Shown here piece after piece: positions 1 through 64,000 of a stretch of DNA of 64,000 bases (the first letter of the stretch is position 1; every line of letters begins with the position of its first letter). This DNA is from Anaerobaca lacustris (GTDB lineage: Bacteria; Planctomycetota; Phycisphaerae; Sedimentisphaerales; Anaerobacaceae): assembly GCF_030012215.1 (NCBI RefSeq), contig NZ_JASCXX010000015.1:1-64000 (forward strand). Direction: 5' to 3'. The notes beneath the pieces were generated by a model, which saw only the letters and a list, made by a program, of their open reading frames with translations, did not search any database and was not told the DNA's origin. The translations under genes and the position numbers were made by a program.

Positions 1-495
1 CTCGATAAGCCGACATTGGCCCTGGAATACCTTCGAAGATAATTCGCGACTGTATTCCCCGGCCATGGCCCGCTTAACACTCTTGATGATGGTTGATGTC
101 GGGCTGCCGTCATTTTCGAACTGCTCAGCACAGTAGTAGACCCGGATGCCCGCCCTTTTGCAGATGTATTCATAGTACGCACTCTCATCGGAGTCCTGAA
201 ATCGACCCCAACGGCTAATATCATAGACGAGGATCGCTTCATACCCCGCGTTGCCGCTTTTGGCGTCGTCGATCATCTGCCGCAGCGCGTTTCGTCCCTC
301 AATCCGTAGACCGCTTCTACCCTCATCAGCATAGGTCTTGACGATTCGGAACCCGCGTTTCTGGGCATAGTCACGAATCGCATCGGCTTGGTTCTCGGTA
401 GAGTACTGCTGATGCTCAGTGGACATGCGGATGTACTGGGCCGCTGGCCTGGCGTCCGTTTGTGCTGATTGAGGCGTTGTCTTATATGCTGTCAT
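1..495 (-). CDS. Serine site-specific recombinase, N-terminal part (cut by window edge)
   Basis: The minus strand is open from ATG at 495 to the window edge (165 residues, no stop). It encodes a resolvase-type catalytic domain: YIRMST places the nucleophilic serine at residue 25. The downstream segments STENQADAIRDYA, YADEGRSGLR and LVYDISRWGRF match the conserved core of large serine recombinases used by phages and integrative elements. The DNA-binding C-terminal part lies outside the window. Serine recombinases cut and rejoin DNA at attachment or resolution sites. It lies beside a regulator, a toxin-antitoxin pair and an integrase remnant, which supports a mobile origin. The family is clear; the element it serves is unknown. 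Confidence 0.9.
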   Translation of the reverse strand, partial: MTAYKTTPQSAQTDARPAAQYIRMSTEHQQYSTENQADAIRDYAQKRGFRIVKTYADEGRSGLRIEGRNALRQMIDDAKSGNAGYEAILVYDISRWGRFQDSDESAYYEYICKRAGIRVYYCAEQFENDGSPTSTIIKSVKRAMAGEYSRELSSKVFQGQCRLIE

Positions 496-601
496 GGTTC
501 CACCTTACCAAGGGACTGTTGGCGGAATCCTTTCCGCGACATGGACTATCGATCAGCAGCAGGTGCTCCTCCGTGACGCATTGGTTATTATGCGCTATCG
601 C

Positions 602-642
602 TGTGACAAATTAGGGTGCATTTCTGTGGCATTACTGTGACA
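602..642. repeat. Three short direct repeats, TGTGRCA
   Basis: TGTGACA (602-608), TGTGGCA (625-631) and TGTGACA (636-642) lie between the recombinase gene and the 3' end of the winged-helix gene. They could be operator or recombinase sub-sites. The motif is short, so chance is possible. Confidence 0.25.
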
Positions 643-646
643 CTTC

Positions 647-1120
647 TCAAAGATCAATGTCGTTGAGGAGCAGGCCGTAGCATTTGCCCCGTGCACGGAT
701 CGCAGCGGCCACTTCAGACATTTCAGCGTCGTGCAGGGCCAAACGAAGGCGTTTGATGGCGCTGCGGATGGCTGTGTCGGAACAACGGCGTTCCCACACA
801 TCCTCCATGAGCGTGTCGCTGGTTAGAAATCGCTCTGGACGGCGGGCCAATCGCCGGATTAGCTTGAAGAGGATCGTGGGGCCGAGATGACAGGACTGGT
901 CGCGCCACTTGACGGTGAACGTGGTGGCGTCGATTATGAGGCGATGTTGCCGCGAGCATTCACGGGGGAGATTGCCCGAAAAGACGCCTTCGGAACTGGC
1001 GTCGTCGTGTTCAGCCAGGGCCGACCACACCCGGTCGGCCGTTGCGGCGGCAGCCGCGTGCAGCGTCGCCAGTTCGGCGAACGCATCGATAACCAATTCA
1101 AAGAGCTCGTCCTTTTGCAT
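647..1120 (-). CDS. Winged-helix (OmpR/PhoB-type) DNA-binding protein
   Basis: This is a 157-residue protein whose residues 60-155 resemble the C-terminal winged helix of OmpR/PhoB regulators. A short beta stretch is followed by LLxRLARRPxRFLTSDTLMEDVW and the recognition-helix region SAIKRLRLAL, ending in GKCYGLLL. There is no receiver domain; the N-terminal 55 residues are helical and Ala-rich. The ATG at 1120 has a good ribosome-binding site (TAGGAG about 5 bases upstream). It reads toward the recombinase gene and may regulate it or the divergent AbiE genes. DNA binding is likely; the target is unknown. Confidence 0.7.
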   Translation of the reverse strand: MQKDELFELVIDAFAELATLHAAAAATADRVWSALAEHDDASSEGVFSGNLPRECSRQHRLIIDATTFTVKWRDQSCHLGPTILFKLIRRLARRPERFLTSDTLMEDVWERRCSDTAIRSAIKRLRLALHDAEMSEVAAAIRARGKCYGLLLNDIDL

Positions 1121-1188
1121 AAGACTCCTATTATCAAGTCAGGAACGGGGAAATTCCTGGTGCCGAAACGTGGTTTATGTGTGTATTT

Positions 1189-1269
1189 CATTCGGTAATT
1201 TCATATTTTTGCAGTATATCTGCCGTTCTGTATGGACATAGATGTTAATTTATTCGATAATACCGAATG
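1189..1269. promoter_or_regulatory. Inverted repeat flanking the abiE promoter region
   Basis: CATTCGGTA at 1189-1197 and its exact reverse complement TACCGAATG at 1261-1269 bracket the AT-rich region upstream of abiEi. The second copy covers the abiEi start codon. AbiEi antitoxins of this family are known to repress their own operon by binding inverted repeats, so this is a plausible operator. Binding itself is inferred. Confidence 0.55.
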
Positions 1270-2085
1270 ATGACACAAGAGAACCCATCACAACTGACAC
1301 CGGCATTACGACTCGTCCAGAAACTGGCCGCAGAGGGGTATCGCATCTTCTCAACGGAGGATGTGCGTGGGATGGCCCCGGAAGTTGGACTGTCGGCGGG
1401 GTATGTGGTCCAGGCTCTCCATCACCTCGTGCGGACAGGCTGGCTGGTACGTCTGCGCAAGGGCCTGTACACCCTCTCTTCGGCGGTTCCCGGCATATCA
1501 CCCGCTCATGAGTTTGAGGTGGCCATGGCCTTGGTAAGCCCCGCCGCGATCAGTCATTTCTCTGCTATGCATCACTATGAATTGACTGAGCAGATACCGC
1601 ACCACGTGTTCGTCACGACCACGTCGGACCAATCCGCGCCGCGTGGCGCCGGAGCGGGATACCGCGTAGGCAACACCACCTATCAGTTCATTCGCATAAG
1701 GCCAGAGCGGTACTTTGGCACGGAGACGGTATGGCTGGGTGAAGCGCGAGTCACGTTCACGGATATGGCTCGAACGTTGATTGATGGCCTTATGATGCCG
1801 CAGTACTGTGGTGGCATCGCCGAGGTCATGCATGGGTTCGAAGTGGCCCGAGACCGGCTCCAGTTGGACCAGATGATCGGGTACGCGTTACGGCTCGATC
1901 ATGCCACGGTCAAGCGATTGGGCTGGGTGCTGGAGCAGACAGGATTTGAACGCTCCGCGTTGACCGTGCTGCAGGAGGTAGAGGTAACCGGGTACACCAA
2001 ACTCGACGCGAGCGGTTCGCGCGAAGGGCCATACAATCGAACTTGGATGATCCAGGAAAACTTCAGCGGAAAGGTTCGCGCGTGA
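1267..2085 (+). CDS. abiEi: Type IV antitoxin / transcriptional repressor AbiEi
   Basis: This 272-residue protein has the AbiEi layout. The N-terminal winged helix (about residues 1-75) contains YRIFSTEDVRGMA and the wing GWLVRLRKGLYTL. A C-terminal domain follows, beginning near AISHFSAMHHYELTEQ. In known AbiE systems the N-terminal domain represses the operon and the C-terminal domain is needed for antitoxicity, without direct binding of the toxin. The reading frame starts at ATG 1267, inside one arm of an inverted repeat, and overlaps the toxin start by four bases (GTGA). The pair can provide abortive phage defence or stabilise mobile DNA. Confidence 0.88.
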   Translation: MMTQENPSQLTPALRLVQKLAAEGYRIFSTEDVRGMAPEVGLSAGYVVQALHHLVRTGWLVRLRKGLYTLSSAVPGISPAHEFEVAMALVSPAAISHFSAMHHYELTEQIPHHVFVTTTSDQSAPRGAGAGYRVGNTTYQFIRIRPERYFGTETVWLGEARVTFTDMARTLIDGLMMPQYCGGIAEVMHGFEVARDRLQLDQMIGYALRLDHATVKRLGWVLEQTGFERSALTVLQEVEVTGYTKLDASGSREGPYNRTWMIQENFSGKVRA

Positions 2086-2954
2086 GGCCTTTACGCACAC
2101 GATTGGAGCAGGCAAGAAAAGACACCGGCATGGGATGGGCGGTATTGGAGCGTGACTACCTTCTGTCGTGGATTCTCGCGGCCATCGGGGACTACGAACC
2201 GTTGCGGGAGACATTGGTTTTCAAAGGTGGAACGGCGCTGAAGAAATGCTACTTTGGTGACTACAGGTTTTCTGAGGATCTGGATTTCTCTGGCCTTCCA
2301 GGGGTGCCTTCGGGCCAGAAAATGGAAGCCGCAATCGATGCTGTATGCCAGAGTGCTACCAAGATGATCGATGAATACGCTCCCGTGAGGATTCAATGGG
2401 AGCGCTACACAGAAAAAGATCCGCACCCCGGTGGGCAGGAGGCCTTTGCCGTCAGGGCCCAATTGCCTTGGCAAAGACAACCCCAGACACGGGCCATCGT
2501 AGAAATTGCCCTGGACGAAAAGGTCTTGCTCCCCCCGTGTCGCCGGGCGGTCATTCATGACTACGGCGAGCCTATTGAGGTGGACTTGCAGGTCTACACC
2601 CTTGAAGAAATCATCGCTGAAAAACTACGCGCGATTCTCCAGCACCAAGAGAAGCTCGAAGAACGCGGCTGGGCTCGGTCCCGAGCGCGCGATTACTATG
2701 ATATCTGGCGTATACTTGGAGCCTATCAGGATCGTTTGGATTTGACCGGCTTCGCGCAACTCCTGCGAGAGAAATGTGGGATTCGTGGGGTCGGTTTTCA
2801 GGCAGCAGAGGATTTCTTCGGTAACAAGATGCTGGCCTATGTCGAGAGGACATGGGACCAGTGGCTGGGCAATCTGGTTCCGCACCTGCCAGCGTGCGAA
2901 ACAGTGATGGGCCAGCTTCGTCCTCAGATCGTGAGCATGCTCGCGAGTGACTGA
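2082..2954 (+). CDS. abiEii: Type IV toxin AbiEii, nucleotidyltransferase
   Basis: From GTG 2082 this is a 290-residue nucleotidyltransferase-fold toxin of the AbiEii/AbiGii family. FKGGTALKKC (GG at residues 49-50) and SEDLDF (Asp66, Asp68) form the GSx10DxD-like active site. IAEKLRAI and RARDYYDI are the conserved later motifs. The frame is open from 2043, but the GTG that overlaps the abiEi stop (GTGA) and follows GGAAAGG is the likelier start. Family toxins transfer nucleotides, from GTP in characterised cases, and cause reversible growth arrest. No active-site residue is visibly lost, so it is probably functional. Confidence 0.88.
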   Translation: MRPLRTRLEQARKDTGMGWAVLERDYLLSWILAAIGDYEPLRETLVFKGGTALKKCYFGDYRFSEDLDFSGLPGVPSGQKMEAAIDAVCQSATKMIDEYAPVRIQWERYTEKDPHPGGQEAFAVRAQLPWQRQPQTRAIVEIALDEKVLLPPCRRAVIHDYGEPIEVDLQVYTLEEIIAEKLRAILQHQEKLEERGWARSRARDYYDIWRILGAYQDRLDLTGFAQLLREKCGIRGVGFQAAEDFFGNKMLAYVERTWDQWLGNLVPHLPACETVMGQLRPQIVSMLASD

Positions 2955-3211
2955 GTGTTTGGCGAGATGTCCACCGATAACAAAGTGGCGGGTGGCGACA
3001 TGAAGTGACAGGGCGCAACCACTTCAGGTTTCTTCCCTTTGCCCGTGTGCAGGTAGCTCGCCTGCTCCAGATATCGCTGTAGAGCTTGGTCCTTTTCCTT
3101 GCCGAAATAGTAGAAGCTGCCCCTGATCTTCTTGCAATACTGGCCCGTTCTGTGTAGGGTAAGCGGGAATTTGTCAGAACGGGTTCGGTTCTTAGAGTTG
3201 GTTTTTGCCAT
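2924..3211 (-). pseudogene. Truncated tyrosine integrase, N-terminal remnant
   Basis: The first roughly 60 codons from ATG 3211 look like the start of a planctomycete-type tyrosine recombinase: FPLTLHRTGQYCKKIRGSFY, then YFG, then QALQRYLEQASYLHTGK, the N-terminal strand and start of the arm/core-binding region. After about residue 62 the similarity stops and the frame runs into the antisense of abiEii, ending at 2924. There is no catalytic R/H/R/Y domain. An AAGGA ribosome-binding site precedes the ATG, and TTGACT-17 bp-TAGTGT may be its promoter. The DNA between about 2955 and 3025 looks like the breakpoint. Confidence 0.6.
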
Positions 3212-3314
3212 GAATTGCATCCTTAACAACGACCGCCGAATTAGAAAAATCGAGTGTACACTACCGTGTTCGATGGTTGTAGTCAAGGTTGTAGTGTCGG
3301 GAATCGGCCGTGCG

Positions 3315-3339
3315 AGTGGTTACGGTGTAACCGCTTTTT
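3315..3339 (+). terminator. Intrinsic terminator-like hairpin upstream of tRNA-Val
   Basis: AGTGGTTAC pairs with GTAACCGCT (nine pairs, one G-U) around a GGT loop, and five T residues follow. It lies between the integrase remnant promoter region and the tRNA and could insulate the tRNA from upstream transcription. Confidence 0.5.
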
Positions 3340-3352
3340 GATTGAGCATTTA

Positions 3353-3426
3353 GGGCGGTTAGCTCAGTCGGCTAGAGCACCTGCTTTACACGCAGGGGGT
3401 CACAGGTTCAAGTCCTGTACCGCCCA
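3353..3426 (+). tRNA. tRNA-Val (anticodon UAC)
   Basis: A 74-base cloverleaf. The acceptor stem GGGCGGT/ACCGCCC (3353-3359 with 3419-3425) is followed by discriminator A3426. The D arm is GCTC/GAGC, the anticodon stem is CCTGC/GCAGG with loop TTTACAC (anticodon TAC at 3387-3389), and the T arm is ACAGG/CCTGT with TTCAAGT. CCA is not encoded. It reads GUA and, with wobble, other Val codons. I see no duplicate of its 3' end within the window that would mark an attachment site. Confidence 0.98.
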
Positions 3427-3790
3427 ATCTCTTTTGCCGTGAGGATTTGGGACTTTTGCCATCTACCGGCACATTCTTCCCGAGGTATTCGTGCGACGGG
3501 TTCTCTTGTTGGGGCGGCGGGCGGTTGGATGGGGGGATTCTCCTTGTTTCCTCCGGCCTTGATTGCTACGCTATGGTTTCGAGACGTGTCTGAGCTATTC
3601 CGTCAGGCCTATGGATGGGTGCGGTTGTGAAGCCGTGAGAGGAAGGGACCACCCGTTGCCGTCACCATTCGTGGTCTCCATGCACGCGTTCTCATCATAA
3701 CAGACGCACGAACCGCCAGAGCATGACGTGGAATCCGGCAAAAACTGACGTCGTTCCTTCGTCGGCATCGGTGCCGGCGTTCAGGTTGTG
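3427..3790. other. Intergenic region, no gene recognised
   Basis: About 360 bases separate tRNA-Val from the 3' end of hisA. Short ORFs here show no recognisable protein features, and I see no clear hairpin with a T-tract or other site. Confidence 0.5.
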
Positions 3791-4504
3791 TTACCGGGCG
3801 GCTGCGATGGCATCGGGGAGGGTCAGCGTGCCCTCGTAAAGGCTACGGCCGACGATGACGCCGGCGACGCCGATGGGGTTGAGTTTGCGAATGTCGTCCA
3901 CTTCTTTGACGCCGCCGGAGGCGACGACAGGGGTCTTCACTGCCTGAGCCAGGGCCTGGGTTCGCTCGATGTTCGGGCCCGTCAGCATGCCGTCCTTGGC
4001 GATGTCGGTATAGATGATCGCGGCCAGCGGCAACTCGTCGGCCCGGGCGGCGAATTCGAGCACGGTCTGCCGGCTGTCTTCGAGCCAGCCGTGCGTGGCG
4101 ACCATCGAGCCTCGGGCGTCGAGGCCCAGCACGATCCGGCCGGCGAACTTCTCGGCCATCCGGCTGAACCAGTCGAAGTCACTGACCGCCTTGGTCCCGA
4201 TGATGACGCGCGTTACGCCCATATCCAGCAGTTGGGCAATGGAGGACTCGTCGCGCAGGCCGCCGCCGACTTCGATCTTCAGCAGGCCGAGCCGAGCGAT
4301 GGTCTCGATGGTCGCGGTGTTGACCGGCCGGCCCGCCTTGGCGCCGTCGAGATCGACGATGTGCAGCCACCGGGCGCCGTCGGTGCAGAACTGCCGCGCC
4401 TGTTCGGCGGGGTCGTCCCGGTAGGTGATCTGCTTGTCATATTGTCCTTGAATCAGCCGGACGACCTTGCCGTCCCGCAGGTCGATCGCTGGAATCACAT
4501 CCAT
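3791..4504 (-). CDS. hisA: Phosphoribosylformimino-5-aminoimidazole carboxamide ribotide isomerase HisA
   Basis: HisA catalyses the Amadori isomerisation of ProFAR to PRFAR, the fourth step of histidine synthesis in the cytoplasm. From ATG 4504 the protein is 237 residues, normal for the family. It shows the two half-barrel signatures: IPAIDLRDGKVVRL with catalytic Asp8, and YTDIAKDGML with the second catalytic Asp; phosphate-binding GGGLR and ASGGV lie in each half. The frame is open upstream to 4915, but that stretch does not resemble HisA. It stands alone; hisF/hisH and hisG lie elsewhere in the window. Confidence 0.96.
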   Translation of the reverse strand: MDVIPAIDLRDGKVVRLIQGQYDKQITYRDDPAEQARQFCTDGARWLHIVDLDGAKAGRPVNTATIETIARLGLLKIEVGGGLRDESSIAQLLDMGVTRVIIGTKAVSDFDWFSRMAEKFAGRIVLGLDARGSMVATHGWLEDSRQTVLEFAARADELPLAAIIYTDIAKDGMLTGPNIERTQALAQAVKTPVVASGGVKEVDDIRKLNPIGVAGVIVGRSLYEGTLTLPDAIAAAR

Positions 4505-4618
4505 AAGCCGGGCCTTTGCATTTGACTGCCTTCCGTTCGAGACGTACCATTGCATCCTGCACCCAATCGTAGATTGCAGATAGGGGCCTGTAAACCATAA
4601 ACCGAGAGAGCCCCGATT

Positions 4619-5602
4619 GTGACAGCATTCGGTGCGATGCGCCCTGGTACAGGAGGCAAGACCATCGTTCGCGAACAAGTGAGAATCGTTGTCGTAGGCA
4701 GCTCGAACATGGACCTTGTCGTCAAAGCGCCTCGGATCCCTCTTCTTGGCGAAACGGTCCTCGGCGGCGAGTTCGTCATGGTTCCCGGTGGCAAGGGCGC
4801 CAACCAGGCGGTCGCGGCGGCCAAGCTCGGCGCGGAGGTATGCTTCGTTGCTCGTCTCGGCGACGACCTGTTCGGCCAACGGTCGCGGGCCAACTTCGAG
4901 AAGGAAGGGGTCCACACGAAATATGTGACCTCGACGCCGGGGACAGCCTCGGGCGTGGCGCTAATCGCCGTCGACCCGGCCGGCAACAACGTGATCGTGG
5001 TGGCGCCCGGCGCCAACAGCCGGCTGAGCCCCGACGACGTGCGGCGAGCGCAGCGCGACATCGCCTCGGCCGGTGCGGTGGTGGCGCAGTTGGAGGTCCC
5101 CGTCGAGACGGTGGAATGTGCCGCGCAGATAGCCGGTGAGGCAGGCGTGCCTTTTATTCTCGATCCGGCGCCGGCGCAGAAGCTGCCGCCGGACCTGCTC
5201 AAGCGAGTGACGGTGCTCACACCCAACGAAACCGAGGCCCAGATCCTGACCGGGATGGAGGTGAGCGACGAGGTGACGGCGTCCCTGGCGGCCGAATGGC
5301 TGCTGTCGTCGGGCGTCGGGGCCGTGATCGTGACGATGGGGGCCAAGGGCTTCCTGCTGGCCGACGGAACCACGAGGGAATTCGTCCCGGCGGCGCCGGT
5401 GCGGGCGGTGGACGCCACGGCAGCCGGGGACGCCTTTACGGGCAGCTTGGCGGTCGGCCTGGCGCAGGGACAGTCCCTTCGTGAGGCGGCGATGTTCGCC
5501 GGCCGTGTGGCGGCGCTATCGACCACGCGGATGGGGGCGCAGTCCTCGATGCCGACCCGACAGGAAGTGGACGCATTTCGCTCCACGATGGAACTGGACT
5601 GA
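4619..5602 (+). CDS. rbsK: Ribokinase (PfkB family)
   Basis: Ribokinase phosphorylates D-ribose to ribose-5-phosphate with ATP. The protein has the PfkB signatures: SSNMDLVV near the N-terminus, GGKGANQAVAAAKLGA, and the catalytic/anion-hole segment DATAAGDAFTGSLA with the general-base Asp. It is followed 12 bases later by a ribose-type binding protein and an ABC ATPase, so it belongs to a sugar uptake and use set. The start is uncertain. GTG 4619 gives 327 residues, but family similarity begins at about REQVRIVVVG (GTG 4679). A strong AGGAGG at 4651-4656 sits seven bases before an in-frame ATC (4664). Confidence 0.9.
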   Translation: MTAFGAMRPGTGGKTIVREQVRIVVVGSSNMDLVVKAPRIPLLGETVLGGEFVMVPGGKGANQAVAAAKLGAEVCFVARLGDDLFGQRSRANFEKEGVHTKYVTSTPGTASGVALIAVDPAGNNVIVVAPGANSRLSPDDVRRAQRDIASAGAVVAQLEVPVETVECAAQIAGEAGVPFILDPAPAQKLPPDLLKRVTVLTPNETEAQILTGMEVSDEVTASLAAEWLLSSGVGAVIVTMGAKGFLLADGTTREFVPAAPVRAVDATAAGDAFTGSLAVGLAQGQSLREAAMFAGRVAALSTTRMGAQSSMPTRQEVDAFRSTMELD

Positions 5603-5614
5603 TAGGAGAACGCC

Positions 5615-6562
5615 ATGAGTCATTCGAACCGATGGATTGTGAAGGTGCTCGCCGTTGCCATGATGATCCTGGTTGTGGCCTCCGGCGGGTGTCGCAAGAA
5701 GGATGACCGGCCCACTGTTGCCCTTGTGATGAAGTCGCTGGCCAATGAGTTCTTCAAGACGATGGAGGAAGGGGCCCGAGCACACCACGCCGAGCACAAG
5801 GACCAGTACAACCTCGAAGTGCGAGGGATCAAGGACGAAACCGACGTGACGCAGCAGATCGCGTACGTCGAGCTGATGATGGCCCAGGGCGTCGACGCGA
5901 TCGTGATCGCGCCGGCCGACTCGAAGGCCCTCGTTGCGGTCTGCAAGAAAGCGATGGACGCCGGCATCGTCGTGGTCAATATCGACAACAAGTTCGACGA
6001 CGAGGTGCTTCGGGACAAGAAGGTCAGGATTCCGTTCGTCGGGCCAGACAATCGCAAGGGGGCCAGGCTGGCCGGCGTATATCTGGCGACACGTCTGAAC
6101 CCCGGTGACAAGGTTGCCATCATCGAGGGCGCGCCGAACGCCTACAACGGCATTCAGCGCAAGGCGGGGTTCGAGGACGCGATGATCGGCAGCAGCATGA
6201 ACATCGCAGCCTCGCAGACCGGGTATTGGGAGACGGACAAGGCCCAGCCCATCGCCTCGGCCCTGATCAACGAGCATCCGGACCTCAAGGCCCTGCTGTG
6301 CGCCAACGACAGCATGGCGCTGGGGGCGGTGGCGGCGCTGCGCGATGCGGGCAAGTCCGATGACATCTATGTCGTCGGCTTCGACAATATCGCCGCCGTC
6401 CAGCGTCTGCTCAAGGAGGGCAGGATTCTCTGCACGGTGGACCAGCACGCCGACAAGCTGGCGTTGTACGGGATTCAATACGCCCTGGATATTCTGGCGG
6501 GCAAGGCGACGCCGGCCGACAAAGAGACTCCCGTCGATCTCGTTACGGCCGAAATGCTCTGA
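5615..6562 (+). CDS. rbsB: Sugar ABC transporter substrate-binding lipoprotein (ribose type)
   Basis: A 315-residue periplasmic binding protein of the RbsB/peripla_BP_4 family. The N-terminal hydrophobic stretch ends in a lipobox (VASGGC), so it should be a lipoprotein. It has the family's VALVMKSLANEFFKTMEEG start, AIVIAPADSKAL, GIVVVNIDNKFD and FVGPDNRKGARLAG segments. A TAGGAG ribosome-binding site precedes ATG 5615. The stop overlaps the ATPase start (TGATG), so the two are translationally coupled. Ribose is the likely ligand because rbsK precedes it, but other pentoses or related sugars are possible. Confidence 0.9.
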   Translation: MSHSNRWIVKVLAVAMMILVVASGGCRKKDDRPTVALVMKSLANEFFKTMEEGARAHHAEHKDQYNLEVRGIKDETDVTQQIAYVELMMAQGVDAIVIAPADSKALVAVCKKAMDAGIVVVNIDNKFDDEVLRDKKVRIPFVGPDNRKGARLAGVYLATRLNPGDKVAIIEGAPNAYNGIQRKAGFEDAMIGSSMNIAASQTGYWETDKAQPIASALINEHPDLKALLCANDSMALGAVAALRDAGKSDDIYVVGFDNIAAVQRLLKEGRILCTVDQHADKLALYGIQYALDILAGKATPADKETPVDLVTAEML

Positions 6563-8073
6563 TGGAGTCTTCTGCAAACGACGTCCTGCTGTCCGTTACG
6601 GGTATCGACAGGGCCTTCCCCGGCGTCCAGGCGCTGTCGCGGGTCTGTGTCGATCTTCGCGCCGGTGAGGTGCATGCTCTCGTTGGCGAGAATGGGGCGG
6701 GCAAGAGCACTCTGACGCGGATCATCGCCGGGATCGAGACGCCCGATGCGGGCGAGATGTACCTGGATGGCCAAGCCTACAGGCCCGGCGGCAGGCGACA
6801 GGCGGAGGCGGCGGGCGTTCGCATGGTGATGCAGGAGCTGAACCTGATCTCCAATCTGAGCGTCGCCGAGAACATCTTCATCGAACGCCTTCCCAGCCGG
6901 CTCGGTTTCATCGGATACAAGGCTCTCAACCGTGCGGCCCGCGATGCGATGGACCAGGTGGGGCTTTCGCAGATCGATCCATCGACGCCTGTTGTCTCTT
7001 TGGGAGTGGGGCAACAGCAGATGGTGGAGATCGCCGCCGGGCTGTCGAGACGGTGCCGCGTGTTGGCGCTCGATGAGCCGACCGCTTCGTTGACCGACAG
7101 CGAGGTCGAGTTGCTCTTCGCTCAGATCAACCGACTCAAGGCCGATGGGGTTGGGATTCTGTATATCTCGCATCGGATCGAGGAGGTGCTTCAGATTGCC
7201 GACCGCGTGACCGTGCTGCGCGACGGCACGGTGGTCGCCACCCGCGTCGCGGCGGAACTGGACACCGATAGCGTCATTCGCCTGATGGTGGGCCGCGACC
7301 TCGACCCGGATGCGTTGTCGCCCGGCGGGCAGCGGGGGGCTCTGGCCCTTCGCGTGGCCGGTCTGCGGGCGGGAGAAAGGGTCCGCGACGTTTCCTTCGA
7401 TGCCTATCGCGGCGAGATTCTCGGTGTGGCGGGGCTGATGGGCTCGGGCCGGACCGAGACCATGCGGCTGATCTTCGGGGCCGACCGCCGCGAGGCCGGT
7501 GACATCTACCTGCATGGCTCCGATGAGCCGGCGCCGATCCGGCGGCCTCGTGACGCTGTCCGGCTCGGAATCGCATTGCTCACCGAGGACCGCAAGGAGC
7601 AGGGATTGTTTCTGCCTCTGCCGATTCGGGCCAATGTTTCGATCACTCGTCTGAAGGGGGTCAGCACGTTGGGTTGGCTGGACGGCGCCCGCGAGAGGGC
7701 GGTCGCGGAGAAGCATGTCGGGTCGCTGGACGTCCGCTGCTCGTCGTCCGAGCAGGCGGTCGGGCAGCTCAGCGGCGGCAATCAACAGAAGGTGGTGATC
7801 GCCAAGTGGCTCTACCGCGACTGTGACATCCTGATCTTCGACGAGCCGACGCGTGGGATCGACGTCGGGGCCAAATTCGAGATTTACCGTATGTTGGCCA
7901 CCCTGGCCCGGCAGGGCAAGGCGATCCTGTTTGTCTCATCCGATCTGAAAGAGTTGATGGCGATCTCCCATCGGATCATGGTACTCTCGGCCGGTCGCGT
8001 GGCCGGGACATTCGCGCGCGACGGCTGGTCCGAAGAGCAGATCATGTCGGCTGCCTTCAGCGAATACGTCTGA
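6562..8073 (+). CDS. rbsA: Sugar ABC transporter ATP-binding protein, two ATPase domains (RbsA type)
   Basis: A 503-residue tandem ATPase that energises sugar import at the inner membrane. Domain 1 has a Walker A GENGAGKST, a signature LGVGQQQMVEIA and Walker B VLALDEPTAS. Domain 2 has a degenerate Walker A (GLMGSGRTE), an intact signature LSGGNQQKVVIAKWL and LIFDEPTRGID. This asymmetry is normal for RbsA/XylG proteins. It starts one base before the rbsB stop ends. No permease gene (RbsC) follows; the next gene is an unrelated M50 protease. Confidence 0.95.
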   Translation: MESSANDVLLSVTGIDRAFPGVQALSRVCVDLRAGEVHALVGENGAGKSTLTRIIAGIETPDAGEMYLDGQAYRPGGRRQAEAAGVRMVMQELNLISNLSVAENIFIERLPSRLGFIGYKALNRAARDAMDQVGLSQIDPSTPVVSLGVGQQQMVEIAAGLSRRCRVLALDEPTASLTDSEVELLFAQINRLKADGVGILYISHRIEEVLQIADRVTVLRDGTVVATRVAAELDTDSVIRLMVGRDLDPDALSPGGQRGALALRVAGLRAGERVRDVSFDAYRGEILGVAGLMGSGRTETMRLIFGADRREAGDIYLHGSDEPAPIRRPRDAVRLGIALLTEDRKEQGLFLPLPIRANVSITRLKGVSTLGWLDGARERAVAEKHVGSLDVRCSSSEQAVGQLSGGNQQKVVIAKWLYRDCDILIFDEPTRGIDVGAKFEIYRMLATLARQGKAILFVSSDLKELMAISHRIMVLSAGRVAGTFARDGWSEEQIMSAAFSEYV

Positions 8074-8103
8074 TACGCAACCTCGCGGTATGGGAACAGA
8101 GGC

Positions 8104-9072
8104 ATGACACCAACGAACCAAGGATCGATTCGGTTGTTCCGCCTGGCGGGCATTGACCTGTACCTGCACTGGTCGTGGTTCCTCGTGGCGTACTACGGGA
8201 TCAGCATGCGGGCCGGACGTTATCCGTCCATGACGTGGAACGTGCTGGAGTATCTATCGCTGTTCGGCATCGTCCTGCTCCACGAGATGGGTCATTCGTT
8301 GGCTTGCCGCCAGGTGGGAGGTCACGCCGATCGCATTGTCCTTTGGCCTTTGGGAGGCGTCGCGTACGTGGACCCGCCGCAGCGCCCCGGCGCCACGCTC
8401 TGGAGCATTGCCGCCGGCCCGCTCGTGAACGCGGTCCTCATTCCGGTGTTCTTTCTGCTGGCGACGGCGATGGGAGCCAGTGGTCTGGCGGAGCGCGCAC
8501 CGAATGTGTTGCGGCTGGTGCAGGCGATCCTGTTCATCAACGTCGGCCTGCTGGCCTTCAACCTTTTGCCCATCTATCCGCTTGACGGCGGCCAAATCCT
8601 GCGGTCGCTGCTGTGGTTCGTGGTCGGTCGGGCGTGGAGCCTGATCGTCGCGACGGTGATCGGGCTGATCGGCGTTGCAGCCCTTCTCCTTCTGGCCATT
8701 CTGGTGCGATCGGTCTGGCTGGGCATTCTCGCGGCGTTTATTCTCCTGAACTGCTGGAGCGGGCTGCGGCACGCGCTGCACCTTGTGCGTGTGGCCCGGA
8801 TGCCGCGTCGGCCCGAACGTTCCTGCCCGACGTGCCGGACCTCACCGCTGGCCGGTGCCTTCTGGACCTGCGGCAACTGCCGCCATCGGTTCGACATATT
8901 CGAAGAGCAGGCCGTCTGCCCGCACTGCGGCACCGCCTTTCCGGCTATTCCCTGTTCCGATTGTGGCCAGGCCCACCCCTTCGCCGCCTGGAGCCCTCCC
9001 ACACCCCCAGCGGATTCGCCTGAAGCCCCGTCGCTCCTGCCGTCTACCGGTCCTGTTGGCAGAGACGAATGA
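8104..9072 (+). CDS. Membrane site-2 (M50) metalloprotease with C-terminal zinc ribbons
   Basis: A 322-residue integral membrane protein of the M50/FtsEX-like rhomboid-unrelated S2P group. HEMGHSLACR supplies the zinc-binding HExxH, and LLPIYPLDGGQILRSLLW supplies the third ligand (NPDG-type region). Several hydrophobic segments cover residues 15-225. The last 100 residues hold CPTC, CGNC, CPHC and CSDC pairs, so two zinc ribbons follow the membrane part. Such proteases cleave substrates within the membrane in signalling or quality control. The ribbons may bind substrate or a regulator. It lies 31 bases after rbsA but is probably functionally unrelated. Confidence 0.85.
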   Translation: MTPTNQGSIRLFRLAGIDLYLHWSWFLVAYYGISMRAGRYPSMTWNVLEYLSLFGIVLLHEMGHSLACRQVGGHADRIVLWPLGGVAYVDPPQRPGATLWSIAAGPLVNAVLIPVFFLLATAMGASGLAERAPNVLRLVQAILFINVGLLAFNLLPIYPLDGGQILRSLLWFVVGRAWSLIVATVIGLIGVAALLLLAILVRSVWLGILAAFILLNCWSGLRHALHLVRVARMPRRPERSCPTCRTSPLAGAFWTCGNCRHRFDIFEEQAVCPHCGTAFPAIPCSDCGQAHPFAAWSPPTPPADSPEAPSLLPSTGPVGRDE

Positions 9073-9091
9073 GGTACTGGTGGCGGGGGGT

Positions 9092-10444
9092 TTACTGGGG
9101 CATGAGGTCGTAGCAGATCAGACGCTGCATGTATCGGAGGTAGACCTTGCCGTTGGCGACGACTGGAATGGTCCAGGCCGCCTGAGTGACCTCTCCAAGG
9201 GCGCCCGTGAATTGTGCAACCAGCCGGAATGCATCCGGATCGGGCTCGACCAGAAACAGATTGCCTTCGATGTCCATACAGAGCAAATGGCCGTCGACGT
9301 ATGTGGCTGTGCCCCAGCCGATCTCGCGCGTGCTCCACTGCTCCCGGCCGGTCCGCAGTTCGACGCACTTGAAGTGGCCGGCATTCTGGTTGCTCTGGCC
9401 GGAGTAGCCGTAGAGGAAGCCGTCGATGAGGATCGGGTCGGAGTGGTGTGAAGCGATCGCGCGGTTCCGCCAGAGGGGCTCGGCGCGGTTTCCATCTGCC
9501 TGGAGCGCCTGACCGCCGACGCCGTAGCCGGAAGTGATGAAGATGATTCCATCGCCGAATACCGGCGTCGTAGCGTTGACGTCATAGTTGGTCTCCCACG
9601 GGACCTCCCATCGCACGGCGCCATCGGCCGGATCGAGGCAGGCCAGACCTGTGCCGTGGAAGACGAGCAGCCCAACGGCGCCATCCATCTCCATGAGGGC
9701 CAGGGCCGCATAGCCGGCACTGCCTTCCATTGCCGTCCAGGCAATATCCCCGGCCAACTTGTCATAGGCGATCACGAGAGCTCGGCCTCCCGCCTGCACG
9801 AATACCTTGTCCTCGTATACGACGGGCGAGGCGGAGTGCCCCCATCGCGGTTCCCGGCCTCCCACATCGTGCACGTTCCGTCGCCAACGGAGGACGCCGT
9901 CGAGCAGTCGCCAGCAGACGAGGTCGCCTCCCCGCCCGAAGGTATAGACGCGATCCCCGTCGATGGCCGGCGTCGCCCGAGGCCCGGGACCGTGACTGGC
10001 GCCGGTCCGGGCCGGATACGAGCCGGACCAGATCAGTTCGCCGCTGTCGGAGTCCAGGCAGAAAACCAGATCGTTCCGACTGTCTCGGCCCGGAACGACG
10101 AGCCGATTTCCTTGCACGACCGGAGCCGACCACGCGGCGGTGCGCGTTCCCTGGCACAGGAAGCTCACCTCCCACAGTCGCGTCAGTCCGCCGGTCCAGT
10201 CCTTGCGGGTCCCCGTGAGAGGGCTCCTGCCATCACCGGTCGGCCCGCGCCAGCGGGGCCAGTCCGCCGGCCCCTCCTGAATGGGCGGTGGGCTCGCCAT
10301 TGCCTGCGGGATCGCCTCTACGGGACCGGGCAACTGCGGCGGGCCATGTACGATGCGCCAGAGTTGCCAGGCGGCGAACAGCCCGATGGCGATCAGGAGA
10401 ATCGTGCCAACCAAGCCCACAATAAGAAGCCGGCGCCGTTTCAT
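9092..10444 (-). CDS. Membrane-anchored PQQ-like beta-propeller protein
   Basis: A 450-residue protein with an N-terminal signal anchor (RRRLLIVGLVGTILLIAIGL) followed by repeated PQQ/Trp-docking blades such as WPRWRGPTGDG, LVFCLDSDSGELIW, DLVCWRLLDGVLRW and CLDPADGAVRWEV. ATG 10444 has a strong AAAGGAG site and is preferred over the longer frame to 10549. Such planctomycete proteins are exported or periplasmic and often lack quinone cofactors; an enzymatic role cannot be read from sequence. It is convergent with the M50 protease gene. Confidence 0.8.
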   Translation of the reverse strand: MKRRRLLIVGLVGTILLIAIGLFAAWQLWRIVHGPPQLPGPVEAIPQAMASPPPIQEGPADWPRWRGPTGDGRSPLTGTRKDWTGGLTRLWEVSFLCQGTRTAAWSAPVVQGNRLVVPGRDSRNDLVFCLDSDSGELIWSGSYPARTGASHGPGPRATPAIDGDRVYTFGRGGDLVCWRLLDGVLRWRRNVHDVGGREPRWGHSASPVVYEDKVFVQAGGRALVIAYDKLAGDIAWTAMEGSAGYAALALMEMDGAVGLLVFHGTGLACLDPADGAVRWEVPWETNYDVNATTPVFGDGIIFITSGYGVGGQALQADGNRAEPLWRNRAIASHHSDPILIDGFLYGYSGQSNQNAGHFKCVELRTGREQWSTREIGWGTATYVDGHLLCMDIEGNLFLVEPDPDAFRLVAQFTGALGEVTQAAWTIPVVANGKVYLRYMQRLICYDLMPQ

Positions 10445-10583
10445 AGACACTCCTTTCTGCTCGATTCGCCGAGAATCCTCCGGGAACCTGCCAGAGGGCA
10501 CTCTTACACGCTGAGGGTCTCGTATACCATGCGGGCAGCTCGGTTTCAACGCCCTTGTCGGCGTGGGAATTGGGCGTTTTGGG

Positions 10584-10612
10584 TTGACAGCCCTGTAACA
10601 GACCCCTATGAT
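10584..10612 (+). promoter_or_regulatory. Sigma-70-type promoter for the ETF genes
   Basis: TTGACA (10584-10589), a 17-base spacer and TATGAT (10607-10612) form a near-consensus promoter. The start would be near 10619, leaving about 160 bases of leader before the ETF gene. A 41-codon ORF (ATG 10655) in the leader ends with TGA overlapping the ETF start codon. Confidence 0.75.
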
Positions 10613-10776
10613 GCGGCATTTACTGTCAGAAGCATTGATGGTGGTCGTGTAACCATGGACGCTCCATTCGTCCTTGAAGCACGCTGTGGGCTCGTTGCCG
10701 GCGCGCGTCGCACGTCTGGTGAATGCTCGAAAACCCCGATGCCGGGAGTGCTCCTTTTCTTTGGGGAAAACGGTCT

Positions 10777-12876
10777 ATGAGTGACTACATCGTTCTCGTC
10801 AAGCAGGTCCCTGACGTCTCGCAAATCACCGACAACGCCTTCGACCCGGAGACGGGCACCCTTGTCCGCTCTCGGCTGGCCAATGTGGTCAACGAGCTCG
10901 ACGCCCAGGCCCTCGCCTTCGCCAGGTACATGAAACAGATCAGCGGCGACGCCAAGGCGCGCATCATCGCGCTGACGATGGGCCCGCCGATGGCCGAGGA
11001 GGTGCTCCGCTACAGTCTGGCCCGTGCGGCCGACCAGGTCGTACTTCTGACGGACCGTTCGCTCGGCGGGGCCGACACGTGGGCGACCGCCAATCCGCTT
11101 GCCTATGCGATTCGGCGGATCGTCAAGGAGATCCTCAAGTGTGGCGACGACTACTTCGTGGTCGCCGGTATGCAATCGGTCGACGGCGATACGGCCCAGG
11201 TACCGGGGCAGATCGCCGAGGAGTTGGAGCTGCCCTGTATCGCTTACGCCACCGACGCCGAATACAAGAACAAGCGATTCGAGTTCACCCGGATTATCAG
11301 CGGCGGCAGCCAGACCGTGGCGACCAAGAAGATGCCGGCCGTCATCACCGTCGCCAAGTACGAATACCCGTTGTTTGCGACGTTTGCCGGGACGCGGTGG
11401 GGCAACAAGGTGGACGTTGTCAAGTGGGGCGCCGACGACATCAAGGAGGCCACCCATATCGGGGCCAAGGGCTCCAAGACCGCCGTGATTCGCGTCTTCC
11501 CCCCGGGCAAGAGCACCCGCAAGTGCCAGGAAATGAAGGACGCTGCCTCGCTCGCGAAGATCATTATCGAGAGCTTCAAGAGCGGCAACGGCGAGGGCGG
11601 AAAGGCCGACGAAGGCCCGGGCCCTTATGCGTTGCCCGCGCGACGCAAGAGCCTGCTGGAGCGGCCGTATGAGGCGACGAAGAAGGAGCAGGATGACTAC
11701 GACATCCTGACCGGCATTCTCAAGGACATGAAGATTGCCGACGTGAAGCAGCTCGACGATGCCACGAAGGAGAAGATCGTCGAGAAGGCCGGCGGGGCGT
11801 TCCACAAGAAGGCCCTGGACGACATGATCAACGGGTTTGGCCTGGCCGAGCCGGCCTTCCAGGGCGAGGTCTGGGTTGTCGCCGAGCACAGCGGCGACGG
11901 CGTCGTCCATCCCGCCACGTTCGAGCTGACGGGCAAGGCCCGCGAGCTGGCCGATTCGCTGGAAACGAAGGTCGGCGTGTGCATCGCCGGCGACAACGTC
12001 GCGCACATGGCCGAAGAGTTGATCGCGGCCGGCGCCGACAATATCTACGCCATCGAGCACAAATTGCTCAAAGAGTTCGACCCGGCGTCCTACTGCAAAG
12101 CCATTTCCAGCGCCGTCGATCAGTACGTGCCGCAGATCGTGCTGTACGCGGCGACGCCGCAGGGACGCATGCTGGCCCCGATGGTCTCGTACAAGACCGG
12201 CTGCGGCCTGACCGCCGACTGCACGGGCCTGGACATCCGCGACAGTTCGCGAAAGGGCGATATCGGCCTGCTGCTCCAGACGCGTCCGGCTCTGGGCGGC
12301 AACGTCATGGCGACGATTCGCACGAAGAACTCGAAGAGCCAGATGGCGACCGCCCGCCCCGGCGTGATGAAGCGGATTCCCGCCGACCCGAAGCGCAAGG
12401 GCAAGGTCACCAGGCACAAGGTCGAGTTGACCGAGGACGATATCAGCTTGGACGTGATCCGGACCGAGCTGGGCAGCGGCGAGGTCAACTTCGGCGCCGA
12501 GGCCATCGTCTCGGGCGGCAAGGGCATGCAGAGCCGCGACAGCTTCGATCGGCTCCTTCGCATGCTCTGCTCCGAGATGGGCAAGAAGCTCGAGACCGAT
12601 GTCGAGTTCGGCGCCTCACGTGCGGCGGTCGAGCAGGGTTTCGTCGAGCGCGTCCATCAGGTTGGCCAGACGGGTACCGCCGTCGGGCCGAAGCTGTACG
12701 TTGCGATCGGCATCTCCGGCGCCATCCAGCACATGATCGGCGTCGCCAACACCGAAACAATCGTGGCGATCAACAGCGACCCCAACGCACCGATCTTCAA
12801 GCAGTGCGATTACTATATCGTTGGAACCGCCGAGGACGTGATTCCAGAGCTGGTGCAGGCTCTCGATAACGCGTGA
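10777..12876 (+). CDS. Electron transfer flavoprotein, beta and alpha subunits fused
   Basis: The 699-residue chain joins two ETF subunits usually encoded separately. Residues 1 to about 250 match EtfB/FixA (YIVLVKQVPDVSQI, ANVVNELDAQAL, SVDGDTAQVPGQIAEEL). A charged helical linker of about 100 residues follows. From about 365 it matches EtfA/FixB, ending in the FAD-binding YVAIGISGAIQHMIG and IVAINSDPNAPIF. ETF carries electrons from flavin dehydrogenases to the quinone pool through ETF-QO, encoded next. ATG 10777 is the family start. I cannot tell by eye whether the beta part holds AMP or a second FAD (bifurcating type). Confidence 0.9.
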   Translation: MSDYIVLVKQVPDVSQITDNAFDPETGTLVRSRLANVVNELDAQALAFARYMKQISGDAKARIIALTMGPPMAEEVLRYSLARAADQVVLLTDRSLGGADTWATANPLAYAIRRIVKEILKCGDDYFVVAGMQSVDGDTAQVPGQIAEELELPCIAYATDAEYKNKRFEFTRIISGGSQTVATKKMPAVITVAKYEYPLFATFAGTRWGNKVDVVKWGADDIKEATHIGAKGSKTAVIRVFPPGKSTRKCQEMKDAASLAKIIIESFKSGNGEGGKADEGPGPYALPARRKSLLERPYEATKKEQDDYDILTGILKDMKIADVKQLDDATKEKIVEKAGGAFHKKALDDMINGFGLAEPAFQGEVWVVAEHSGDGVVHPATFELTGKARELADSLETKVGVCIAGDNVAHMAEELIAAGADNIYAIEHKLLKEFDPASYCKAISSAVDQYVPQIVLYAATPQGRMLAPMVSYKTGCGLTADCTGLDIRDSSRKGDIGLLLQTRPALGGNVMATIRTKNSKSQMATARPGVMKRIPADPKRKGKVTRHKVELTEDDISLDVIRTELGSGEVNFGAEAIVSGGKGMQSRDSFDRLLRMLCSEMGKKLETDVEFGASRAAVEQGFVERVHQVGQTGTAVGPKLYVAIGISGAIQHMIGVANTETIVAINSDPNAPIFKQCDYYIVGTAEDVIPELVQALDNA

Positions 12877-12881
12877 AATGC

Positions 12882-12914
12882 CATAGGTCCAATGGGTCCA
12901 GCCGGACCTATTCC
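12882..12914. repeat. Short palindromic spacer repeat, copy 1
   Basis: ATAGGTCC (12883-12890) and its reverse complement GGACCTAT (12904-12911) lie in the spacer between the ETF and ETF-QO genes. Similar elements occur at 50023, 51241 and 56261, each between co-directional genes. Confidence 0.7.
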
Positions 12915-12935
12915 CTGTTGATTGAGGAACGGAAC

Positions 12936-14600
12936 GTGCCGAACAACAACGAATACAACAAGGTCTCGGTTTTGGTCGTGGGCGCCGGCCCGGCCGGTCT
13001 GGCCACGGCGATTCAACTGCGGGTCCTCCGGCCCGACATCGACGTGTGCGTCATCGACAAGGCCCTCGATCTGGGCAATCACAATCTCTCCGGCGCCGTG
13101 CTCGAAAAGGAGCCGTTGCACTCACTGCTCGATGCGGCCAAGCCCGATTGGCGCGAGACCGATGAGGCCAAGGACGTCCTGGCCAACGTAATCGACAAAG
13201 ACGACATCATGTTCCTGCTCGGCCGGGGCATGTCGTTCAATATCTTCTGGGCCCTGAAGATGGCCAAGAGCATGGGCATCGGCTGGGGCCAGATGATCCA
13301 CCACGGCGACTACTCGCTCTCGATCAGCAAGCTCACCAAATGGCTCGGCAACATCGCCCGCGAGAAGGGCGTCGAGGTGCTGACGGGCTTCGCCGCCGAT
13401 CGCATCGTGATGGACGGCCCGACGGCCGTCGGCGTCAAGCTGATCGATCAGGGCGTCGACAAGGAAGGGCACAAGCAGCCCAACTACGTCGAAGGCGAGA
13501 CCATCGAGGCCAGATTCATCGTATTGGCCGAGGGCTGCGACGGCCTGGTCACCGAGCGGTTCGTCGAGGCCGCCGGTCTGAAGCGCGAATCGCACCAGCT
13601 CTACTCGCTCGGCGTCAAGGAGTTGATCAGGGTCACGCCGGAGCAATACGCCAAATTCTCGCGCGGCCGCGTCATCCACGCGATGGGCTATCCGATCTGG
13701 ACCCCGGTCATCGGGCCCGGCATGTTCGGCGGCGGAATCGTCTACGCCGGTGCCGAGGACCATCTGGCGGTCGGCATGATCGTCGGTTTGGACTGGAAGT
13801 ACCGCGATTTCAATACCCAGGACGCGCTGGTCCGCTTCAAGGAGCACGGCTACGTCAAGCCGTTCATCGAGGGCGGCACGGTCGTCGAGGCCGGGGCCAA
13901 GATGATCCCCGAAGGCGGCTGGTACGCGGTCCCGCGCGATCCGCACACCGGCAGCATCGGCAAGGACAACGTGATGATCCTCGGCGACAGCGCCGGCTTC
14001 GTCAACATGCTCAAGATCAAGGGCCTGCACAACGCCCTCGAATCGGGCATGCAGGCCGCCCGGGCCATCGTCACCTGCATGGACAAGCCCGAAGGCGCCG
14101 CGAAGCGGTATACCGACAACGTCGAGGGCTCGAACATCGCCAAGGAGATGAACAGCGCCAAGAACGCGCGCCAGACCATCGCCAAGTTCGGTCCCTTGCA
14201 GGGCATGCCGCTGTCGGTGCTGGGCGGCTGGCTGCCGAAGTTCAAGGTCGAGCCTGACTATGAGATGATGACGACGGCGCCCTATCGTCTCAAGCCGAAC
14301 CAGAACTTCGACAAGGATACGTTCACCGCGGTGGCCGCTACCGAGCACCGCGAGGAGCAGCCCTCGCACCTGACGATCCTCGACAGGACGATCTGCGAGA
14401 CGAAGTGTACGCCCGTCTACGGCAGTCCGTGCATCACGTTCTGTCCGGCCGGCGTCTATGAGACCATCCACGACGAGGTCAAGCCGGCCAACCCCTCGAA
14501 CTGCCTGCACTGCAAAACCTGCCAGCGCAAGTGCCCGTTCGACAACATCCGCTGGACCGCCCCCGAAGGCGGCGGCGGCCCACGATACAAACGTATGTGA
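12936..14600 (+). CDS. Electron transfer flavoprotein:quinone oxidoreductase with fused ferredoxin domain
   Basis: A 554-residue flavoprotein that passes electrons from ETF to the membrane quinone pool. It has the FAD-binding VLVVGAGPAGLATAIQL, LSGAVLE, the second FAD signature DNVMILGDSAGFVNMLKIKG, and a C-terminal ferredoxin domain. The ferredoxin cysteines lie in CPAGVYE and NCLHCKTCQRKCPFDNI, corresponding to FixX fused to FixC. GTG 12936 is chosen because GAGGAA sits six bases upstream and the dinucleotide-binding fold starts soon after; the open frame begins at 12873. It follows the ETF fusion with only a palindromic repeat between them. Confidence 0.92.
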   Translation: MPNNNEYNKVSVLVVGAGPAGLATAIQLRVLRPDIDVCVIDKALDLGNHNLSGAVLEKEPLHSLLDAAKPDWRETDEAKDVLANVIDKDDIMFLLGRGMSFNIFWALKMAKSMGIGWGQMIHHGDYSLSISKLTKWLGNIAREKGVEVLTGFAADRIVMDGPTAVGVKLIDQGVDKEGHKQPNYVEGETIEARFIVLAEGCDGLVTERFVEAAGLKRESHQLYSLGVKELIRVTPEQYAKFSRGRVIHAMGYPIWTPVIGPGMFGGGIVYAGAEDHLAVGMIVGLDWKYRDFNTQDALVRFKEHGYVKPFIEGGTVVEAGAKMIPEGGWYAVPRDPHTGSIGKDNVMILGDSAGFVNMLKIKGLHNALESGMQAARAIVTCMDKPEGAAKRYTDNVEGSNIAKEMNSAKNARQTIAKFGPLQGMPLSVLGGWLPKFKVEPDYEMMTTAPYRLKPNQNFDKDTFTAVAATEHREEQPSHLTILDRTICETKCTPVYGSPCITFCPAGVYETIHDEVKPANPSNCLHCKTCQRKCPFDNIRWTAPEGGGGPRYKRM

Positions 14601-14613
14601 TCCGCAAGACGAC

Positions 14614-14641
14614 CCGGCGAGGCCCCTGTCGGCCTCGCCGG
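14614..14641 (+). terminator. Perfect hairpin after ETF-QO
   Basis: CCGGCGAGGCC (14614-14624) and GGCCTCGCCGG (14631-14641) form an 11-bp perfect stem with a six-base loop, 13 bases after the stop. There is no long T-tract, so termination may be weak or the hairpin may protect the mRNA 3' end. Confidence 0.6.
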
Positions 14642-14673
14642 TCACTCATTCTGGCGGATTCGGAGTTCAATGA

Positions 14674-15003
14674 CGATCTCCGCCGGAACCATCCTGTCCC
14701 GACCCCAGGCAACGCATTACGATCCCGAGCCAAAGCGTCGACAGCAAGAGCGAGAGCATACAGCCCGCCGCTGTCAGGGCAACCGCCTGGACCAGGAAAG
14801 CGTGTAAGTACTTTGTGCCCATTCAGTGGCTGCAGACCGTGCCATTGGAGAGTGCCGTGCAAGAGGTCGGCATGTTTGGCAACCAGAACACCGTCTGCAA
14901 ACCGACTTCGGCCAAATGGCGATCCACAGTCGAGCGGTTGAAGATGAGATTCCCGATATTCGCCCCAAGATTGCCTGACATGGGGGACACGACTACTGAG
15001 TAG
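14674..15003 (+). pseudogene. C-terminal remnant of an unidentified protein
   Basis: The frame is open from just after a stop at 14671 to TGA-free end at 15003 with no credible start. From about 14788 it reads like real protein: CKYFVPIQWLQTV, AVQEVGMFGNQNTVC, PTSAKWRSTVERLK. I recognise this FGNQNTVC/KW/TVERLK pattern as a recurring C-terminus of bacterial proteins of unknown function, from memory and not by search. The upstream part is lost, so this looks like the tail of a broken gene, consistent with an insertion or deletion near the ETF-QO terminator. It could instead be expressed from a rare start. Confidence 0.45.
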
Positions 15004-15020
15004 AACAGGCGCCCCAACCG

Positions 15021-15164
15021 ATGATCCCTGACTCTATCGTAAAGGAAGTGCGGGACGCGGGAGCCAGGCTGGTTGCGGAAGCGGAGTACGAGGTTCATCG
15101 CTTTTTGGAGAATCTGCGAGAGATCGAGAAGACGCGCAAAACGAGCATGGTTCGAGTCTCGTAG
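15021..15164 (+). CDS. Small acidic helical protein, 47 residues, unknown
   Basis: ATG 15021 to TAG 15162-15164 encodes a short protein (MIPDSIVKEVRDAGARLVAE, then a predicted continuous charged helix containing EVHRFLENLREIEKTRK). The composition and lack of other frames suggest a real gene. The size and its position ahead of a HEPN-domain gene would suit an antitoxin, but no DNA-binding fold is evident and the gap to that gene is 200 bases. A small hairpin (GGTGTGC/GCACACC, 15165-15181) follows the stop. The ribosome-binding site is weak. Confidence 0.5.
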   Translation: MIPDSIVKEVRDAGARLVAEAEYEVHRFLENLREIEKTRKTSMVRVS

Positions 15165-15366
15165 GGTGTGCACCGCACACCATTATTCTGTCGCGGCGAG
15201 AATTGCTCGGGTATTCGCTTGTATTGCTGCTTTGTCGTCGCCAAAATGGACCAGTAGCCTTGGAGATTGGAGGCACAGATGTTCTCCGGGGTGGAAGCAA
15301 TGGAGACTAATGTGGAGTAGCACGATAGAGAACAGGTGTGCTACGAGACTGGGAAGCGGGTAACGT

Positions 15367-16425
15367 ATGGACAAGAAGGACCTGTTGGGTCGGCTTGTGA
15401 AGAATGGTTTGGATTTCCTGTCTCACTCGATAGAGGAATTCGAAGGATTTCCCAAGTATTCGGTGATTCACTTCTATGCGGCGGTTGAGCTACTTCTGAA
15501 GGCTCGCCTGATGTCCGAACACTGGTCCCTCGTCGTGTCGAAACAACAAGAACCTGACTGGGAGCGCTTTATTGCGGGAGATTTTCAGTCGGTTGCACTC
15601 AATGATGCTGCCAACCGACTACAGAAAGCTGCTTGCAGTGGGCTCGCAGACCGGGAGCTGCGCGCGTTTCGAGCGGTCAGAACGCACCGGAACAAGATGG
15701 TGCACTTCTTTCATGAGACGGATTCTGCCGGAGACGACAAGCTGCGTGAGACAATCGCCAGGGAGCAACTGAGTGCGTGGTATCTGCTGCATCGGTTGCT
15801 GGCTGACCAGTGGCGGGATGTATTCGAACCCTGGTCGGAGCAGATCGGAGAGATTGATCAAAAGTTGCGGGAGCGCCGCAAGTACCTTCATGTGGTCTTT
15901 GACCAATTGGCGCCAGACATCAAGGAGTACGCGCAAGAGGGATTCGTATTCAGGCAATGTCCTTCCTGTGAATTCATGTCGCAACGGCATGAGCAAGTTA
16001 CCAACGTGTTCTATACGTCGATTTGTCTTGTGTGTAGGTTCAGCCAAAGGCATCTTGCCATTCCATGCCCTCAGTGTGCCGAGACCGTGGATCTTGTGGA
16101 TGAAGGATTTGCTGAGTGCGACTCGTGCGGCAAGCATCTCGAACCAGAGCATGTTGTTGATGCCCTGATAGACCATGACGCAGCCCACAGGGCTGCGAGG
16201 GAAGGTGATGATTCGTGGGATCTTGCGAACTGTGGCGATTGCGGTAGCTACCACACAGTTGTGCGTGTCGGGGACGCCCAATATGTTTGCACCCACTGTT
16301 TCGGAGAATTTGAATCACTCCAATGGTGTGGGTGGTGTAACGAACCCAGTACGGGCGACATGGACGGTAGTCATGTTTTCGGATGTGGCCACTGTGAGGG
16401 CCTTTCTGGCTGGGATGACAGTTGA
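15367..16425 (+). CDS. HEPN-like domain protein with zinc-ribbon array
   Basis: This 352-residue protein has no name I recognise. Residues 1-170 are helical and contain RNKMVH (Arg108 to His113), the R-x4-H motif of HEPN ribonucleases and HEPN scaffold proteins; YSVIHFYAAVELLLKARL fits the first helices. Residues 198-343 carry eight CxxC pairs (198/201, 220/223, 234/237, 251/254, 289/292, 308/311, 321/324, 340/343), enough for four zinc ribbons. Base composition is much lower in GC than its neighbours (26 of 60 in 15421-15480). RNA cleavage or nucleic-acid binding in defence or stress is inferred from the domains. Confidence 0.7.
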   Translation: MDKKDLLGRLVKNGLDFLSHSIEEFEGFPKYSVIHFYAAVELLLKARLMSEHWSLVVSKQQEPDWERFIAGDFQSVALNDAANRLQKAACSGLADRELRAFRAVRTHRNKMVHFFHETDSAGDDKLRETIAREQLSAWYLLHRLLADQWRDVFEPWSEQIGEIDQKLRERRKYLHVVFDQLAPDIKEYAQEGFVFRQCPSCEFMSQRHEQVTNVFYTSICLVCRFSQRHLAIPCPQCAETVDLVDEGFAECDSCGKHLEPEHVVDALIDHDAAHRAAREGDDSWDLANCGDCGSYHTVVRVGDAQYVCTHCFGEFESLQWCGWCNEPSTGDMDGSHVFGCGHCEGLSGWDDS

Positions 16426-16495
16426 AAGACCCTTTGAAACCAGAGTGATAATGGCCCAGCAATCTCTTGGAAATCCTCCGGTGGGCCCCAGAACG

Positions 16496-17260
16496 TCAGA
16501 GGTTCATGGGCAGGCCGCGGTCGCGGAGGTGTTCTTTCATCTGGGTGATGGTGAAGTCGCCGAAGTGTGTGATCGAGGCCATGAGGACCGCGTCGGCGCC
16601 GCCGATGGTGATGGCGTCGTAGAGGTGGTCGAGATTGCCCGCGCCGCCGGAGGCGATCACGGGAATGTTCACCGCGTCGGAGACGGCCTTGTTCAGCTCG
16701 TTGTCGTAGCCGGCCAGCGTGCCGTCGGCGTCCATGCTGGTCAGTAGGATTTCGCCGGCTCCCAACTCCTCGCCTCGCACGGCCCATTCGACGACGTCGA
16801 TGTCGGTCGGCTCCGAGCCGGCCTTGACGCACACCTGCCAGTGGCCCGGCCGCGCCTTGGAGCGCCTTGCGTCGATGGCCAGCACCACGCACTGATTGCC
16901 GAATCGCTGCGCCGCTTCGGCGAGCAGGTTCGGGTTCTGCACGGCGGCGGTGTTGACCGAGACCTTCTCGGCGCCGCTGCGTAGCAGTTCGTCGATCTGC
17001 TCGACGCTCTGAACGCCGCCGCCGACGGTGAAGGGGATGAAGACGTTTTTCGCGACGCGCTCGACCATGTCCACGATGGTCTTTCGCGAGCGGATCGTCG
17101 CGGTGATATCAAGGAAGACCAGTTCGTCGGCCCCGGTGTCACTGTATCGGGCCCCCAGCTCCACCGGGTCGCCCGCGTCGCGGAGATTGAGAAAGTTGAC
17201 GCCTTTGACGACGCGGTTGTCCTTGACGTCGAGGCACGGGATGATTCGCTTGGTCAGCAT
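16496..17260 (-). CDS. hisF: Imidazole glycerol phosphate synthase, cyclase subunit HisF
   Basis: HisF closes the imidazole ring, making IGP and AICAR from PRFAR and ammonia supplied by HisH. The 254-residue protein starts [12 protein letters not shown] with catalytic Asp11 and has the second catalytic Asp in SMDADGT, plus phosphate-binding VGGGV and ASGGAGN loops. ATG 17260 matches the family N-terminus; the open frame extends to 17302 but those residues are not HisF-like. It lies downstream of hisH on the same strand, separated by about 69 bases with a short T-rich GAAGTTT repeat. Confidence 0.96.
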
Positions 17261-17329
17261 AACAAAGAGATTGAAGTTTCCCGTTTGAAGTTTGAAGGAC
17301 ACATCGCTCGAAACCTCACACGTCGCACT

Positions 17330-17938
17330 TCAGGCTCTCCTCCTGCAAAGATCGTAGAAATTCTGGAGGACCTTCAGTCCCTGCCGGCCGCTCTTCTCGG
17401 GGTGGAACTGGACGCCGTAGATGTTGTCTTTCTGGATCGCCGCCGGCAGGGCGAAGCCGTAGTCGGTATAGGCGATCCTGGCCCGCTCGTCGCCGGGCTG
17501 GGCATAGTACGAGTGGGCGAAGTAGAAATGTCTGGATTCGCCGAGGTCCGAAAACAGGTCCATGTCGCCGGGCAGATCGACCCGATTCCAGCCCATATGC
17601 GGGACCACCTGCTCGGCCGGCAGGGCGACCACCTTGCCTTTGACCAGGCCCAGTCCCCGGTGCGGGCCGTACTCGGAACTCTCTTCGAAGAGCATCTGGT
17701 AACCGACGCAGATACCCAAAACCGGCTTGCCGGCAGCCGCAGCCTGCTTGACCAGTTCGGCGGCCGAGCCCAGGGCCTCGATCGCGTACCCGAAGGCCGC
17801 CACGCCCGGCAGGACCAGCCCGAGGGCCCGTTCCACGGTCTCCGGGTCCCGGCTCAACTGGATATCGCAGCCGATGTGCCGAAACGCATTGCAGACGCTG
17901 CGGACGTTGCCGATATTGTAGTCAATCACGACGATCAT
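17330..17938 (-). CDS. hisH: Imidazole glycerol phosphate synthase, glutaminase subunit HisH
   Basis: HisH is the class I glutamine amidotransferase that feeds ammonia to HisF. The protein is 202 residues. It starts MIVVIDYNIGNVRSV, has the nucleophile Cys77 in GICVGYQMLFE and the His-Glu pair in YGVQFHPEKSG, all as in active enzymes. The start is the only reasonable one. hisH and hisF form a two-gene unit; no other his gene adjoins it, and no His-rich leader peptide is visible upstream. Confidence 0.96.
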   Translation of the reverse strand: MIVVIDYNIGNVRSVCNAFRHIGCDIQLSRDPETVERALGLVLPGVAAFGYAIEALGSAAELVKQAAAAGKPVLGICVGYQMLFEESSEYGPHRGLGLVKGKVVALPAEQVVPHMGWNRVDLPGDMDLFSDLGESRHFYFAHSYYAQPGDERARIAYTDYGFALPAAIQKDNIYGVQFHPEKSGRQGLKVLQNFYDLCRRRA

Positions 17939-18156
17939 CGGCGGAGTCTACTTTGGGCGGTTGGGTCCGTCAAATGAGAAGTCCTGATAGGTTGCTTAAG
18001 AAGAAATGATTTGTGGCCTCCGGGCGGCGGACATACAATTGTCGGCACTCCACCCAGGCTCAGAATTGTCGGTTTTTGCGTTTTTCCGATAGAGTCTTTG
18101 CCCGGGAATGCCGATTCTGTACGGGATCGAATACGGAGAATTAGGGGATACTATCG

Positions 18157-20016
<1,860 letters not shown>

Positions 20017-20036
20017 GGGCGAATCATCATTCGCCC
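20017..20036. terminator. Hairpin after glmS
   Basis: GGGCGAAT, CATC loop, ATTCGCCC: a perfect 8-bp stem one base after the glmS stop. No T-tract follows, so it may be a weak terminator or a dispersed palindrome. Confidence 0.5.
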
Positions 20037-20063
20037 TGTCGCATGGACGGGATGTGAATCGCT

Positions 20064-20795
20064 ATGGATGGCACATGTGATCGAATACGGCGAACGAACG
20101 CAGATTGCCCGGCGTTCAGTCTGATCGAACTGCTCGTTGTCGTCGCCGTCATCTCAGTCCTGATATCGATCCTCGTCCCCACGCTGATAAAAGCACGGCA
20201 GGCGGCGTCCCGCATCGGTTGCGCGCACAACCTCCGACAGATCCATCTGGGCATGGGCATGTATCTCCACGATCACGACGGGACCTATCCGTGTGCGACC
20301 GATCCGGTGTCCGAGGACCCGGTCTACTGGTTGTGGATGGGACGCGGATGGCGACGGTGGGTCAGGCCCTACCTGGACGGTTCGATTGACGCACGCAATC
20401 CCTCGGTGCTGTTGTGTCCGGAGGACCGCGCCGATCCGGCCCTGTTCGAATCGACCAGCTACGCCTACTCGATGACGTTCTATCACAGTCCGCAGCAGAT
20501 CGATGCGATGAACGACAAGGCCGACACCTACAGCGATCCTCGCCCCTCGATTCCGCAGCGAGTAGATGCGGTTGCAAACCCGGCGGCCAAGATTCTCATC
20601 GGCGAGTGGGCCAGCAGCCATGTCCCAGTCGAAACCGAGCAGGGCTGGTGGAACTGGCAGGGGGCGCGCAATTTCCTGTTCGCCGACGGCCACGTCGTCT
20701 TCCTCAAGGCCGAGCAGATCCTGCCCGCCCGCGACGGCTTTCCCGACGCCAACCTGACGATCCACGGCATCAAAGGCCGCGACATCGCTCAGTAG
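20064..20795 (+). CDS. Prepilin-like (pseudopilin) secreted protein with DGH motif
   Basis: A 243-residue protein of the large planctomycete prepilin family. The N-terminus carries a type IV prepilin signal (FSLIELLVVVAVISVL, Glu at +5) after a short basic leader. The cleavage site is Ala-Phe rather than the usual Gly-Phe. The C-terminal part has FLFADGHVVFL, the H-x9-DG-type motif of this family. Two cysteine regions (IGCAHNL, LLCPED) may pair. These proteins are thought to be exported by a type II-like system; the role is unknown. It overlaps the converging GH116 gene by seven bases. Confidence 0.82.
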   Translation: MDGTCDRIRRTNADCPAFSLIELLVVVAVISVLISILVPTLIKARQAASRIGCAHNLRQIHLGMGMYLHDHDGTYPCATDPVSEDPVYWLWMGRGWRRWVRPYLDGSIDARNPSVLLCPEDRADPALFESTSYAYSMTFYHSPQQIDAMNDKADTYSDPRPSIPQRVDAVANPAAKILIGEWASSHVPVETEQGWWNWQGARNFLFADGHVVFLKAEQILPARDGFPDANLTIHGIKGRDIAQ

Positions 20796-23449
20796 GTGGA
20801 TGCCGAGCCGCTCACCTGGAACTGAGCCTGCCTACCCGCCTCGATTTGTAGCCCATCGCCGAATGCACGATTGCCAAAGCCGGTCAGGCGGAACTCAGCC
20901 AGATCGAGCCTGCCGGCCAGCACTGCCATTGTGATCTTCGCCGAGTCGCTGGTGCGTTCGATTGCGCACGTGCCCCAAGCGTCGCCATTGGACCAGAAGT
21001 GGTTGCCTTCGGTGTTCGCGAAGGTTATGGTCCTGTCCACGCCGGAATAAAGGAACCCGGTCAGCGCGGGAACCGCCGCCCAACTGGCCATAGCGCGGGC
21101 GTAATGGTGTCCGCATTCGGCCTCGTCGAAGGGGCTGCGCCGGCGGCCGTCGTATCGGTCGCGGATGTTCGCGATGCACGTCAGTCCCTCGTCAATGAGC
21201 CCCTCCTGGAGCATACCGATCGCGGCGGTGTATTCGAAACCGGTCATCACCTCGCTGAAATAGGGGAACGGGTTCTCGGGCCGGTCTTTCGGATAGCTGG
21301 CCATCAGCAGGGCCGACTCGTCGCCCATCGCAAAGCTGCGCATGCAGTTGAAGTGGTCGTGCATGCCGTCGCGATAGTTGTACTTCATGATGCTTGCCAG
21401 GGTCTTGCGCACATGGTCCGGCTGGACCAGGTAGCCCAGGCCGCAGACGTGGGCGGTGTACTGGCCGACGAGCTGATCGACCAGGCAGCCGGAGCCGAGC
21501 TGGTAGTCGGGTTTCGTCGGGTCCGCCGCGCCCATGCCCACGAGCAGAGCCGGGGCGATCGCCGAGCGGTCCTTGGGCGGGCGGATGTGATGCTCGTAGT
21601 ACTCGCCGTTGAAGAGGTTCTCATCGATCCATCGGCTGCCGTTCTCGAACAGACGCCGACACGTCGTGGCGAACGCCGTGTCGCCCTGATGTCGGGCCAT
21701 CTCCTCAGCCGCCCGCAGCGCTCCGAGGTACCAGAGGCCCATCTGTGGGTTGGGGCCGTAGTACTCGACGTCCATCGTATTGTGCTGGCAGCCGTCCATT
21801 ACGCCGTCCTTGTCGGCGTCCCAGCCGCCCTCGATCCAGCAGAATTCGAGGGCCCGTTTCGCGTGCGGCCAGAGCGATTCGAGCAGGCGGTCGTCGCCGG
21901 ACAACTGCCAGTCGCGATAGAGTTTCATGATGCAGCCCATCTGGCCGTCGGCGGCCGCCTTGCCATACTCCCGAGCTCGGTCGAGTGGAAGGTTGACGCG
22001 GAAGCTCATCAGGCCGGTCTCGTCGGTGGCGTGGGCGAACTCCACCTCGCGCATCGATCGGGCCAGCGACCCGAAGAGGAACGCCGTCGCGTGCTCGTAG
22101 TTCCAGACGTGGGTGCAGGAGCCGTGGCAGCAGCCCCTGCGGTTGCTGGACCCCTCGAACCCATAGAATCGCCCATCCGGGGTGCGAAAGCAGGTCTGGC
22201 TTCGCAGCGAACTGAGATTGAACAGCGCCGCTTCCTTGGCGACCTCGGGCAGGTCGCTGTCGCAGAAGGCCTTCACGAAGCGTACGGTGTCCGCTTCGAG
22301 CCGGCTCAGTCGGCCCGCCACCTTCTCGGCCACGTCCCAGGCGTCGGCGTATCGGGTCGTGTAGTAGTTGCCGATCCGGTCCTCGTCGTTGCCCTTGGGC
22401 GTCCAGGTCATCCGGTTGGGGAAGTGCCAGGCGATCAGGAAGGTGATCGTTTTCTCCTGTCGGGCCGGAATTTCGACCTGCACGGCCAGCGAAGCCATTG
22501 GGGTGTCCTCGCCGGTGGGCGCTCGTTTGTCGAGCTTGCCGTCGGTGCTGAAGTCATCCCAGAAATCGAGTGGAGAGCGGCCCCAACCGGAGGCGATCCA
22601 GGAGACTCGATGCGTTACGCCGGTGCTTGCGGTGGTTACCAGCGCGATGGAGCCCCATTGCTCGGCCCGCTCGGCGACGCCCTCGGAGTCCATGAAGATG
22701 CCTCGAAGTCCGTCCGTCTGGCGATAGTGGTTGCGGTTGGCGCGTCCTCCGGTCGCGACCAGGTCGCCCTTCCAGTCCCGGGTGTGGCCGGAGCCGTCGA
22801 TTCCGACGAAGTTGGGCATGCTCCCGCAGACGGACGCCACGAGCGGCTGGTCGGTCTTGTTCCGCAGGACGTACCGCAGCACGGCCACCGGGATACCGCT
22901 GGCTTCGGGGTCGGCAGGGACCAGGGGATTGAAGGCCTCCAGGCGAAGGTCCATCGGCATGTCGCGGTCGGAGAGCATGACTTGGCCGAGCGGGTAGGCC
23001 GTTGCGAAGGAGCAGTTTCGGAAACGCGGCAGCCCGTGGTTGGGCGCCGTGCTTCCGTGGCTGTTCTCATAGGCCGAGACGTCGATCGGGCCTTCGGCAG
23101 CCTTGGCCAGCGTCTTGCCGTCGGGAGTTTTGGCAAGAACCGCGAAGAACGGGCCGAGCGAACCTCTCATCGGCACGAAGCCCTTGGCGGGGCGGTTCAT
23201 GATCTCCCAGTCGCGGAGGTCGCCTCGGCCGCCCAGCGAAACCGTGCCGGTCCCGATCCCGCCCAGAGGCAGGGCGATTCGAGCCAGATGTTGTTGGTCG
23301 TAGTGCTTGAGCACCGGCCAGGCGGGCGACGCGTCCTGCAGGGCTGTCGCCGGACCGATCGCGACGGAATCCTGTGCGAAGGTCTCAGCCGCACAGAGCA
23401 GGCAGGCCATTACAGCGACGATCAGTGGAAGGAATGGGCGTGATTTCAT
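20789..23449 (-). CDS. Secreted glycoside hydrolase family 116-type enzyme
   Basis: An 886-residue secreted protein resembling bile acid beta-glucosidase/GBA2 (GH116). A signal peptide (residues 1-24, ending near AETFAQ) leads to LPLGGIGTGTVSLGGRGDLRDWEI, the hallmark N-terminal domain start. The (alpha/alpha)6 catalytic domain follows, with GCCHGSCTHVWNYEHATAFL and the DGCQHNTMDVEYYGPNPQ region. GH116 members cleave beta-glucosides, beta-xylosides or GlcNAc. ATG 23449 follows GGGAGAA, so the 46 residues further upstream in the frame are rejected. The substrate is not readable. A second member is encoded at 40801-43764. Confidence 0.85.
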   Translation of the reverse strand: MKSRPFLPLIVAVMACLLCAAETFAQDSVAIGPATALQDASPAWPVLKHYDQQHLARIALPLGGIGTGTVSLGGRGDLRDWEIMNRPAKGFVPMRGSLGPFFAVLAKTPDGKTLAKAAEGPIDVSAYENSHGSTAPNHGLPRFRNCSFATAYPLGQVMLSDRDMPMDLRLEAFNPLVPADPEASGIPVAVLRYVLRNKTDQPLVASVCGSMPNFVGIDGSGHTRDWKGDLVATGGRANRNHYRQTDGLRGIFMDSEGVAERAEQWGSIALVTTASTGVTHRVSWIASGWGRSPLDFWDDFSTDGKLDKRAPTGEDTPMASLAVQVEIPARQEKTITFLIAWHFPNRMTWTPKGNDEDRIGNYYTTRYADAWDVAEKVAGRLSRLEADTVRFVKAFCDSDLPEVAKEAALFNLSSLRSQTCFRTPDGRFYGFEGSSNRRGCCHGSCTHVWNYEHATAFLFGSLARSMREVEFAHATDETGLMSFRVNLPLDRAREYGKAAADGQMGCIMKLYRDWQLSGDDRLLESLWPHAKRALEFCWIEGGWDADKDGVMDGCQHNTMDVEYYGPNPQMGLWYLGALRAAEEMARHQGDTAFATTCRRLFENGSRWIDENLFNGEYYEHHIRPPKDRSAIAPALLVGMGAADPTKPDYQLGSGCLVDQLVGQYTAHVCGLGYLVQPDHVRKTLASIMKYNYRDGMHDHFNCMRSFAMGDESALLMASYPKDRPENPFPYFSEVMTGFEYTAAIGMLQEGLIDEGLTCIANIRDRYDGRRRSPFDEAECGHHYARAMASWAAVPALTGFLYSGVDRTITFANTEGNHFWSNGDAWGTCAIERTSDSAKITMAVLAGRLDLAEFRLTGFGNRAFGDGLQIEAGRQAQFQVSGSASTY

Positions 23450-23534
23450 GGCGTTCTCCCGTAAGAGCAGCTTTCTTACATGATCCACAGGACGGGGCCC
23501 GCGCGTCCGAAAACACGGATATGGATTGTCCGAC

Positions 23535-24332
23535 CTACTTGAGGCCCAGCACGTCGGCCATGGAGTAGAGGCCGGGATCTTTGCCAATGAGCCATTCGGC
23601 CGCCCGCAGGGCCCCTCCGACGAAGGTGTCCCGGCTGTGGGCGGTGTGGCTGAGCGTGATGGTTTCGCCCAACGTGCTGCAGATCACCGAGTGGATGCCC
23701 ACGATGTCGCCGGCGCGGACGGCGTGCATGCCGATGGTGCCGGGTTGCCTCAGGGCGTCCTTGCCGCTTCGACCGTGCGTCAGGCAGTCGGGATAGTCCC
23801 GCCCGGTCGCCTGGCAGACCTTCTCCGCCAGCGTCAGGGCGCTGCCGCTGGGTGCGTCCTTCTTGAAACGGTGATGCTGTTCGACGATCTCGATATCGTA
23901 GTCCGGCCCGAGCATGGCGGCCGCCTTGCCCACGAGGGCGAACAGCACGTTCATGCCGACGCTCATGTTGGTCCCGTAGATGAGGGGAATGGCTTTGGCC
24001 GCCTTGGCGACCACGGCCTGCTGCTCGGCGTCCAGGCCGGTCGTCCCCATGACCAGCGGGATCTTCTGCTCCATACAGTGCCGCAGTGTGTTGCCGGCCG
24101 CCTGGGGGAGGGAGAAGTCGATCACGACATCCGGATCGGGAGGGCAGCGATCGCTCAGGGGTACGTTCAGAGCCCCGACCCCCGCCAGAAGCCCTGCGTC
24201 CTTGCCCAGATCGGGATGGCCCTGGGCGTCGGCAGCGCCAACGACCGTCAACTTCCCTGATTCGACCGCCAGGGCGATGATCCGCCTGCCCACGCGCCCG
24301 GCCGCACCTACAACCGCCAATTTGCGTTTCAT
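23535..24332 (-). CDS. dapB: 4-hydroxy-tetrahydrodipicolinate reductase DapB
   Basis: DapB reduces HTPA to tetrahydrodipicolinate with NAD(P)H in lysine and diaminopimelate synthesis. The 265-residue protein has the Rossmann start LAVVGAAGRVGRRI, the substrate/catalytic motif EQHHRFKKDAPSGSAL (catalytic His-His and Lys), and the C-terminal SRDTFVGGALRAAEWL. Length is normal. It lies 85 bases upstream of the GH116 gene on the same strand and is divergent from the nusA region. Confidence 0.96.
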   Translation of the reverse strand: MKRKLAVVGAAGRVGRRIIALAVESGKLTVVGAADAQGHPDLGKDAGLLAGVGALNVPLSDRCPPDPDVVIDFSLPQAAGNTLRHCMEQKIPLVMGTTGLDAEQQAVVAKAAKAIPLIYGTNMSVGMNVLFALVGKAAAMLGPDYDIEIVEQHHRFKKDAPSGSALTLAEKVCQATGRDYPDCLTHGRSGKDALRQPGTIGMHAVRAGDIVGIHSVICSTLGETITLSHTAHSRDTFVGGALRAAEWLIGKDPGLYSMADVLGLK

Positions 24333-24532
24333 CTCCGAACCTTTCCTGAACGAAACACCTGCAAGACACGGATGATAGCGGGCGGGCGACCCGTTGGCAA
24401 GCCGGAAACCGGGTCCTCGATCATGCGACGCAGCCTCCGAAGGGCAGCCGTGAAGCCCGTGACTGTCGCAGCGAAGGGCATTCGCGACCCTCGCGGGACG
24501 CCGAAAAAGGCCAAAATCCCCAAAAAAAGTTG

Positions 24533-24561
24533 TTGCTCCCCGATCCGAGGCCGATTATTAT
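24533..24561 (+). promoter_or_regulatory. Promoter of the structured RNA / nusA region
   Basis: TTGCTC (24533-24538), 17 bases, TATTAT (24556-24561). A transcript would begin near 24568. It is the only convincing promoter I see between dapB and nusA. Confidence 0.6.
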
Positions 24562-24567
24562 GAGGTT

Positions 24568-24884
24568 TTCGAAGATAGAATACAAAGCTGCCAGCAAAGC
24601 TGTGCGAGGTGCAGGCTCATGGTGTTGACAGGACGTATGTACAGTGCAGCGGCGTAGATGCGCAATTTGTAGCTGCGCGTTCGCGCCGATGGCGGCTGTG
24701 GAATCGATGTTTCTGCTTCAGTATCGTAGCGCCAGCGAGGTTGATGGTGAGGTTCGGTGGACCCGACTGCAGGCCGGGCCGAGCCGCTGTCGGAGGCGAC
24801 TGATGTAGGCGAAACGCAGGTGACAACCTCGGTTGGCATGGGTGTGTCTGAAGTGGAAACTGCTTAGGGTTTCCACTTTTTTTT
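24568..24884 (+). ncRNA. Structured RNA ending in an intrinsic terminator (nusA leader or independent RNA)
   Basis: About 317 bases between a promoter and a perfect terminator contain no convincing gene but much pairing potential. Bases 24731-24743 pair with 24824-24837 (GCCA/TGGC plus CGAGGTTG/CAACCTCG, a 12-bp helix with a small internal loop). GTCG-GAGG-CGAC is a hairpin at 24789-24800, GCGCA/TGCGC pair at 24660-24678, and GGCTC (24614-24618) can pair with GAGCC (24781-24785). It lacks the conserved sequences of tmRNA, RNase P RNA, SRP RNA or tRNA. It may be a new RNA class or a regulatory leader of nusA-infB-rbfA. Confidence 0.5.
24851..24884 (+). terminator. Strong intrinsic terminator upstream of nusA
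   Basis: AAGTGGAAAC (24851-24860) pairs perfectly with GTTTCCACTT (24869-24878) around an eight-base loop, followed by a run of T to 24884. It lies 127 bases before nusA, and no second promoter is evident in between. Confidence 0.9.
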
Positions 24885-25011
24885 GGTCTTTCTTGGGACC
24901 GCCGTTCTCGCCGGCGAAGTTCGGCGGCGGGCGACGAGGTATGACGATGGTCGCTTCCGGCGTGCCAAGGCGGGTGCCGGGAGGTTGCTTCTACTTGGAT
25001 GAGAAAAGACT

Positions 25012-26247
25012 ATGAACCAGGAATTGTTGAGGATCGTGGACAACATCGCCCGGGACAAGAATATCGACAAGGAGTCGATCTTCGTCGATCTTGAAGAGGC
25101 GATGATCTCGGCGGTCCGCAAGCATTTCAGCGATCTGGAAAGCGAGATCGTGGTCCGTATCGACCGGGACAGCGGCAAGGTCGTTGCCTTCCGGGACGAG
25201 CAGCCGATCGACATCCGCCGGCTGGGACGCATCCCCGCGCAGACCGCCAAGCAGGTGATGATTCAGAAGATCAGGGCCGACGAACGGGACAGCATCTACA
25301 CCGAGTTTGTTCAGAGAAAGGGGCAGTTGATCAGCGGCGCGGTGGTTCGCTACGAGGGGGGCACGCTCATCATCAACCTGGATCATTGGACCGAGGGGTT
25401 CATGCCCAAGGGCGAGCAGATCATGGGGCAGACCCATCGTCCCGGAGAGCGGATTCGCTGTCTGATCCTCGACGTGAAAGAGACCGCCAGTCAGGTCAAG
25501 ATCATCCTGTCGCGCACGCATCCGGATTTCATCCGGCGTCTGTTCGAATCGGAAGTGCCGGAGATCGCCGAGAGCATCATCGAGATTCGGGCGCTGGCCC
25601 GCGAGGCGGGCTACCGGAGCAAGGTGGCGGTGACGTCGTACGACGACAAAGTGGACCCCGTCGGGGCTTGCGTGGGCGTCCGAGGCAGCCGTATCAAGAA
25701 TATCGTCGATGAGCTGGGCGGCGAGAAGATCGACATCGTCCGGTGGAACGATTCATCTCAAGTCCTTGTAGCCAATGCGCTTATGCCGGCGAAAGTCAGC
25801 GAGATCGCGTTGTGCTTCGAGTTGGGACGGGCCACCGTGGTGGTGGACGAGGACCAGTTGTCTCTGGCGATTGGCAAGCACGGCCAGAACGTCCGTCTGG
25901 CGGCCCGGCTCAGCGGCTGGGACATCGACATCCTCACGCCGGACGAATACAACCTCGGTATCGAGCGGCTTGCGGCCGCCGTCAAGACCGTCGAAGGCGC
26001 CGACGACGTCCTGGTTGATAAGCTGATTGCTTTGGGTATTATATCGGTTCTTGATCTGGATGATGTCGGGCCCGAGCCCCTGGTGGGCGAGTTGAGCCTC
26101 GATCCCGACTTCGCCGAGCGGCTGGTGCGGGGGGCCGATCAGGCGGCCAAGATGATGGCGGTCGAGTCGGAGCGAAAGCAGGCCGAGAAGGAACTGGCCG
26201 AACAGGCCGGTCAGGTCGATGCGCAGAAGAAGGATCAGGAAGAATAG
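25012..26247 (+). CDS. nusA: Transcription termination/antitermination factor NusA
   Basis: NusA binds RNA polymerase and modulates pausing, termination and antitermination. The 411-residue protein has the N-terminal domain ([20 protein letters not shown]), an S1 domain (about 110-175), and KH1/KH2 domains with [23 protein letters not shown] and [23 protein letters not shown]. An acidic tail replaces the C-terminal repeats of enteric NusA, though a helix-hairpin-helix-like segment ([21 protein letters not shown]) remains. It heads nusA-infB-rbfA, with rimP absent from the usual position. The structured RNA and terminator upstream suggest attenuation. Confidence 0.96.
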
Positions 26248-26262
26248 GTACGTGGAGGTTTC

Positions 26263-28962
26263 TTGGCTGCTACAAGAGTCTACATCTTAGCTCGCGACCT
26301 GGGTGTCAAGAGTTCGGCGATCGTGAAGAAATGCCAAGACGAAGGTCTGGACGTCAAGAACCACATGACAGCCATCTCCGCCGGGCTGGCCGCCACCATT
26401 CGGGAGTGGTTCAGCGAGGGGGAGAATGTGACGACCGTAGAGACCGCCGAGAGGGTGGATCTGTCGGAAGTACGGGTCAAGAGGCCGCAACGCACCAAAG
26501 TCATAGAGGCATCCGAGGCGTCCGAAGAAGGGTCCGACGGCGGCACCGTCGAAGCAGCGGTTGCCGAGGCCGAGCCGTCAGCGGAGACGGAGACCGTCGA
26601 GGAACAAGCCGAGGGCACGATCGCGGCTGAAGTCGTCGAGACGGAAGAGGCCGAGCAGGAGGTGCAGACCCCTCCGGCGGAAATCGAGGCGGTTGAATCG
26701 GAGCCGGCGGTCGCGGAGGCCGAGGCGGCTCCGTTGCCCGATGTGGAGGAGGAGAAGAAGGAAGAGATCGTAGTGTTGCCTGCCGGTCCCATGCTTGGAA
26801 AGCCCAAGCCTGCCCGGCTCAGTGGCCCTCAGGTCGTTCGGGTCGAAGCCCCGGAACCGCTGGACCGCTCCCGACCGCGGCCCCGTCCGCGTCCGCGACG
26901 CGACGGTACGGTTACCGAACCCCTGATGAACAGGGACAAACCCGGAACGGCCGCGTCAACAGCAGATGCCGACAAGAAACGGGGCAAACGTCACAAAGAA
27001 AGGACCCACGGTCGCAGGAAAGAGGGCGTCGAGGAAGACGCGGCCAAAAAGAGCAAACCGCGCGGACGGTATCGTCAGAGAGATTTGGATGAGCGGCAGG
27101 CCCGACTCAGCGCCGCAGGCGGTGAAGGACTTCGGTTGCGTCCCTCTCGGAAGATCACGTCGAAATCGCAACGGGAGGCCGGTGCAGGAGGGCGACCAAG
27201 AAAGGCGACCGTCAGTGAGCCGATCACGGTGAAAGATCTGTCGTCCGCCCTGGCGGTCAAGGCCGCCGACATTATCGCCAGACTGATGCAGCAAGGGATC
27301 ATGGCCACAGCGAACCAGGTGATTGCCAGCGATGTGGCCGAACTGGTGGCCGTGGAATTTGAGACCGAACTGGAAATCGAGCGCAGAAGCTCGGTGGAGG
27401 AAGAGATCCGAAAAGAGTTCGAATCGCGCGAGCGTGGTAATCTCACGAGGCGTCCTGTGGTTGTGGCCATGCTCGGACACGTCGATCACGGCAAGACCAG
27501 CCTGCTGGACAAGGTCCGCTCGACGCAGGTTGCGGCCGGCGAGGCCGGTGGCATCACGCAACACATCGGCGCCTCTCAGGTGACCTGGAACAACAAGACC
27601 GTGACTTTCCTCGACACACCCGGCCACGAGGCGTTCACCGCGATGCGGGCCCGCGGGGCGAACATGACGGACATCGTGGTTCTGGTGGTTGCGGCCGACG
27701 ACGGCGTGATGCCGCAGACGATTGAGGCGATCGCGCACAGCAAGGCGGCGGGCGTGGCGATCGTGGTAGCCCTGAACAAGATTGACTTGCCCGGCTGCGA
27801 CATCAATCGCATCTATGCTCAGTTGGCCGAGCACGAGTTGACGCCGGCCGAGTGGGGCGGGCAGACCGAGGTGGTCAAGACCAGCGCTTCGACCGGGCAG
27901 GGGATCGAGGATCTGCTCGAAGCACTGGATTATACGGCCGAGCTGATGGATTTGAAGGCCGATGACGGCGTCCCTGCTACCGGATGGGTCGTCGAGGCGA
28001 AGATGTCGCCCCAGCAGGGCCCGGTGGCCACCGTGCTGATCAAGGAAGGGCAGCTCACCAAGGGCGACGTCGTCCTGGCCGGCGACACGTATGGCCGGGT
28101 CAAGATGATGAAGAACAGCTACGGCAAGAAGATCAAGATCGCCACCAGTTCCATGCCCGTGGAAATCAGCGGTCTCAACGGTGTGCCCCAGGCCGGCGAC
28201 CGGTTCTATTGCCTTGACGACGTCAATCGCGCCAAGGACGCGGCCGAAGAAGGCCGGCTTCGCGCACGAGAGAAGTCGCTGGCCGCGCGGACCCAGGTGA
28301 CGATGGACAATCTGTTCAGTCAGATCGAGGCCGGGAACGTCAAAGACCTGAACTTGATCGTTCGCGCCGACGTGCAGGGGTCGGTCGACGTGCTCAAGAA
28401 GTACCTGTCCGAGCTGAGTGTGGACGAGATCCGCATCAACATTCTCCAGGCCATGCCGGGGGGGATTACCGAGGGCGACGTGCTTCTGGCCGAGGCGTCC
28501 AACGCGATCATCATCGGCTTCAATGTCGTGGCCGACGAGCGCGCCGCCAAGACGGCGGAAGCCGAAGGCGTCGACATCCGCCTGTACAGCGTGATCTACC
28601 GCATCACGGAAGACTTGAAGAAGTCCATGGTCGGGATGCTCGAGCCGGAAGAGCAGGAGAAGGTCCTCGGTCGAGCGGTCGTCAGGGCCACGTTCAAGGT
28701 GTCGCGCATCGGGACCGTCATCGGCTGCTTCGTCAGCAATGGGGTGGTCCTCAAGAGCGCCAAGGCCCGGTTGATTCGAAACAACATCGTCGTTCGGGAC
28801 AACCTGTCGCTTGAGTCCCTCAAGCACTTCAAGGACGACGCCCGTGAGGTGAAAGCCGGGTTCGAGTGCGGCATCAAGCTGGCGGGATTCGACGACCTGA
28901 AGGTCGATGATACGCTTGAGTTCTACGAAATCGTCAAGGTGGCTCGGACCCTGGATTCATGA
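26263..28962 (+). CDS. infB: Translation initiation factor IF-2
   Basis: IF-2 is the GTPase that brings initiator tRNA to the 30S subunit and promotes subunit joining. The 899-residue protein has an IF2_N domain at the start ([20 protein letters not shown]), a long acidic then basic low-complexity linker (about 65-310), a second IF2_N region, and the G domain: GHVDHGKTS (G1), DTPGHEAF (G3) and NKID (G4). Domains II-IV follow. The start is TTG at 26263, four bases after GGAGG(T). It is 15 bases from nusA and overlaps rbfA by four bases. Confidence 0.97.
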
Positions 28963-29399
28963 GCAGGGTCTCGGCGGCCGATACGGGAAGAAACGACGTT
29001 ATGCCCACCCGACGGCAGGAGAAAGTAGCTCGCGTGGTCAAAGAGGTGGTCAGCGACGCCATCGCCAATCACCTGAGCGACCCTCGTATTGCGGGGCTCG
29101 TGACGGTTACGCGGGTGGAGATGACGCCGGATCTGCGTAGCGGAGACGTCTATCTGAGCGTACTGGCTCCAAGCGATGCGGCCAGGAACAAGACGTTTGC
29201 GGCGATCGACCACGCCGCCAAGCGCATTCAGTCGTTGCTGGGGTCGGCGCTGGAAAGCAAGTTCTGCCCGGTGTTGCACTTTCACCGGGACGAGCATTTC
29301 CACAAGACGCTGGAGACGATGAGACTGATCGAGGAGGTGTCCAACGAGCGTCGAAGCCGGACGGTCGAATCGGAGGAGCCGGACGCCCCGGATGTCTAA
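28959..29399 (+). CDS. rbfA: Ribosome-binding factor A
   Basis: RbfA is a small KH-fold factor needed for late 16S rRNA maturation and cold adaptation. It shows the family start RRQEKVARVVKEVVSDAIAN, then DPRIAGLVTVTRVEMTPDL and VYLSVL. The ATG at 28959 overlaps the infB stop (ATGA). An internal ATG at 29001 starts closer to the family N-terminus (MPTRRQEK) and is an alternative. The last 20 residues are acidic. It completes the nusA-infB-rbfA unit. Confidence 0.94.
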   Translation: MSRVSAADTGRNDVMPTRRQEKVARVVKEVVSDAIANHLSDPRIAGLVTVTRVEMTPDLRSGDVYLSVLAPSDAARNKTFAAIDHAAKRIQSLLGSALESKFCPVLHFHRDEHFHKTLETMRLIEEVSNERRSRTVESEEPDAPDV

Positions 29400-29487
29400 G
29401 GAACGGTGCCATAGGACTCGCATTCGTGCTCTTGCACGTTGCGCTCAGTAGGGCGGCTCGGCGGCCGCCGCATCATCTGGAAGGGCC

Positions 29488-30165
29488 ATGAAGAACAGCA
29501 AGGAATACGCACAACGATTGCAGAAGCTCTATCGCGGGCTCAAACGCGTCCATCCGAAGGTGGAGAAGGCCAGCTACGACGACCCGATCGACGCGCTGAT
29601 CTATGGCATCGTCAGCGAGCGCATCAGCGAGACCGCCACGCAGCGGGCGATGAGAGGGTTCCGAGACACGTTCGTTGACTGGAACGATCTGCGGGTCTCC
29701 CGGGTCGAGGAGATCGTGGAGGTGCTGCATGAGGACACCGCTGCCAGCCGGGCCACGGCTTCCGCTCTGACGACGGCGCTGCGGGCCGTCTTCGACGAGT
29801 ATCACACACTGAGCCTTCAGAACCTCAAGAAGATTGGAAAGCGTCCGGCCAAGCAGGCGCTGGAGGGCCTCGACGGCATGGACGCCTATGTCGTGGGCTA
29901 CTGCATGCTGACGTCGTTGCAGGGGCACGCCATCCCGCTGACCGGTCAGATGACCGACTACCTCAAGCGGCACGAAGTCGTCGATCCGGAGGCGGATGAG
30001 CAGGATATCGAGGGGTTTCTGACGCGCCAGATCGCCGCCAAGAACGCCTACGAGTTCTACGAACTGCTTCGGCGTGAGAGTGAGTCGCCGAAGGTGGCTG
30101 GCACCAGGAAGAAGACGACCCGAAAGAAAGCGAAGACGAGAAAAGTCGCGAAAGCCAAGAAATGA
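29488..30165 (+). CDS. Degenerate endonuclease III-like (HhH-GPD) protein
   Basis: A 225-residue protein with the helical fold of base-excision glycosylases: DPIDALIYGIVSERISETA at the start, then LKKIGKRPAKQALEGLDGM and AYVVGYCML. Key residues look lost. The Lys of the Nth GVGRKTA hairpin is not at the corresponding place (GMDAYVV), and the catalytic Asp of the VDTHV segment is replaced in IPLTGQM. The iron-sulfur cysteines are absent. The C-terminus is a Lys-rich tail (KKTTRKKAKTRKVAKAKK) that could bind nucleic acid. It follows rbfA; GGAAGG precedes ATG 29488. Probably a non-catalytic DNA- or RNA-binding relative. Confidence 0.7.
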   Translation: MKNSKEYAQRLQKLYRGLKRVHPKVEKASYDDPIDALIYGIVSERISETATQRAMRGFRDTFVDWNDLRVSRVEEIVEVLHEDTAASRATASALTTALRAVFDEYHTLSLQNLKKIGKRPAKQALEGLDGMDAYVVGYCMLTSLQGHAIPLTGQMTDYLKRHEVVDPEADEQDIEGFLTRQIAAKNAYEFYELLRRESESPKVAGTRKKTTRKKAKTRKVAKAKK

Positions 30166-30228
30166 TGGGTGCCGTCGAAGCGCGCCGGTTCGGCGTGCCG
30201 ATTCTGCCCCCTTTTACGGATGAAAGAG

Positions 30229-31107
30229 ATGAGTTCAGAGAGAGTTTTGAAACTGGGGATTCCCGCCGGAAGTCTGCAGAAGGCGACGGTGGAGTTGTTT
30301 GCCAAGGCCGGGTTCAGTATTGCCGATTCGAGGCGGAGCTACCAGCCGGCGATCGACGACGACGAAATCCACCCGATCTGCCTGCGGGCCCAGGAGATGG
30401 GTCGCTACGTCGGAGACGGTGTGCTCGATGCGGGCATCACCGGTTTCGATTGGATCACGGAGAACGATTGCGACGTGGTCGAGGTCTGTGAGCTGCCCTA
30501 CAGCAAGGCGACGAGCAATCCGACTCGGTGGGTTCTGGCCGTTCCCAGTGAATCGAAGGTGACTCGGCCGGAGGACTTGCAGGGTGGGATCGTCGCCACC
30601 GAACTGATCGGCGTGACGCAGCGCTATTTCGCCGACCGGAAGATCGACGTCAGAGTCGAGTTCAGTTGGGGCGCGACCGAGGTCAAGGCGCGTCTGGTCG
30701 ATGCCATCGTCGAGCTGACGGAGACGGGGACCTCCCTGCGGGCCAACAATCTGCGCATTCTCGATACGGTTATCGTCTCAACGACGAGGCTGATCGCGAA
30801 TCGGCAGGCGTGGGAGGACGATTTCAAGCGGGAGAAGATCGAGAACATCGCGATCCTGCTCCGGGCCGCCATTGAGGCCCGCAGCAAGGTGGGATTGAAA
30901 ATGAACGTTCGCAAGGATGATCTGGATGCCGTTCTCAAGGTCCTGCCTGCGGAGAAGAGCCCGACGGTATCGAGTCTGGCGGACTCGGCCTACGTGGCGA
31001 TCGAGGTGATCGTCGATGACAAGGTGGAGAGGGCGTTGGTGCCCGCACTGAAGCGTGCGGGGGCCTCGGGCATCATCACGTATCCGCTGAACAAGGTCAT
31101 TCATTGA
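30229..31107 (+). CDS. hisG: ATP phosphoribosyltransferase HisG (long form)
   Basis: HisG starts histidine synthesis by joining ATP and PRPP. The 292-residue protein has the family core: KLGIPAGSLQKATVELF, YVGDGVLDAGITGFDWI, VATELIGVTQRYF and the PRPP-binding VDAIVELTETGTSLRANNL. It also has a C-terminal ACT-like regulatory domain (about 215-292, GLKMNVRKDDLDAVLKVLP), so it should be the feedback-inhibited hexameric type that needs no HisZ. ATG 30229 is preferred over 30220 because GGA lies at a suitable distance. It stands alone among non-his genes. Confidence 0.95.
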   Translation: MSSERVLKLGIPAGSLQKATVELFAKAGFSIADSRRSYQPAIDDDEIHPICLRAQEMGRYVGDGVLDAGITGFDWITENDCDVVEVCELPYSKATSNPTRWVLAVPSESKVTRPEDLQGGIVATELIGVTQRYFADRKIDVRVEFSWGATEVKARLVDAIVELTETGTSLRANNLRILDTVIVSTTRLIANRQAWEDDFKREKIENIAILLRAAIEARSKVGLKMNVRKDDLDAVLKVLPAEKSPTVSSLADSAYVAIEVIVDDKVERALVPALKRAGASGIITYPLNKVIH

Positions 31108-31119
31108 GGGCTTCCGACG

Positions 31120-32604
31120 ATGAACACGAAACACGCAGCGTTCATCATCTCGTTTGTCATTGTTGCGCTTGGGGCGGTCCTTGTCATCGGCTGTCGTCCC
31201 GAGGACGCCGAGCGTGCGGAATCCGCCGATGCCTCTGAGATCGTGGCCACGATCGGCGACTATGCGATCACGAAGGATGAGTTACGACAGCGGCTGGCGC
31301 AGAGCATCCGGCCGCAGCGCGACAGCTACAATCGTCCGCCGGAGCGGGTGACGGCCGAATCCGTGCTGCACGAGATGCTGGTCGAGAAAGCGATGATCCT
31401 CGAAGGCCGTGCGCTGGGGTACACCGACGACGAGTCGGTGTCCAACTCCATCGGTCGATACAGGCAGCGCCGGTTCATTCAGGCCCTTGTGAACGATTAC
31501 GTGCAGGAGAATGTCCCGGTCAGCCAGGCGGAGATCGACGAGAAGATTGCCGCCGATCCCAACGTGACTCCGGAGCAGGCCAGAGTGCAGGTGCTCCAGC
31601 CCAAGGTCGGGCCCGTGCTGCGCGCGTATCTGGCCGAGCTGCAGAAGAAGTTCGAACTCAAGAAGGTCGAGAGGAATTTCGCGCGAGCCGCGCAGATTCA
31701 TCAGCGCTTGTTGACGCAGCCGGCCGAACCGCGCGGGCGCACCGTGTTCTGGATCACCAACCAGCAGATCCAGACCGAGCTTGGCAGGGACGAACGAGAT
31801 CTCGTCCTGGCGACGTACACTGGTGGGCAATTCACGCTGTACGACTGGTTCAGGGCGTTGAACGAGATTGCCCCGCCGGGGCGACCGAAGGATCTGAGCA
31901 CGCCGGGCGGGGTGGAGCGACTGTTGGACCGGGGGCTCGAACCGGCGATCCTGGAGGCCGAGGCCGTCTTGCGCGGCTATGACAAGAAGGAGGAACTGGT
32001 GCGCGACATCCGGGCCCGCGAGGACATGGCCATTCTCGGCAAGGTCCGGATGGAGAAGTATCAGGAGGTTCCCCAGCCGAGCGACGAACAGATCAGGGCC
32101 TATTTCGACCAGAACGAGCAGATGTTCGCCACGGAGGCGGCGCTGAAGATCGACCAGATCTGGTGCAAGGACTTCCAGACCGCCGAGCAGGTCAGAAAGA
32201 CGCTCGAAGGCGGAGGGACCTTCGAGACCGTCAAGGCCGCCCAGTCGCTGCGAGCCGAAGAGGTGGAGCGAAATACGTATGCCTCAAGCGAAGGGGTCTT
32301 CTGGGAGGAGCTTTGGAAGGGCGAGCCTGGTGATATCGTTGGGCCCGTCCGGGGATTCTACGACGATGGAATCAAGTGGCGCGTGGTGAAGGTCATCGAA
32401 AAGACGCCGGCCGAGCCGAGGCCGTACTCCGATTCGGTCAAGAGTCAGGTCCAGTCGGCGATGATGGCGCAGCAGTCGAGAGACCACATCACACGCTACG
32501 GCGTGTCCCTCCTGGACAAGTATCCTCACGAGGTCTATGCAGAGAAGATCCAGGATATCGACCCTCTCGAGGTGACTGGGACAGAGGTCGATCCGGCCCG
32601 GTGA
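31120..32604 (+). CDS. Parvulin/SurA-like peptidyl-prolyl isomerase lipoprotein
   Basis: A 494-residue envelope protein. Residues 1-25 form a lipoprotein signal (VALGAVLVIGC). A SurA-N-like helical domain follows (IVATIGDYAITKDELRQRLA ... LHEMLVEKAMILEGRALGYT). The C-terminal region (about 345-440) resembles a parvulin PPIase: LKIDQIWCKDFQTAEQV, GGTFETVKAA, SSEGVFWEELWKGEPGDIVG. Such chaperones assist folding of outer-membrane proteins. It is 12 bases from hisG and followed by the LptF/LptG-type permeases, so an outer-membrane biogenesis context is plausible. Confidence 0.8.
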   Translation: MNTKHAAFIISFVIVALGAVLVIGCRPEDAERAESADASEIVATIGDYAITKDELRQRLAQSIRPQRDSYNRPPERVTAESVLHEMLVEKAMILEGRALGYTDDESVSNSIGRYRQRRFIQALVNDYVQENVPVSQAEIDEKIAADPNVTPEQARVQVLQPKVGPVLRAYLAELQKKFELKKVERNFARAAQIHQRLLTQPAEPRGRTVFWITNQQIQTELGRDERDLVLATYTGGQFTLYDWFRALNEIAPPGRPKDLSTPGGVERLLDRGLEPAILEAEAVLRGYDKKEELVRDIRAREDMAILGKVRMEKYQEVPQPSDEQIRAYFDQNEQMFATEAALKIDQIWCKDFQTAEQVRKTLEGGGTFETVKAAQSLRAEEVERNTYASSEGVFWEELWKGEPGDIVGPVRGFYDDGIKWRVVKVIEKTPAEPRPYSDSVKSQVQSAMMAQQSRDHITRYGVSLLDKYPHEVYAEKIQDIDPLEVTGTEVDPAR

Positions 32605-32745
32605 GGCCGTCTGGAATCTCGGTGATTGCCTTGGGGCGGTGCGCCGGCCGTAACGCCGTCGATGGGGTTGTCATCACGAGCCCGTCGTGCTATCGTATGG
32701 CCGAGCCATAACCATGAACGGAGTGATGGATCAGCGGTTCTGACG

Positions 32746-34338
32746 ATGGTCTTTACGCTGCAACGATACGTGTTTCGTGAGCTTTTCCGGGTCTTTCTCC
32801 TGGCGACCATTGGCTTGACGCTGATCCTGAGTCTCGGTGGTGTCCTGGCCCCGGTCCAGGAATACGGCCTGGGGCCTCGACAGGTCGTCCACATCCTGCT
32901 GTATTTCATGCCGATCACCCTGACGTTCATCCTGCCGATGGCCGCGCTGTTCGCCTCGGCCCTGACGTACGGGCGATTTGCCAGCGACAACGAACTCGAT
33001 GCATGCCGGGCCAGCGGCGTCAGTCTCTTCACGATGGTCTATCCGGGGCTGGCCCTGGCGATTCTCGTGGCCATCGCCAATCTGATCCTGAGCTTTCACG
33101 TCATGCCGTATTTCGTTCACCTGGCCGAGAAGTCGCTCAAGGCGGACGCCAAGCAGATTCTGTTCCGCAATATCGAGAGGCGGGGATTCTACAAGATGCC
33201 GCCGGATGGGCAGTTCCTGATCTATGCGGATTACGTCGATCTGAAACGGGACATGCTGTCGGGGATCGTCGTCGTTCAGTACGACCAGGGCGCCATCACG
33301 ATGATTCGCACCGCCGACGCCGCGCGAATCCAGTTCGATCCTCACGACAGGTTCAACGAGGTGAGGCTGGACGTCTATGGGTTCCGCCAGATGGGCCTGC
33401 CCGGCGATACGTGGATCACTCTGGATCGAGCGTCGCTCCAGTACCACTTCGGCTCGCTGCTGGGCGACGACATCAAGTTCAAAAAAGTCAACGAGATGAA
33501 ACAGATTCGGGCGAACCTGATGTTGTTCGACCCGATCGCGAAGATCGCGTTTGCGGCGTATGCGCAGTTGGCCACGGAGGCGCTGGCGCGGGACCTCAGT
33601 GAGCAACTGCGCTCGGCAGACCACGGCGCCTATACGCTTCGGGGCGACAGCCGCTCCATTCGGTTCACTGCCGCCGGATGTGCGTTGGATGACCGCGCGG
33701 TCAAACTGATCGGTCCGATTCGCGTGGAGGAGTACGATAGCGTCTCGGGTAAGCACCTCCAGACCCTGCGATGCGACACCGCTGTTCTCCACGTCGATGA
33801 GGACTCCACTGGTCCGGGGCTGAGCCTGGACATGTACAATCCGCGGGTCGAAAGCACAGGGCAGCTTCTTACCCGTTATCACGTCCACAGACTGAGAATG
33901 CCTCAGCCGCTCCTGCAGAGTCTTCGCCATGCAGGTGTTTTGGAGACCATCGCCCCCGAGCGGGCGGCGGTGGTCCTGAAGGGGCCGGCGTCGTCGACGC
34001 TCGCGTCGCTGCAGAAGCAGCTCGACCGCGAGATTCGTGGAACCCTGGTCGACATCGAGGCCGAGATGGCCACCCGGCTCGTGTTCGGCATCGGCTGCGT
34101 TCCGATGATTTTGATCGGCATCGGGATGGGCATCATCAATCGCGGCGGGCATATCCTGAGCGCCTTCGGGGCCAGTTGTGTGCCGGCCGCCGTCCTGGTG
34201 GTGACCATCATCAGTGGAAAGAACGTCATGAAGAATGCGATGAGCGAGGGGGTTTCGGGAACCACGATCATGTGGTCGGGACTGGTCGCTCTGGTGGTGC
34301 TGGCAGCCTTCATCTACCGACGGCTGGCGAGGACCTGA
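32746..34338 (+). CDS. LptF/LptG-family lipopolysaccharide export permease (first copy)
   Basis: A 530-residue membrane protein of the YjgP/YjgQ family. It has the N-terminal Lpt signature LQRYVFRELFRVFLLATIGL, three early membrane helices with MPITLTFILPMAALFASALT and RFASDNELDACRASGVSL, a large periplasmic beta-jellyroll part, and C-terminal helices (IGCVPMILIGIGMGIINRGG). ATG 32746 is the family start; the open frame from 32626 adds unrelated residues. The periplasmic part (about 110-430) is longer than in LptF of enterics. It pairs with the next gene to form the LptF-LptG transmembrane dimer that feeds lipid to the periplasmic bridge. Confidence 0.85.
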   Translation: MVFTLQRYVFRELFRVFLLATIGLTLILSLGGVLAPVQEYGLGPRQVVHILLYFMPITLTFILPMAALFASALTYGRFASDNELDACRASGVSLFTMVYPGLALAILVAIANLILSFHVMPYFVHLAEKSLKADAKQILFRNIERRGFYKMPPDGQFLIYADYVDLKRDMLSGIVVVQYDQGAITMIRTADAARIQFDPHDRFNEVRLDVYGFRQMGLPGDTWITLDRASLQYHFGSLLGDDIKFKKVNEMKQIRANLMLFDPIAKIAFAAYAQLATEALARDLSEQLRSADHGAYTLRGDSRSIRFTAAGCALDDRAVKLIGPIRVEEYDSVSGKHLQTLRCDTAVLHVDEDSTGPGLSLDMYNPRVESTGQLLTRYHVHRLRMPQPLLQSLRHAGVLETIAPERAAVVLKGPASSTLASLQKQLDREIRGTLVDIEAEMATRLVFGIGCVPMILIGIGMGIINRGGHILSAFGASCVPAAVLVVTIISGKNVMKNAMSEGVSGTTIMWSGLVALVVLAAFIYRRLART

Positions 34339-34385
34339 CGCGCACGGAACAGCGCGAAACGCGCGAGGGGCTGAGGCACGGAACG

Positions 34386-35495
34386 ATGAAGATACTGGAT
34401 CGCTACGTCGCGAAGAACTTCATGATCGGCTACGTCATCGCCTTCTGCGTCCTGATCGGGCTGCGGATCCTTATCGAATTGTTCGTCAATCTCGACGAAT
34501 TCACCAAGCACACGTCGCTCGGCACGTGGGCGCTCACGCGGCACGTCGTCTCATTCTACGCCATGCGAACGACGCTGTACTTCCGCGACATTGCGGGCGT
34601 GATCACGGTGGTTGCCGCGGCGTTCTCGCTGGGCCGGATGGTGCGCTCCAACGAGCTGGTTGCCATGATCGCCTCGGGCGTCAGCGCCAAACGCATCGTC
34701 GGGCCGATCCTCGTGCTGGCCATCGTCTTCACGGGCCTGGCCGTGGCCGATCAGGAATTGCTCATCCCCAGCATCAGCGACAAGCTCGTCCGCAGCGAGG
34801 ACGACCTGCCCGGCCAGGAGTCCTTCCCCGTGCGGTTTCTGACGGACGCCAAGGGGTCGCTGATCTGCTCGCGTCGCTATTACGTCGAGACGCTGACCCT
34901 GGATGCTCCCACCATCCTCACGCGGGAGCGCGATCCGAATCGGCCGGGAGTCTGGAAAGTGACCGGACGCATCTCGGCCGACGCCGCTGTGTACAACGAG
35001 AAGAGCGAGCGATGGGACCTGATCAACGGACTCTACGTTGCAACCGACGCGGTGGACACGACGCAGGCCCGGCCAATTGCCTTCTACGAGGCCTCGGATC
35101 TCCTGCCGAAGGACATCGCCGTCCGGCAGATGTCGGGATACGACACACTGCTCAGCTCGCGGCAGTTGACGGCGCTGGCCGCTCAGAAGACCAAGATCAA
35201 GGACGTGGCGCAGTTGACCAGCCAGAAACACTTCCGCATCACCGATCCGCTGATCAACCTGACCATGCTCATGGTCAGTCTGCCGGTGTTGATCTGCCGC
35301 GACCCGAGGACCATGAAGTCGGCCGTCGTGGTGAGCTTCGGTCTGACGGCGGCGTGTTTCGTCACGACGTTCGTCTGCAAGATGCTTGCGACGGAGGTCG
35401 TGTTCGCCCGGATCATGCCGGAGTTCTGGCCCTGGGTACCCCTGTTCATCTTCCTGCCGATCGCGATCATCGAATTGGATTCGATGCGGACCTGA
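34386..35495 (+). CDS. LptF/LptG-family lipopolysaccharide export permease (second copy)
   Basis: A 369-residue partner of the preceding permease. It starts MKILDRYVAKNFMIGYVIAF, has the conserved RMVRSNELVAMIASGVSAKRI coupling region, a periplasmic domain (about 135-275) and three C-terminal membrane helices (LTMLMVSLPVLICRDP and following). ATG 34386 was chosen because the frame upstream overlaps the previous gene out of register. The ATPase LptB and bridge proteins LptA/LptC are not in this window. Which of the two is LptF and which is LptG cannot be told from sequence by eye. Confidence 0.88.
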   Translation: MKILDRYVAKNFMIGYVIAFCVLIGLRILIELFVNLDEFTKHTSLGTWALTRHVVSFYAMRTTLYFRDIAGVITVVAAAFSLGRMVRSNELVAMIASGVSAKRIVGPILVLAIVFTGLAVADQELLIPSISDKLVRSEDDLPGQESFPVRFLTDAKGSLICSRRYYVETLTLDAPTILTRERDPNRPGVWKVTGRISADAAVYNEKSERWDLINGLYVATDAVDTTQARPIAFYEASDLLPKDIAVRQMSGYDTLLSSRQLTALAAQKTKIKDVAQLTSQKHFRITDPLINLTMLMVSLPVLICRDPRTMKSAVVVSFGLTAACFVTTFVCKMLATEVVFARIMPEFWPWVPLFIFLPIAIIELDSMRT

Positions 35496-35501
35496 CGACG
35501 A

Positions 35502-36833
35502 TCAGGTTTGCGGGCGGGAATCACAGGGCTGGTGTCGGATCGCCTCGCGCACCTGACGGTTGATCCGCACGCTGCACCAGTGCTGCCCGCACATCGAGCA
35601 GTAGTCGGCCGCATCGGGCCGGCCGCCTTCGATTTGTCCACACGCCTCGCGATGCATGCGGGCGGCGGTCTCCGGATCCAGCGATTCGCCCAGATGCGTG
35701 TCCCAGTTCAGGTTCGCACGAGCCGTGCTCAAACGGCGGTCGCGGTCGGCCGCTCCAGGCAGGCCCCGCGCCACGTCGGCGCCATGTGCGGCGATCTTGG
35801 ACGCCACCACCCCGGCGCGCACGTCGTCGGCGTTGGGCAGACCCAGGTGCTCGCGAGGCGTCACATAGCACAGATACGAAGCGCCGTAGAACGCCGCAGC
35901 GCAGCCGCCGATGGCGCTGGTGATGTGATCGTAGCCAGGTGCGATATCCGTCACCAGCGGGCCGAGCACGTAGAACGGCGCGCCGTGGCAGATCTTCTGC
36001 TGGATTTCCATATTGTGCTGGATCTGGTCGAAGGGAACGTGTCCCGGCCCCTCGACCATGACCTGGCAGCCCTTTTCTTGTGCCCGCTGCGTCAGTTCCC
36101 CCAGCGTTCTGAGTTCGGCGATCTGAGCCTCGTCTGTGGCGTCGGCGATGGCCCCCGGACGCAATCCGTCGCCGAGCGAGAAGCAGACGTCGTACTCGAC
36201 CATGATGTCGCACAACTCGTCGAACAGCTCGTAGAGCGGATTCTGTTTGTCGTGATGGAGCATCCATTTCGCCAGCAGGGCGCCGCCCCGGCTGACGATC
36301 CCCGCCACGCGGTCCTTAAGCAGAGGCAGATGCTCGCGGAGCAGGCCGGCGTGGATCGTGAAGAAATCGACGCCTTGGCGGGCCTGCTTCTCGATCGTCT
36401 TGAGGAGGATGTCGTTGTCGATCTCTTCGACCTCCCGGCCTTCGATCACCTGATAGATCGGCACGGTGCCGAACGCGACCGGACAATGCGCCAGCAACTC
36501 GCGACGAACCTCGTCGAGGTCGCCGCCGGTGCTGAGGTCCATGATCGTGTCGGCGCCGACGGCCAGGGCCGCGTTCATCTTCGTGATTTCTTCCTGTACG
36601 CTGGACCGCGCGCTGCTGGTGCCGATGTTGGCGTTGATCTTGGTGGTCAGGACGCGCCCGATGCCCATCGGCTTCAGATTGTTCTTGAGGTGCAGAGTAT
36701 TGGCCGGTATGACCAGTCGTCCGGCGGCGGTTTCGGCGCGGATCGTCTCGGCGCCGACGCCTTCAACCTCGGCGATATGCCCCATTGCCTGTGTAATGAT
36801 GCCCGCTCGGGCCTGCTGCAATTGCGTTGCCAT
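35502..36833 (-). CDS. thiC: Phosphomethylpyrimidine synthase ThiC
   Basis: ThiC is a radical-SAM enzyme that converts aminoimidazole ribotide to HMP-P, the pyrimidine half of thiamine. The 443-residue protein has SRGGALLAKWMLHHDKQNPLY, VEGPGHVPFDQIQHNM, DIAPGYDHITSAIGG and the C-terminal iron-sulfur motif CSMCGQHWC (CX2CX4C). GCAAGGAG precedes the start at 36833. Expression is under a TPP riboswitch and terminator directly upstream. It ends six bases from the convergent Lpt permease gene. Confidence 0.97.
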   Translation of the reverse strand: MATQLQQARAGIITQAMGHIAEVEGVGAETIRAETAAGRLVIPANTLHLKNNLKPMGIGRVLTTKINANIGTSSARSSVQEEITKMNAALAVGADTIMDLSTGGDLDEVRRELLAHCPVAFGTVPIYQVIEGREVEEIDNDILLKTIEKQARQGVDFFTIHAGLLREHLPLLKDRVAGIVSRGGALLAKWMLHHDKQNPLYELFDELCDIMVEYDVCFSLGDGLRPGAIADATDEAQIAELRTLGELTQRAQEKGCQVMVEGPGHVPFDQIQHNMEIQQKICHGAPFYVLGPLVTDIAPGYDHITSAIGGCAAAFYGASYLCYVTPREHLGLPNADDVRAGVVASKIAAHGADVARGLPGAADRDRRLSTARANLNWDTHLGESLDPETAARMHREACGQIEGGRPDAADYCSMCGQHWCSVRINRQVREAIRHQPCDSRPQT

Positions 36834-36856
36834 GTGTTTGTACTCCTTGCGCCAAC

Positions 36857-36884
36857 AAAAAAATCGCTTCCGCAGGAAGCGATT
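36857..36884 (-). terminator. Expression-platform terminator of the TPP riboswitch
   Basis: On the minus strand AATCGCTTCC-TGC-GGAAGCGATT is a perfect 10-bp hairpin followed by seven U. The 5' arm can instead pair with the 3' end of the aptamer (AGGAAAGCGAT, plus positions 36914-36924), giving a ligand-dependent choice. Confidence 0.9.
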
Positions 36885-36911
36885 CGTCGCCCATTCGTGA
36901 TAGCCGTTTGT

Positions 36912-37034
36912 CTATCGCTTTCCTACGCAGGCATGTTCGCCCGGTTCATCTGTGGCGGGCGACTGTCCTGATCAGGTTCGGAGGGTTTTCTCTCAGACCG
37001 GTCCTCCTGGACCGATCACCCCTAGCGACCGGTC
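36912..37034 (-). promoter_or_regulatory. TPP (THI-box) riboswitch controlling thiC
   Basis: Reading the minus strand, the aptamer has GCTAGGGGTG, CTGAGAGAAAACCC, GAACCTGATC and the closing GCGTAGGAAAGC, the four conserved THI-box segments in the right order. It binds thiamine pyrophosphate. The terminator downstream indicates control by premature termination when ligand is present. Confidence 0.96.
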
Positions 37035-37036
37035 CC

Positions 37037-37064
37037 ATTATACAGCCTGTCGTTGTCGACTCAA
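37037..37064 (-). promoter_or_regulatory. thiC promoter
   Basis: On the minus strand TTGAGT (37059-37064), 16 bases, TATAAT (37037-37042). Transcription would begin at about the first base of the riboswitch. Confidence 0.8.
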
Positions 37065-37237
37065 GCAGTTCTTCGAGGTTTGGCGGGCCATTCGATGGTT
37101 CCGTGTGGACGTCTCTGACGCTATACTGACGGCGTTCGCGTCGTCCGGTCCCGCCGATGGGGGCGCCGGTGACAAACGGCGGCCCTGGAATGGGACCGAT
37201 CGTGAAGAACCACCAAGCAAAGGGAAGAGTCGAGACC

Positions 37238-37999
37238 ATGCAGCAGAACCAATGCCCGGCTGAATCGCCGGTCCTGACAGGTCTGACCATACGCATCGTG
37301 CATGACAACTGCCCCTTCGACGACCGGCTGAGGATGGCCTGGGGGTTTGCCGCGACGGTGACGGGGCCCGAACGGACGGTCCTGCTGGATACCGGAAGCG
37401 AGGGGGCGCTGCTTCTGGAGAACATGGCGTCAATGGGGATCGACCCCAAGGGCATCGACAGCGTTGTCCTCTCGCACTCGCACGCCGACCACATGGGCGG
37501 ACTCGTGGGTTTTCTGGAGGTCAATCCTGCCGTCGAGGTTGTCTTGCTGGAGTCGTTCCCCGTACGCTTCAAGGAGACGGTACGCGGGCGTGGCGCCAGG
37601 GTCGTCGAAGTGGAATCCCCCAGGACGATCTGTGCCCACGTGCATTCCACCGGACGAATGGGCCGGCGGATTCACGAACAAGCCTTGGTCGTCCGCACCG
37701 AGAAGGGGCTGGTCGTTCTGACCGGCTGCGCCCATCCCGGCGCCGATAAGATCGTCGAGCAGGTGCGCGCCCTGCATAAAGGGGACATCGTGCTGGTGAT
37801 GGGCGGCTTTCATCTGGGATGGGCCACAGACAGCCGGATCGAACGAGTCATCCGTACCTTCAAGCAGCTCGGTGTCCGATATGTCGCGCCTACGCATTGT
37901 ACGGGCGAGAAGGCGCAAGACCTCTTCGCGAAGCATTTCGGGGATCGCTGTCTTCGCGTGGGTGTGGGTAAGACAATCACTCTCGCCGATCTGAAGTGA
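37238..37999 (+). CDS. Metallo-beta-lactamase-fold hydrolase (COG1237 type)
   Basis: A 253-residue cytoplasmic protein with the metal motif SHSHADHMGGL (HxHxDH), then LVVLTGCAHPGADKIVEQV and VMGGFHLG. This is the pattern of the family annotated as 7,8-dihydropterin-6-methyl-aminobenzene-phosphate synthase-like metal hydrolases, whose bacterial substrates are mostly unknown. The N-terminal LTIRIVHDN matches the family start, which favours ATG 37238 with GGGAAGAG upstream; the frame is open from 37157. Its last codons form one arm of a 13-bp inverted repeat. Confidence 0.82.
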   Translation: MQQNQCPAESPVLTGLTIRIVHDNCPFDDRLRMAWGFAATVTGPERTVLLDTGSEGALLLENMASMGIDPKGIDSVVLSHSHADHMGGLVGFLEVNPAVEVVLLESFPVRFKETVRGRGARVVEVESPRTICAHVHSTGRMGRRIHEQALVVRTEKGLVVLTGCAHPGADKIVEQVRALHKGDIVLVMGGFHLGWATDSRIERVIRTFKQLGVRYVAPTHCTGEKAQDLFAKHFGDRCLRVGVGKTITLADLK

Positions 38000-38032
38000 C
38001 GTCGGTCCTCATGTCACCCCAGATCGGCGAGA
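37981..38032. repeat. Long inverted repeat spanning the hydrolase stop codon
   Basis: TCTCGCCGATCTG (37981-37993) and CAGATCGGCGAGA (38020-38032) are perfect complements. Inside them GTGAC (37996-38000) pairs with GTCAC (38013-38017). The first arm includes the last codons and abuts the TGA. It is an 18-pair hairpin without a T-tract. Confidence 0.75.
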
Positions 38033-38083
38033 GTCACAAAACGCTTCGATGTATTGAACGCGTCGGTTGAAGACCCTGTCCGT

Positions 38084-39862
38084 CTACCGCTGCATCTGCT
38101 GTTGCTGCATCTGCATCACGACGCCCATGATCTCGATGACGTGCTGTTTCGGGATGGCCAGGTCCAGCGTCATCCTGCCGTTGCTTGCGTCAGAGGCTAT
38201 GGCGATGCTGCTCTGCGTCGGGATGTCCGTCTGGGGCATGGGGATCGGAGCGAATGCGCCGACCAGTTTCATCAGACGTACGATATTGACGGTCATGAAG
38301 AAATCCGCCTTGTCGGCGCCCGGGATCATGGATAGCGCCGTCTGGGCCTCACCGGCGACCTGCTTCGGACCACCCGCCTTGACCTGGTCGATCAGCTTCT
38401 GCACCGAGCCCTGGGCGTTCTGACCCAGCGCATAGACGAGCTGGTTGTTCACCGTGGCCATCTGGACGTTGAGCCCGTCGCCGTACATCGCGTCAATCAT
38501 CTGTGTGGCTGGCGAATCGGGATCGGTTCCTTTCACGTTGAACGTGATTGCATCGATTGACACGCCCTCGTAGCTCGACGCGTTCCGCTTGAGATCGAAC
38601 GACATCTGCATGCCCATCTCCTTGTAGAGATTGGCGATCGATCCGCTGCTCATGGCTTTGGACGCCTCTTCCAGAACCTGGTAGAACTTCGCCGAGTCCT
38701 TCACGTCCGCCACGTACGTCGCCTGGAAGGGCGGTTTGCTGTTCATGTCGATGGAGAACGACCCGGCCAGCGCCCCGCCGAAGGCGTCCATGGCATCGGT
38801 CGCCATCTTCTTGAAGGCGGCAATGTCGTCGCCCGAAGCGGAATCGCCCATGATCTTCGGCATCAGGTCGATGTACGCCTCATTGACCTTTCTCCAGAAT
38901 GGGCTGCTCATCGAACCGGCGAAGTTGACGGCGGCCCCCTCCGTCATATACCCCATGAGCTTGTTGCTGGCGCCGGCTGTGTCGCCCTTGAACATGTCGG
39001 CCATGTTGGAGCCGGGTGCAGCGGCCAGCACGAAGCTGGCGCCGATCTTCTCGAAGCTGGGGCTCAGCGAGATACTGAGGTACTTGGTCTCATTCATCAG
39101 GGCGTCGAGGATGGCGGCCGACGCCTCGATGTTGGCCGTCGCCTGCCTGGCCATCGCGTCCTGGCCTTGCGCCCCCATCGCCTGCATGGTCTCCTTGACT
39201 TCCTCGATCTTGGCCTGGACCATCGGGCCGAAGAGCCTGCCGGCCAGTTCGACGTTGGCGTAGATCCAGAGAGGCGCCTCCGTTGATCGCTTCAATTCGG
39301 CGGCGTCCAGCGAGGCCGCCAAGGTCGAGGTGCCGGCGCCCGACTTCTTCATCGTCACCAAGGGCTCTTCATTTCCGGTCATGCTGATCAGGGCGTAGCC
39401 GCCGACTTCGACGGCCGCCATCATGGCGGCGTCCTGGGGCCCGATCTTCGAGATTCCCCGTCCATCGGGTTGGCCGACGTTGGCGTTGCCGGAGACGAAC
39501 TGCTGGTAGTTGCGGACCGGGACGAGCAGCCCGATGCGGCTGGGATCGGGACCGGCGCCGGGAAGGGGGCCGAACAGGACGAAGCCGCCCGCCATGTTGA
39601 TGCCCTCGGGCTGATCGCTGCCGAGGAACTGGGCCAACTGTGCCTTGACGGGCATTGAGACCCCGATCGGGAACAGACCGGACAGAAACGTGTCGATCTG
39701 CCCCAAGGCCCCGTCCAGGTTGTTGATCCGGACGCAGAACAGGCTGTCGGCCGGGACCATTTTCAGCGGATCGCCTGAGGCTGCGGGACCTGCAAACGCA
39801 AGGCCCACCGCGCACAGGACGGACAGGAGCAGTGCTTTTCGATACCTGTTTGACTTCGTCAT
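38084..39862 (-). CDS. Secreted protein of unknown function (592 residues)
   Basis: I do not recognise a named family with certainty; it resembles DUF3352-like exported proteins. A signal peptide (residues 1-30, LLLSVLCAVGLAFAGPAASG) is followed by VPADSLFCVRINNLDGAL, a common opening in planctomycete exported proteins. The mature part is Met- and Ala-rich with alternating beta strands and helices. It has no cysteines in obvious motifs and ends in a Gln/Met tail (MQMQQQQMQR). No membrane segment other than the signal is seen. The role is unknown. Confidence 0.7.
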   Translation of the reverse strand: MTKSNRYRKALLLSVLCAVGLAFAGPAASGDPLKMVPADSLFCVRINNLDGALGQIDTFLSGLFPIGVSMPVKAQLAQFLGSDQPEGINMAGGFVLFGPLPGAGPDPSRIGLLVPVRNYQQFVSGNANVGQPDGRGISKIGPQDAAMMAAVEVGGYALISMTGNEEPLVTMKKSGAGTSTLAASLDAAELKRSTEAPLWIYANVELAGRLFGPMVQAKIEEVKETMQAMGAQGQDAMARQATANIEASAAILDALMNETKYLSISLSPSFEKIGASFVLAAAPGSNMADMFKGDTAGASNKLMGYMTEGAAVNFAGSMSSPFWRKVNEAYIDLMPKIMGDSASGDDIAAFKKMATDAMDAFGGALAGSFSIDMNSKPPFQATYVADVKDSAKFYQVLEEASKAMSSGSIANLYKEMGMQMSFDLKRNASSYEGVSIDAITFNVKGTDPDSPATQMIDAMYGDGLNVQMATVNNQLVYALGQNAQGSVQKLIDQVKAGGPKQVAGEAQTALSMIPGADKADFFMTVNIVRLMKLVGAFAPIPMPQTDIPTQSSIAIASDASNGRMTLDLAIPKQHVIEIMGVVMQMQQQQMQR

Positions 39863-40209
39863 CGTTCTTTTCCTCCCGAAGCAGTTCCTTGACTAAGCGT
39901 TTCTTCGTTTTGACAATGGGATCGCACCAGTATACGACGGGACAAGGCACGTGGACAGAAAAAAGACCAGTGACGCGGCGGCCTTTGTGGATTGCCCGTG
40001 GCGACGGCCAGACGAAGCGGTCCTCACCGCTGTCGATGCCTCCTGTGTTTGCTCATGAGCCGTCCCTCAGCCAGGATGTGATCCTTTATGGCCTTGATAC
40101 GCATACCTCGTTCATCGTTGTCTGTGGCGCCCGGGTCGACCTCGGCCCGCCGGCACAATGACTCTTGTACGCGGCCCGCGTGCGCCGGTTCTCGACGACG
40201 TCCGAGAGA
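39863..40209. other. Intergenic region, no gene recognised
   Basis: About 347 bases between the nitroreductase 3' end and the secreted-protein start. Only very short ORFs occur. The promoter for the secreted protein should lie at the left end on the minus strand, but no clear -35/-10 pair is visible. Confidence 0.4.
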
Positions 40210-40788
40210 TCAACGGAGAATCACATCGTCCAAAGACCGCTTGGGCACGTGGTGAATCCCCGCGTCGTCCCGGTAGTATTGGATGTCATTCTCGGCACCG
40301 ACGTTTTCGATGACGATCTTCTCTTGCGGCTTCCCCAACGCAACGACCAGGAGGATGTTGTACGACGACGAAATCTCCAGGGCCTTTCGCAACTCCTTTT
40401 TTCGAATCAGGCCGATGATACAGCCGGCCAGTCCCTTCTCCACGGCCCCGAGCAGGATGCTCTGGGCCGCGATTCCGTGATCGCAGTCGATCGAACGGCT
40501 GATCCGGGCGTCGCCCAGGATGACGATATATGCCGCCGGCCGCTCCCCCTGTGACGGGCCGGGCCAGTCCTTGAGATAGCCGGCCCAGGCCAGATGCGGG
40601 AAGATCCTTGCGTTCATCTCGGTCTCGCAGGAGAGAATGTACTTGAGAGGTTGCCGGTTGGCCGCCGACGGCGACAGTCGGGCGAGGTCGACAAACTCTT
40701 CGAGCATTTCCCGCTCGACCGGCATGTTCTCCTCGAATCGGCGACAGCTTCGGTTGCGGACAACGAGGTCGCGCACAGTCGTGTTCAC
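40210..40788 (-). CDS. Nitroreductase-family flavoprotein
   Basis: A 192-residue FMN-dependent oxidoreductase of the nitroreductase superfamily. RNRSCRRFEENMPV is the N-terminal FMN-binding motif (R-S-x-R-x-F), LARLSPSAANRQPLKYI the second binding segment, and ALGKPQEK the C-terminal one. DHGIAAQSILLGAVEKGLAGCII is the dimer-interface helix. Family members reduce nitro compounds, quinones or flavin cofactors with NAD(P)H. It follows the second GH116 gene on the same strand by 12 bases. The physiological substrate is not predictable. Confidence 0.88.
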   Translation of the reverse strand: MNTTVRDLVVRNRSCRRFEENMPVEREMLEEFVDLARLSPSAANRQPLKYILSCETEMNARIFPHLAWAGYLKDWPGPSQGERPAAYIVILGDARISRSIDCDHGIAAQSILLGAVEKGLAGCIIGLIRKKELRKALEISSSYNILLVVALGKPQEKIVIENVGAENDIQYYRDDAGIHHVPKRSLDDVILR

Positions 40789-40800
40789 AGGACTTATCCC

Positions 40801-43764
40801 TCAGCCTTGTCGGCGAATCTCGACCTCCAGGCGCTGGCCCTGCGAAAGCCACACAGGTTCGGTCAGTTCGATTCTCAGCCGGTTATTGGTCAGGACGTGC
40901 TTGCTGGGCAGCGCCGCACCCTCGTGGCGGACGACGATCTCCGCAATCGTCCAGTTTGAAGGGACGGAGAACGCAAGGGTCCTGAGATTCACTCGTCCCC
41001 AGCGCATCTCGATGCGTTCGTGTTGCACGCTGTGCGATCTGTCTTGTGTGAACAGCCCCCAGCCCTCTGCAGCGGTGAACGCTGCCCGGAAATCCTCCGG
41101 GCGCATCCGCGGCGCGAAGCCGATGTGGCCCTTCGGCCCGTGGTAGTCGAACCCGCACAGGGCGGTGTAGACGCCCCAACTGGCCATGGCCCGCGCGTAG
41201 TGGTCGCCGCATTCGACTTCGTTGAAGGGGTTGTGCTTGGCCGGGTGGTAGCGGTCGTGCACGGCGCGGCAGATCGCCAGCGCCTCGTCGATCATCCCTT
41301 CCCACACCATGTGGCCGGCAACCTGGTATTCGATCCCGGTCCAGACCTCGCTGCGGTACCGCACGCCCTCGGCCATGAACTCGCTCTTGGGCCAGGTACA
41401 GGTGAACAGGCCCGCCTCACCGGGCGAGACGAACCATCGCTCCGGCCGATGCGCCGCATTGTACGGGCCGACGTCGGGGGCCCAGTTGTATTTCCAGATC
41501 GAGCGCAGGGCCTGTCTGACTGTGGCCGACGGATAGAGGTAGCCGAGGCCCAGTTGATGGGCCCAGCCCTGCCCGAAGAGCTGGTCGGACAGGCAGCCTT
41601 TGCCGTACTGATGCTTCGGGTGCTTGTCCAGATCGACGAGCTGGATGAAGTACTCGCCGTCCCACAGCCGCTCCATCGTCAGTCGCCAACCGCTGTTGAA
41701 GATCTGCTTGCATCGTTCGGCGAAGGCGTCGTCTCCCATCTCACGAGCCATTGCCTCGCCGGCCCGCAGGGCGGCCAGATACATCGCTCCGACGAACGTG
41801 TTGGGGCCCTCGAAGTTGATGTCGAAGGTGTTGTGCTGGCTGTTCTCGATCAGGCCGTTGTCGTCGCCGTCCTGGCGGATCGAGAATTCCAGGGCCTTCT
41901 TGATCCGCGGCCAGTTGCGCTTGAGGAATGCATCGTCGGCCGAGCAAAGGTGTTCGCGATACGCCTTCAGGACGGTCCCCGCCTGTCCGTCGGCGGCGTA
42001 TGCGGCGTCGCTCCGGAAGCCCACAAGACCGCTGTCGGGGTGAAAGCCCTCGCCGAAGTCCTGCATTTCGCGCGCGCTGCGCTCCAGTTCGGCAAACAGG
42101 CGCGCCGGCGCGTGGGCATAGTTCCACACGTGCGTGCAGGTCCCGGCGCAGCAGCCGACGCCTTCCCACGCCCAGAACCGCCCGTTCTTCCACCACTGGC
42201 ACGTTCCGGTCGCAAGATTGGCGACCGTCGAGTGCAGGCGGAAAAGCAGCCAGCGGGGCAGCGTGCCGTCCTCGTAGAAGGTCTTGTGCCAGAGTCTGGT
42301 CTGTCCGCTGAGCCGCTCGTGGTTGTCGAGCACGTAATGGGCTACGCCGGCGGCGCTCTCGAAACGATTGGCGTATTCACGACCGTTCTGATGGTTCGGG
42401 AAGAACCATGTCAGGACGAACGTGAACGTCTTCGTCTGGCCCGGCGCCAGTGCGATCTCCTGCGTTGCGACGGTCGGAACAGGCTTGTCTATGGGTAGAC
42501 GGTCCGTAGCCTGGCGCGCCGGCCCGTCGAACGCCAACACGAGCGATCCGTAATCGGCCAACTTATCGAACGGTCCCATGTCGGCGTCATATGCTTCATC
42601 GGCCATCTCGATCTGATCGATGTTGATATGTCCCCATCCGCCGGAATGATGATCGACGATCTCGATGCGGGCAGTCCGGCCTTCGATATCCTCGACATGC
42701 CAGAAGTGCCATTCGAGTTTTTCGTTGTCTTTACCTGTGGCGGTGCGCACCACCTGTCCATCGATAAGCAGATTGATGCACGTCTCGTCGGCATGGCTGC
42801 CGCCGCCGATGAGGAAGTTGATGTACTTGCGCTCGATCGTCAGAGGCGGGCTTCTCAACGTGCCGTGCGGGCGGTCACCCCCGAGATAAGTGTTGACCAG
42901 TCCGCCGCCGAGGAACCCGCTGACGGACTGCTGATTCGGCAGGGTGCCATGCGCGGGCCCCTTGCCGAAGGCCTCGCCGGTGACCTGCCAGTCACCATAG
43001 TCCGGCCCTTCGAAGTCCATCACGACGATCTTTGGACGCAGGATCTGGGTCTTGCCCTTGGGGGGCTCCTTGGCGGTGTGAACGATCAGTGTCCGGCCGT
43101 TCCGCTCAGCGATCTCGGTTTGCCGTAACACACTGCGCGACCGGATCGAGTGGAAGCAAACGGCGTTCTCCAGCCAGCCCAGGACGCCCACCTTCTGAGA
43201 TGTGTCGGAGGTGTTCTTCAGCGTGATGTGGAAAAGCGTCGCCGGCAGGGCGGAATCCCTGGTGTTGAGCGGGATGAACGGCGAGAACGCCTCCATCTCG
43301 ACTTCCACCGGAAAACCATCGGCGCGGTATCGCGCCAGCCCGATGGGATACTCTCCCGCGAACTCGACCGTACCGAAGTCCTGGTTCAATGGCTTGAGTG
43401 TCTGCGCTCCGTCGCTCTTGACGGCCACCGCGAACCCCGACTCGACGGGCGAATCGGGCCGGTAGGTGCGATAGCAGTCCAGGCCGTAGCCGGTGAAGAT
43501 GTGCCGATTGAAGATGTGCCACAGGCCGAGCGTGCCGTCGTTGCGCAGATACAACTGGCCGGTCGCGATCCCGCCGACGGGCATGCCGAGGGTTTCCGAC
43601 TCCGAGGCGGCGTAGACCGCGCGCTCGCCTCGCTCGCGAAGGTTCTGCAGATAGCCGGCCGTTAGTTGTTTGTTCGCCGGCACCAGATGCTCCTCGGCAT
43701 GCGCCAGGCCGGTCCCGAACACGATGGCGGCTGCCAGAATCCAAATCGCTCGCTGCTGCTTCAT
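40801..43764 (-). CDS. Secreted GH116-type glycosidase with an inserted beta-sandwich-like module
   Basis: A 987-residue secreted enzyme paralogous to the one at 20789-23449. Signal peptide 1-23; LGMPVGGIATGQLYLRNDG is the GH116 N-terminal hallmark; the catalytic part has GCCAGTCTHVWNYAHAPARL and the NSQHNTFDINFEGPN region. Residues about 249-390 (from DFEGPDYGDWQVTGEAFGKG to GGWGHINIDQI) are absent from the other copy. They match a module I know from planctomycete GH32-like proteins, probably carbohydrate-binding. ATG 43764 follows AGGAG; the 71 residues upstream in the frame are rejected. Confidence 0.83.
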   Translation of the reverse strand: MKQQRAIWILAAAIVFGTGLAHAEEHLVPANKQLTAGYLQNLRERGERAVYAASESETLGMPVGGIATGQLYLRNDGTLGLWHIFNRHIFTGYGLDCYRTYRPDSPVESGFAVAVKSDGAQTLKPLNQDFGTVEFAGEYPIGLARYRADGFPVEVEMEAFSPFIPLNTRDSALPATLFHITLKNTSDTSQKVGVLGWLENAVCFHSIRSRSVLRQTEIAERNGRTLIVHTAKEPPKGKTQILRPKIVVMDFEGPDYGDWQVTGEAFGKGPAHGTLPNQQSVSGFLGGGLVNTYLGGDRPHGTLRSPPLTIERKYINFLIGGGSHADETCINLLIDGQVVRTATGKDNEKLEWHFWHVEDIEGRTARIEIVDHHSGGWGHINIDQIEMADEAYDADMGPFDKLADYGSLVLAFDGPARQATDRLPIDKPVPTVATQEIALAPGQTKTFTFVLTWFFPNHQNGREYANRFESAAGVAHYVLDNHERLSGQTRLWHKTFYEDGTLPRWLLFRLHSTVANLATGTCQWWKNGRFWAWEGVGCCAGTCTHVWNYAHAPARLFAELERSAREMQDFGEGFHPDSGLVGFRSDAAYAADGQAGTVLKAYREHLCSADDAFLKRNWPRIKKALEFSIRQDGDDNGLIENSQHNTFDINFEGPNTFVGAMYLAALRAGEAMAREMGDDAFAERCKQIFNSGWRLTMERLWDGEYFIQLVDLDKHPKHQYGKGCLSDQLFGQGWAHQLGLGYLYPSATVRQALRSIWKYNWAPDVGPYNAAHRPERWFVSPGEAGLFTCTWPKSEFMAEGVRYRSEVWTGIEYQVAGHMVWEGMIDEALAICRAVHDRYHPAKHNPFNEVECGDHYARAMASWGVYTALCGFDYHGPKGHIGFAPRMRPEDFRAAFTAAEGWGLFTQDRSHSVQHERIEMRWGRVNLRTLAFSVPSNWTIAEIVVRHEGAALPSKHVLTNNRLRIELTEPVWLSQGQRLEVEIRRQG

Positions 43765-44010
43765 GTTGTCAACTCCTGAGTCGAAGACGACCATCCCGCG
43801 AATTTCTGTTGACATCGCTGCGATTGTAGCGTAGACGAGATCGCGTACGCAAAGGAAATCAAGACCACGGATTGGGGACCGTATGAGAGCCTCTGCGTCA
43901 GGACGCACGATCGTTTCACGTCTCGTTCCGAACGTGACGCCCCCCGTCTCATCGCCGCCGCCTGCGCATCGCGACATTGCACCAAGCCCCAGATTCAGAA
44001 GGAGTCCGAC

Positions 44011-44871
44011 ATGAGTGGTGGGATCGATTCATCCTGTATCGCTTCGACGCAACGACCGATGCGTGATGCCTTCCGTGTATGGCCGGCCTTGATCGTGTTC
44101 CTTCTCGCTGCGGCCACGGCACCAGGTCAGTTCTTCCGTGTCTATGAGTACAAGACGGCCGACGCCGGCGCGATCGAGTTCAGCTACTGGACCACGTACA
44201 TCGCCTCCTCGGATCAGGAGATGGGCTACTTCGGCAAGACCGTGTCGCGCGAAAAGATGTGGGCCCATTCCTTCGAGGTCGAATACGGCCTGTCGCACCG
44301 ATTGACGGTCGGCTACTATGCGGATTGCCTCGACCCCCAGGGCGGGAGCTTTGAGTACATCCGGTCGAAACTGCTGGCACGCTACCGGCTGTTCGAGAAG
44401 TTCGAGCGGCCTTTCGACCTGGCGCTCTACGGCGAGTACATCATCCCCGTCAAGGACTACGACAACTCGGAGAAGTTCGAGTTCCGTCTCATCGTCGAGA
44501 AGGACCTCGGCCCGATCCGCATCGCGCTGAACCCGATCCTCGAGAAGAAGACCAGCGGCGAGGATGTAAACGAGGGTGTCGAGTTCGCCTATGCGGCGGG
44601 GTTCTACTACGACGACGCCGGTGACGGGTTGTGGAACACGCCGGATGTGGCTGTTCGTCCCGGCGTGGAATTCTACGGCGAGATCGGCGAGGTCTCCGCC
44701 TCAAAGACCTCCAGCCGGCAGGGCCACTACGTCTTCCCCGTGCTGGACATCTACTATACCCGCCATCCAGGCTGGAAAGCGCACTGGAACGTTGGGACCG
44801 GTTTCGGGCTGGGTGGCGCGGCCGACGACGTCGTCCTCAAGAGCATCCTCACCTTCGAGTTCCTGTTCTGA
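44011..44871 (+). CDS. Predicted outer-membrane beta-barrel protein
   Basis: A 286-residue exported protein. An extended N-terminal region and hydrophobic segment (FRVWPALIVFLLAAATAPG) act as signal. The rest is alternating amphipathic strands with aromatic girdles (AIEFSYWTTYI, LTVGYYADCL, LLARYRLFEKF, FDLALYGEYIIPV) and a C-terminal strand ending FEFLF, as expected of outer-membrane barrels. AAGGAG precedes ATG 44011. The pentaheme cytochrome gene follows by 29 bases, so the two may work together, as porin-cytochrome pairs do. Family unknown. Confidence 0.65.
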   Translation: MSGGIDSSCIASTQRPMRDAFRVWPALIVFLLAAATAPGQFFRVYEYKTADAGAIEFSYWTTYIASSDQEMGYFGKTVSREKMWAHSFEVEYGLSHRLTVGYYADCLDPQGGSFEYIRSKLLARYRLFEKFERPFDLALYGEYIIPVKDYDNSEKFEFRLIVEKDLGPIRIALNPILEKKTSGEDVNEGVEFAYAAGFYYDDAGDGLWNTPDVAVRPGVEFYGEIGEVSASKTSSRQGHYVFPVLDIYYTRHPGWKAHWNVGTGFGLGGAADDVVLKSILTFEFLF

Positions 44872-44900
44872 ACGCGTTTCTTAACGACGTGGAGGTTTCC

Positions 44901-46400
44901 ATGATTGCCCGGCTTCCCCTCAAGCACATTGGCCTGACGACGTTGATTCTGTCGGTCTGCGGCGGCGCACTGCTGCTGGCCCGGCCGGCCGCAGACAAGA
45001 CGCCGAAGAATCCGGCCCACGCGATGGATCACTGGGACGATCCGTACGACTGCATCGGATGCCACTATGAGCGGTACACCGACTGGTCGAGCTCGCAGAT
45101 GTCGCGGGCGTACACGGGCGACTTCTTCCAGGCCCAGTTCTTCCAGTACGTCATGGAAGATGCGGCCCGCGATCCGCAGATGAAGGACCTTGCCGCCGAC
45201 TGTCTGGGCTGCCATTCGCCGTCGGCCTTTCTCTCGGGCGTCGTGCCGCCGCCCGCAGTCGAGCGGTCCGACAACTTCTGGGATCGCGCCTGGCCCTGGC
45301 TGGATTCGTATCGGACCATCGGTCAGGTCCGGACCGGCCTCGAACACGGTCCCTTGCGCGAAACCTCCGACCGAGTCGGTCGTAATCCGCTGCCCGACCT
45401 CAAGCGGGAGGCCGACCGGGGTGTGTTCTGCGATTTCTGCCACTCGCTCTCAGGTATGGCCCAGCGCGACCCCTTTAACCACAACTATCGCGTGGACGCC
45501 GGGCCCGGCCGAAATACCAAGCGGGCCGACCTGGAGTTCCCCTGGTCGCCGTACCACAAAACCCAGGTCTCCGAGCTATTCGAAACCGCCGAATTGTGCG
45601 GCATCTGTCACAACGAGCAAAACACGTTCGGCGTCTTCGTCAAGGCCACGCATCGCGAATGGCTCGATACCGACTACGCCAATCGCGACATCGTCTGCCA
45701 GTTCTGCCACATGCCGCCGAGGGAGGGCAAGCCGGCCAAGATGGGCCGCGAACGCCCCTGGAACCACGCCCACTGGTTCGGCGGCGGGTTCACCGGCTTC
45801 GTCGAAGGGGCCGCCCGTGTGAAGCTGAGCCTGGATGCCGGAACGGTTGCCGCCGAAAGCGACGTGTCGTTCGATGTGTCGATCAGCGATATCGCCACGG
45901 GCCATCTGTTCCCTACCGGCGCCACCGAAGAGCGGGACGTCTGGCTGCGCGTGGCCGTCTGCGACGCCGAGGGCCGCGAGCTCCAGCACGTCCCCGTGCC
46001 GCCGAACCCGCAGGACCCGAACGACCATTACTTCATCACGTCGAGCCGTGCTGTGGCCTATCCCAGCCACAGCTTGACCAGTCAGGCCATCTCCAGAGAC
46101 TCGCTGCCCGAGGGCGACCGCATTTACCACGACGTCTTTCTGGATTCAGCCGGCAAGGTGACGTTCGGGCAGTGGTACGCCGTCCGGATTGTCGGGAATC
46201 GCCTGGTTCCCGGCGAGACCCGCGTCGAGAAGTATACGTGGCAGGTTCCGCAGAGTCTGGCCGGGCGCGAGGTGCATCTGAAGGCGACGCTCTGGTATCG
46301 CCGCATGGCCGATTCCCACGCTGAGATTCTCGGCATCGCGAAGCGCCCGCATCTGCTCGTCTCGGAAGATGCCCGGCGGATTAAGGTCACGGCGCCGTAA
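44901..46400 (+). CDS. Periplasmic pentaheme c-type cytochrome
   Basis: A 499-residue exported protein with five CxxCH heme sites: residues 51-55, 101-105, 177-181, 233-237 and 266-270. The N-terminus has a signal sequence (LTTLILSVCGGALLLA). The second half (about 290-480) lacks heme motifs and is beta-rich (VKLSLDAGTVAAESDVSFDV, TGHLFPTGATEERDVWL), similar to the C-terminal domain of some multiheme cytochromes. ATG 44901 is preceded by GGAGG. The longer frame from 44631 overlaps the barrel gene and is rejected. A role in respiratory or extracellular electron transfer is likely. Confidence 0.88.
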   Translation: MIARLPLKHIGLTTLILSVCGGALLLARPAADKTPKNPAHAMDHWDDPYDCIGCHYERYTDWSSSQMSRAYTGDFFQAQFFQYVMEDAARDPQMKDLAADCLGCHSPSAFLSGVVPPPAVERSDNFWDRAWPWLDSYRTIGQVRTGLEHGPLRETSDRVGRNPLPDLKREADRGVFCDFCHSLSGMAQRDPFNHNYRVDAGPGRNTKRADLEFPWSPYHKTQVSELFETAELCGICHNEQNTFGVFVKATHREWLDTDYANRDIVCQFCHMPPREGKPAKMGRERPWNHAHWFGGGFTGFVEGAARVKLSLDAGTVAAESDVSFDVSISDIATGHLFPTGATEERDVWLRVAVCDAEGRELQHVPVPPNPQDPNDHYFITSSRAVAYPSHSLTSQAISRDSLPEGDRIYHDVFLDSAGKVTFGQWYAVRIVGNRLVPGETRVEKYTWQVPQSLAGREVHLKATLWYRRMADSHAEILGIAKRPHLLVSEDARRIKVTAP

Positions 46401-47784
46401 TCTCAGGGCCCGCCACGCCGAGTTCGACCGCCAGCAGGGTCGGCTCGACGATATGCAGGTTGTTCAAGAACGGCTCGGTGTACTTGATCGCGCCGAACTC
46501 GGCGTTGTCGAAGTGGTGCTGCCGGCCGACGTGGTTGTTCCAGTCCACGCCTTCGGTGAGGAAGCCCGTGTCGCGCTGGTGGTGTTTCGAGATGGCGCGA
46601 AGGATCGTCAGGCCGTCGAGCAGATATGCGGTGTTGCCCGTGTCCCGATACGCTTCGAGATAGGCCAGCGACGCCTCGGCGTTCTCCCAGAGATAGGCGG
46701 TGTCCCAGCTCTTCTCCATATAGAGCAGGCCTTTGGTCTGCACGCCGTTGCGGTCCTCGGCCATTTTGAACTGGTCGAGCCCCGCCAGGCACCTGTCGTA
46801 GGCGAAGGCCCGGACCCGCTCATCCTTCAGCAGCGTCGCGGCCTTGCGCAGGACGCGAAAGGCCACGGAGTATGCAACGTTCTCGTGCTCGTCATAGGTG
46901 TCGTGGTTGATGCTTCCGAAGAAGCCCCCGGCGTCCATGAACACGTTCACTTTCTTGCGGATGGTCTCGGTGTAGTCGGCCAGATTTCGCTCGGTCAGGC
47001 CGGTGTAGAGCTGCAGAATGAACAGGCTGTCACCGCTCTTCTCGAAGAGAATGTCGCTGTCGCCGTAGGCGTTCAGGGGGTAGTGCTCGCCATTGGGCTT
47101 GCAGCGTCTGGGATACCAGCCGTTGGGCGTGGACTTCACGTTCGTATCGATCCACTCGGCGGTCTTGACGGCGATCTGACGCATGCGGCTCCTGCGTGGC
47201 TCGGCGACCACGTCGCTGAACAGCAGGAACTGATAGGCGATCTTGGCCATCGAGCCGGGACAGAACCAGTTGTCCTTGTGCTGATAGTTCAGGCAGAAGC
47301 GGTCGGTGGTGGTTTCGCGATAGCCGATGATAAAGCCCGTCTCGTAATCGATGAAGCCGGCGGTCAGAACGTGGTCCAGGATGGATAGCGCCTTGCCTTC
47401 CAGAACGCGGTCCTTGGTGTACTGGGCGTAGCAGTAGAGTTCATACGCGCCGCCGACGGCGTTGGCGGCCCAGCCGGGGCCTTCCAGATTGCCGAAATCG
47501 TGCCAGCCCATGATGTTGCCGTCCTTGTCGACGAAGCTGGACTTGCTCGACAGATGGCCCTTGTATTCGACCAGGGTCCGCTCGACGGTGAAGCGAACCG
47601 AATCAGCCGCCGAATCCAGAATCGTATAGTCCGGGTCCTCGGGCAGATAGAACGCCGGCGTAGTGTCATCGGGTTTCTCGATGGCGCCGGCCCGCTTCGC
47701 CATAGTCGGCGATGCAATCCACAGAAGGGCGATGAGGAGTACCGAGATCGTTCGTGCAGATGACTTCGATGGCGGTCGTCGCAT
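46387..47784 (-). CDS. Secreted protein with helical-barrel glycosidase-like features
   Basis: A 465-residue exported protein. The signal peptide (TISVLLIALLWIASPTMA) is followed by mostly helical repeats with aromatic motifs: GWHDFGNLEGPGWAANAVGG, YELYCYAQYTKD, DNWFCPGSMAKIAYQFLL and VAYSVAFRVLRKAATLL. This pattern suggests an (alpha/alpha)6 toroid as in several glycosidases and lyases, but I cannot assign a family or catalytic residues. It converges on the cytochrome gene with a 14-base overlap. The context of two GH116 enzymes makes a sugar-related role plausible. Confidence 0.6.
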   Translation of the reverse strand: MRRPPSKSSARTISVLLIALLWIASPTMAKRAGAIEKPDDTTPAFYLPEDPDYTILDSAADSVRFTVERTLVEYKGHLSSKSSFVDKDGNIMGWHDFGNLEGPGWAANAVGGAYELYCYAQYTKDRVLEGKALSILDHVLTAGFIDYETGFIIGYRETTTDRFCLNYQHKDNWFCPGSMAKIAYQFLLFSDVVAEPRRSRMRQIAVKTAEWIDTNVKSTPNGWYPRRCKPNGEHYPLNAYGDSDILFEKSGDSLFILQLYTGLTERNLADYTETIRKKVNVFMDAGGFFGSINHDTYDEHENVAYSVAFRVLRKAATLLKDERVRAFAYDRCLAGLDQFKMAEDRNGVQTKGLLYMEKSWDTAYLWENAEASLAYLEAYRDTGNTAYLLDGLTILRAISKHHQRDTGFLTEGVDWNNHVGRQHHFDNAEFGAIKYTEPFLNNLHIVEPTLLAVELGVAGPEITAP

Positions 47785-47993
47785 CGTGATGCCTCCCTTT
47801 TCCTTGCGCGAAACATTTGCCCCGATCCCTGCATCGGAGCTTGTTCGGGAGGCCCATTGTAATAGACAGGACCCCTGGTTGCCAGCGGAGTTTGCTTCCG
47901 TCAGCCCGCCGGCAAAGAGGGGCCCATCCCGTTTTTTGACAGTTCGTCTGATGTGACGGGTTCACTTTCCGTCACGGTTTTCAATTCCTCGGA

Positions 47994-48950
47994 CTACTGA
48001 CCGGCATACTTGACCGAGCAGCCGTAGGGGGGGGTTGTCGACATGGCCACCGGCTGGCCCGCAAGCAGTTGTGAGAGGGCCTGATCCACATAGTTCACGT
48101 TAGCAACGTTGGCCTCGACTTTGCCCATCGGGGCATTGTCGATCGCGCCCTGGTAAACGATCACGCCGTCCTTGTCGATGACGAACATGTGCGGCGTGGT
48201 CCTTGCCCCGAAGGCCCGCCCGATCTGGCCGGACCGATCGTCGATGATGGGGAAGGGCAGCTTGTGCTCTTTAACGAACGCGAGGTTGGTTTCCGGCTTG
48301 GTGTGGTTGGTGCTGTTGACGGCCAGCCAGACGACCTCCTTGTCCCTGTATTTGTTGGCCAGTTCGACCATCGTCGGCTTCGTGGCGTAGTGATACAGCG
48401 AGAAAGGACACTCCATGTTGAACCATTCCAAGACCACAATCCGTCCCTGGAAGTCGGAGAGCTTGTGGGTCTTGCCGTCGAAGCTCTTCAACTCGACATC
48501 GGGAGCGCTTCGGCCCCGTCTGCCCGACCGTTCGGGTCGGTCGGCTCGCTGCCGCATCGCTCCCATCATTCGCTGCTGCTGTTGCTCCAGGTCGCTGAGC
48601 TTGGCACGATGCGTTTCCTGCCGCTCGCTGATGAGCTTCTCGATTCGCCCGGCAGTATCAGTGGCTTTCTCCTTGACCGCCGCAGCATGGATGGCACGCA
48701 ACTGCTGAACAAGGGTTTCGTGCTGCATCTTCAACTCGCTCATCTGCTCTTGGAGTGCCCGGATGCGCTGCTGTTGCATCGTCTCTCGCAGATTCGTGGT
48801 GTCCTGCCCGACCGGCTGGGCCGGCGAGGCTTCAACTCCGACGCGCCGGCGCGCTTCGCGAACGTCCTGCCCGGCCGGCTGGGCCGGCGAGATCGACGCC
48901 AACAATATGACCGCCAATAAGATCGCAACGAGGTTCCATTTCCGTGTCAT
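47994..48950 (-). CDS. Secreted redoxin-domain protein with N-terminal coiled coil
   Basis: A 318-residue exported protein. Signal peptide 1-25, a tandem SPAQPxGQD repeat (near residues 21 and 42), a long Gln/Arg-rich coiled coil (about 50-135), then a thioredoxin/AhpC-TSA domain from APDVELKSFDGKTHKLSDFQ. The active-site segment is WFNMECPFSLYHY: one cysteine with Ser at the usual resolving position. A TPHMFVIDKDG cis-proline loop follows. It may be a periplasmic thiol peroxidase-like or TlpA-like protein. A peroxidatic single-Cys role is inferred; a disulfide reductase role looks unlikely. Confidence 0.75.
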   Translation of the reverse strand: MTRKWNLVAILLAVILLASISPAQPAGQDVREARRRVGVEASPAQPVGQDTTNLRETMQQQRIRALQEQMSELKMQHETLVQQLRAIHAAAVKEKATDTAGRIEKLISERQETHRAKLSDLEQQQQRMMGAMRQRADRPERSGRRGRSAPDVELKSFDGKTHKLSDFQGRIVVLEWFNMECPFSLYHYATKPTMVELANKYRDKEVVWLAVNSTNHTKPETNLAFVKEHKLPFPIIDDRSGQIGRAFGARTTPHMFVIDKDGVIVYQGAIDNAPMGKVEANVANVNYVDQALSQLLAGQPVAMSTTPPYGCSVKYAGQ

Positions 48951-49164
48951 GATGGGTCCTCCTACAAGTCACTGTTACATAAGCACTTGTCAGTTACTTC
49001 GGCCATTTCTCGGCCATGCCCTACTAAACCTACCCGATTTTCGGCATGTTGTATGGAATATTTACTGTCGGCGGGCAGGCCAGGTTCATTTCCGGCGAGA
49101 ATTGCCCCGGAGCGGGCCCCCGGACGGTTCGGAGCCCACTGGCTGATCGCGACACCGACGCCGG

Positions 49165-49992
49165 TCAAACGGCTGCCGGGCCTTGTCGGGACGTCGAGAG
49201 TGCGGCCTTGACCTGGGTGAGAAAGGCAGAGACTTCTGCGATCGCCTTGCCGGGGTTGTGCAAATTGGCCTCGATCATGCCCACAATCCGCGAACCGATG
49301 ATGGCGCCGTCGGCGCCGGCGTCGGCCACCGCCCTGGCGTGCTCGGGCTTGCTGATGCCGAACCCGACGCAGACCGGCACGTTCGTGAGCGACTTGAGCC
49401 GGCGGACCAGGTCTTCGACGCTGTCGGAGAGGGCGTCCCGGCTGCCGGTTACGCCGAGCACGCTGACCGTGTAGATGAACCCCGTTGTCTGGGCGGCGAT
49501 CTGTTTCATCCGCTCGGGCGAGGTGTTGGGCGTGACCATGAAGACGCTGTCCAGCCCGGCGTCGCGGACCGAGCCGAGCACCTCGTCGGCGTCGTCGATC
49601 GTCATGTCGGCTATCAGGACGCTGTTGACGCCGGCGTCGCGGGCATCGCGGAAGAACTCGGCCTTGCCATAGTGACAGACGAGATTGTAGTACATCAGCA
49701 AGCCGATGGGGATATCCCGGTGCTGCTTGACCTGCCGGATGAACTCCATCGCCCGCCGCACATTCATGCCGCTGCGCACCGCGCGGATGTCGGCCTTCTG
49801 AATGGTCGGGCCGTCGGCGATTGGGTCCGAGAAGGGGATGCCGAGTTCGAGAACATCGGCGCCGGCGTCGATGGCGGCCTGGACCAGGGCCAGGCTGGTG
49901 TCGAAGTCCGGGTCGCCGACGACGAAGAACGGGATCAGCGCCGCGCGTTTCTGCCGGCTCAGTTCGGAAAACACGTCACGATAGGATTTCAT
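49165..49992 (-). CDS. trpA: Tryptophan synthase alpha subunit
   Basis: TrpA cleaves indole-3-glycerol phosphate to indole and glyceraldehyde-3-phosphate inside the alpha2-beta2 complex. The 275-residue protein has LELGIPFSDPIADGPTIQ with the catalytic Glu and Asp, and the GFGISKPEHA phosphate loop. It is the last gene of the trp operon; a palindromic spacer repeat separates it from trpB. Confidence 0.96.
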   Translation of the reverse strand: MKSYRDVFSELSRQKRAALIPFFVVGDPDFDTSLALVQAAIDAGADVLELGIPFSDPIADGPTIQKADIRAVRSGMNVRRAMEFIRQVKQHRDIPIGLLMYYNLVCHYGKAEFFRDARDAGVNSVLIADMTIDDADEVLGSVRDAGLDSVFMVTPNTSPERMKQIAAQTTGFIYTVSVLGVTGSRDALSDSVEDLVRRLKSLTNVPVCVGFGISKPEHARAVADAGADGAIIGSRIVGMIEANLHNPGKAIAEVSAFLTQVKAALSTSRQGPAAV

Positions 49993-50022
49993 GGTCGTTT
50001 GCCTTGCTCCGGTTGCCTGTGG

Positions 50023-50054
50023 ATAGGTCCTATAGGTCCGATGGGACCTATTCC
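50023..50054. repeat. Short palindromic spacer repeat, copy 2
   Basis: ATAGGTCC occurs twice (50023-50030 and 50032-50039), the second forming a perfect hairpin with GGACCTAT (50044-50051, loop GATG). It lies between trpB and trpA. Confidence 0.75.
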
Positions 50055-51223
50055 AACGGTCGATGCTGTTCTACGATGCCGACGTCTTTGTCGCCCCGGC
50101 CGGAAAGATTGACCATGACGATGGTCTCCGGCCCCAGCGTGCCCTTCAGGCCGGCCACGTACGCCAGCGCGTGCGTGCTCTCCAGCGCCGGCAGGATGCC
50201 TTCGATGCGCGCCAGAAGCCCGAACGTCTCCAGCACCTCCGCATCGTCGGCGGCGACGTAGCGGGCCCGGCCGATGTCACTGAGATGGCAATGCTCCGGG
50301 CCGACCCCCGGATAGTCCAGGCCGGCGCTGATCGACTCGGTGTCCATGACCTGGCCTTCGGCATCCTGGAGCAGATAGGACCGGGCGCCGTGAAGGACGC
50401 CGGGCGTGCCCGCGACGATACTGGCGGCATGCTTGCCCGTGGCGACCCCCTGGCCGCCGGCTTCGACGCCGATCAGCTCGACGTCCGGGTCGTCGATGAA
50501 GTGGGCGAAGGCCCCGATGGCATTGCTGCCGCCGCCGACGCAGGCGACCACCATATCGGGCAGGCGGCCCGTCTGGTCGAGAAACTGTTGACGCGCCTCC
50601 CGGCTGATGCAGCTCTGGAAATGCCGGACGATGGTCGGGTAAGGATGCGGCCCGGCCGCCGTGCCGAACAGATAGAATGTGTCGGTCACGTGCGACGTCC
50701 AGTACCGCAACGCATCGTTGATCGCATCCTTCAGCGTGCCGGTGCCGCCCTCCACCGGTATGACTTCCGCGCCGCAGAGCTTCATCTTGTGCACGTTGAC
50801 GCTCTGCCGCTCGACGTCGGTGACGCCCATGAAGATCTTCGTCTCCATTCCGAGCAGGGCCCCGATCATCGCCGTCGCCAGGCCGTGCTGGCCCGCGCCG
50901 GTCTCGGCGATCAGTTTGCTCTTGCCCATGTGCTTGGCGAGCAGGCCCTGGCCGAGTGTGTTGTTGACCTTATGCGCGCCGCCGTGGAGCAGGTCCTCCC
51001 GTTTGAGATAGACCTTGAACCCGACGTGCTCGCTGAATCGCTTCGCGTGGTACAGCGGAGTGGGGCGGCCGGCGTAATGCGTCGAGAGTTCGGCCAGTTC
51101 CGCCACGAATGCCGGATCGTCGCGAAATCGGTCGAACGCCTCCTCCAATTCCTCCAGCACCGGGATGAGCACCTCGGGCACGTAATAGCCGCCGTAGTCG
51201 CCGTATCTGCCTCTGTGTTTCAT
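50048..51223 (-). CDS. trpB: Tryptophan synthase beta subunit
   Basis: TrpB condenses indole with serine using PLP. From ATG 51223 it is 391 residues. It begins [13 protein letters not shown], has the PLP lysine in [13 protein letters not shown], and the [13 protein letters not shown] phosphate loop. Sequence type is the canonical TrpB1. The frame is open upstream to 51250, but the family N-terminus starts at MKHRGRYG. The last bases overlap a palindromic repeat. Confidence 0.96.
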
Positions 51224-51240
51224 GCGGAGTACCCTTCTTG

Positions 51241-51279
51241 ATAAGTCCAATAGGTCCTATAGGTTGTATCGGACCTATG
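51241..51279. repeat. Short palindromic spacer repeat, copy 3
   Basis: ATAGGTCC (51250-51257) and GGACCTAT (51271-51278) with a 13-base loop, between trpF and trpB. Confidence 0.7.
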
Positions 51280-51898
51280 CTCTGAGATGTCGTATATTGT
51301 CGAAAAGCTGCTGCATCTTGCGGTGGTCCTTCTTGCCGGGCGAGGCCTCGACCCCGCTACACACGTCGATCCCATAGACACCCAGTTCGACGGCCGCGAC
51401 CGCGTTGTCCGGATTGATCCCGCCGGCCAGGAAGATCCGCTTGCCGACGTGGCCGATGATGTTCCAGTTGAACGTCAGTCCCGTGCCCCCGTACTTGCTC
51501 GGATCGTACGCGTCGAACAGGATGGCGTCGGTGAAGAAGCCGTCCGCCTGCTGGATATCGCTGCTGTCCTTGACCCGGATCGCCTTCATCGTCTTGGGGC
51601 TGTCGTAGGCCAGCCATCGGCAGAACTCGGCGTTCTCATCGCCGTGCAACTGAATCCAGTCGAGCTGGCACTGGCTGGCGATCTCCCGCGTCTCGTCGAG
51701 CGTGCTGTTGACGAATACCCCCGCAATGTCAATGAAGGCAGGCAGCCTGTTGACGATCCGCGTGGCCTCTTCCGGCCGGATATAGCGCGGGCTCTTCGGA
51801 TAGAAATTGAATCCGATCAGATCGGCGCCCATTTCCATTGCCGCAAGGGCATCGTCGTAGTTCGTGATTCCGCAGATTTTAACTTTGGGTATCAACAT
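51275..51898 (-). CDS. trpF: Phosphoribosylanthranilate isomerase
   Basis: TrpF catalyses the Amadori rearrangement of PRA to CdRP. The 207-residue protein starts VKICGITNYDDALAAMEMGA with the catalytic Cys, has GFNFYPKSPRYI, the catalytic Asp in ILFDAYD, and FLAGGINPDNAVAAVE. It follows trpD in the operon. The next enzyme of the pathway, TrpC, is not encoded here. Confidence 0.96.
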   Translation of the reverse strand: MLIPKVKICGITNYDDALAAMEMGADLIGFNFYPKSPRYIRPEEATRIVNRLPAFIDIAGVFVNSTLDETREIASQCQLDWIQLHGDENAEFCRWLAYDSPKTMKAIRVKDSSDIQQADGFFTDAILFDAYDPSKYGGTGLTFNWNIIGHVGKRIFLAGGINPDNAVAAVELGVYGIDVCSGVEASPGKKDHRKMQQLFDNIRHLRA

Positions 51899-51926
51899 GG
51901 TTATGACCCGATAAGAAGAACGTGAC

Positions 51927-52946
51927 TCACCCTTTGTTGGAAACCTCGATCAGTGTTTCAAGACAGTGCATGGCCTTCCCGTCGTCGATCGAATACTCGG
52001 CCAGCGGGAGGGCCTGTGGAAAGCTGTCCACCAGACCGGCGACGATGATGGCGGCTGCCGCGTTGAGGACGACGATGTCGCGACGGGCCCCGCGCTCCTT
52101 GCCGTTGAGGATGCTGCGGACCAGGGCGGCGTTGGTGATGGCATCGCCGCTGCCCAATTGGTCGATGGACGCGCCGGTGAAGCCGAATTCCGCCGGATCG
52201 AGTTCCATCGACTCGATGCGCCCGTCGCGCAGCTCGACGATCTTCGTTTTGCCCAGCAGGCTGATCTCGTCCATGCCCTGGCCGTGAACGACCATCGCGC
52301 GTCTGGCCCCCAGCAGCTTGAGCGTCTCGGCGATCCGCCCGAGCAACTCGGCGTCGGCCACTCCCATCACCTGGGCGGTGACCCGCGCCGGGTTGGCCAG
52401 CGGCCCCAGAATGTTGAACGCGGTCCGGAAGTCCAGGCTCTTGCGGATCGGCTGGACGAAGCGCATCGCCGGATGGAACTTCGGGGCGAACATGAATCCG
52501 ATGTGGGCCCGCCGGATGCACTCGGCGACCACGTCCGGACCGGGGTCGATGTTGACACCCAGTTCGTCGAGTACGTCGGCCGAGCCGCACTTGCTGGTGA
52601 TGCCCCGGTTGCCGTGCTTGGCCACGTAAACCCCCGCCCCGGCCGCGACCAGCGCGGCGGCGGTCGAGATGTTGAAGGTCTTGATCGTCGCGCCGCCGGT
52701 GCCGCAGGTATCGACCAGATTGTCGATTCCCACGTTGACCGGCACGGCGTGATCGCGCAGCGACTGCGCCAGGCCCGCAATCTCGGCCGAAGTGGCCCGC
52801 TTCATTCGCATCATGGCCAGAAACGCCGCGATCTGGACCTCCGTGACCTCGCCCTCGAAGATCTTGTCTTGCAGGGCCTTGGCCTGCTCGAACGTGAGGT
52901 CTCTGCCGTCCAGGATGATTTCCAGGTACTCCGTGATTGTCGCCAT
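51927..52946 (-). CDS. trpD: Anthranilate phosphoribosyltransferase
   Basis: TrpD joins anthranilate with PRPP. The 339-residue protein has the PRPP-binding DTCGTGGATIKTFNISTAAA and GNRGITSKCGSADVLDELG, and the anthranilate-site segments NILGPLANPA and VVHGQGMDEI. Length is normal. It starts three bases after the trpG stop, indicating coupling. Confidence 0.97.
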   Translation of the reverse strand: MATITEYLEIILDGRDLTFEQAKALQDKIFEGEVTEVQIAAFLAMMRMKRATSAEIAGLAQSLRDHAVPVNVGIDNLVDTCGTGGATIKTFNISTAAALVAAGAGVYVAKHGNRGITSKCGSADVLDELGVNIDPGPDVVAECIRRAHIGFMFAPKFHPAMRFVQPIRKSLDFRTAFNILGPLANPARVTAQVMGVADAELLGRIAETLKLLGARRAMVVHGQGMDEISLLGKTKIVELRDGRIESMELDPAEFGFTGASIDQLGSGDAITNAALVRSILNGKERGARRDIVVLNAAAAIIVAGLVDSFPQALPLAEYSIDDGKAMHCLETLIEVSNKG

Positions 52947-52949
52947 GGC

Positions 52950-53561
52950 TTAGCTCCCTACCGTTTGTCTCTTCTGGGCCGCAATGTGCAGGATATTCTG
53001 GATGATCTTGCCCCCGGCCGGGGTCAGAATGCTCTCGGGGTGGAACTGGACGCCGTAGATGGGCAGGTCCTTGTGCTGGACGCCCATCACGATGTCCTCG
53101 AAGTCGGCCGTCTTCTCCAGGCAGTCGGGCAATCGCACCGCCGCCAGACTATGGTACCGCCCGGCCTGGAGCGGATTTTCGATGCCCGCAAACAAACCTT
53201 TCTCGTTGTGACTGACGCGCGAGGGCTTGCCGTGCATCGGCTCCGGCGCATGGCCGACCTTGCCGCCGAAATGCTGCACGATGATCTGGTGTCCCAGGCA
53301 GACGCCAAAGACCGGCAGCTTGTCCTGGAAGTACGCCAGGGCGGCCAGGGACACGCCGGCGGTGTCCGGGTTGCCCGGTCCCGGCGAGATCACCAGCAGA
53401 TCGGGATCGAACTCAACGGATACCGCGATCAGGTCGTCGAGACGCGTGTCGGCGCGGTAGACGCGGGTCACGCACCGACGCTTGCCGAAATCGTCCACGA
53501 GGTTGTACGTGAACGAGTCGAAGTTGTCGATGAACAGGACTCTGGTATCGTTCGTCTGCAT
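52950..53561 (-). CDS. trpG: Anthranilate synthase component II (glutamine amidotransferase)
   Basis: TrpG supplies ammonia to TrpE for anthranilate synthesis. The 203-residue protein has VLFIDNFDSFTYNLVD, the nucleophile Cys in FGVCLGHQIIVQHFGG, and the His-Glu pair in GVQFHPESILTPAG. Such subunits are sometimes shared with aminodeoxychorismate synthase (PabA), but the operon context points to tryptophan. Confidence 0.95.
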   Translation of the reverse strand: MQTNDTRVLFIDNFDSFTYNLVDDFGKRRCVTRVYRADTRLDDLIAVSVEFDPDLLVISPGPGNPDTAGVSLAALAYFQDKLPVFGVCLGHQIIVQHFGGKVGHAPEPMHGKPSRVSHNEKGLFAGIENPLQAGRYHSLAAVRLPDCLEKTADFEDIVMGVQHKDLPIYGVQFHPESILTPAGGKIIQNILHIAAQKRQTVGS

Positions 53562-53576
53562 GGCTCTGTCCTTTGC

Positions 53577-53595
53577 GTGACACCTATGGTGTCAC
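53577..53595. repeat. Perfect hairpin between trpE and trpG
   Basis: GTGACACC-TAT-GGTGTCAC is an 8-bp palindromic hairpin in the 41-base spacer. It could affect coupling or mRNA processing. Confidence 0.6.
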
Positions 53596-53602
53596 CTTGT
53601 CA

Positions 53603-55198
53603 CTACTGTCCTCGAATGGCCCGGATGCAGGAGCGGGCCTTGTGCTCGGTCTCTTCGAATTCGGTCTTCGGGACGCTGTCGTGCACGATCCCGGCGCCGG
53701 CGCGGACGTAGGCGGTGCGGTCGCGGACCTGGAGGCTGCGGATCGTGATGCAACTGTCGAACTGCCCATCCACCGTCAGGTACATGACGGCGCCGCCGTA
53801 GTAGCCCCGCTTGTTCTTTTCGAGCCGGCGGATGATCTTCATCGCCTCGATCTTCGGTGCGCCCGTGAGCGTCCCCATATTCATCGTCGCCAGATACGCG
53901 CTCAAGGCATCGAGATCGGGCCGAAGCGTGCCCTTGACGTTGCTGACCAGATGCTGAACCGATTCGTACTTCTCGACCGTCAGCAGTTCGTTGACGACCC
54001 GGCTGCCCGGATCGGCCACCCGGGCGATGTCGTTTCGCGCCAGGTCTACCAGCATCATGTGCTCGGCCAGTTCCTTGCGGTCCAGCTTCAGCTCCGCTTC
54101 GTAGCGAAAGTCGGTGTCGGGGTCGATCTCACCGTCGATGCGTCCTCGCGGCTTGGTGCCCGCGATCGGTCGGATCTCGACGTGCCGCGGTCCGGTCCCG
54201 CTGACCCGCAGGTTCAGTTCGGGGCTGGAGCCCATCAGCACCGCGCTGGGCATGTTCAGATAGAACATGTACGGCGACGGGTTCAGCTTGCGCAGCCGCT
54301 TGTAGACGTCCAGCGGCTCGTCCGGGCAGGGCTCGGTGATCGTCCGGCTCAGCACGACCTGGAAGATGTCCCCGTCGAGGATGTGCTGCTTGGCCGTGCG
54401 AACCATGTCTTCGTATTCCGCCTGGCTGGTGTCGGTCGAGGCGGGCGCCAGAGGGCCGTCGTGGCGTTTGCCCTTGGGCGGCTGGAATCGGGCCATATTG
54501 AAATAGTAGTCGAAGGCGTCCTGGGCCTCGGTCACGGCCGCCTCGTGGTCGCCGTTGGTGACGATGCAGTTGACGACGACATAGCCCTGGTTGTTCTCGT
54601 GGTCCATCAGGAAGATGTTGTCGGCGAAGAACAACTCGTAGTCCGGATTGCCCAGCACGTCCTGGTCGCTGGCCGGGAGCCTCTCGAACTGGTCCACGAA
54701 GTCGTAGCTGAGGGCCCCGAGCAGCCCGCAAGTGACCCGGAAGGGCTTGCTGGCCAGCCGGAAGGCGAACGCCACCGCGCGAAGCACGTCCATCTGGTTG
54801 GTGCTGCGAAGCCGCGTTTGCTCGTCCATTGTCCCTTGGGTCGGCCGGATCCGCCCGACGATCCGGTCCGGCTCGAACGTCACCGATTCGCAGAAGGCGA
54901 ACCGCGTTTCGTCGCCGGCCAGGTAGCCGAGCATCCGCTTGCCCGTCTTGCTCAGCGCCTGGATGCGGAAGTCCGATCTCGTGCCGGTCAGGTACAGGGC
55001 CGGCCGGGCGGTCCCGAAACTCAGCGCGCTCGTGCCCGCCAGGTACTCGCGGGATTCCAGCAGGCAGCAGTTCTTGGCCCGGCCGTAGTCCGTCAGTTTC
55101 GCAAAGAAATCAAGGGGATCGCCGATGTCGATCCGCTTGACGATCGGAACGATCTGGCCCGGCTCGGCGCTGTGTATGATCTGTCGATAATCGTCCAT
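53603..55198 (-). CDS. trpE: Anthranilate synthase component I
   Basis: TrpE turns chorismate and ammonia into anthranilate. The 531-residue protein has the chorismate-binding features IFQVVLSRTI, SPYMFYLNMPSAVLMGSSPE, RPIAGTKPRGR, EHMMLVDLARNDIARVA and GTLTGAPKIEAM. It is the first structural gene of the operon, 59 bases after the attenuator U-tract. The N-terminal region may bind Trp for feedback inhibition, but the LLES motif appears as CLLESREY, consistent with the Trp-sensitive type. Confidence 0.96.
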   Translation of the reverse strand: MDDYRQIIHSAEPGQIVPIVKRIDIGDPLDFFAKLTDYGRAKNCCLLESREYLAGTSALSFGTARPALYLTGTRSDFRIQALSKTGKRMLGYLAGDETRFAFCESVTFEPDRIVGRIRPTQGTMDEQTRLRSTNQMDVLRAVAFAFRLASKPFRVTCGLLGALSYDFVDQFERLPASDQDVLGNPDYELFFADNIFLMDHENNQGYVVVNCIVTNGDHEAAVTEAQDAFDYYFNMARFQPPKGKRHDGPLAPASTDTSQAEYEDMVRTAKQHILDGDIFQVVLSRTITEPCPDEPLDVYKRLRKLNPSPYMFYLNMPSAVLMGSSPELNLRVSGTGPRHVEIRPIAGTKPRGRIDGEIDPDTDFRYEAELKLDRKELAEHMMLVDLARNDIARVADPGSRVVNELLTVEKYESVQHLVSNVKGTLRPDLDALSAYLATMNMGTLTGAPKIEAMKIIRRLEKNKRGYYGGAVMYLTVDGQFDSCITIRSLQVRDRTAYVRAGAGIVHDSVPKTEFEETEHKARSCIRAIRGQ

Positions 55199-55249
55199 GT
55201 CCGGCTCTCAACAATAGCGAAGTTCTACTGACCTGCCCGCCAAAACACC

Positions 55250-55287
55250 AAAAAAAAACGCAGCCTGCTGGTTCCAACAGGCTGCGT
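55250..55287 (-). terminator. trp attenuator (intrinsic terminator)
   Basis: On the minus strand ACGCAGCCTG pairs perfectly with CAGGCTGCGT around a ten-base loop that can pair further, followed by about nine U. It lies between the leader ORF and trpE. GGCGAGCG at the end of the leader ORF (plus 55326-55333) can pair in part with CGCAGCC of the 5' arm as a candidate antiterminator. Confidence 0.92.
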
Positions 55288-55321
55288 CAAAAATCATTCT
55301 TTGCGGTTTTTCTATGGCAAA

Positions 55322-55396
55322 TTATCGCTCGCCCGTCGGATATGTCTCCTTGGGCCACCACCAATAGTTAAAGCTAAAGCGATAGTTCTGCCTCAT
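55322..55396 (-). CDS. trpL: trp leader peptide (24 residues, three tandem Trp codons)
   Basis: ATG 55396 to TAA 55322-55324 encodes 24 residues including NYRFSFNYWWWPKE: residues 12-14 are three consecutive TGG codons, and residues 5-11 hold two Tyr and two Phe. The ORF lies between a good promoter and the attenuator ahead of trpE, the arrangement of ribosome-mediated attenuation. Low Trp-tRNA should stall the ribosome at codons 12-14, leave the end of the ORF free to pair with the terminator arm, and permit readthrough. The ATG begins only nine bases after the -10 box, so the mRNA would have a 5' leader of about three bases or none. Confidence 0.88.
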   Translation of the reverse strand: MRQNYRFSFNYWWWPKETYPTGER

Positions 55397-55405
55397 AATC
55401 AATAT

Positions 55406-55434
55406 AGTATACCCGCCTTCCGGCGTTCCGTCAA
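55406..55434 (-). promoter_or_regulatory. trp operon promoter
   Basis: Minus strand: TTGACG (55429-55434), 17 bases, TATACT (55406-55411). The predicted start at about 55399 is nearly at the leader-peptide ATG (55396). Confidence 0.85.
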
Positions 55435-55474
55435 GCAGAAAAAACAGAATTCTTTGTCCATGTTGGATCGGATG

Positions 55475-56215
55475 CTACCATTGGGCCTCGATGTAGGGGC
55501 CTATCGGGCCTTCGGGCTTGGGTTTCGGGCGGCTCTTGAGGATGGCCTCGGCAATGGGCACGTCGCTGGGGACCGTAATCTTGATGTTGGACGAATCGGT
55601 CCGCACGATGGAGACCTCATGCCCGAGCGCCTCGACCAGAAAGGCGTCGTCGGTGACCTGGGCCGGGTCGAGGTTGGCCAGGTTGTCATAGGCCTTTCGC
55701 AGCAGGGCGGCCTCGAAGACCTGGGGCGTCTGGGCCTCGACGAGATTGGCCCGGTCCACCGTCCGCGCGATGACGCCGTCTTTGGCCTCCTTCAGCGTCG
55801 CTGTGACGGGGCAGGCGGGGATGGCGGCCCCGCTCCTGGCGGCGGCGGCGATGACCTCGCTGACGAGTTGCTCGGTCGCACAACACCGGCACGCATCGTG
55901 GACGGCGATCAGGTCGATGTCATCGCCGAGCAGTTCCAGGGCCGTTCGGATCGTGTCGAAACGCTCGCCGCCTCCGAAGAAGGTCTTGACCCCGAAGAAT
56001 TTCAGGTTGGCGCCCCATTTGACGTCGACGATCTCCTCATCTTCCTTGGAGATGCCCAGCAGGACCTGCCTGACGTCATCGCGGTTGGCGAACAGCTCGA
56101 TGCTTCGCACGAACACCGCCCGGCCGTTGACGTCGACGAACTGCTTCTTTCGTTTTCCACCGAACCGGGTCCCCGGTCCGGCGGCACACACGATTGCCGC
56201 CACATTCTTCGGCAC
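55475..56215 (-). CDS. ispD: 2-C-methyl-D-erythritol 4-phosphate cytidylyltransferase
   Basis: IspD makes CDP-ME in the MEP isoprenoid pathway. The 246-residue protein has the nucleotide-binding VAAIVCAAGPGTRFGGKRKKQF, where the usual GxGxR loop reads GPGTR, DIDLIAVHDACRCCATEQLV, and ARTVDRANLVEAQTPQVFEA, which match the family. Some motifs deviate (VHDACRC for VHDAARP), so specificity should be treated with slight caution. It lies just upstream of the trp promoter on the same strand; a palindromic-type repeat separates it from cobO. Confidence 0.88.
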   Translation of the reverse strand: MPKNVAAIVCAAGPGTRFGGKRKKQFVDVNGRAVFVRSIELFANRDDVRQVLLGISKEDEEIVDVKWGANLKFFGVKTFFGGGERFDTIRTALELLGDDIDLIAVHDACRCCATEQLVSEVIAAAARSGAAIPACPVTATLKEAKDGVIARTVDRANLVEAQTPQVFEAALLRKAYDNLANLDPAQVTDDAFLVEALGHEVSIVRTDSSNIKITVPSDVPIAEAILKSRPKPKPEGPIGPYIEAQW

Positions 56216-56260
56216 TGTCTTCTCCTCTTTTCGTCCGCACGGGATTCACATCACGTGTGG

Positions 56261-56300
56261 CATCGGTCCGATAGGTCACATAGGTCCCATACAACCCATG
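56261..56300. repeat. Short spacer repeat, copy 4 (degenerate)
   Basis: GGTCCGATAGGTCACATAGGTCCCAT, cut here to its repeated ATAGGTC units, lies between cobO and ispD. The GGACCTAT arm is missing. Confidence 0.5.
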
Positions 56301-56323
56301 CCGAACGCCCTCGGCGTTCGGGT

Positions 56324-56866
56324 TCAATAGTCGATTCCCCGCCGGGCGGGTATTCCTCGATTGAAGGGATGCTTCACCATCTTCATCTCGGTGACGAGAT
56401 CGGCCAGCTCGACCAGTTCAGGCGGGGCGCTGCGACCCGTCAGCACGATCTCGACCGCGGGATCGCGACCCTCGATCAGGTCTTTGACGTCATCGAGGTC
56501 CGCCAGCCCATGCGCCAGGCAGAAAACGACTTCGTCCAGGATCAGGACGTCGTAGAATCGTTTCTGCGCCGTCTCCGTCAGTTTGGCCAGGGCCTCGCGG
56601 ATGGCAGCCCGCGTCCGTTCGACCGCTTCCTCGTCTCCAAACGATGCAGTCATGTCCCACTCGGCCTCCAGCGCCTCGACGCGAACGCGCACCGCTCCCA
56701 ACTGAAGGGCGAAGCGCTCGCCGAGATCGAGCGACGGTGGCTTGAGGAACTGATAGATCAGCACCTTGTTGCCCTGTCCGGCCGCCCGCAACGCCAGCCC
56801 GAAGGCCGCCGTCGTTTTGCCCTTGCCGTCGCCCGTATAGACCTGAACCAATCCTTTCTCCAGCAT
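56324..56866 (-). CDS. cobO: Cob(I)alamin adenosyltransferase (CobO/BtuR type)
   Basis: This enzyme adenosylates corrinoids with ATP to make adenosylcobalamin. The 180-residue protein has the P-loop VQVYTGDGKGKTTAAFGLAL, FLKPP, DVLILDEVVFCLAHGL and VLTGRSAPPELVELAD, all family signatures. Start ATG 56866 matches the usual N-terminus. No cobalamin riboswitch is seen in the 190 bases upstream. Confidence 0.94.
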   Translation of the reverse strand: MLEKGLVQVYTGDGKGKTTAAFGLALRAAGQGNKVLIYQFLKPPSLDLGERFALQLGAVRVRVEALEAEWDMTASFGDEEAVERTRAAIREALAKLTETAQKRFYDVLILDEVVFCLAHGLADLDDVKDLIEGRDPAVEIVLTGRSAPPELVELADLVTEMKMVKHPFNRGIPARRGIDY

Positions 56867-57060
56867 CGCTGTATCTTATTCCCATCGGCAATCGCCTTCA
56901 ACCCCGCATCTTCGCACATACGCATCGGCTGGGCGCATGGGGCGTAAATGTGCCGACGAGGTTTGATCTATCCGGGGGGGCCCTGGTATATTGCGGGGCA
57001 GACGTCCGGATTCGGGCGTGACGACACTCGAACGACTTGCTGACGGGAGGATTGACTCTC

Positions 57061-59427
57061 ATGATTCGACGACGATTCTTGCTTGTCCCGGCCGTTCTGA
57101 CGGCAGGTTTGGTCTTGGCAATTGCGGCGCCGGGAGCGTCTCAGGACGCGCCGGCGTCGTCCTGGCCGGCTCTTGAGCGGGCCGCCCAGGCGTTTGCCGA
57201 GGGGAAGCTGGCAGAGGCGACAGAGGGATTCGAGGCGGTGGCGCGCGATCCTTCCGCCGGGTCGTTCGTTCGCGGATTGGCTTTGTTTGGACTGGCGGAG
57301 GTGGCGATGGCTCGCCAGGATACGGCGGTGGCCATTGCGGCCTGGGAACGTTTGGCGGCTGATACCGCGTTGCTGCGGTTCCATCGCGATGACGCCAAGC
57401 GGCGGATCGCTGAGGCCAAGCGCATCGCGACGGGGCTGCCCGCCCGCGACCCGGCGGCCTATCGGGAGCCGCTGCCGATCTTGCCCAAACCCGGCAGAGT
57501 GCTTTATGTCGCTCCGACGGGAGATGATGCCGCCGATGGGTCGCGGGAGACGCCCTTTGGCAGTTTGGAAAGGGCCCGCGATGCGGTGCGGTCGTTGAAG
57601 CGGTCCGGCGGCCGAGAACTGCCCAAGGGTGGGGTGAAGGTTGTGATTGGAGCCGGAGAGTATCCGTGGGAGCGTACGCTGCAACTGACTGGTGAGGATT
57701 CGGGCACCACCGAGGCGCCTGTGGTCTACGAGGGGCCGGATGATGGGAAGGCCATTCTTCGCGGCGGTGTGCGGGTCACGGGGTGGAAGCCGATCTCGGA
57801 TGCAGCCGTTCGCGACAAACTGGATGAATCGGTTCGTGGTCGCGTGCTGCAAGCCGACCTCAGGGCGCTGGATGTGGACGACTGGGGTGATGCGACCTCG
57901 CTGCGTCGTCAGCCGGAACTGTTCGTGGACGGCAAGCCGCAGACGCTCGCCCGCTGGCCGAATGAGGGCTTTGTCAAGACTGGGGAGATTCTGGGCACCG
58001 ACACCTTCAAGGTCTGGAACACGATCGAAGGCTGCCGGGATGGGAAGTTCCGCTATGTCGAGGATCGGCCGAGCCGCTGGCTCGATGAATCCGACGTGCG
58101 GCTCTACGGCTATTGGTTCTGGGACTGGTTCGAAGAGTATCAGACGGTCGTTTCGATCGACGCCGAGGAAAAGACGTTCACGCTGGCCCGGCCTTATTCC
58201 AACTACGGTTATCGCAAGGATCAGCGCTACTACGCGTTGAACGTCTTTCGCGAACTGGACGCCGAAGGCGAATGGTACCTCGATCGCCAGGCGAGGATCG
58301 TTTATTGGCTGCCGCCACAGGGACTCGACGTGTCCAAGGCCGAGGTGGTTCTGAGCGTATTCGACCGGCCCTTCATCACGCTGACCGATGTCGAGCACCT
58401 GGTGGTTCGCGGTCTGACGCTTCAGGAAGGACGCGGCGACGGCATCCACGTCCGTGGCGCGGCCGAATGCCTCATCGCCGATTGCACGCTCCAGCGGTTC
58501 GGAGGCGACGCGATCGTCGTTGAAGGCGGTCTGCATCACGGCATCTTCAACTGTACGATGCGCACGCTTGGCTGCGGCGGGACGCGCGTGGCCGGTGGCG
58601 ACCGCCGGACGCTGACGCCGGGGGGGCACTTCGTCGAGAACTGCACCGTCTCCAATATCTCGCGCCTGAAGCGAACCTACGCGCCGGCCGTGCATCTCGA
58701 CGGCTGCGGCAACCGCATCGCCCACAACCTCTTCGAGGACATTCCATCGTCGGCGATGCGGATCGAGGGCAACGACCACCTCATCGAACTGAACTGGATC
58801 CGCAACGTCGTGCGGGAATCGGACGACCAGGGCGGGCTCGACATGTTCGGCAATCCGCTCTATCGCGGCGTCGTGATCCGCTGGAACCGCTGGAGTGATA
58901 TCCGGGGCGGCACGCAGCACGGCGCCGCCGGCGTACGGCTGGACGATATGATCTCCGGCGTCGCCATCTACGGCAACCTCTTCGAGCGGTGCGGCGCCGT
59001 CCACTTCGGCGGCGTCCAGATCCATGGCGGCAAGGAGAACCTCGTCGAGGGCAACCTGTTCGTCGATTGCCTGGCCGGACTGACCTTCAGCCGTTGGGGC
59101 GAGTCGCGCTGGCTCGAAGCGATCGAGCGGTTTCTGCCCCAGGCAGCCGAGCCGGCTTATGCGAGCCGCTATCCCGAACTGGCCGACCTTAAGGGCGATG
59201 CCAACGTCAACATGATCGGGCGTAACCTCTTCGCCCGGTGCGAAAGCGTCTTCCAGCGCGACGGCGGCGTTCAAGTGGCCGCCCTCAACGCGGTGGCCGA
59301 TGGTGCTCTGGCCCAACAGATCGCATCCGGTGTAACGCTGTCCGCTGATTCCAGTCTGCTGCGGTCGATCCTTTTCGAGCCGATCCCGGTCGATGAGATC
59401 GGACCATACAAGGTGAATCGCCCATAG
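57061..59427 (+). CDS. Secreted right-handed beta-helix protein (GH141-like)
   Basis: A 788-residue exported protein. Signal peptide 1-27, then a TPR-like helical stretch (about 30-125: FAEGKLAEATEGFEAVA, ALFGLAEVAMARQ), then a beta-helix domain. VLYVAPTGDDAADGSRETPF is the standard opening of parallel beta-helix glycosidases, and many N-C-x and G-x-x strand repeats follow (HFVENCTVSNISR, HNLFEDIPSSAMRIEGN). GH141 (fucosidase/xylanase) is the closest family I know with this layout, but catalytic residues cannot be assigned. GGGAGG precedes ATG 57061. Confidence 0.75.
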   Translation: MIRRRFLLVPAVLTAGLVLAIAAPGASQDAPASSWPALERAAQAFAEGKLAEATEGFEAVARDPSAGSFVRGLALFGLAEVAMARQDTAVAIAAWERLAADTALLRFHRDDAKRRIAEAKRIATGLPARDPAAYREPLPILPKPGRVLYVAPTGDDAADGSRETPFGSLERARDAVRSLKRSGGRELPKGGVKVVIGAGEYPWERTLQLTGEDSGTTEAPVVYEGPDDGKAILRGGVRVTGWKPISDAAVRDKLDESVRGRVLQADLRALDVDDWGDATSLRRQPELFVDGKPQTLARWPNEGFVKTGEILGTDTFKVWNTIEGCRDGKFRYVEDRPSRWLDESDVRLYGYWFWDWFEEYQTVVSIDAEEKTFTLARPYSNYGYRKDQRYYALNVFRELDAEGEWYLDRQARIVYWLPPQGLDVSKAEVVLSVFDRPFITLTDVEHLVVRGLTLQEGRGDGIHVRGAAECLIADCTLQRFGGDAIVVEGGLHHGIFNCTMRTLGCGGTRVAGGDRRTLTPGGHFVENCTVSNISRLKRTYAPAVHLDGCGNRIAHNLFEDIPSSAMRIEGNDHLIELNWIRNVVRESDDQGGLDMFGNPLYRGVVIRWNRWSDIRGGTQHGAAGVRLDDMISGVAIYGNLFERCGAVHFGGVQIHGGKENLVEGNLFVDCLAGLTFSRWGESRWLEAIERFLPQAAEPAYASRYPELADLKGDANVNMIGRNLFARCESVFQRDGGVQVAALNAVADGALAQQIASGVTLSADSSLLRSILFEPIPVDEIGPYKVNRP

Positions 59428-59509
59428 GGGGCACGGTCGGCGGGTTTTTTGCTCAGATGGCACGGTCCTATTGCCGATAATCCATTGACTGTACTGATTT
59501 TGCGATTGT

Positions 59510-59538
59510 TTGCAAAAGCGGGGCCCTCGGATTACGAT
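59510..59538 (+). promoter_or_regulatory. Candidate promoter of the glycosyltransferase cluster
   Basis: TTGCAA (59510-59515), 17 bases, TACGAT (59533-59538), about 40 bases before the GT2 start codon. Confidence 0.45.
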
Positions 59539-59584
59539 AGGGACCCATAACCATCCAAAGCCTGGGCAATAGGATAGCGCTGAA

Positions 59585-60574
59585 GTGACGCAAGACGGAA
59601 GTCAAACCGAACTGTCGGTGGTGGTGCCGCTGCTCGACGAACGGGACAATCTTCGCCCGCTGTACGACCAGATCAAACAGGCCATCGACGGACGCTACGC
59701 ATACGAGATCCTCTTCGTCGACGACGGAAGCACTGACGGCGGCTTTGACATTCTGACGGAGTTCCACAGCGCCGATCCCCACGTGCGGGTGATTCGGTTC
59801 CGCAAGAACTTCGGCCAGACGGCGGCGCTGAGCGCCGGGTTCGCCCACGCCAGGGGGGACGTGATTGTCGCGATGGACGCCGATTTGCAGAACGACCCGG
59901 CCGACATCCCCATGCTCGTCGCCAGGCTCCATGAAGGTTATGACGTTGTCAGCGGCTGGCGTAAGGAGCGGCATGACAAGGCCCTGACGAGACGGCTGCC
60001 GTCACGCATGGCGAACTGGCTGATCTCGACGATCACCGGTGTCAAGCTGCACGACTATGGCTGCACGCTCAAGGCGTATCGGCGGGAGGTCCTGGCCGAG
60101 ACCAAGCTCTACGGCGAAATGCACCGCTTCATCCCGGCCCTGGCCAGTTGGAGCGGGGCGAGGATCACCGAATGCGTGGTCAACCACCGGCCCCGGACGG
60201 CCGGGGTGGCCAAATACGGACTGGCCCGCACGTGGAAGGTCATCCTCGATCTGATCACGGTCAAATTCCTCGGCTCGTTTTCCACCAAGCCGATCTACAT
60301 CTTCGGCGGTCTGGGCGCCCTGACGGCAGTGGGGGCAGTCCTCTCCGGCCTGATGGTCCTATATCAGAAGTTCATCGCGTCGTACCATCTGGCGATGAAT
60401 CGCAACCCGCTCCTGGTCCTGACGGCCATGTTGATCACGGCGACGATCCAATTCGTTCTGATGGGCCTGCTCGCCGAGTTGCTCGTGCGAACGTACCATG
60501 AGTCCCAGGGTCGACCGACATATGTCATCCGAGAGGTCCTCGACGCATCGGGCCCCGTGGAGAGAAGTGAATGA
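59585..60574 (+). CDS. Membrane glycosyltransferase family 2 (polyprenyl-phosphate sugar transferase type)
   Basis: A 329-residue GT-A enzyme: LSVVVPLLDERDNLRPLYDQ, EILFVDDGSTDGG, FGQTAALSAGFAHARGDVIV and the metal-binding AMDADLQNDPADIP. Two C-terminal membrane helices (about 235-300) make it resemble DPM1/GtrB-type proteins that load a sugar onto a polyprenyl phosphate. The start is GTG 59585. It overlaps the next gene by four bases (ATGA), so the product may be the donor for that GT-C enzyme. Confidence 0.9.
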   Translation: MTQDGSQTELSVVVPLLDERDNLRPLYDQIKQAIDGRYAYEILFVDDGSTDGGFDILTEFHSADPHVRVIRFRKNFGQTAALSAGFAHARGDVIVAMDADLQNDPADIPMLVARLHEGYDVVSGWRKERHDKALTRRLPSRMANWLISTITGVKLHDYGCTLKAYRREVLAETKLYGEMHRFIPALASWSGARITECVVNHRPRTAGVAKYGLARTWKVILDLITVKFLGSFSTKPIYIFGGLGALTAVGAVLSGLMVLYQKFIASYHLAMNRNPLLVLTAMLITATIQFVLMGLLAELLVRTYHESQGRPTYVIREVLDASGPVERSE

Positions 60575-62601
60575 GCAAGATCCCCAAGCGAAACAAGCCT
60601 CTCCACGGACGCTCGGCCCATGCCGGCGAAAAACGGAAGGTTCTTGGCGATGGGCGCAAGGCGCACTTCCTGACTGTGGCCCTGATCCTCGTTCTGGCGG
60701 GCGTGCCGTTCGGTCTGGGCAAGTACTTCGAGTTCAACAGCCCTGAGCCGTTCGACGGAGGGGCCTATCTGTACTCGGCCCAGCGCGTTCTGTCCGGGGC
60801 GCGAATCGGCGTGGAAGAGAAACCCAGCGCCCAGGCCGGAACGCTCCTGGTGAACATGCTGGCGGTGCGGCTTTGGGGCTTCAAGGATATCGGACCCAAG
60901 GTGCTTCAGATGATCTTTCAGGCCGCCGCCCTGGTCTTCATGTTCGTCACGATGCGCCGACTCTTCGGAACGCTGGCGGCCGCCATCGGGGTCATCGTTG
61001 CCTCCGTCTACCTCTCGGCGCCGCTGATCGCCAAGTACGGCAACGTCAAAGAGCAGTTCATGATCGCCTTCATGATCGCCGGCGTCTGCTGCTTTGTCTT
61101 CTATCGCCTGACAGGCAAATGGTGGTGGCTGCTTCTGGCGGGTGCAACGCTGGTCTGGGGTCCCATGTTCAAGCAGACGGGCCTGTCGGCCATCGCCGCG
61201 ACGGGGCTATTCGTATTGCTTCAGCCGGTGCTGCGTCGCGAGAGCTGGAAGAAGGCGGGCAGAGACCTTGTGCTGATGACAGCCGGGGCGCTGGTGGTCC
61301 TGGTCCCAATCCTCGGCTGGTACGCGAGCATGGGATCGCCCGTGGGTTTCTGGCCCTATTCGTTCCTCTATGGGCCGCTGTTGCCGACGGCGAGTTCTTC
61401 GGAGTCAGAGGCGACCGAACCGCAGGCGGAGCAGGAGGCAACTGTGGTCGCGAAGCCCGCGAGCGGTCTGGTCTTGCGGTTCCTTCCGGGCTATGTCCGC
61501 CACAGTTGGGAAGCCCTCGGCCCGGCCGCAAGGAACGACGCATTCAAACGTGTGCTGCGCTACTATGGTCTGCTGATCCTGCCGATCCTCCTGGCGGCCG
61601 GAGCGATCGCGGCCCGTCTCGTTGTGCTGCTGTGCGGCAAGGGCAAGGCGAAGAAGCTGTCGTTGCAGGACGATCCGGGGCAATTGGTGCCTCTGCTCGC
61701 GGTCTGGTGGTTCCTGGACATGGCGTTCATCTGGATCAGCCCGCGTTCGTACGAGCAGTACTACCTGCCCTTGAATGCCTCGGCCGCCATGCTGGGCGGC
61801 TACTTGGTCGGCCTGTATGGCCGTCGATGGCGTACCGATCCGAATCGCAGCCGGTGGATCGTTGTGGGGCTCCTGTCGATGGTGGTCATGATGGTTCTGT
61901 CGTGGCATATCTTCTTTGGAGTACGCAAAAGTCCGCATAGCGGCGCCGTCTACACGGACAGGCGCACGAAACAGCCGGAACGCCGCAATGGTTATCTCCA
62001 AAAGTGGCGAGAGATTGCCTCCGAGCCGGACTACGACTGGCAATATGTGGGCGACTACATTCGCGCCCATTCCGAGCCGACGGATAGCATCTATGTCTGG
62101 GGTTGGGTCCCGGGCATCTACGTACAAGCCCAGCGTCTCAGCGCTGCCCCGAAGGCATTTGAAGGGACGATGCACACCCTGCCGCCGGCCGTGCTGGCCG
62201 AGCGCGTGCAGGAGATCCTGAGTGGGTTCGAGAAGGACCCGCCCAAGTTCATTGTCGATACGCGCAAGGAGCATTTCCCCTGGGACCGGCCGTGTCTGGA
62301 GCTTTGGCCGATCGCGGCGTTTACTGGTCAGAACCAGGTGGTGTTTCTGCCGCCGAATCCCTCGCTGGTCGAGGCCTACGACAAGTCCTGGACTGAGACG
62401 CTGCGTCAGAACTGGGGCAGCGACGAGGCCGCCCGATATGAAGCACTCGCGCCGCTGCGGAGGTACATCATGCAGAACTACCGGGTGGTTGAACGGGATC
62501 AATACCGCGCGTCGCGCACCCGCTTTGGCCTCCCGACGCTGTACCACAAACCTGGCCTGCCCAACTCGTTTGGCGTGCAGGTCGTATTTGTTCGCACGTA
62601 G
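60571..62601 (+). CDS. GT-C-type membrane glycosyltransferase (ArnT/PMT-like)
   Basis: A 676-residue polytopic membrane protein. After a basic N-terminus the first helix (FLTVALILVLAGVPFGLG) precedes a lumenal loop with FDGGAYLYSAQRVLSG, the acidic catalytic-loop position of GT39/GT83-like enzymes. About nine further membrane helices reach residue 450, followed by a soluble C-terminal domain (YLQKWREIASEPDYDWQYVG). Such enzymes move a sugar from a polyprenyl-phosphate donor to lipid or protein outside the cytoplasm. It is coupled to the preceding GT2 gene. The substrate is unknown. Confidence 0.8.
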   Translation: MSKIPKRNKPLHGRSAHAGEKRKVLGDGRKAHFLTVALILVLAGVPFGLGKYFEFNSPEPFDGGAYLYSAQRVLSGARIGVEEKPSAQAGTLLVNMLAVRLWGFKDIGPKVLQMIFQAAALVFMFVTMRRLFGTLAAAIGVIVASVYLSAPLIAKYGNVKEQFMIAFMIAGVCCFVFYRLTGKWWWLLLAGATLVWGPMFKQTGLSAIAATGLFVLLQPVLRRESWKKAGRDLVLMTAGALVVLVPILGWYASMGSPVGFWPYSFLYGPLLPTASSSESEATEPQAEQEATVVAKPASGLVLRFLPGYVRHSWEALGPAARNDAFKRVLRYYGLLILPILLAAGAIAARLVVLLCGKGKAKKLSLQDDPGQLVPLLAVWWFLDMAFIWISPRSYEQYYLPLNASAAMLGGYLVGLYGRRWRTDPNRSRWIVVGLLSMVVMMVLSWHIFFGVRKSPHSGAVYTDRRTKQPERRNGYLQKWREIASEPDYDWQYVGDYIRAHSEPTDSIYVWGWVPGIYVQAQRLSAAPKAFEGTMHTLPPAVLAERVQEILSGFEKDPPKFIVDTRKEHFPWDRPCLELWPIAAFTGQNQVVFLPPNPSLVEAYDKSWTETLRQNWGSDEAARYEALAPLRRYIMQNYRVVERDQYRASRTRFGLPTLYHKPGLPNSFGVQVVFVRT

Positions 62602-62631
62602 AGCCTTTGGAATCCTGAATAGGTCAGCCCC

Positions 62632-63354
62632 ATGCGCGAACCCTTGGACGAACAACTCATCGATCAGCAGGAGTTGTACGACAGCACCTGGACCGGCGGG
62701 CTCGAACGCGGCAAGGAGCAGCGGGGCAATCTCCAGACCAACCTGGAGTTCCTTTCGCGAACCGGGTTGCTCCGGCCGGGCGACCGGATTCTGGAGATCG
62801 GCTGTGGGATCGGCGCCGTGGTCAGCGAACTGGCGCGGCAGGGCTGTCGCGTTACGGGCACCGACATCTCCCGGGTCGCCATTGAATACGGCCAATCCAA
62901 GTATCCTGGGCTCGACTTGCAGGTGCAGCCGGCCGAGGAGCTGGCCTTCGCCGACGAGACGTTCGACGTTGTTCTGAGCTTCGATCTGTTCGAGCATATC
63001 GCTCGGATCGACCGGCACGTCGGCGAGGTGCATCGGGTGCTCAAGCCCCAGGGCTACTATCTGTTCCAGACGCCCAACAAGCTCAGCAACGCGACATTCG
63101 AGACCCTCTCGCACAGGTCGCTCAAGTGGCGGCGGTACCATCCATCGCTGCACACGCCCGGACAGCTCCGCCGACGGCTGGCCCGGCATGGATTCGAGGT
63201 GAGCTTCGTGAAGGTCAACTCGATCAACGAATTCACGCGCGCGAAACTCAGGAAGTTCGGGCCCCTTGGCTCCCTGATTGCACGGATCAATTTCGAGAAG
63301 CTGCCGCTGAGCCTCCAGACGAACCTCTATGTGATCGCCCGCAAGAAAGACTGA
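62632..63354 (+). CDS. Class I SAM-dependent methyltransferase
   Basis: A 240-residue cytoplasmic protein with the SAM-binding motif I ILEIGCGIGAVVSELARQG, motif II VTGTDISRVAIEYG, and the UbiE-like DVVLSFDLFEHIARID with VHRVLKPQGYYLFQTPN. It belongs to the Methyltransf_11/25 group common in polysaccharide and lipid gene clusters. It lies 30 bases after the GT-C gene. The acceptor is not predictable. Confidence 0.9.
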   Translation: MREPLDEQLIDQQELYDSTWTGGLERGKEQRGNLQTNLEFLSRTGLLRPGDRILEIGCGIGAVVSELARQGCRVTGTDISRVAIEYGQSKYPGLDLQVQPAEELAFADETFDVVLSFDLFEHIARIDRHVGEVHRVLKPQGYYLFQTPNKLSNATFETLSHRSLKWRRYHPSLHTPGQLRRRLARHGFEVSFVKVNSINEFTRAKLRKFGPLGSLIARINFEKLPLSLQTNLYVIARKKD

Positions 63355-63396
63355 ACCAATGCGACAACACGTACAGTCAACGATCCAGAAGCGACC

Positions 63397-63498
63397 TTGT
63401 CATTCCGAGCGCAGTCGAGGAATCTGGCCGCGAATGGGGTACGTGCCCGGTCCCTGGCCAGATCCTTCGACTGCGCTGCACTTCGCTCAGGATGACAA
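63397..63498. repeat. Imperfect 102-base palindromic repeat
   Basis: The left arm (63397-63429, beginning TTGTCATTCCGAGCG) is complementary to the right arm (63456-63498, ending CAGGATGACAA), apart from a ten-base insertion and a few mismatches. I know near-identical CATTCCGAGCG.CAGTCGA.GATCTGGCC palindromes as dispersed elements in many bacterial genomes. It lies between the methyltransferase and GT4 genes and is probably a MITE-like or REP-like element. Confidence 0.75.
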
Positions 63499-63549
63499 AG
63501 AGGCAGTGGCGACGCTTCGACCGGTCCAAACGGCAGGGGGTTGGGGCGG

Positions 63550-64000
63550 ATGAAGCTGCTCATGCTTAATTACGAGTTCCCGCCCATCGGCGGCGGGGGA
63601 GGGCAGGCGCATCGCTCGCTTCTGAAGGAGTTCGCGGGCCGTCGCGACCTTATCGTCGATGTGCTGACGTCGGCGCCGAAGCCGGGCTTCTCGACGGAGC
63701 CGTTCGCCGACAACATCCGGATTCACAAAGTGGGCATCCGCAAGGGGCATTTGCACTTCTGGCGGCGTTCCGAAGTGCTCGCTTGGCTCCTCAAGGCCCG
63801 CTCTCATTACCGCAGGCTCCTCCGTGAAATCGCCTATGATCTGGCCCATGCGTTCTTCGCCTTTCCCACGGGCTGGCTGTGTTACCGCACGGCCGGCCGA
63901 TTGCCCTATGTCATTTCGCTTCGCGGCTCCGATGTGCCCGGCGGCAACGCCCGTCTGCAATGGGACTACAAGCTGCTCGGACCGCTGGTGTTCAAACCGA
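63550..64000 (+). CDS. Glycosyltransferase family 4, N-terminal part (cut by window edge)
   Basis: The frame is open from ATG 63550 to the window edge (150 residues). It starts MKLLMLNYEFPPIGGGGGQA, the glycine-rich acceptor-side loop of GT-B retaining transferases, and includes LAHAFFAFPTGWLCYRTAGRLPYVISLRGSDVPG in shortened form: AHAFFAFPTGW and YVISLRGSDVPG. The donor-binding C-terminal domain is outside the window. It continues the glycan cluster. Confidence 0.88.
   Translation, partial: MKLLMLNYEFPPIGGGGGQAHRSLLKEFAGRRDLIVDVLTSAPKPGFSTEPFADNIRIHKVGIRKGHLHFWRRSEVLAWLLKARSHYRRLLREIAYDLAHAFFAFPTGWLCYRTAGRLPYVISLRGSDVPGGNARLQWDYKLLGPLVFKP

Follow-up and report, generated by a model that had tools for sequence, protein, structure and literature searches.

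A predicted ribosome-mediated trp attenuator with a near-leaderless trpL in Anaerobaca lacustris and its relatives in the Sedimentisphaerales

How does Anaerobaca lacustris, a planctomycete with a genome of 5.7 Mb, adjust expression of its tryptophan biosynthesis operon? The question is raised by the first 64,000 nt of contig NZ_JASCXX010000015.1 (assembly GCF_030012215.1), the stretch analyzed here and called the window. It harbors the consecutive genes trpE-trpG-trpD-trpF-trpB-trpA (order assigned via Pfam), directly preceded by a short open reading frame (ORF) with tandem Trp codons, and an intrinsic terminator is located before the first structural gene. The gene ispD is found 78 nt upstream of the leader region on the same strand. 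The gene trpC lies outside this operon on another contig (G000:C6:163019-163801), with no WW leader in the fetched flank. A sequence-only reading of the region had proposed a trp attenuator in a likely planctomycete. Its description of the promoter, the 9-base gap, the 24-residue ORF, the three TGG codons and the terminator is exact to the base, and the host assignment agrees with the nearest relatives of TrpE, which are encoded on metagenome-assembled genomes (MAGs) titled Phycisphaerae, Phycisphaerales or Sedimentisphaerales. A TrpE with 72% identity is present on a contig titled Candidatus Kuenenia stuttgartiensis (L186), probably a mislabelled MAG. The features of the locus, all on the minus strand, are as follows.

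55406-55434, minus strand: sigma70-type promoter (-35 box TTGACG at 55434-55429, 17-nt spacer, -10 box TATACT at 55411-55406)
55397-55405, minus strand: 9-nt gap between -10 box and ATG, holding the predicted transcription start, which would leave approx. 0-4 nt of 5′ untranslated sequence; no Shine-Dalgarno (SD) sequence
55322-55396, minus strand: trpL leader ORF, MRQNYRFSFNYWWWPKETYPTGER*, 24 codons (ATG at 55396, stop codon 55324-55322)
55355-55363, minus strand: TGG-TGG-TGG, Trp codons 12-14, the putative stall site (from the sequence and the leaders of relatives)
55379-55391, minus strand: segment 1 outer (GCAGA..TATCGC, codons 2-6; from the MFE fold, covariation and swap test)
55347-55355, minus strand: segment 1 inner (GCCC..GGA, overlapping the last Trp codon), predicted to pair with segment 2 (fold, covariation, RNAalifold, swap)
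55326-55340, minus strand: segment 2, the 5′ half of the antiterminator, TCCGACGGGC + GAGCG, within the last trpL codons
55317-55328, minus strand: 3′ partner of segment 1 outer, GCGATAATTTGC, spanning the trpL stop codon (fold, covariation)
55273-55286, minus strand: segment 3, CGCAGCCTGTTGGA, 5′ arm of the terminator and 3′ half of the antiterminator
55250-55288, minus strand: intrinsic terminator (stem 55288-55257, 14 bp with the 4-nt loop GAAC; nine T at 55258-55250)
53603-55198, minus strand: trpE, anthranilate synthase component I (PF00425/PF04715; ATG at 55198)
52950-53561, minus strand: trpG (PF00117)
51927-52946, minus strand: trpD (PF00591/PF02885)
51275-51898, minus strand: trpF (PF00697)
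50048-51250, minus strand: trpB (PF00291 and gene order)
49165-49992, minus strand: trpA (PF00290)

The Trp leader is a general property of the order. TrpE was searched in the genus, the family and the order, and 600 nt upstream of each gene were extracted. All 118 Sedimentisphaerales trpE genes with enough upstream sequence are preceded by a Trp-codon leader (115 detected by scan and three, G115, G118 and G119, by eye), and a terminator-like hairpin follows in each of the 115 leaders scored; the few leaders with a poor automatic hairpin choice were excluded from the alignments. The usual form of the peptide is MRQINRKNTGNWWWPEG. The Trp codons are the best-conserved part of the leader ORF across the order, with two to five per leader in 114 cases and a single one in two members of one genus (G118, G119). 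The run mostly reads WWW, in others WWR; one genus includes two species with YWRR. In several lineages CGN Arg codons substitute for leader Trp codons (TGG to CGG), down to YWRR; these leaders (G114-G119, loci L096, L113, L097, L098, L122 and L100; G303 and G199, loci L216 and L218) may have retained Trp sensing or may also sense Arg. From several fairly complete genomes of family f5 and part of f6 (e.g. G131, G134, G143, G146, G147), no TrpE of the window's type was recovered at E 1e-90 to 1e-80; they may use a different TrpE or have lost the ability to make Trp.

The layout is not a product of chance. A WW-containing short ORF alone occurs in 113 of the 118 real regions, in 62 of 2360 dinucleotide-shuffled upstream regions and in one of 118 reverse strands. 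Combined with a sigma70-like promoter 4-12 nt before the ATG, it was retrieved from one of the 2360 shuffled regions, and with a terminator added from none; the same, deliberately strict scan finds the promoter combination in 50 of the 118 real regions and the full combination in 21. A covariance model of the leader (R1) detects one copy in the genome, at 55251-55396 (E 8e-23), with no further copies, and matches 115 of 161 genomes of the order. The search for a phage origin of the leader gave no match.

The leader RNA of the window folds much more stably than its dinucleotide shuffles (z = -5.0), and the antiterminator is formed by UCCGACGGGC(GAGCG) with CGCAGCCUGUUGGA, i.e. UCCGACGGGC with GCCUGUUGGA plus GCG with CGC. 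The sequence-only reading had named GGCGAGCG at the end of the ORF as candidate antiterminator. This stretch does belong to the pairing; as the entire element it was rejected and replaced by a longer pairing with segment 3, in which the 5′ strand is TCCGACGGGC + GAGCG (55340-55326). The anti-antiterminator consists of two further pairings arranged in two tiers, segment 1 outer with 55328-55317 and segment 1 inner with segment 2. In alignment A1 (66 leaders, counted on the named structures), 85.8% of the cells of the 1:2 and 3:4 structure are paired (slid controls 34-51%) and 91% of those of antiterminator 2:3 (24-42%), percentages that lean toward the window because the structure was drawn from its own fold; shuffles and segment swaps depend less on it. 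For 1:2 and 3:4, 104 cells are changed on both sides, compared to 43.4 +/- 5.7 after shuffling, and 19 of 31 pairs show such changes. An independent RNAalifold prediction recovers the terminator as well as the inner 1:2 hairpin. In an alignment-free approach, swapping segments between species weakened all four pairings, the energy of 2:3 going from -20.0 kcal/mol with its own partner to -15.5 kcal/mol with those of other families, and that of 3:4 from -22.5 to -13.7 kcal/mol.

Covariation of the antiterminator is mostly one-sided (eight pairs via wobble changes, three with both sides changed), mainly G-C/G-U/A-U exchanges on one side, and several measures are not far above the shuffles. One-sided variation is expected since segment 3 must serve two partners; as most of the changes are wobbles, the support from covariation is moderate. 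The antiterminator is mutually exclusive with the terminator, and in silico a ribosome on the Trp codons blocks anti-antiterminator 1:2. The alignment across relatives that had been proposed as a check of the sequence-only reading thus shows the Trp codons and both alternative pairings conserved over the order.

All features of a ribosome-mediated trp attenuator (trpL class) that can be examined in the sequence were found at this locus: the ORF, its Trp codons, the promoter position, the terminator, the alternative pairings and their conservation can be read from sequence and comparison. As neither TrpR nor TRAP was found in the genome (see below), a ribosome-mediated transcription attenuator is very probably the best explanation for the control of trpEGDFBA. 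The proposed course of events, in which the precise point of initiation, the translation of trpL and the response to Trp are predicted, is as follows. RNA synthesis would begin a few bases ahead of the trpL start codon, and a ribosome would load at the extreme 5′ end of the growing transcript with no SD sequence to guide it. With little charged tRNA-Trp, it would stall at codons 12-14 and cover segment 1, leaving segment 2 (UCCGACGGGCGAGCG) free to pair with the emerging segment 3 (CGCAGCCUGUUGGA); no terminator would form, and trpE to trpA would be transcribed. When tRNA-Trp is ample, the ribosome would proceed to the stop codon and occupy segment 2, segments 3 and 4 would pair, and transcription would end in the U tract. 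Should ribosome loading fail, the inner and outer parts of segment 1 could pair with segment 2, and termination would also be favored.

Folding of the leaders in these states was modeled with a 31-nt ribosome footprint, with everything 5′ of it likewise blocked, a modeling choice. The median upstream capture of segment 3 is 0.73 with the ribosome on the first Trp codon, 0.37 with the ribosome on the stop codon and 0.46 without a ribosome, and 100 of 107 leaders hold segment 3 upstream more in the starved than in the stop state. Within this model the contrast between starved and replete states is clear. The respective values for the window are 0.79, 0.20 and 0.66; since segment 3 is thus predicted to be 66% upstream-paired without a ribosome, the untranslated state of the window is not clearly terminating. 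In the leaders of family f7 (G149-G160), the antiterminator is predicted without a ribosome, so untranslated RNA would read through, unlike in the enteric model.

The start of the leader transcript is the most unusual part of the layout. Of the 112 relatives scored, 109 have a promoter at the equivalent position, as found by a scan that did not insist on A as the second base of the -10 box (insisting on it drops 28 relatives). Spacer length is 17 nt in 108 of the 112 leaders, and the distance from the -10 box to the ATG ranges from 6 to 13 nt (n = 112), with nine nt as the mode (60/112). In 57 of the 112, the -10 box reads TTTAAT or TCTAAT, with T or C instead of the usual A as second base and with a strict 17-nt spacer. 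Transcription from sigma70 promoters starts approx. 6-8 nt past the -10 box; combined with the 6-13-nt gap, this gives a predicted 5′ untranslated region (UTR) of approx. 0-5 nt, and the transcript is predicted to start at most a few nt from the trpL ATG. Between -16 and -5 of trpL, none of 114 leaders has an SD-like 4-mer, partly because the -10 box occupies that stretch, whereas 74 of 114 carry one before trpE (background of 12-nt windows, 12%). Promoter and leader persist regardless of the upstream gene: of 80 named loci, only 11 have ispD. Beyond the order, Trp leaders also occur in two further families of the class, whose TrpE relatives show 41-44% identity; eight of nine leaders read there have the promoter 7-9 nt before the ATG, and two of the nine have a single Trp codon.

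The near-leaderless layout, held across the order and in other families of the class, might itself be a functional part of the switch, a proposal that we regard as conceivable and rather unlikely. It would imply that ribosomes load without SD sequence at the 5′ terminus once the first RNA bases have emerged, that they are coupled to the polymerase from codon 1 onward, and that the attenuator monitors both charged tRNA-Trp and the leaderless initiation pathway. Genome-wide, the promoter-plus-ATG pattern yielded five near-leaderless genes, compared to two for a control trinucleotide, both small counts. Further candidates, named from their translations only, whose start is no more than approx. 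10 nt from a good -10 box are a truB-like gene (L231, G000:C28:49921) and a gene for a ribbon-helix-helix-like protein (L227, G000:C8:69801).

Alternatively, the main transcription start could lie upstream and trpL be translated by ordinary initiation from a normal 5′ UTR. No strong terminator separates ispD from the leader, so read-through from ispD could produce a longer 5′ UTR. It is improbable that this is the main route: the SD-like sequence is missing before trpL and frequent before trpE, spacer and promoter-ATG distance are narrowly fixed, and the promoter is kept where ispD is missing. A different objection concerns what is sensed. The sequence-only reading had suggested that Tyr5, Phe7, Phe9 and Tyr11, which do precede the Trp run as described, might make the leader responsive to other aromatic tRNAs. 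At least three Phe/Tyr residues before the run occur in 18 of 114 leaders, including the window's genus and a second genus (FFGYWW), and Phe plus Tyr account for 10.8% of residues compared to 7.2% in nucleotide shuffles. On the other hand, only 53 of 114 leaders have any Phe or Tyr among the four positions preceding the run, many have none at all, e.g. MKQINRKNTGNWWWPEG, a form common among the relatives, Tyr5 of the genus is fixed by the outer RNA stem (TATCGC pairs with GCGATA), and a stall before codon 12 would cover less of segment 1. Additional sensing of tRNA-Phe/Tyr is hence quite improbable; as a conserved, general feature it was rejected on the residue counts, the enrichment being limited to some lineages and the four residues being genus-specific. 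A role in the window's genus and the FFGYWW genus is possible.

Control of the terminator by an RNA-binding protein, a T-box or a riboswitch, with the ORF being incidental, would likewise place a terminator before trpE, as TRAP or T-box control does. This explanation is very remote: no T-box or other Rfam family is detected at the locus at the Rfam gathering threshold, the genome has no PF02081 (TRAP) match, TrpR was not found in it, and the ORF is most conserved exactly in its Trp codons. The terminator alone could also serve to end transcription of ispD, next to a chance short ORF. The probability of this reading is close to negligible, as it is refuted by conservation: a conserved promoter lies between ispD and the terminator, and the Trp leader and the alternative pairings are retained. 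Attenuation by a translating ribosome, as the sequence-only reading had proposed, is thus supported by the conserved Trp codons, terminator and alternative pairings, with covariation.

In the classical model of Yanofsky for E. coli trpL, Trp codons in the leader peptide are combined with four RNA segments forming the alternatives 1:2, 2:3 and 3:4, and the planctomycete leader shares both. In E. coli, trpL is preceded by a long 5′ UTR that includes an SD sequence, and by a TrpR operator; the planctomycete leader has no SD sequence and a short predicted UTR, and no TrpR was found, which sets it apart from its enteric counterpart. Closer in layout is the Alphaproteobacterium Sinorhizobium meliloti, where the transcript rnTrpL starts with the trpL ATG and Trp does not repress transcription (PMC7298713). 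Its trpE(G) attenuator likewise lies before trpE, with tandem Trp codons, terminator and antiterminator (PMC7298713); it differs in its 14-residue peptide, in preceding trpE(G) rather than a trpEGDFBA operon, and in its mapped start site, that of the planctomycete being predicted. Unlike in S. meliloti, the Anaerobaca analysis yielded no evidence for functions of the leader RNA or peptide in trans. The trpL1 leader of Streptomyces lividans is also encoded on a leaderless transcript, with 18 residues including WWW and a terminator before trpE (PMC8079986), there in Actinobacteria and upstream of a monocistronic trpE. The short promoter-ATG distance noted in the sequence-only reading is conserved over the order; the contrast drawn there with enteric trpL holds but was overstated, as leaderless trpL had already been described in S. 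meliloti and Streptomyces.

Trp attenuators have been predicted in Actinobacteria (Streptomyces/Corynebacterium; PMC1262725). At the time of a 2010 survey, leader peptide systems were known only in Proteobacteria and Actinobacteria, to which the survey added Firmicutes (PMC2965389). For attenuation in Planctomycetes, general leader-gene statistics are available (PMC4833913); no description of a trp attenuator in Planctomycetota was found in a literature search that covered few subscription papers, and an earlier prediction is possible. Since the features of an attenuator were found, leaderless precedents exist and the literature search was negative, the locus is regarded as a known kind of switch in a lineage for which no description was found. 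A leaderless trpL itself is not new; the novelty lies in the lineage of the host and in how strictly the near-leaderless layout is kept. Classical trp attenuation in near-leaderless form would thus extend throughout the order and part of the class in Planctomycetota. With strict spacing in more than 100 species, it becomes testable whether leaderless initiation tightens ribosome-polymerase coupling. Model R1 provides a ready RNA family for a locus at which Rfam release 15 recognizes none. With such leaders in Alphaproteobacteria, Actinobacteria and, as predicted here, in Phycisphaerae, a start at the ATG would seem to be a solution that attenuators have adopted repeatedly rather than an oddity.
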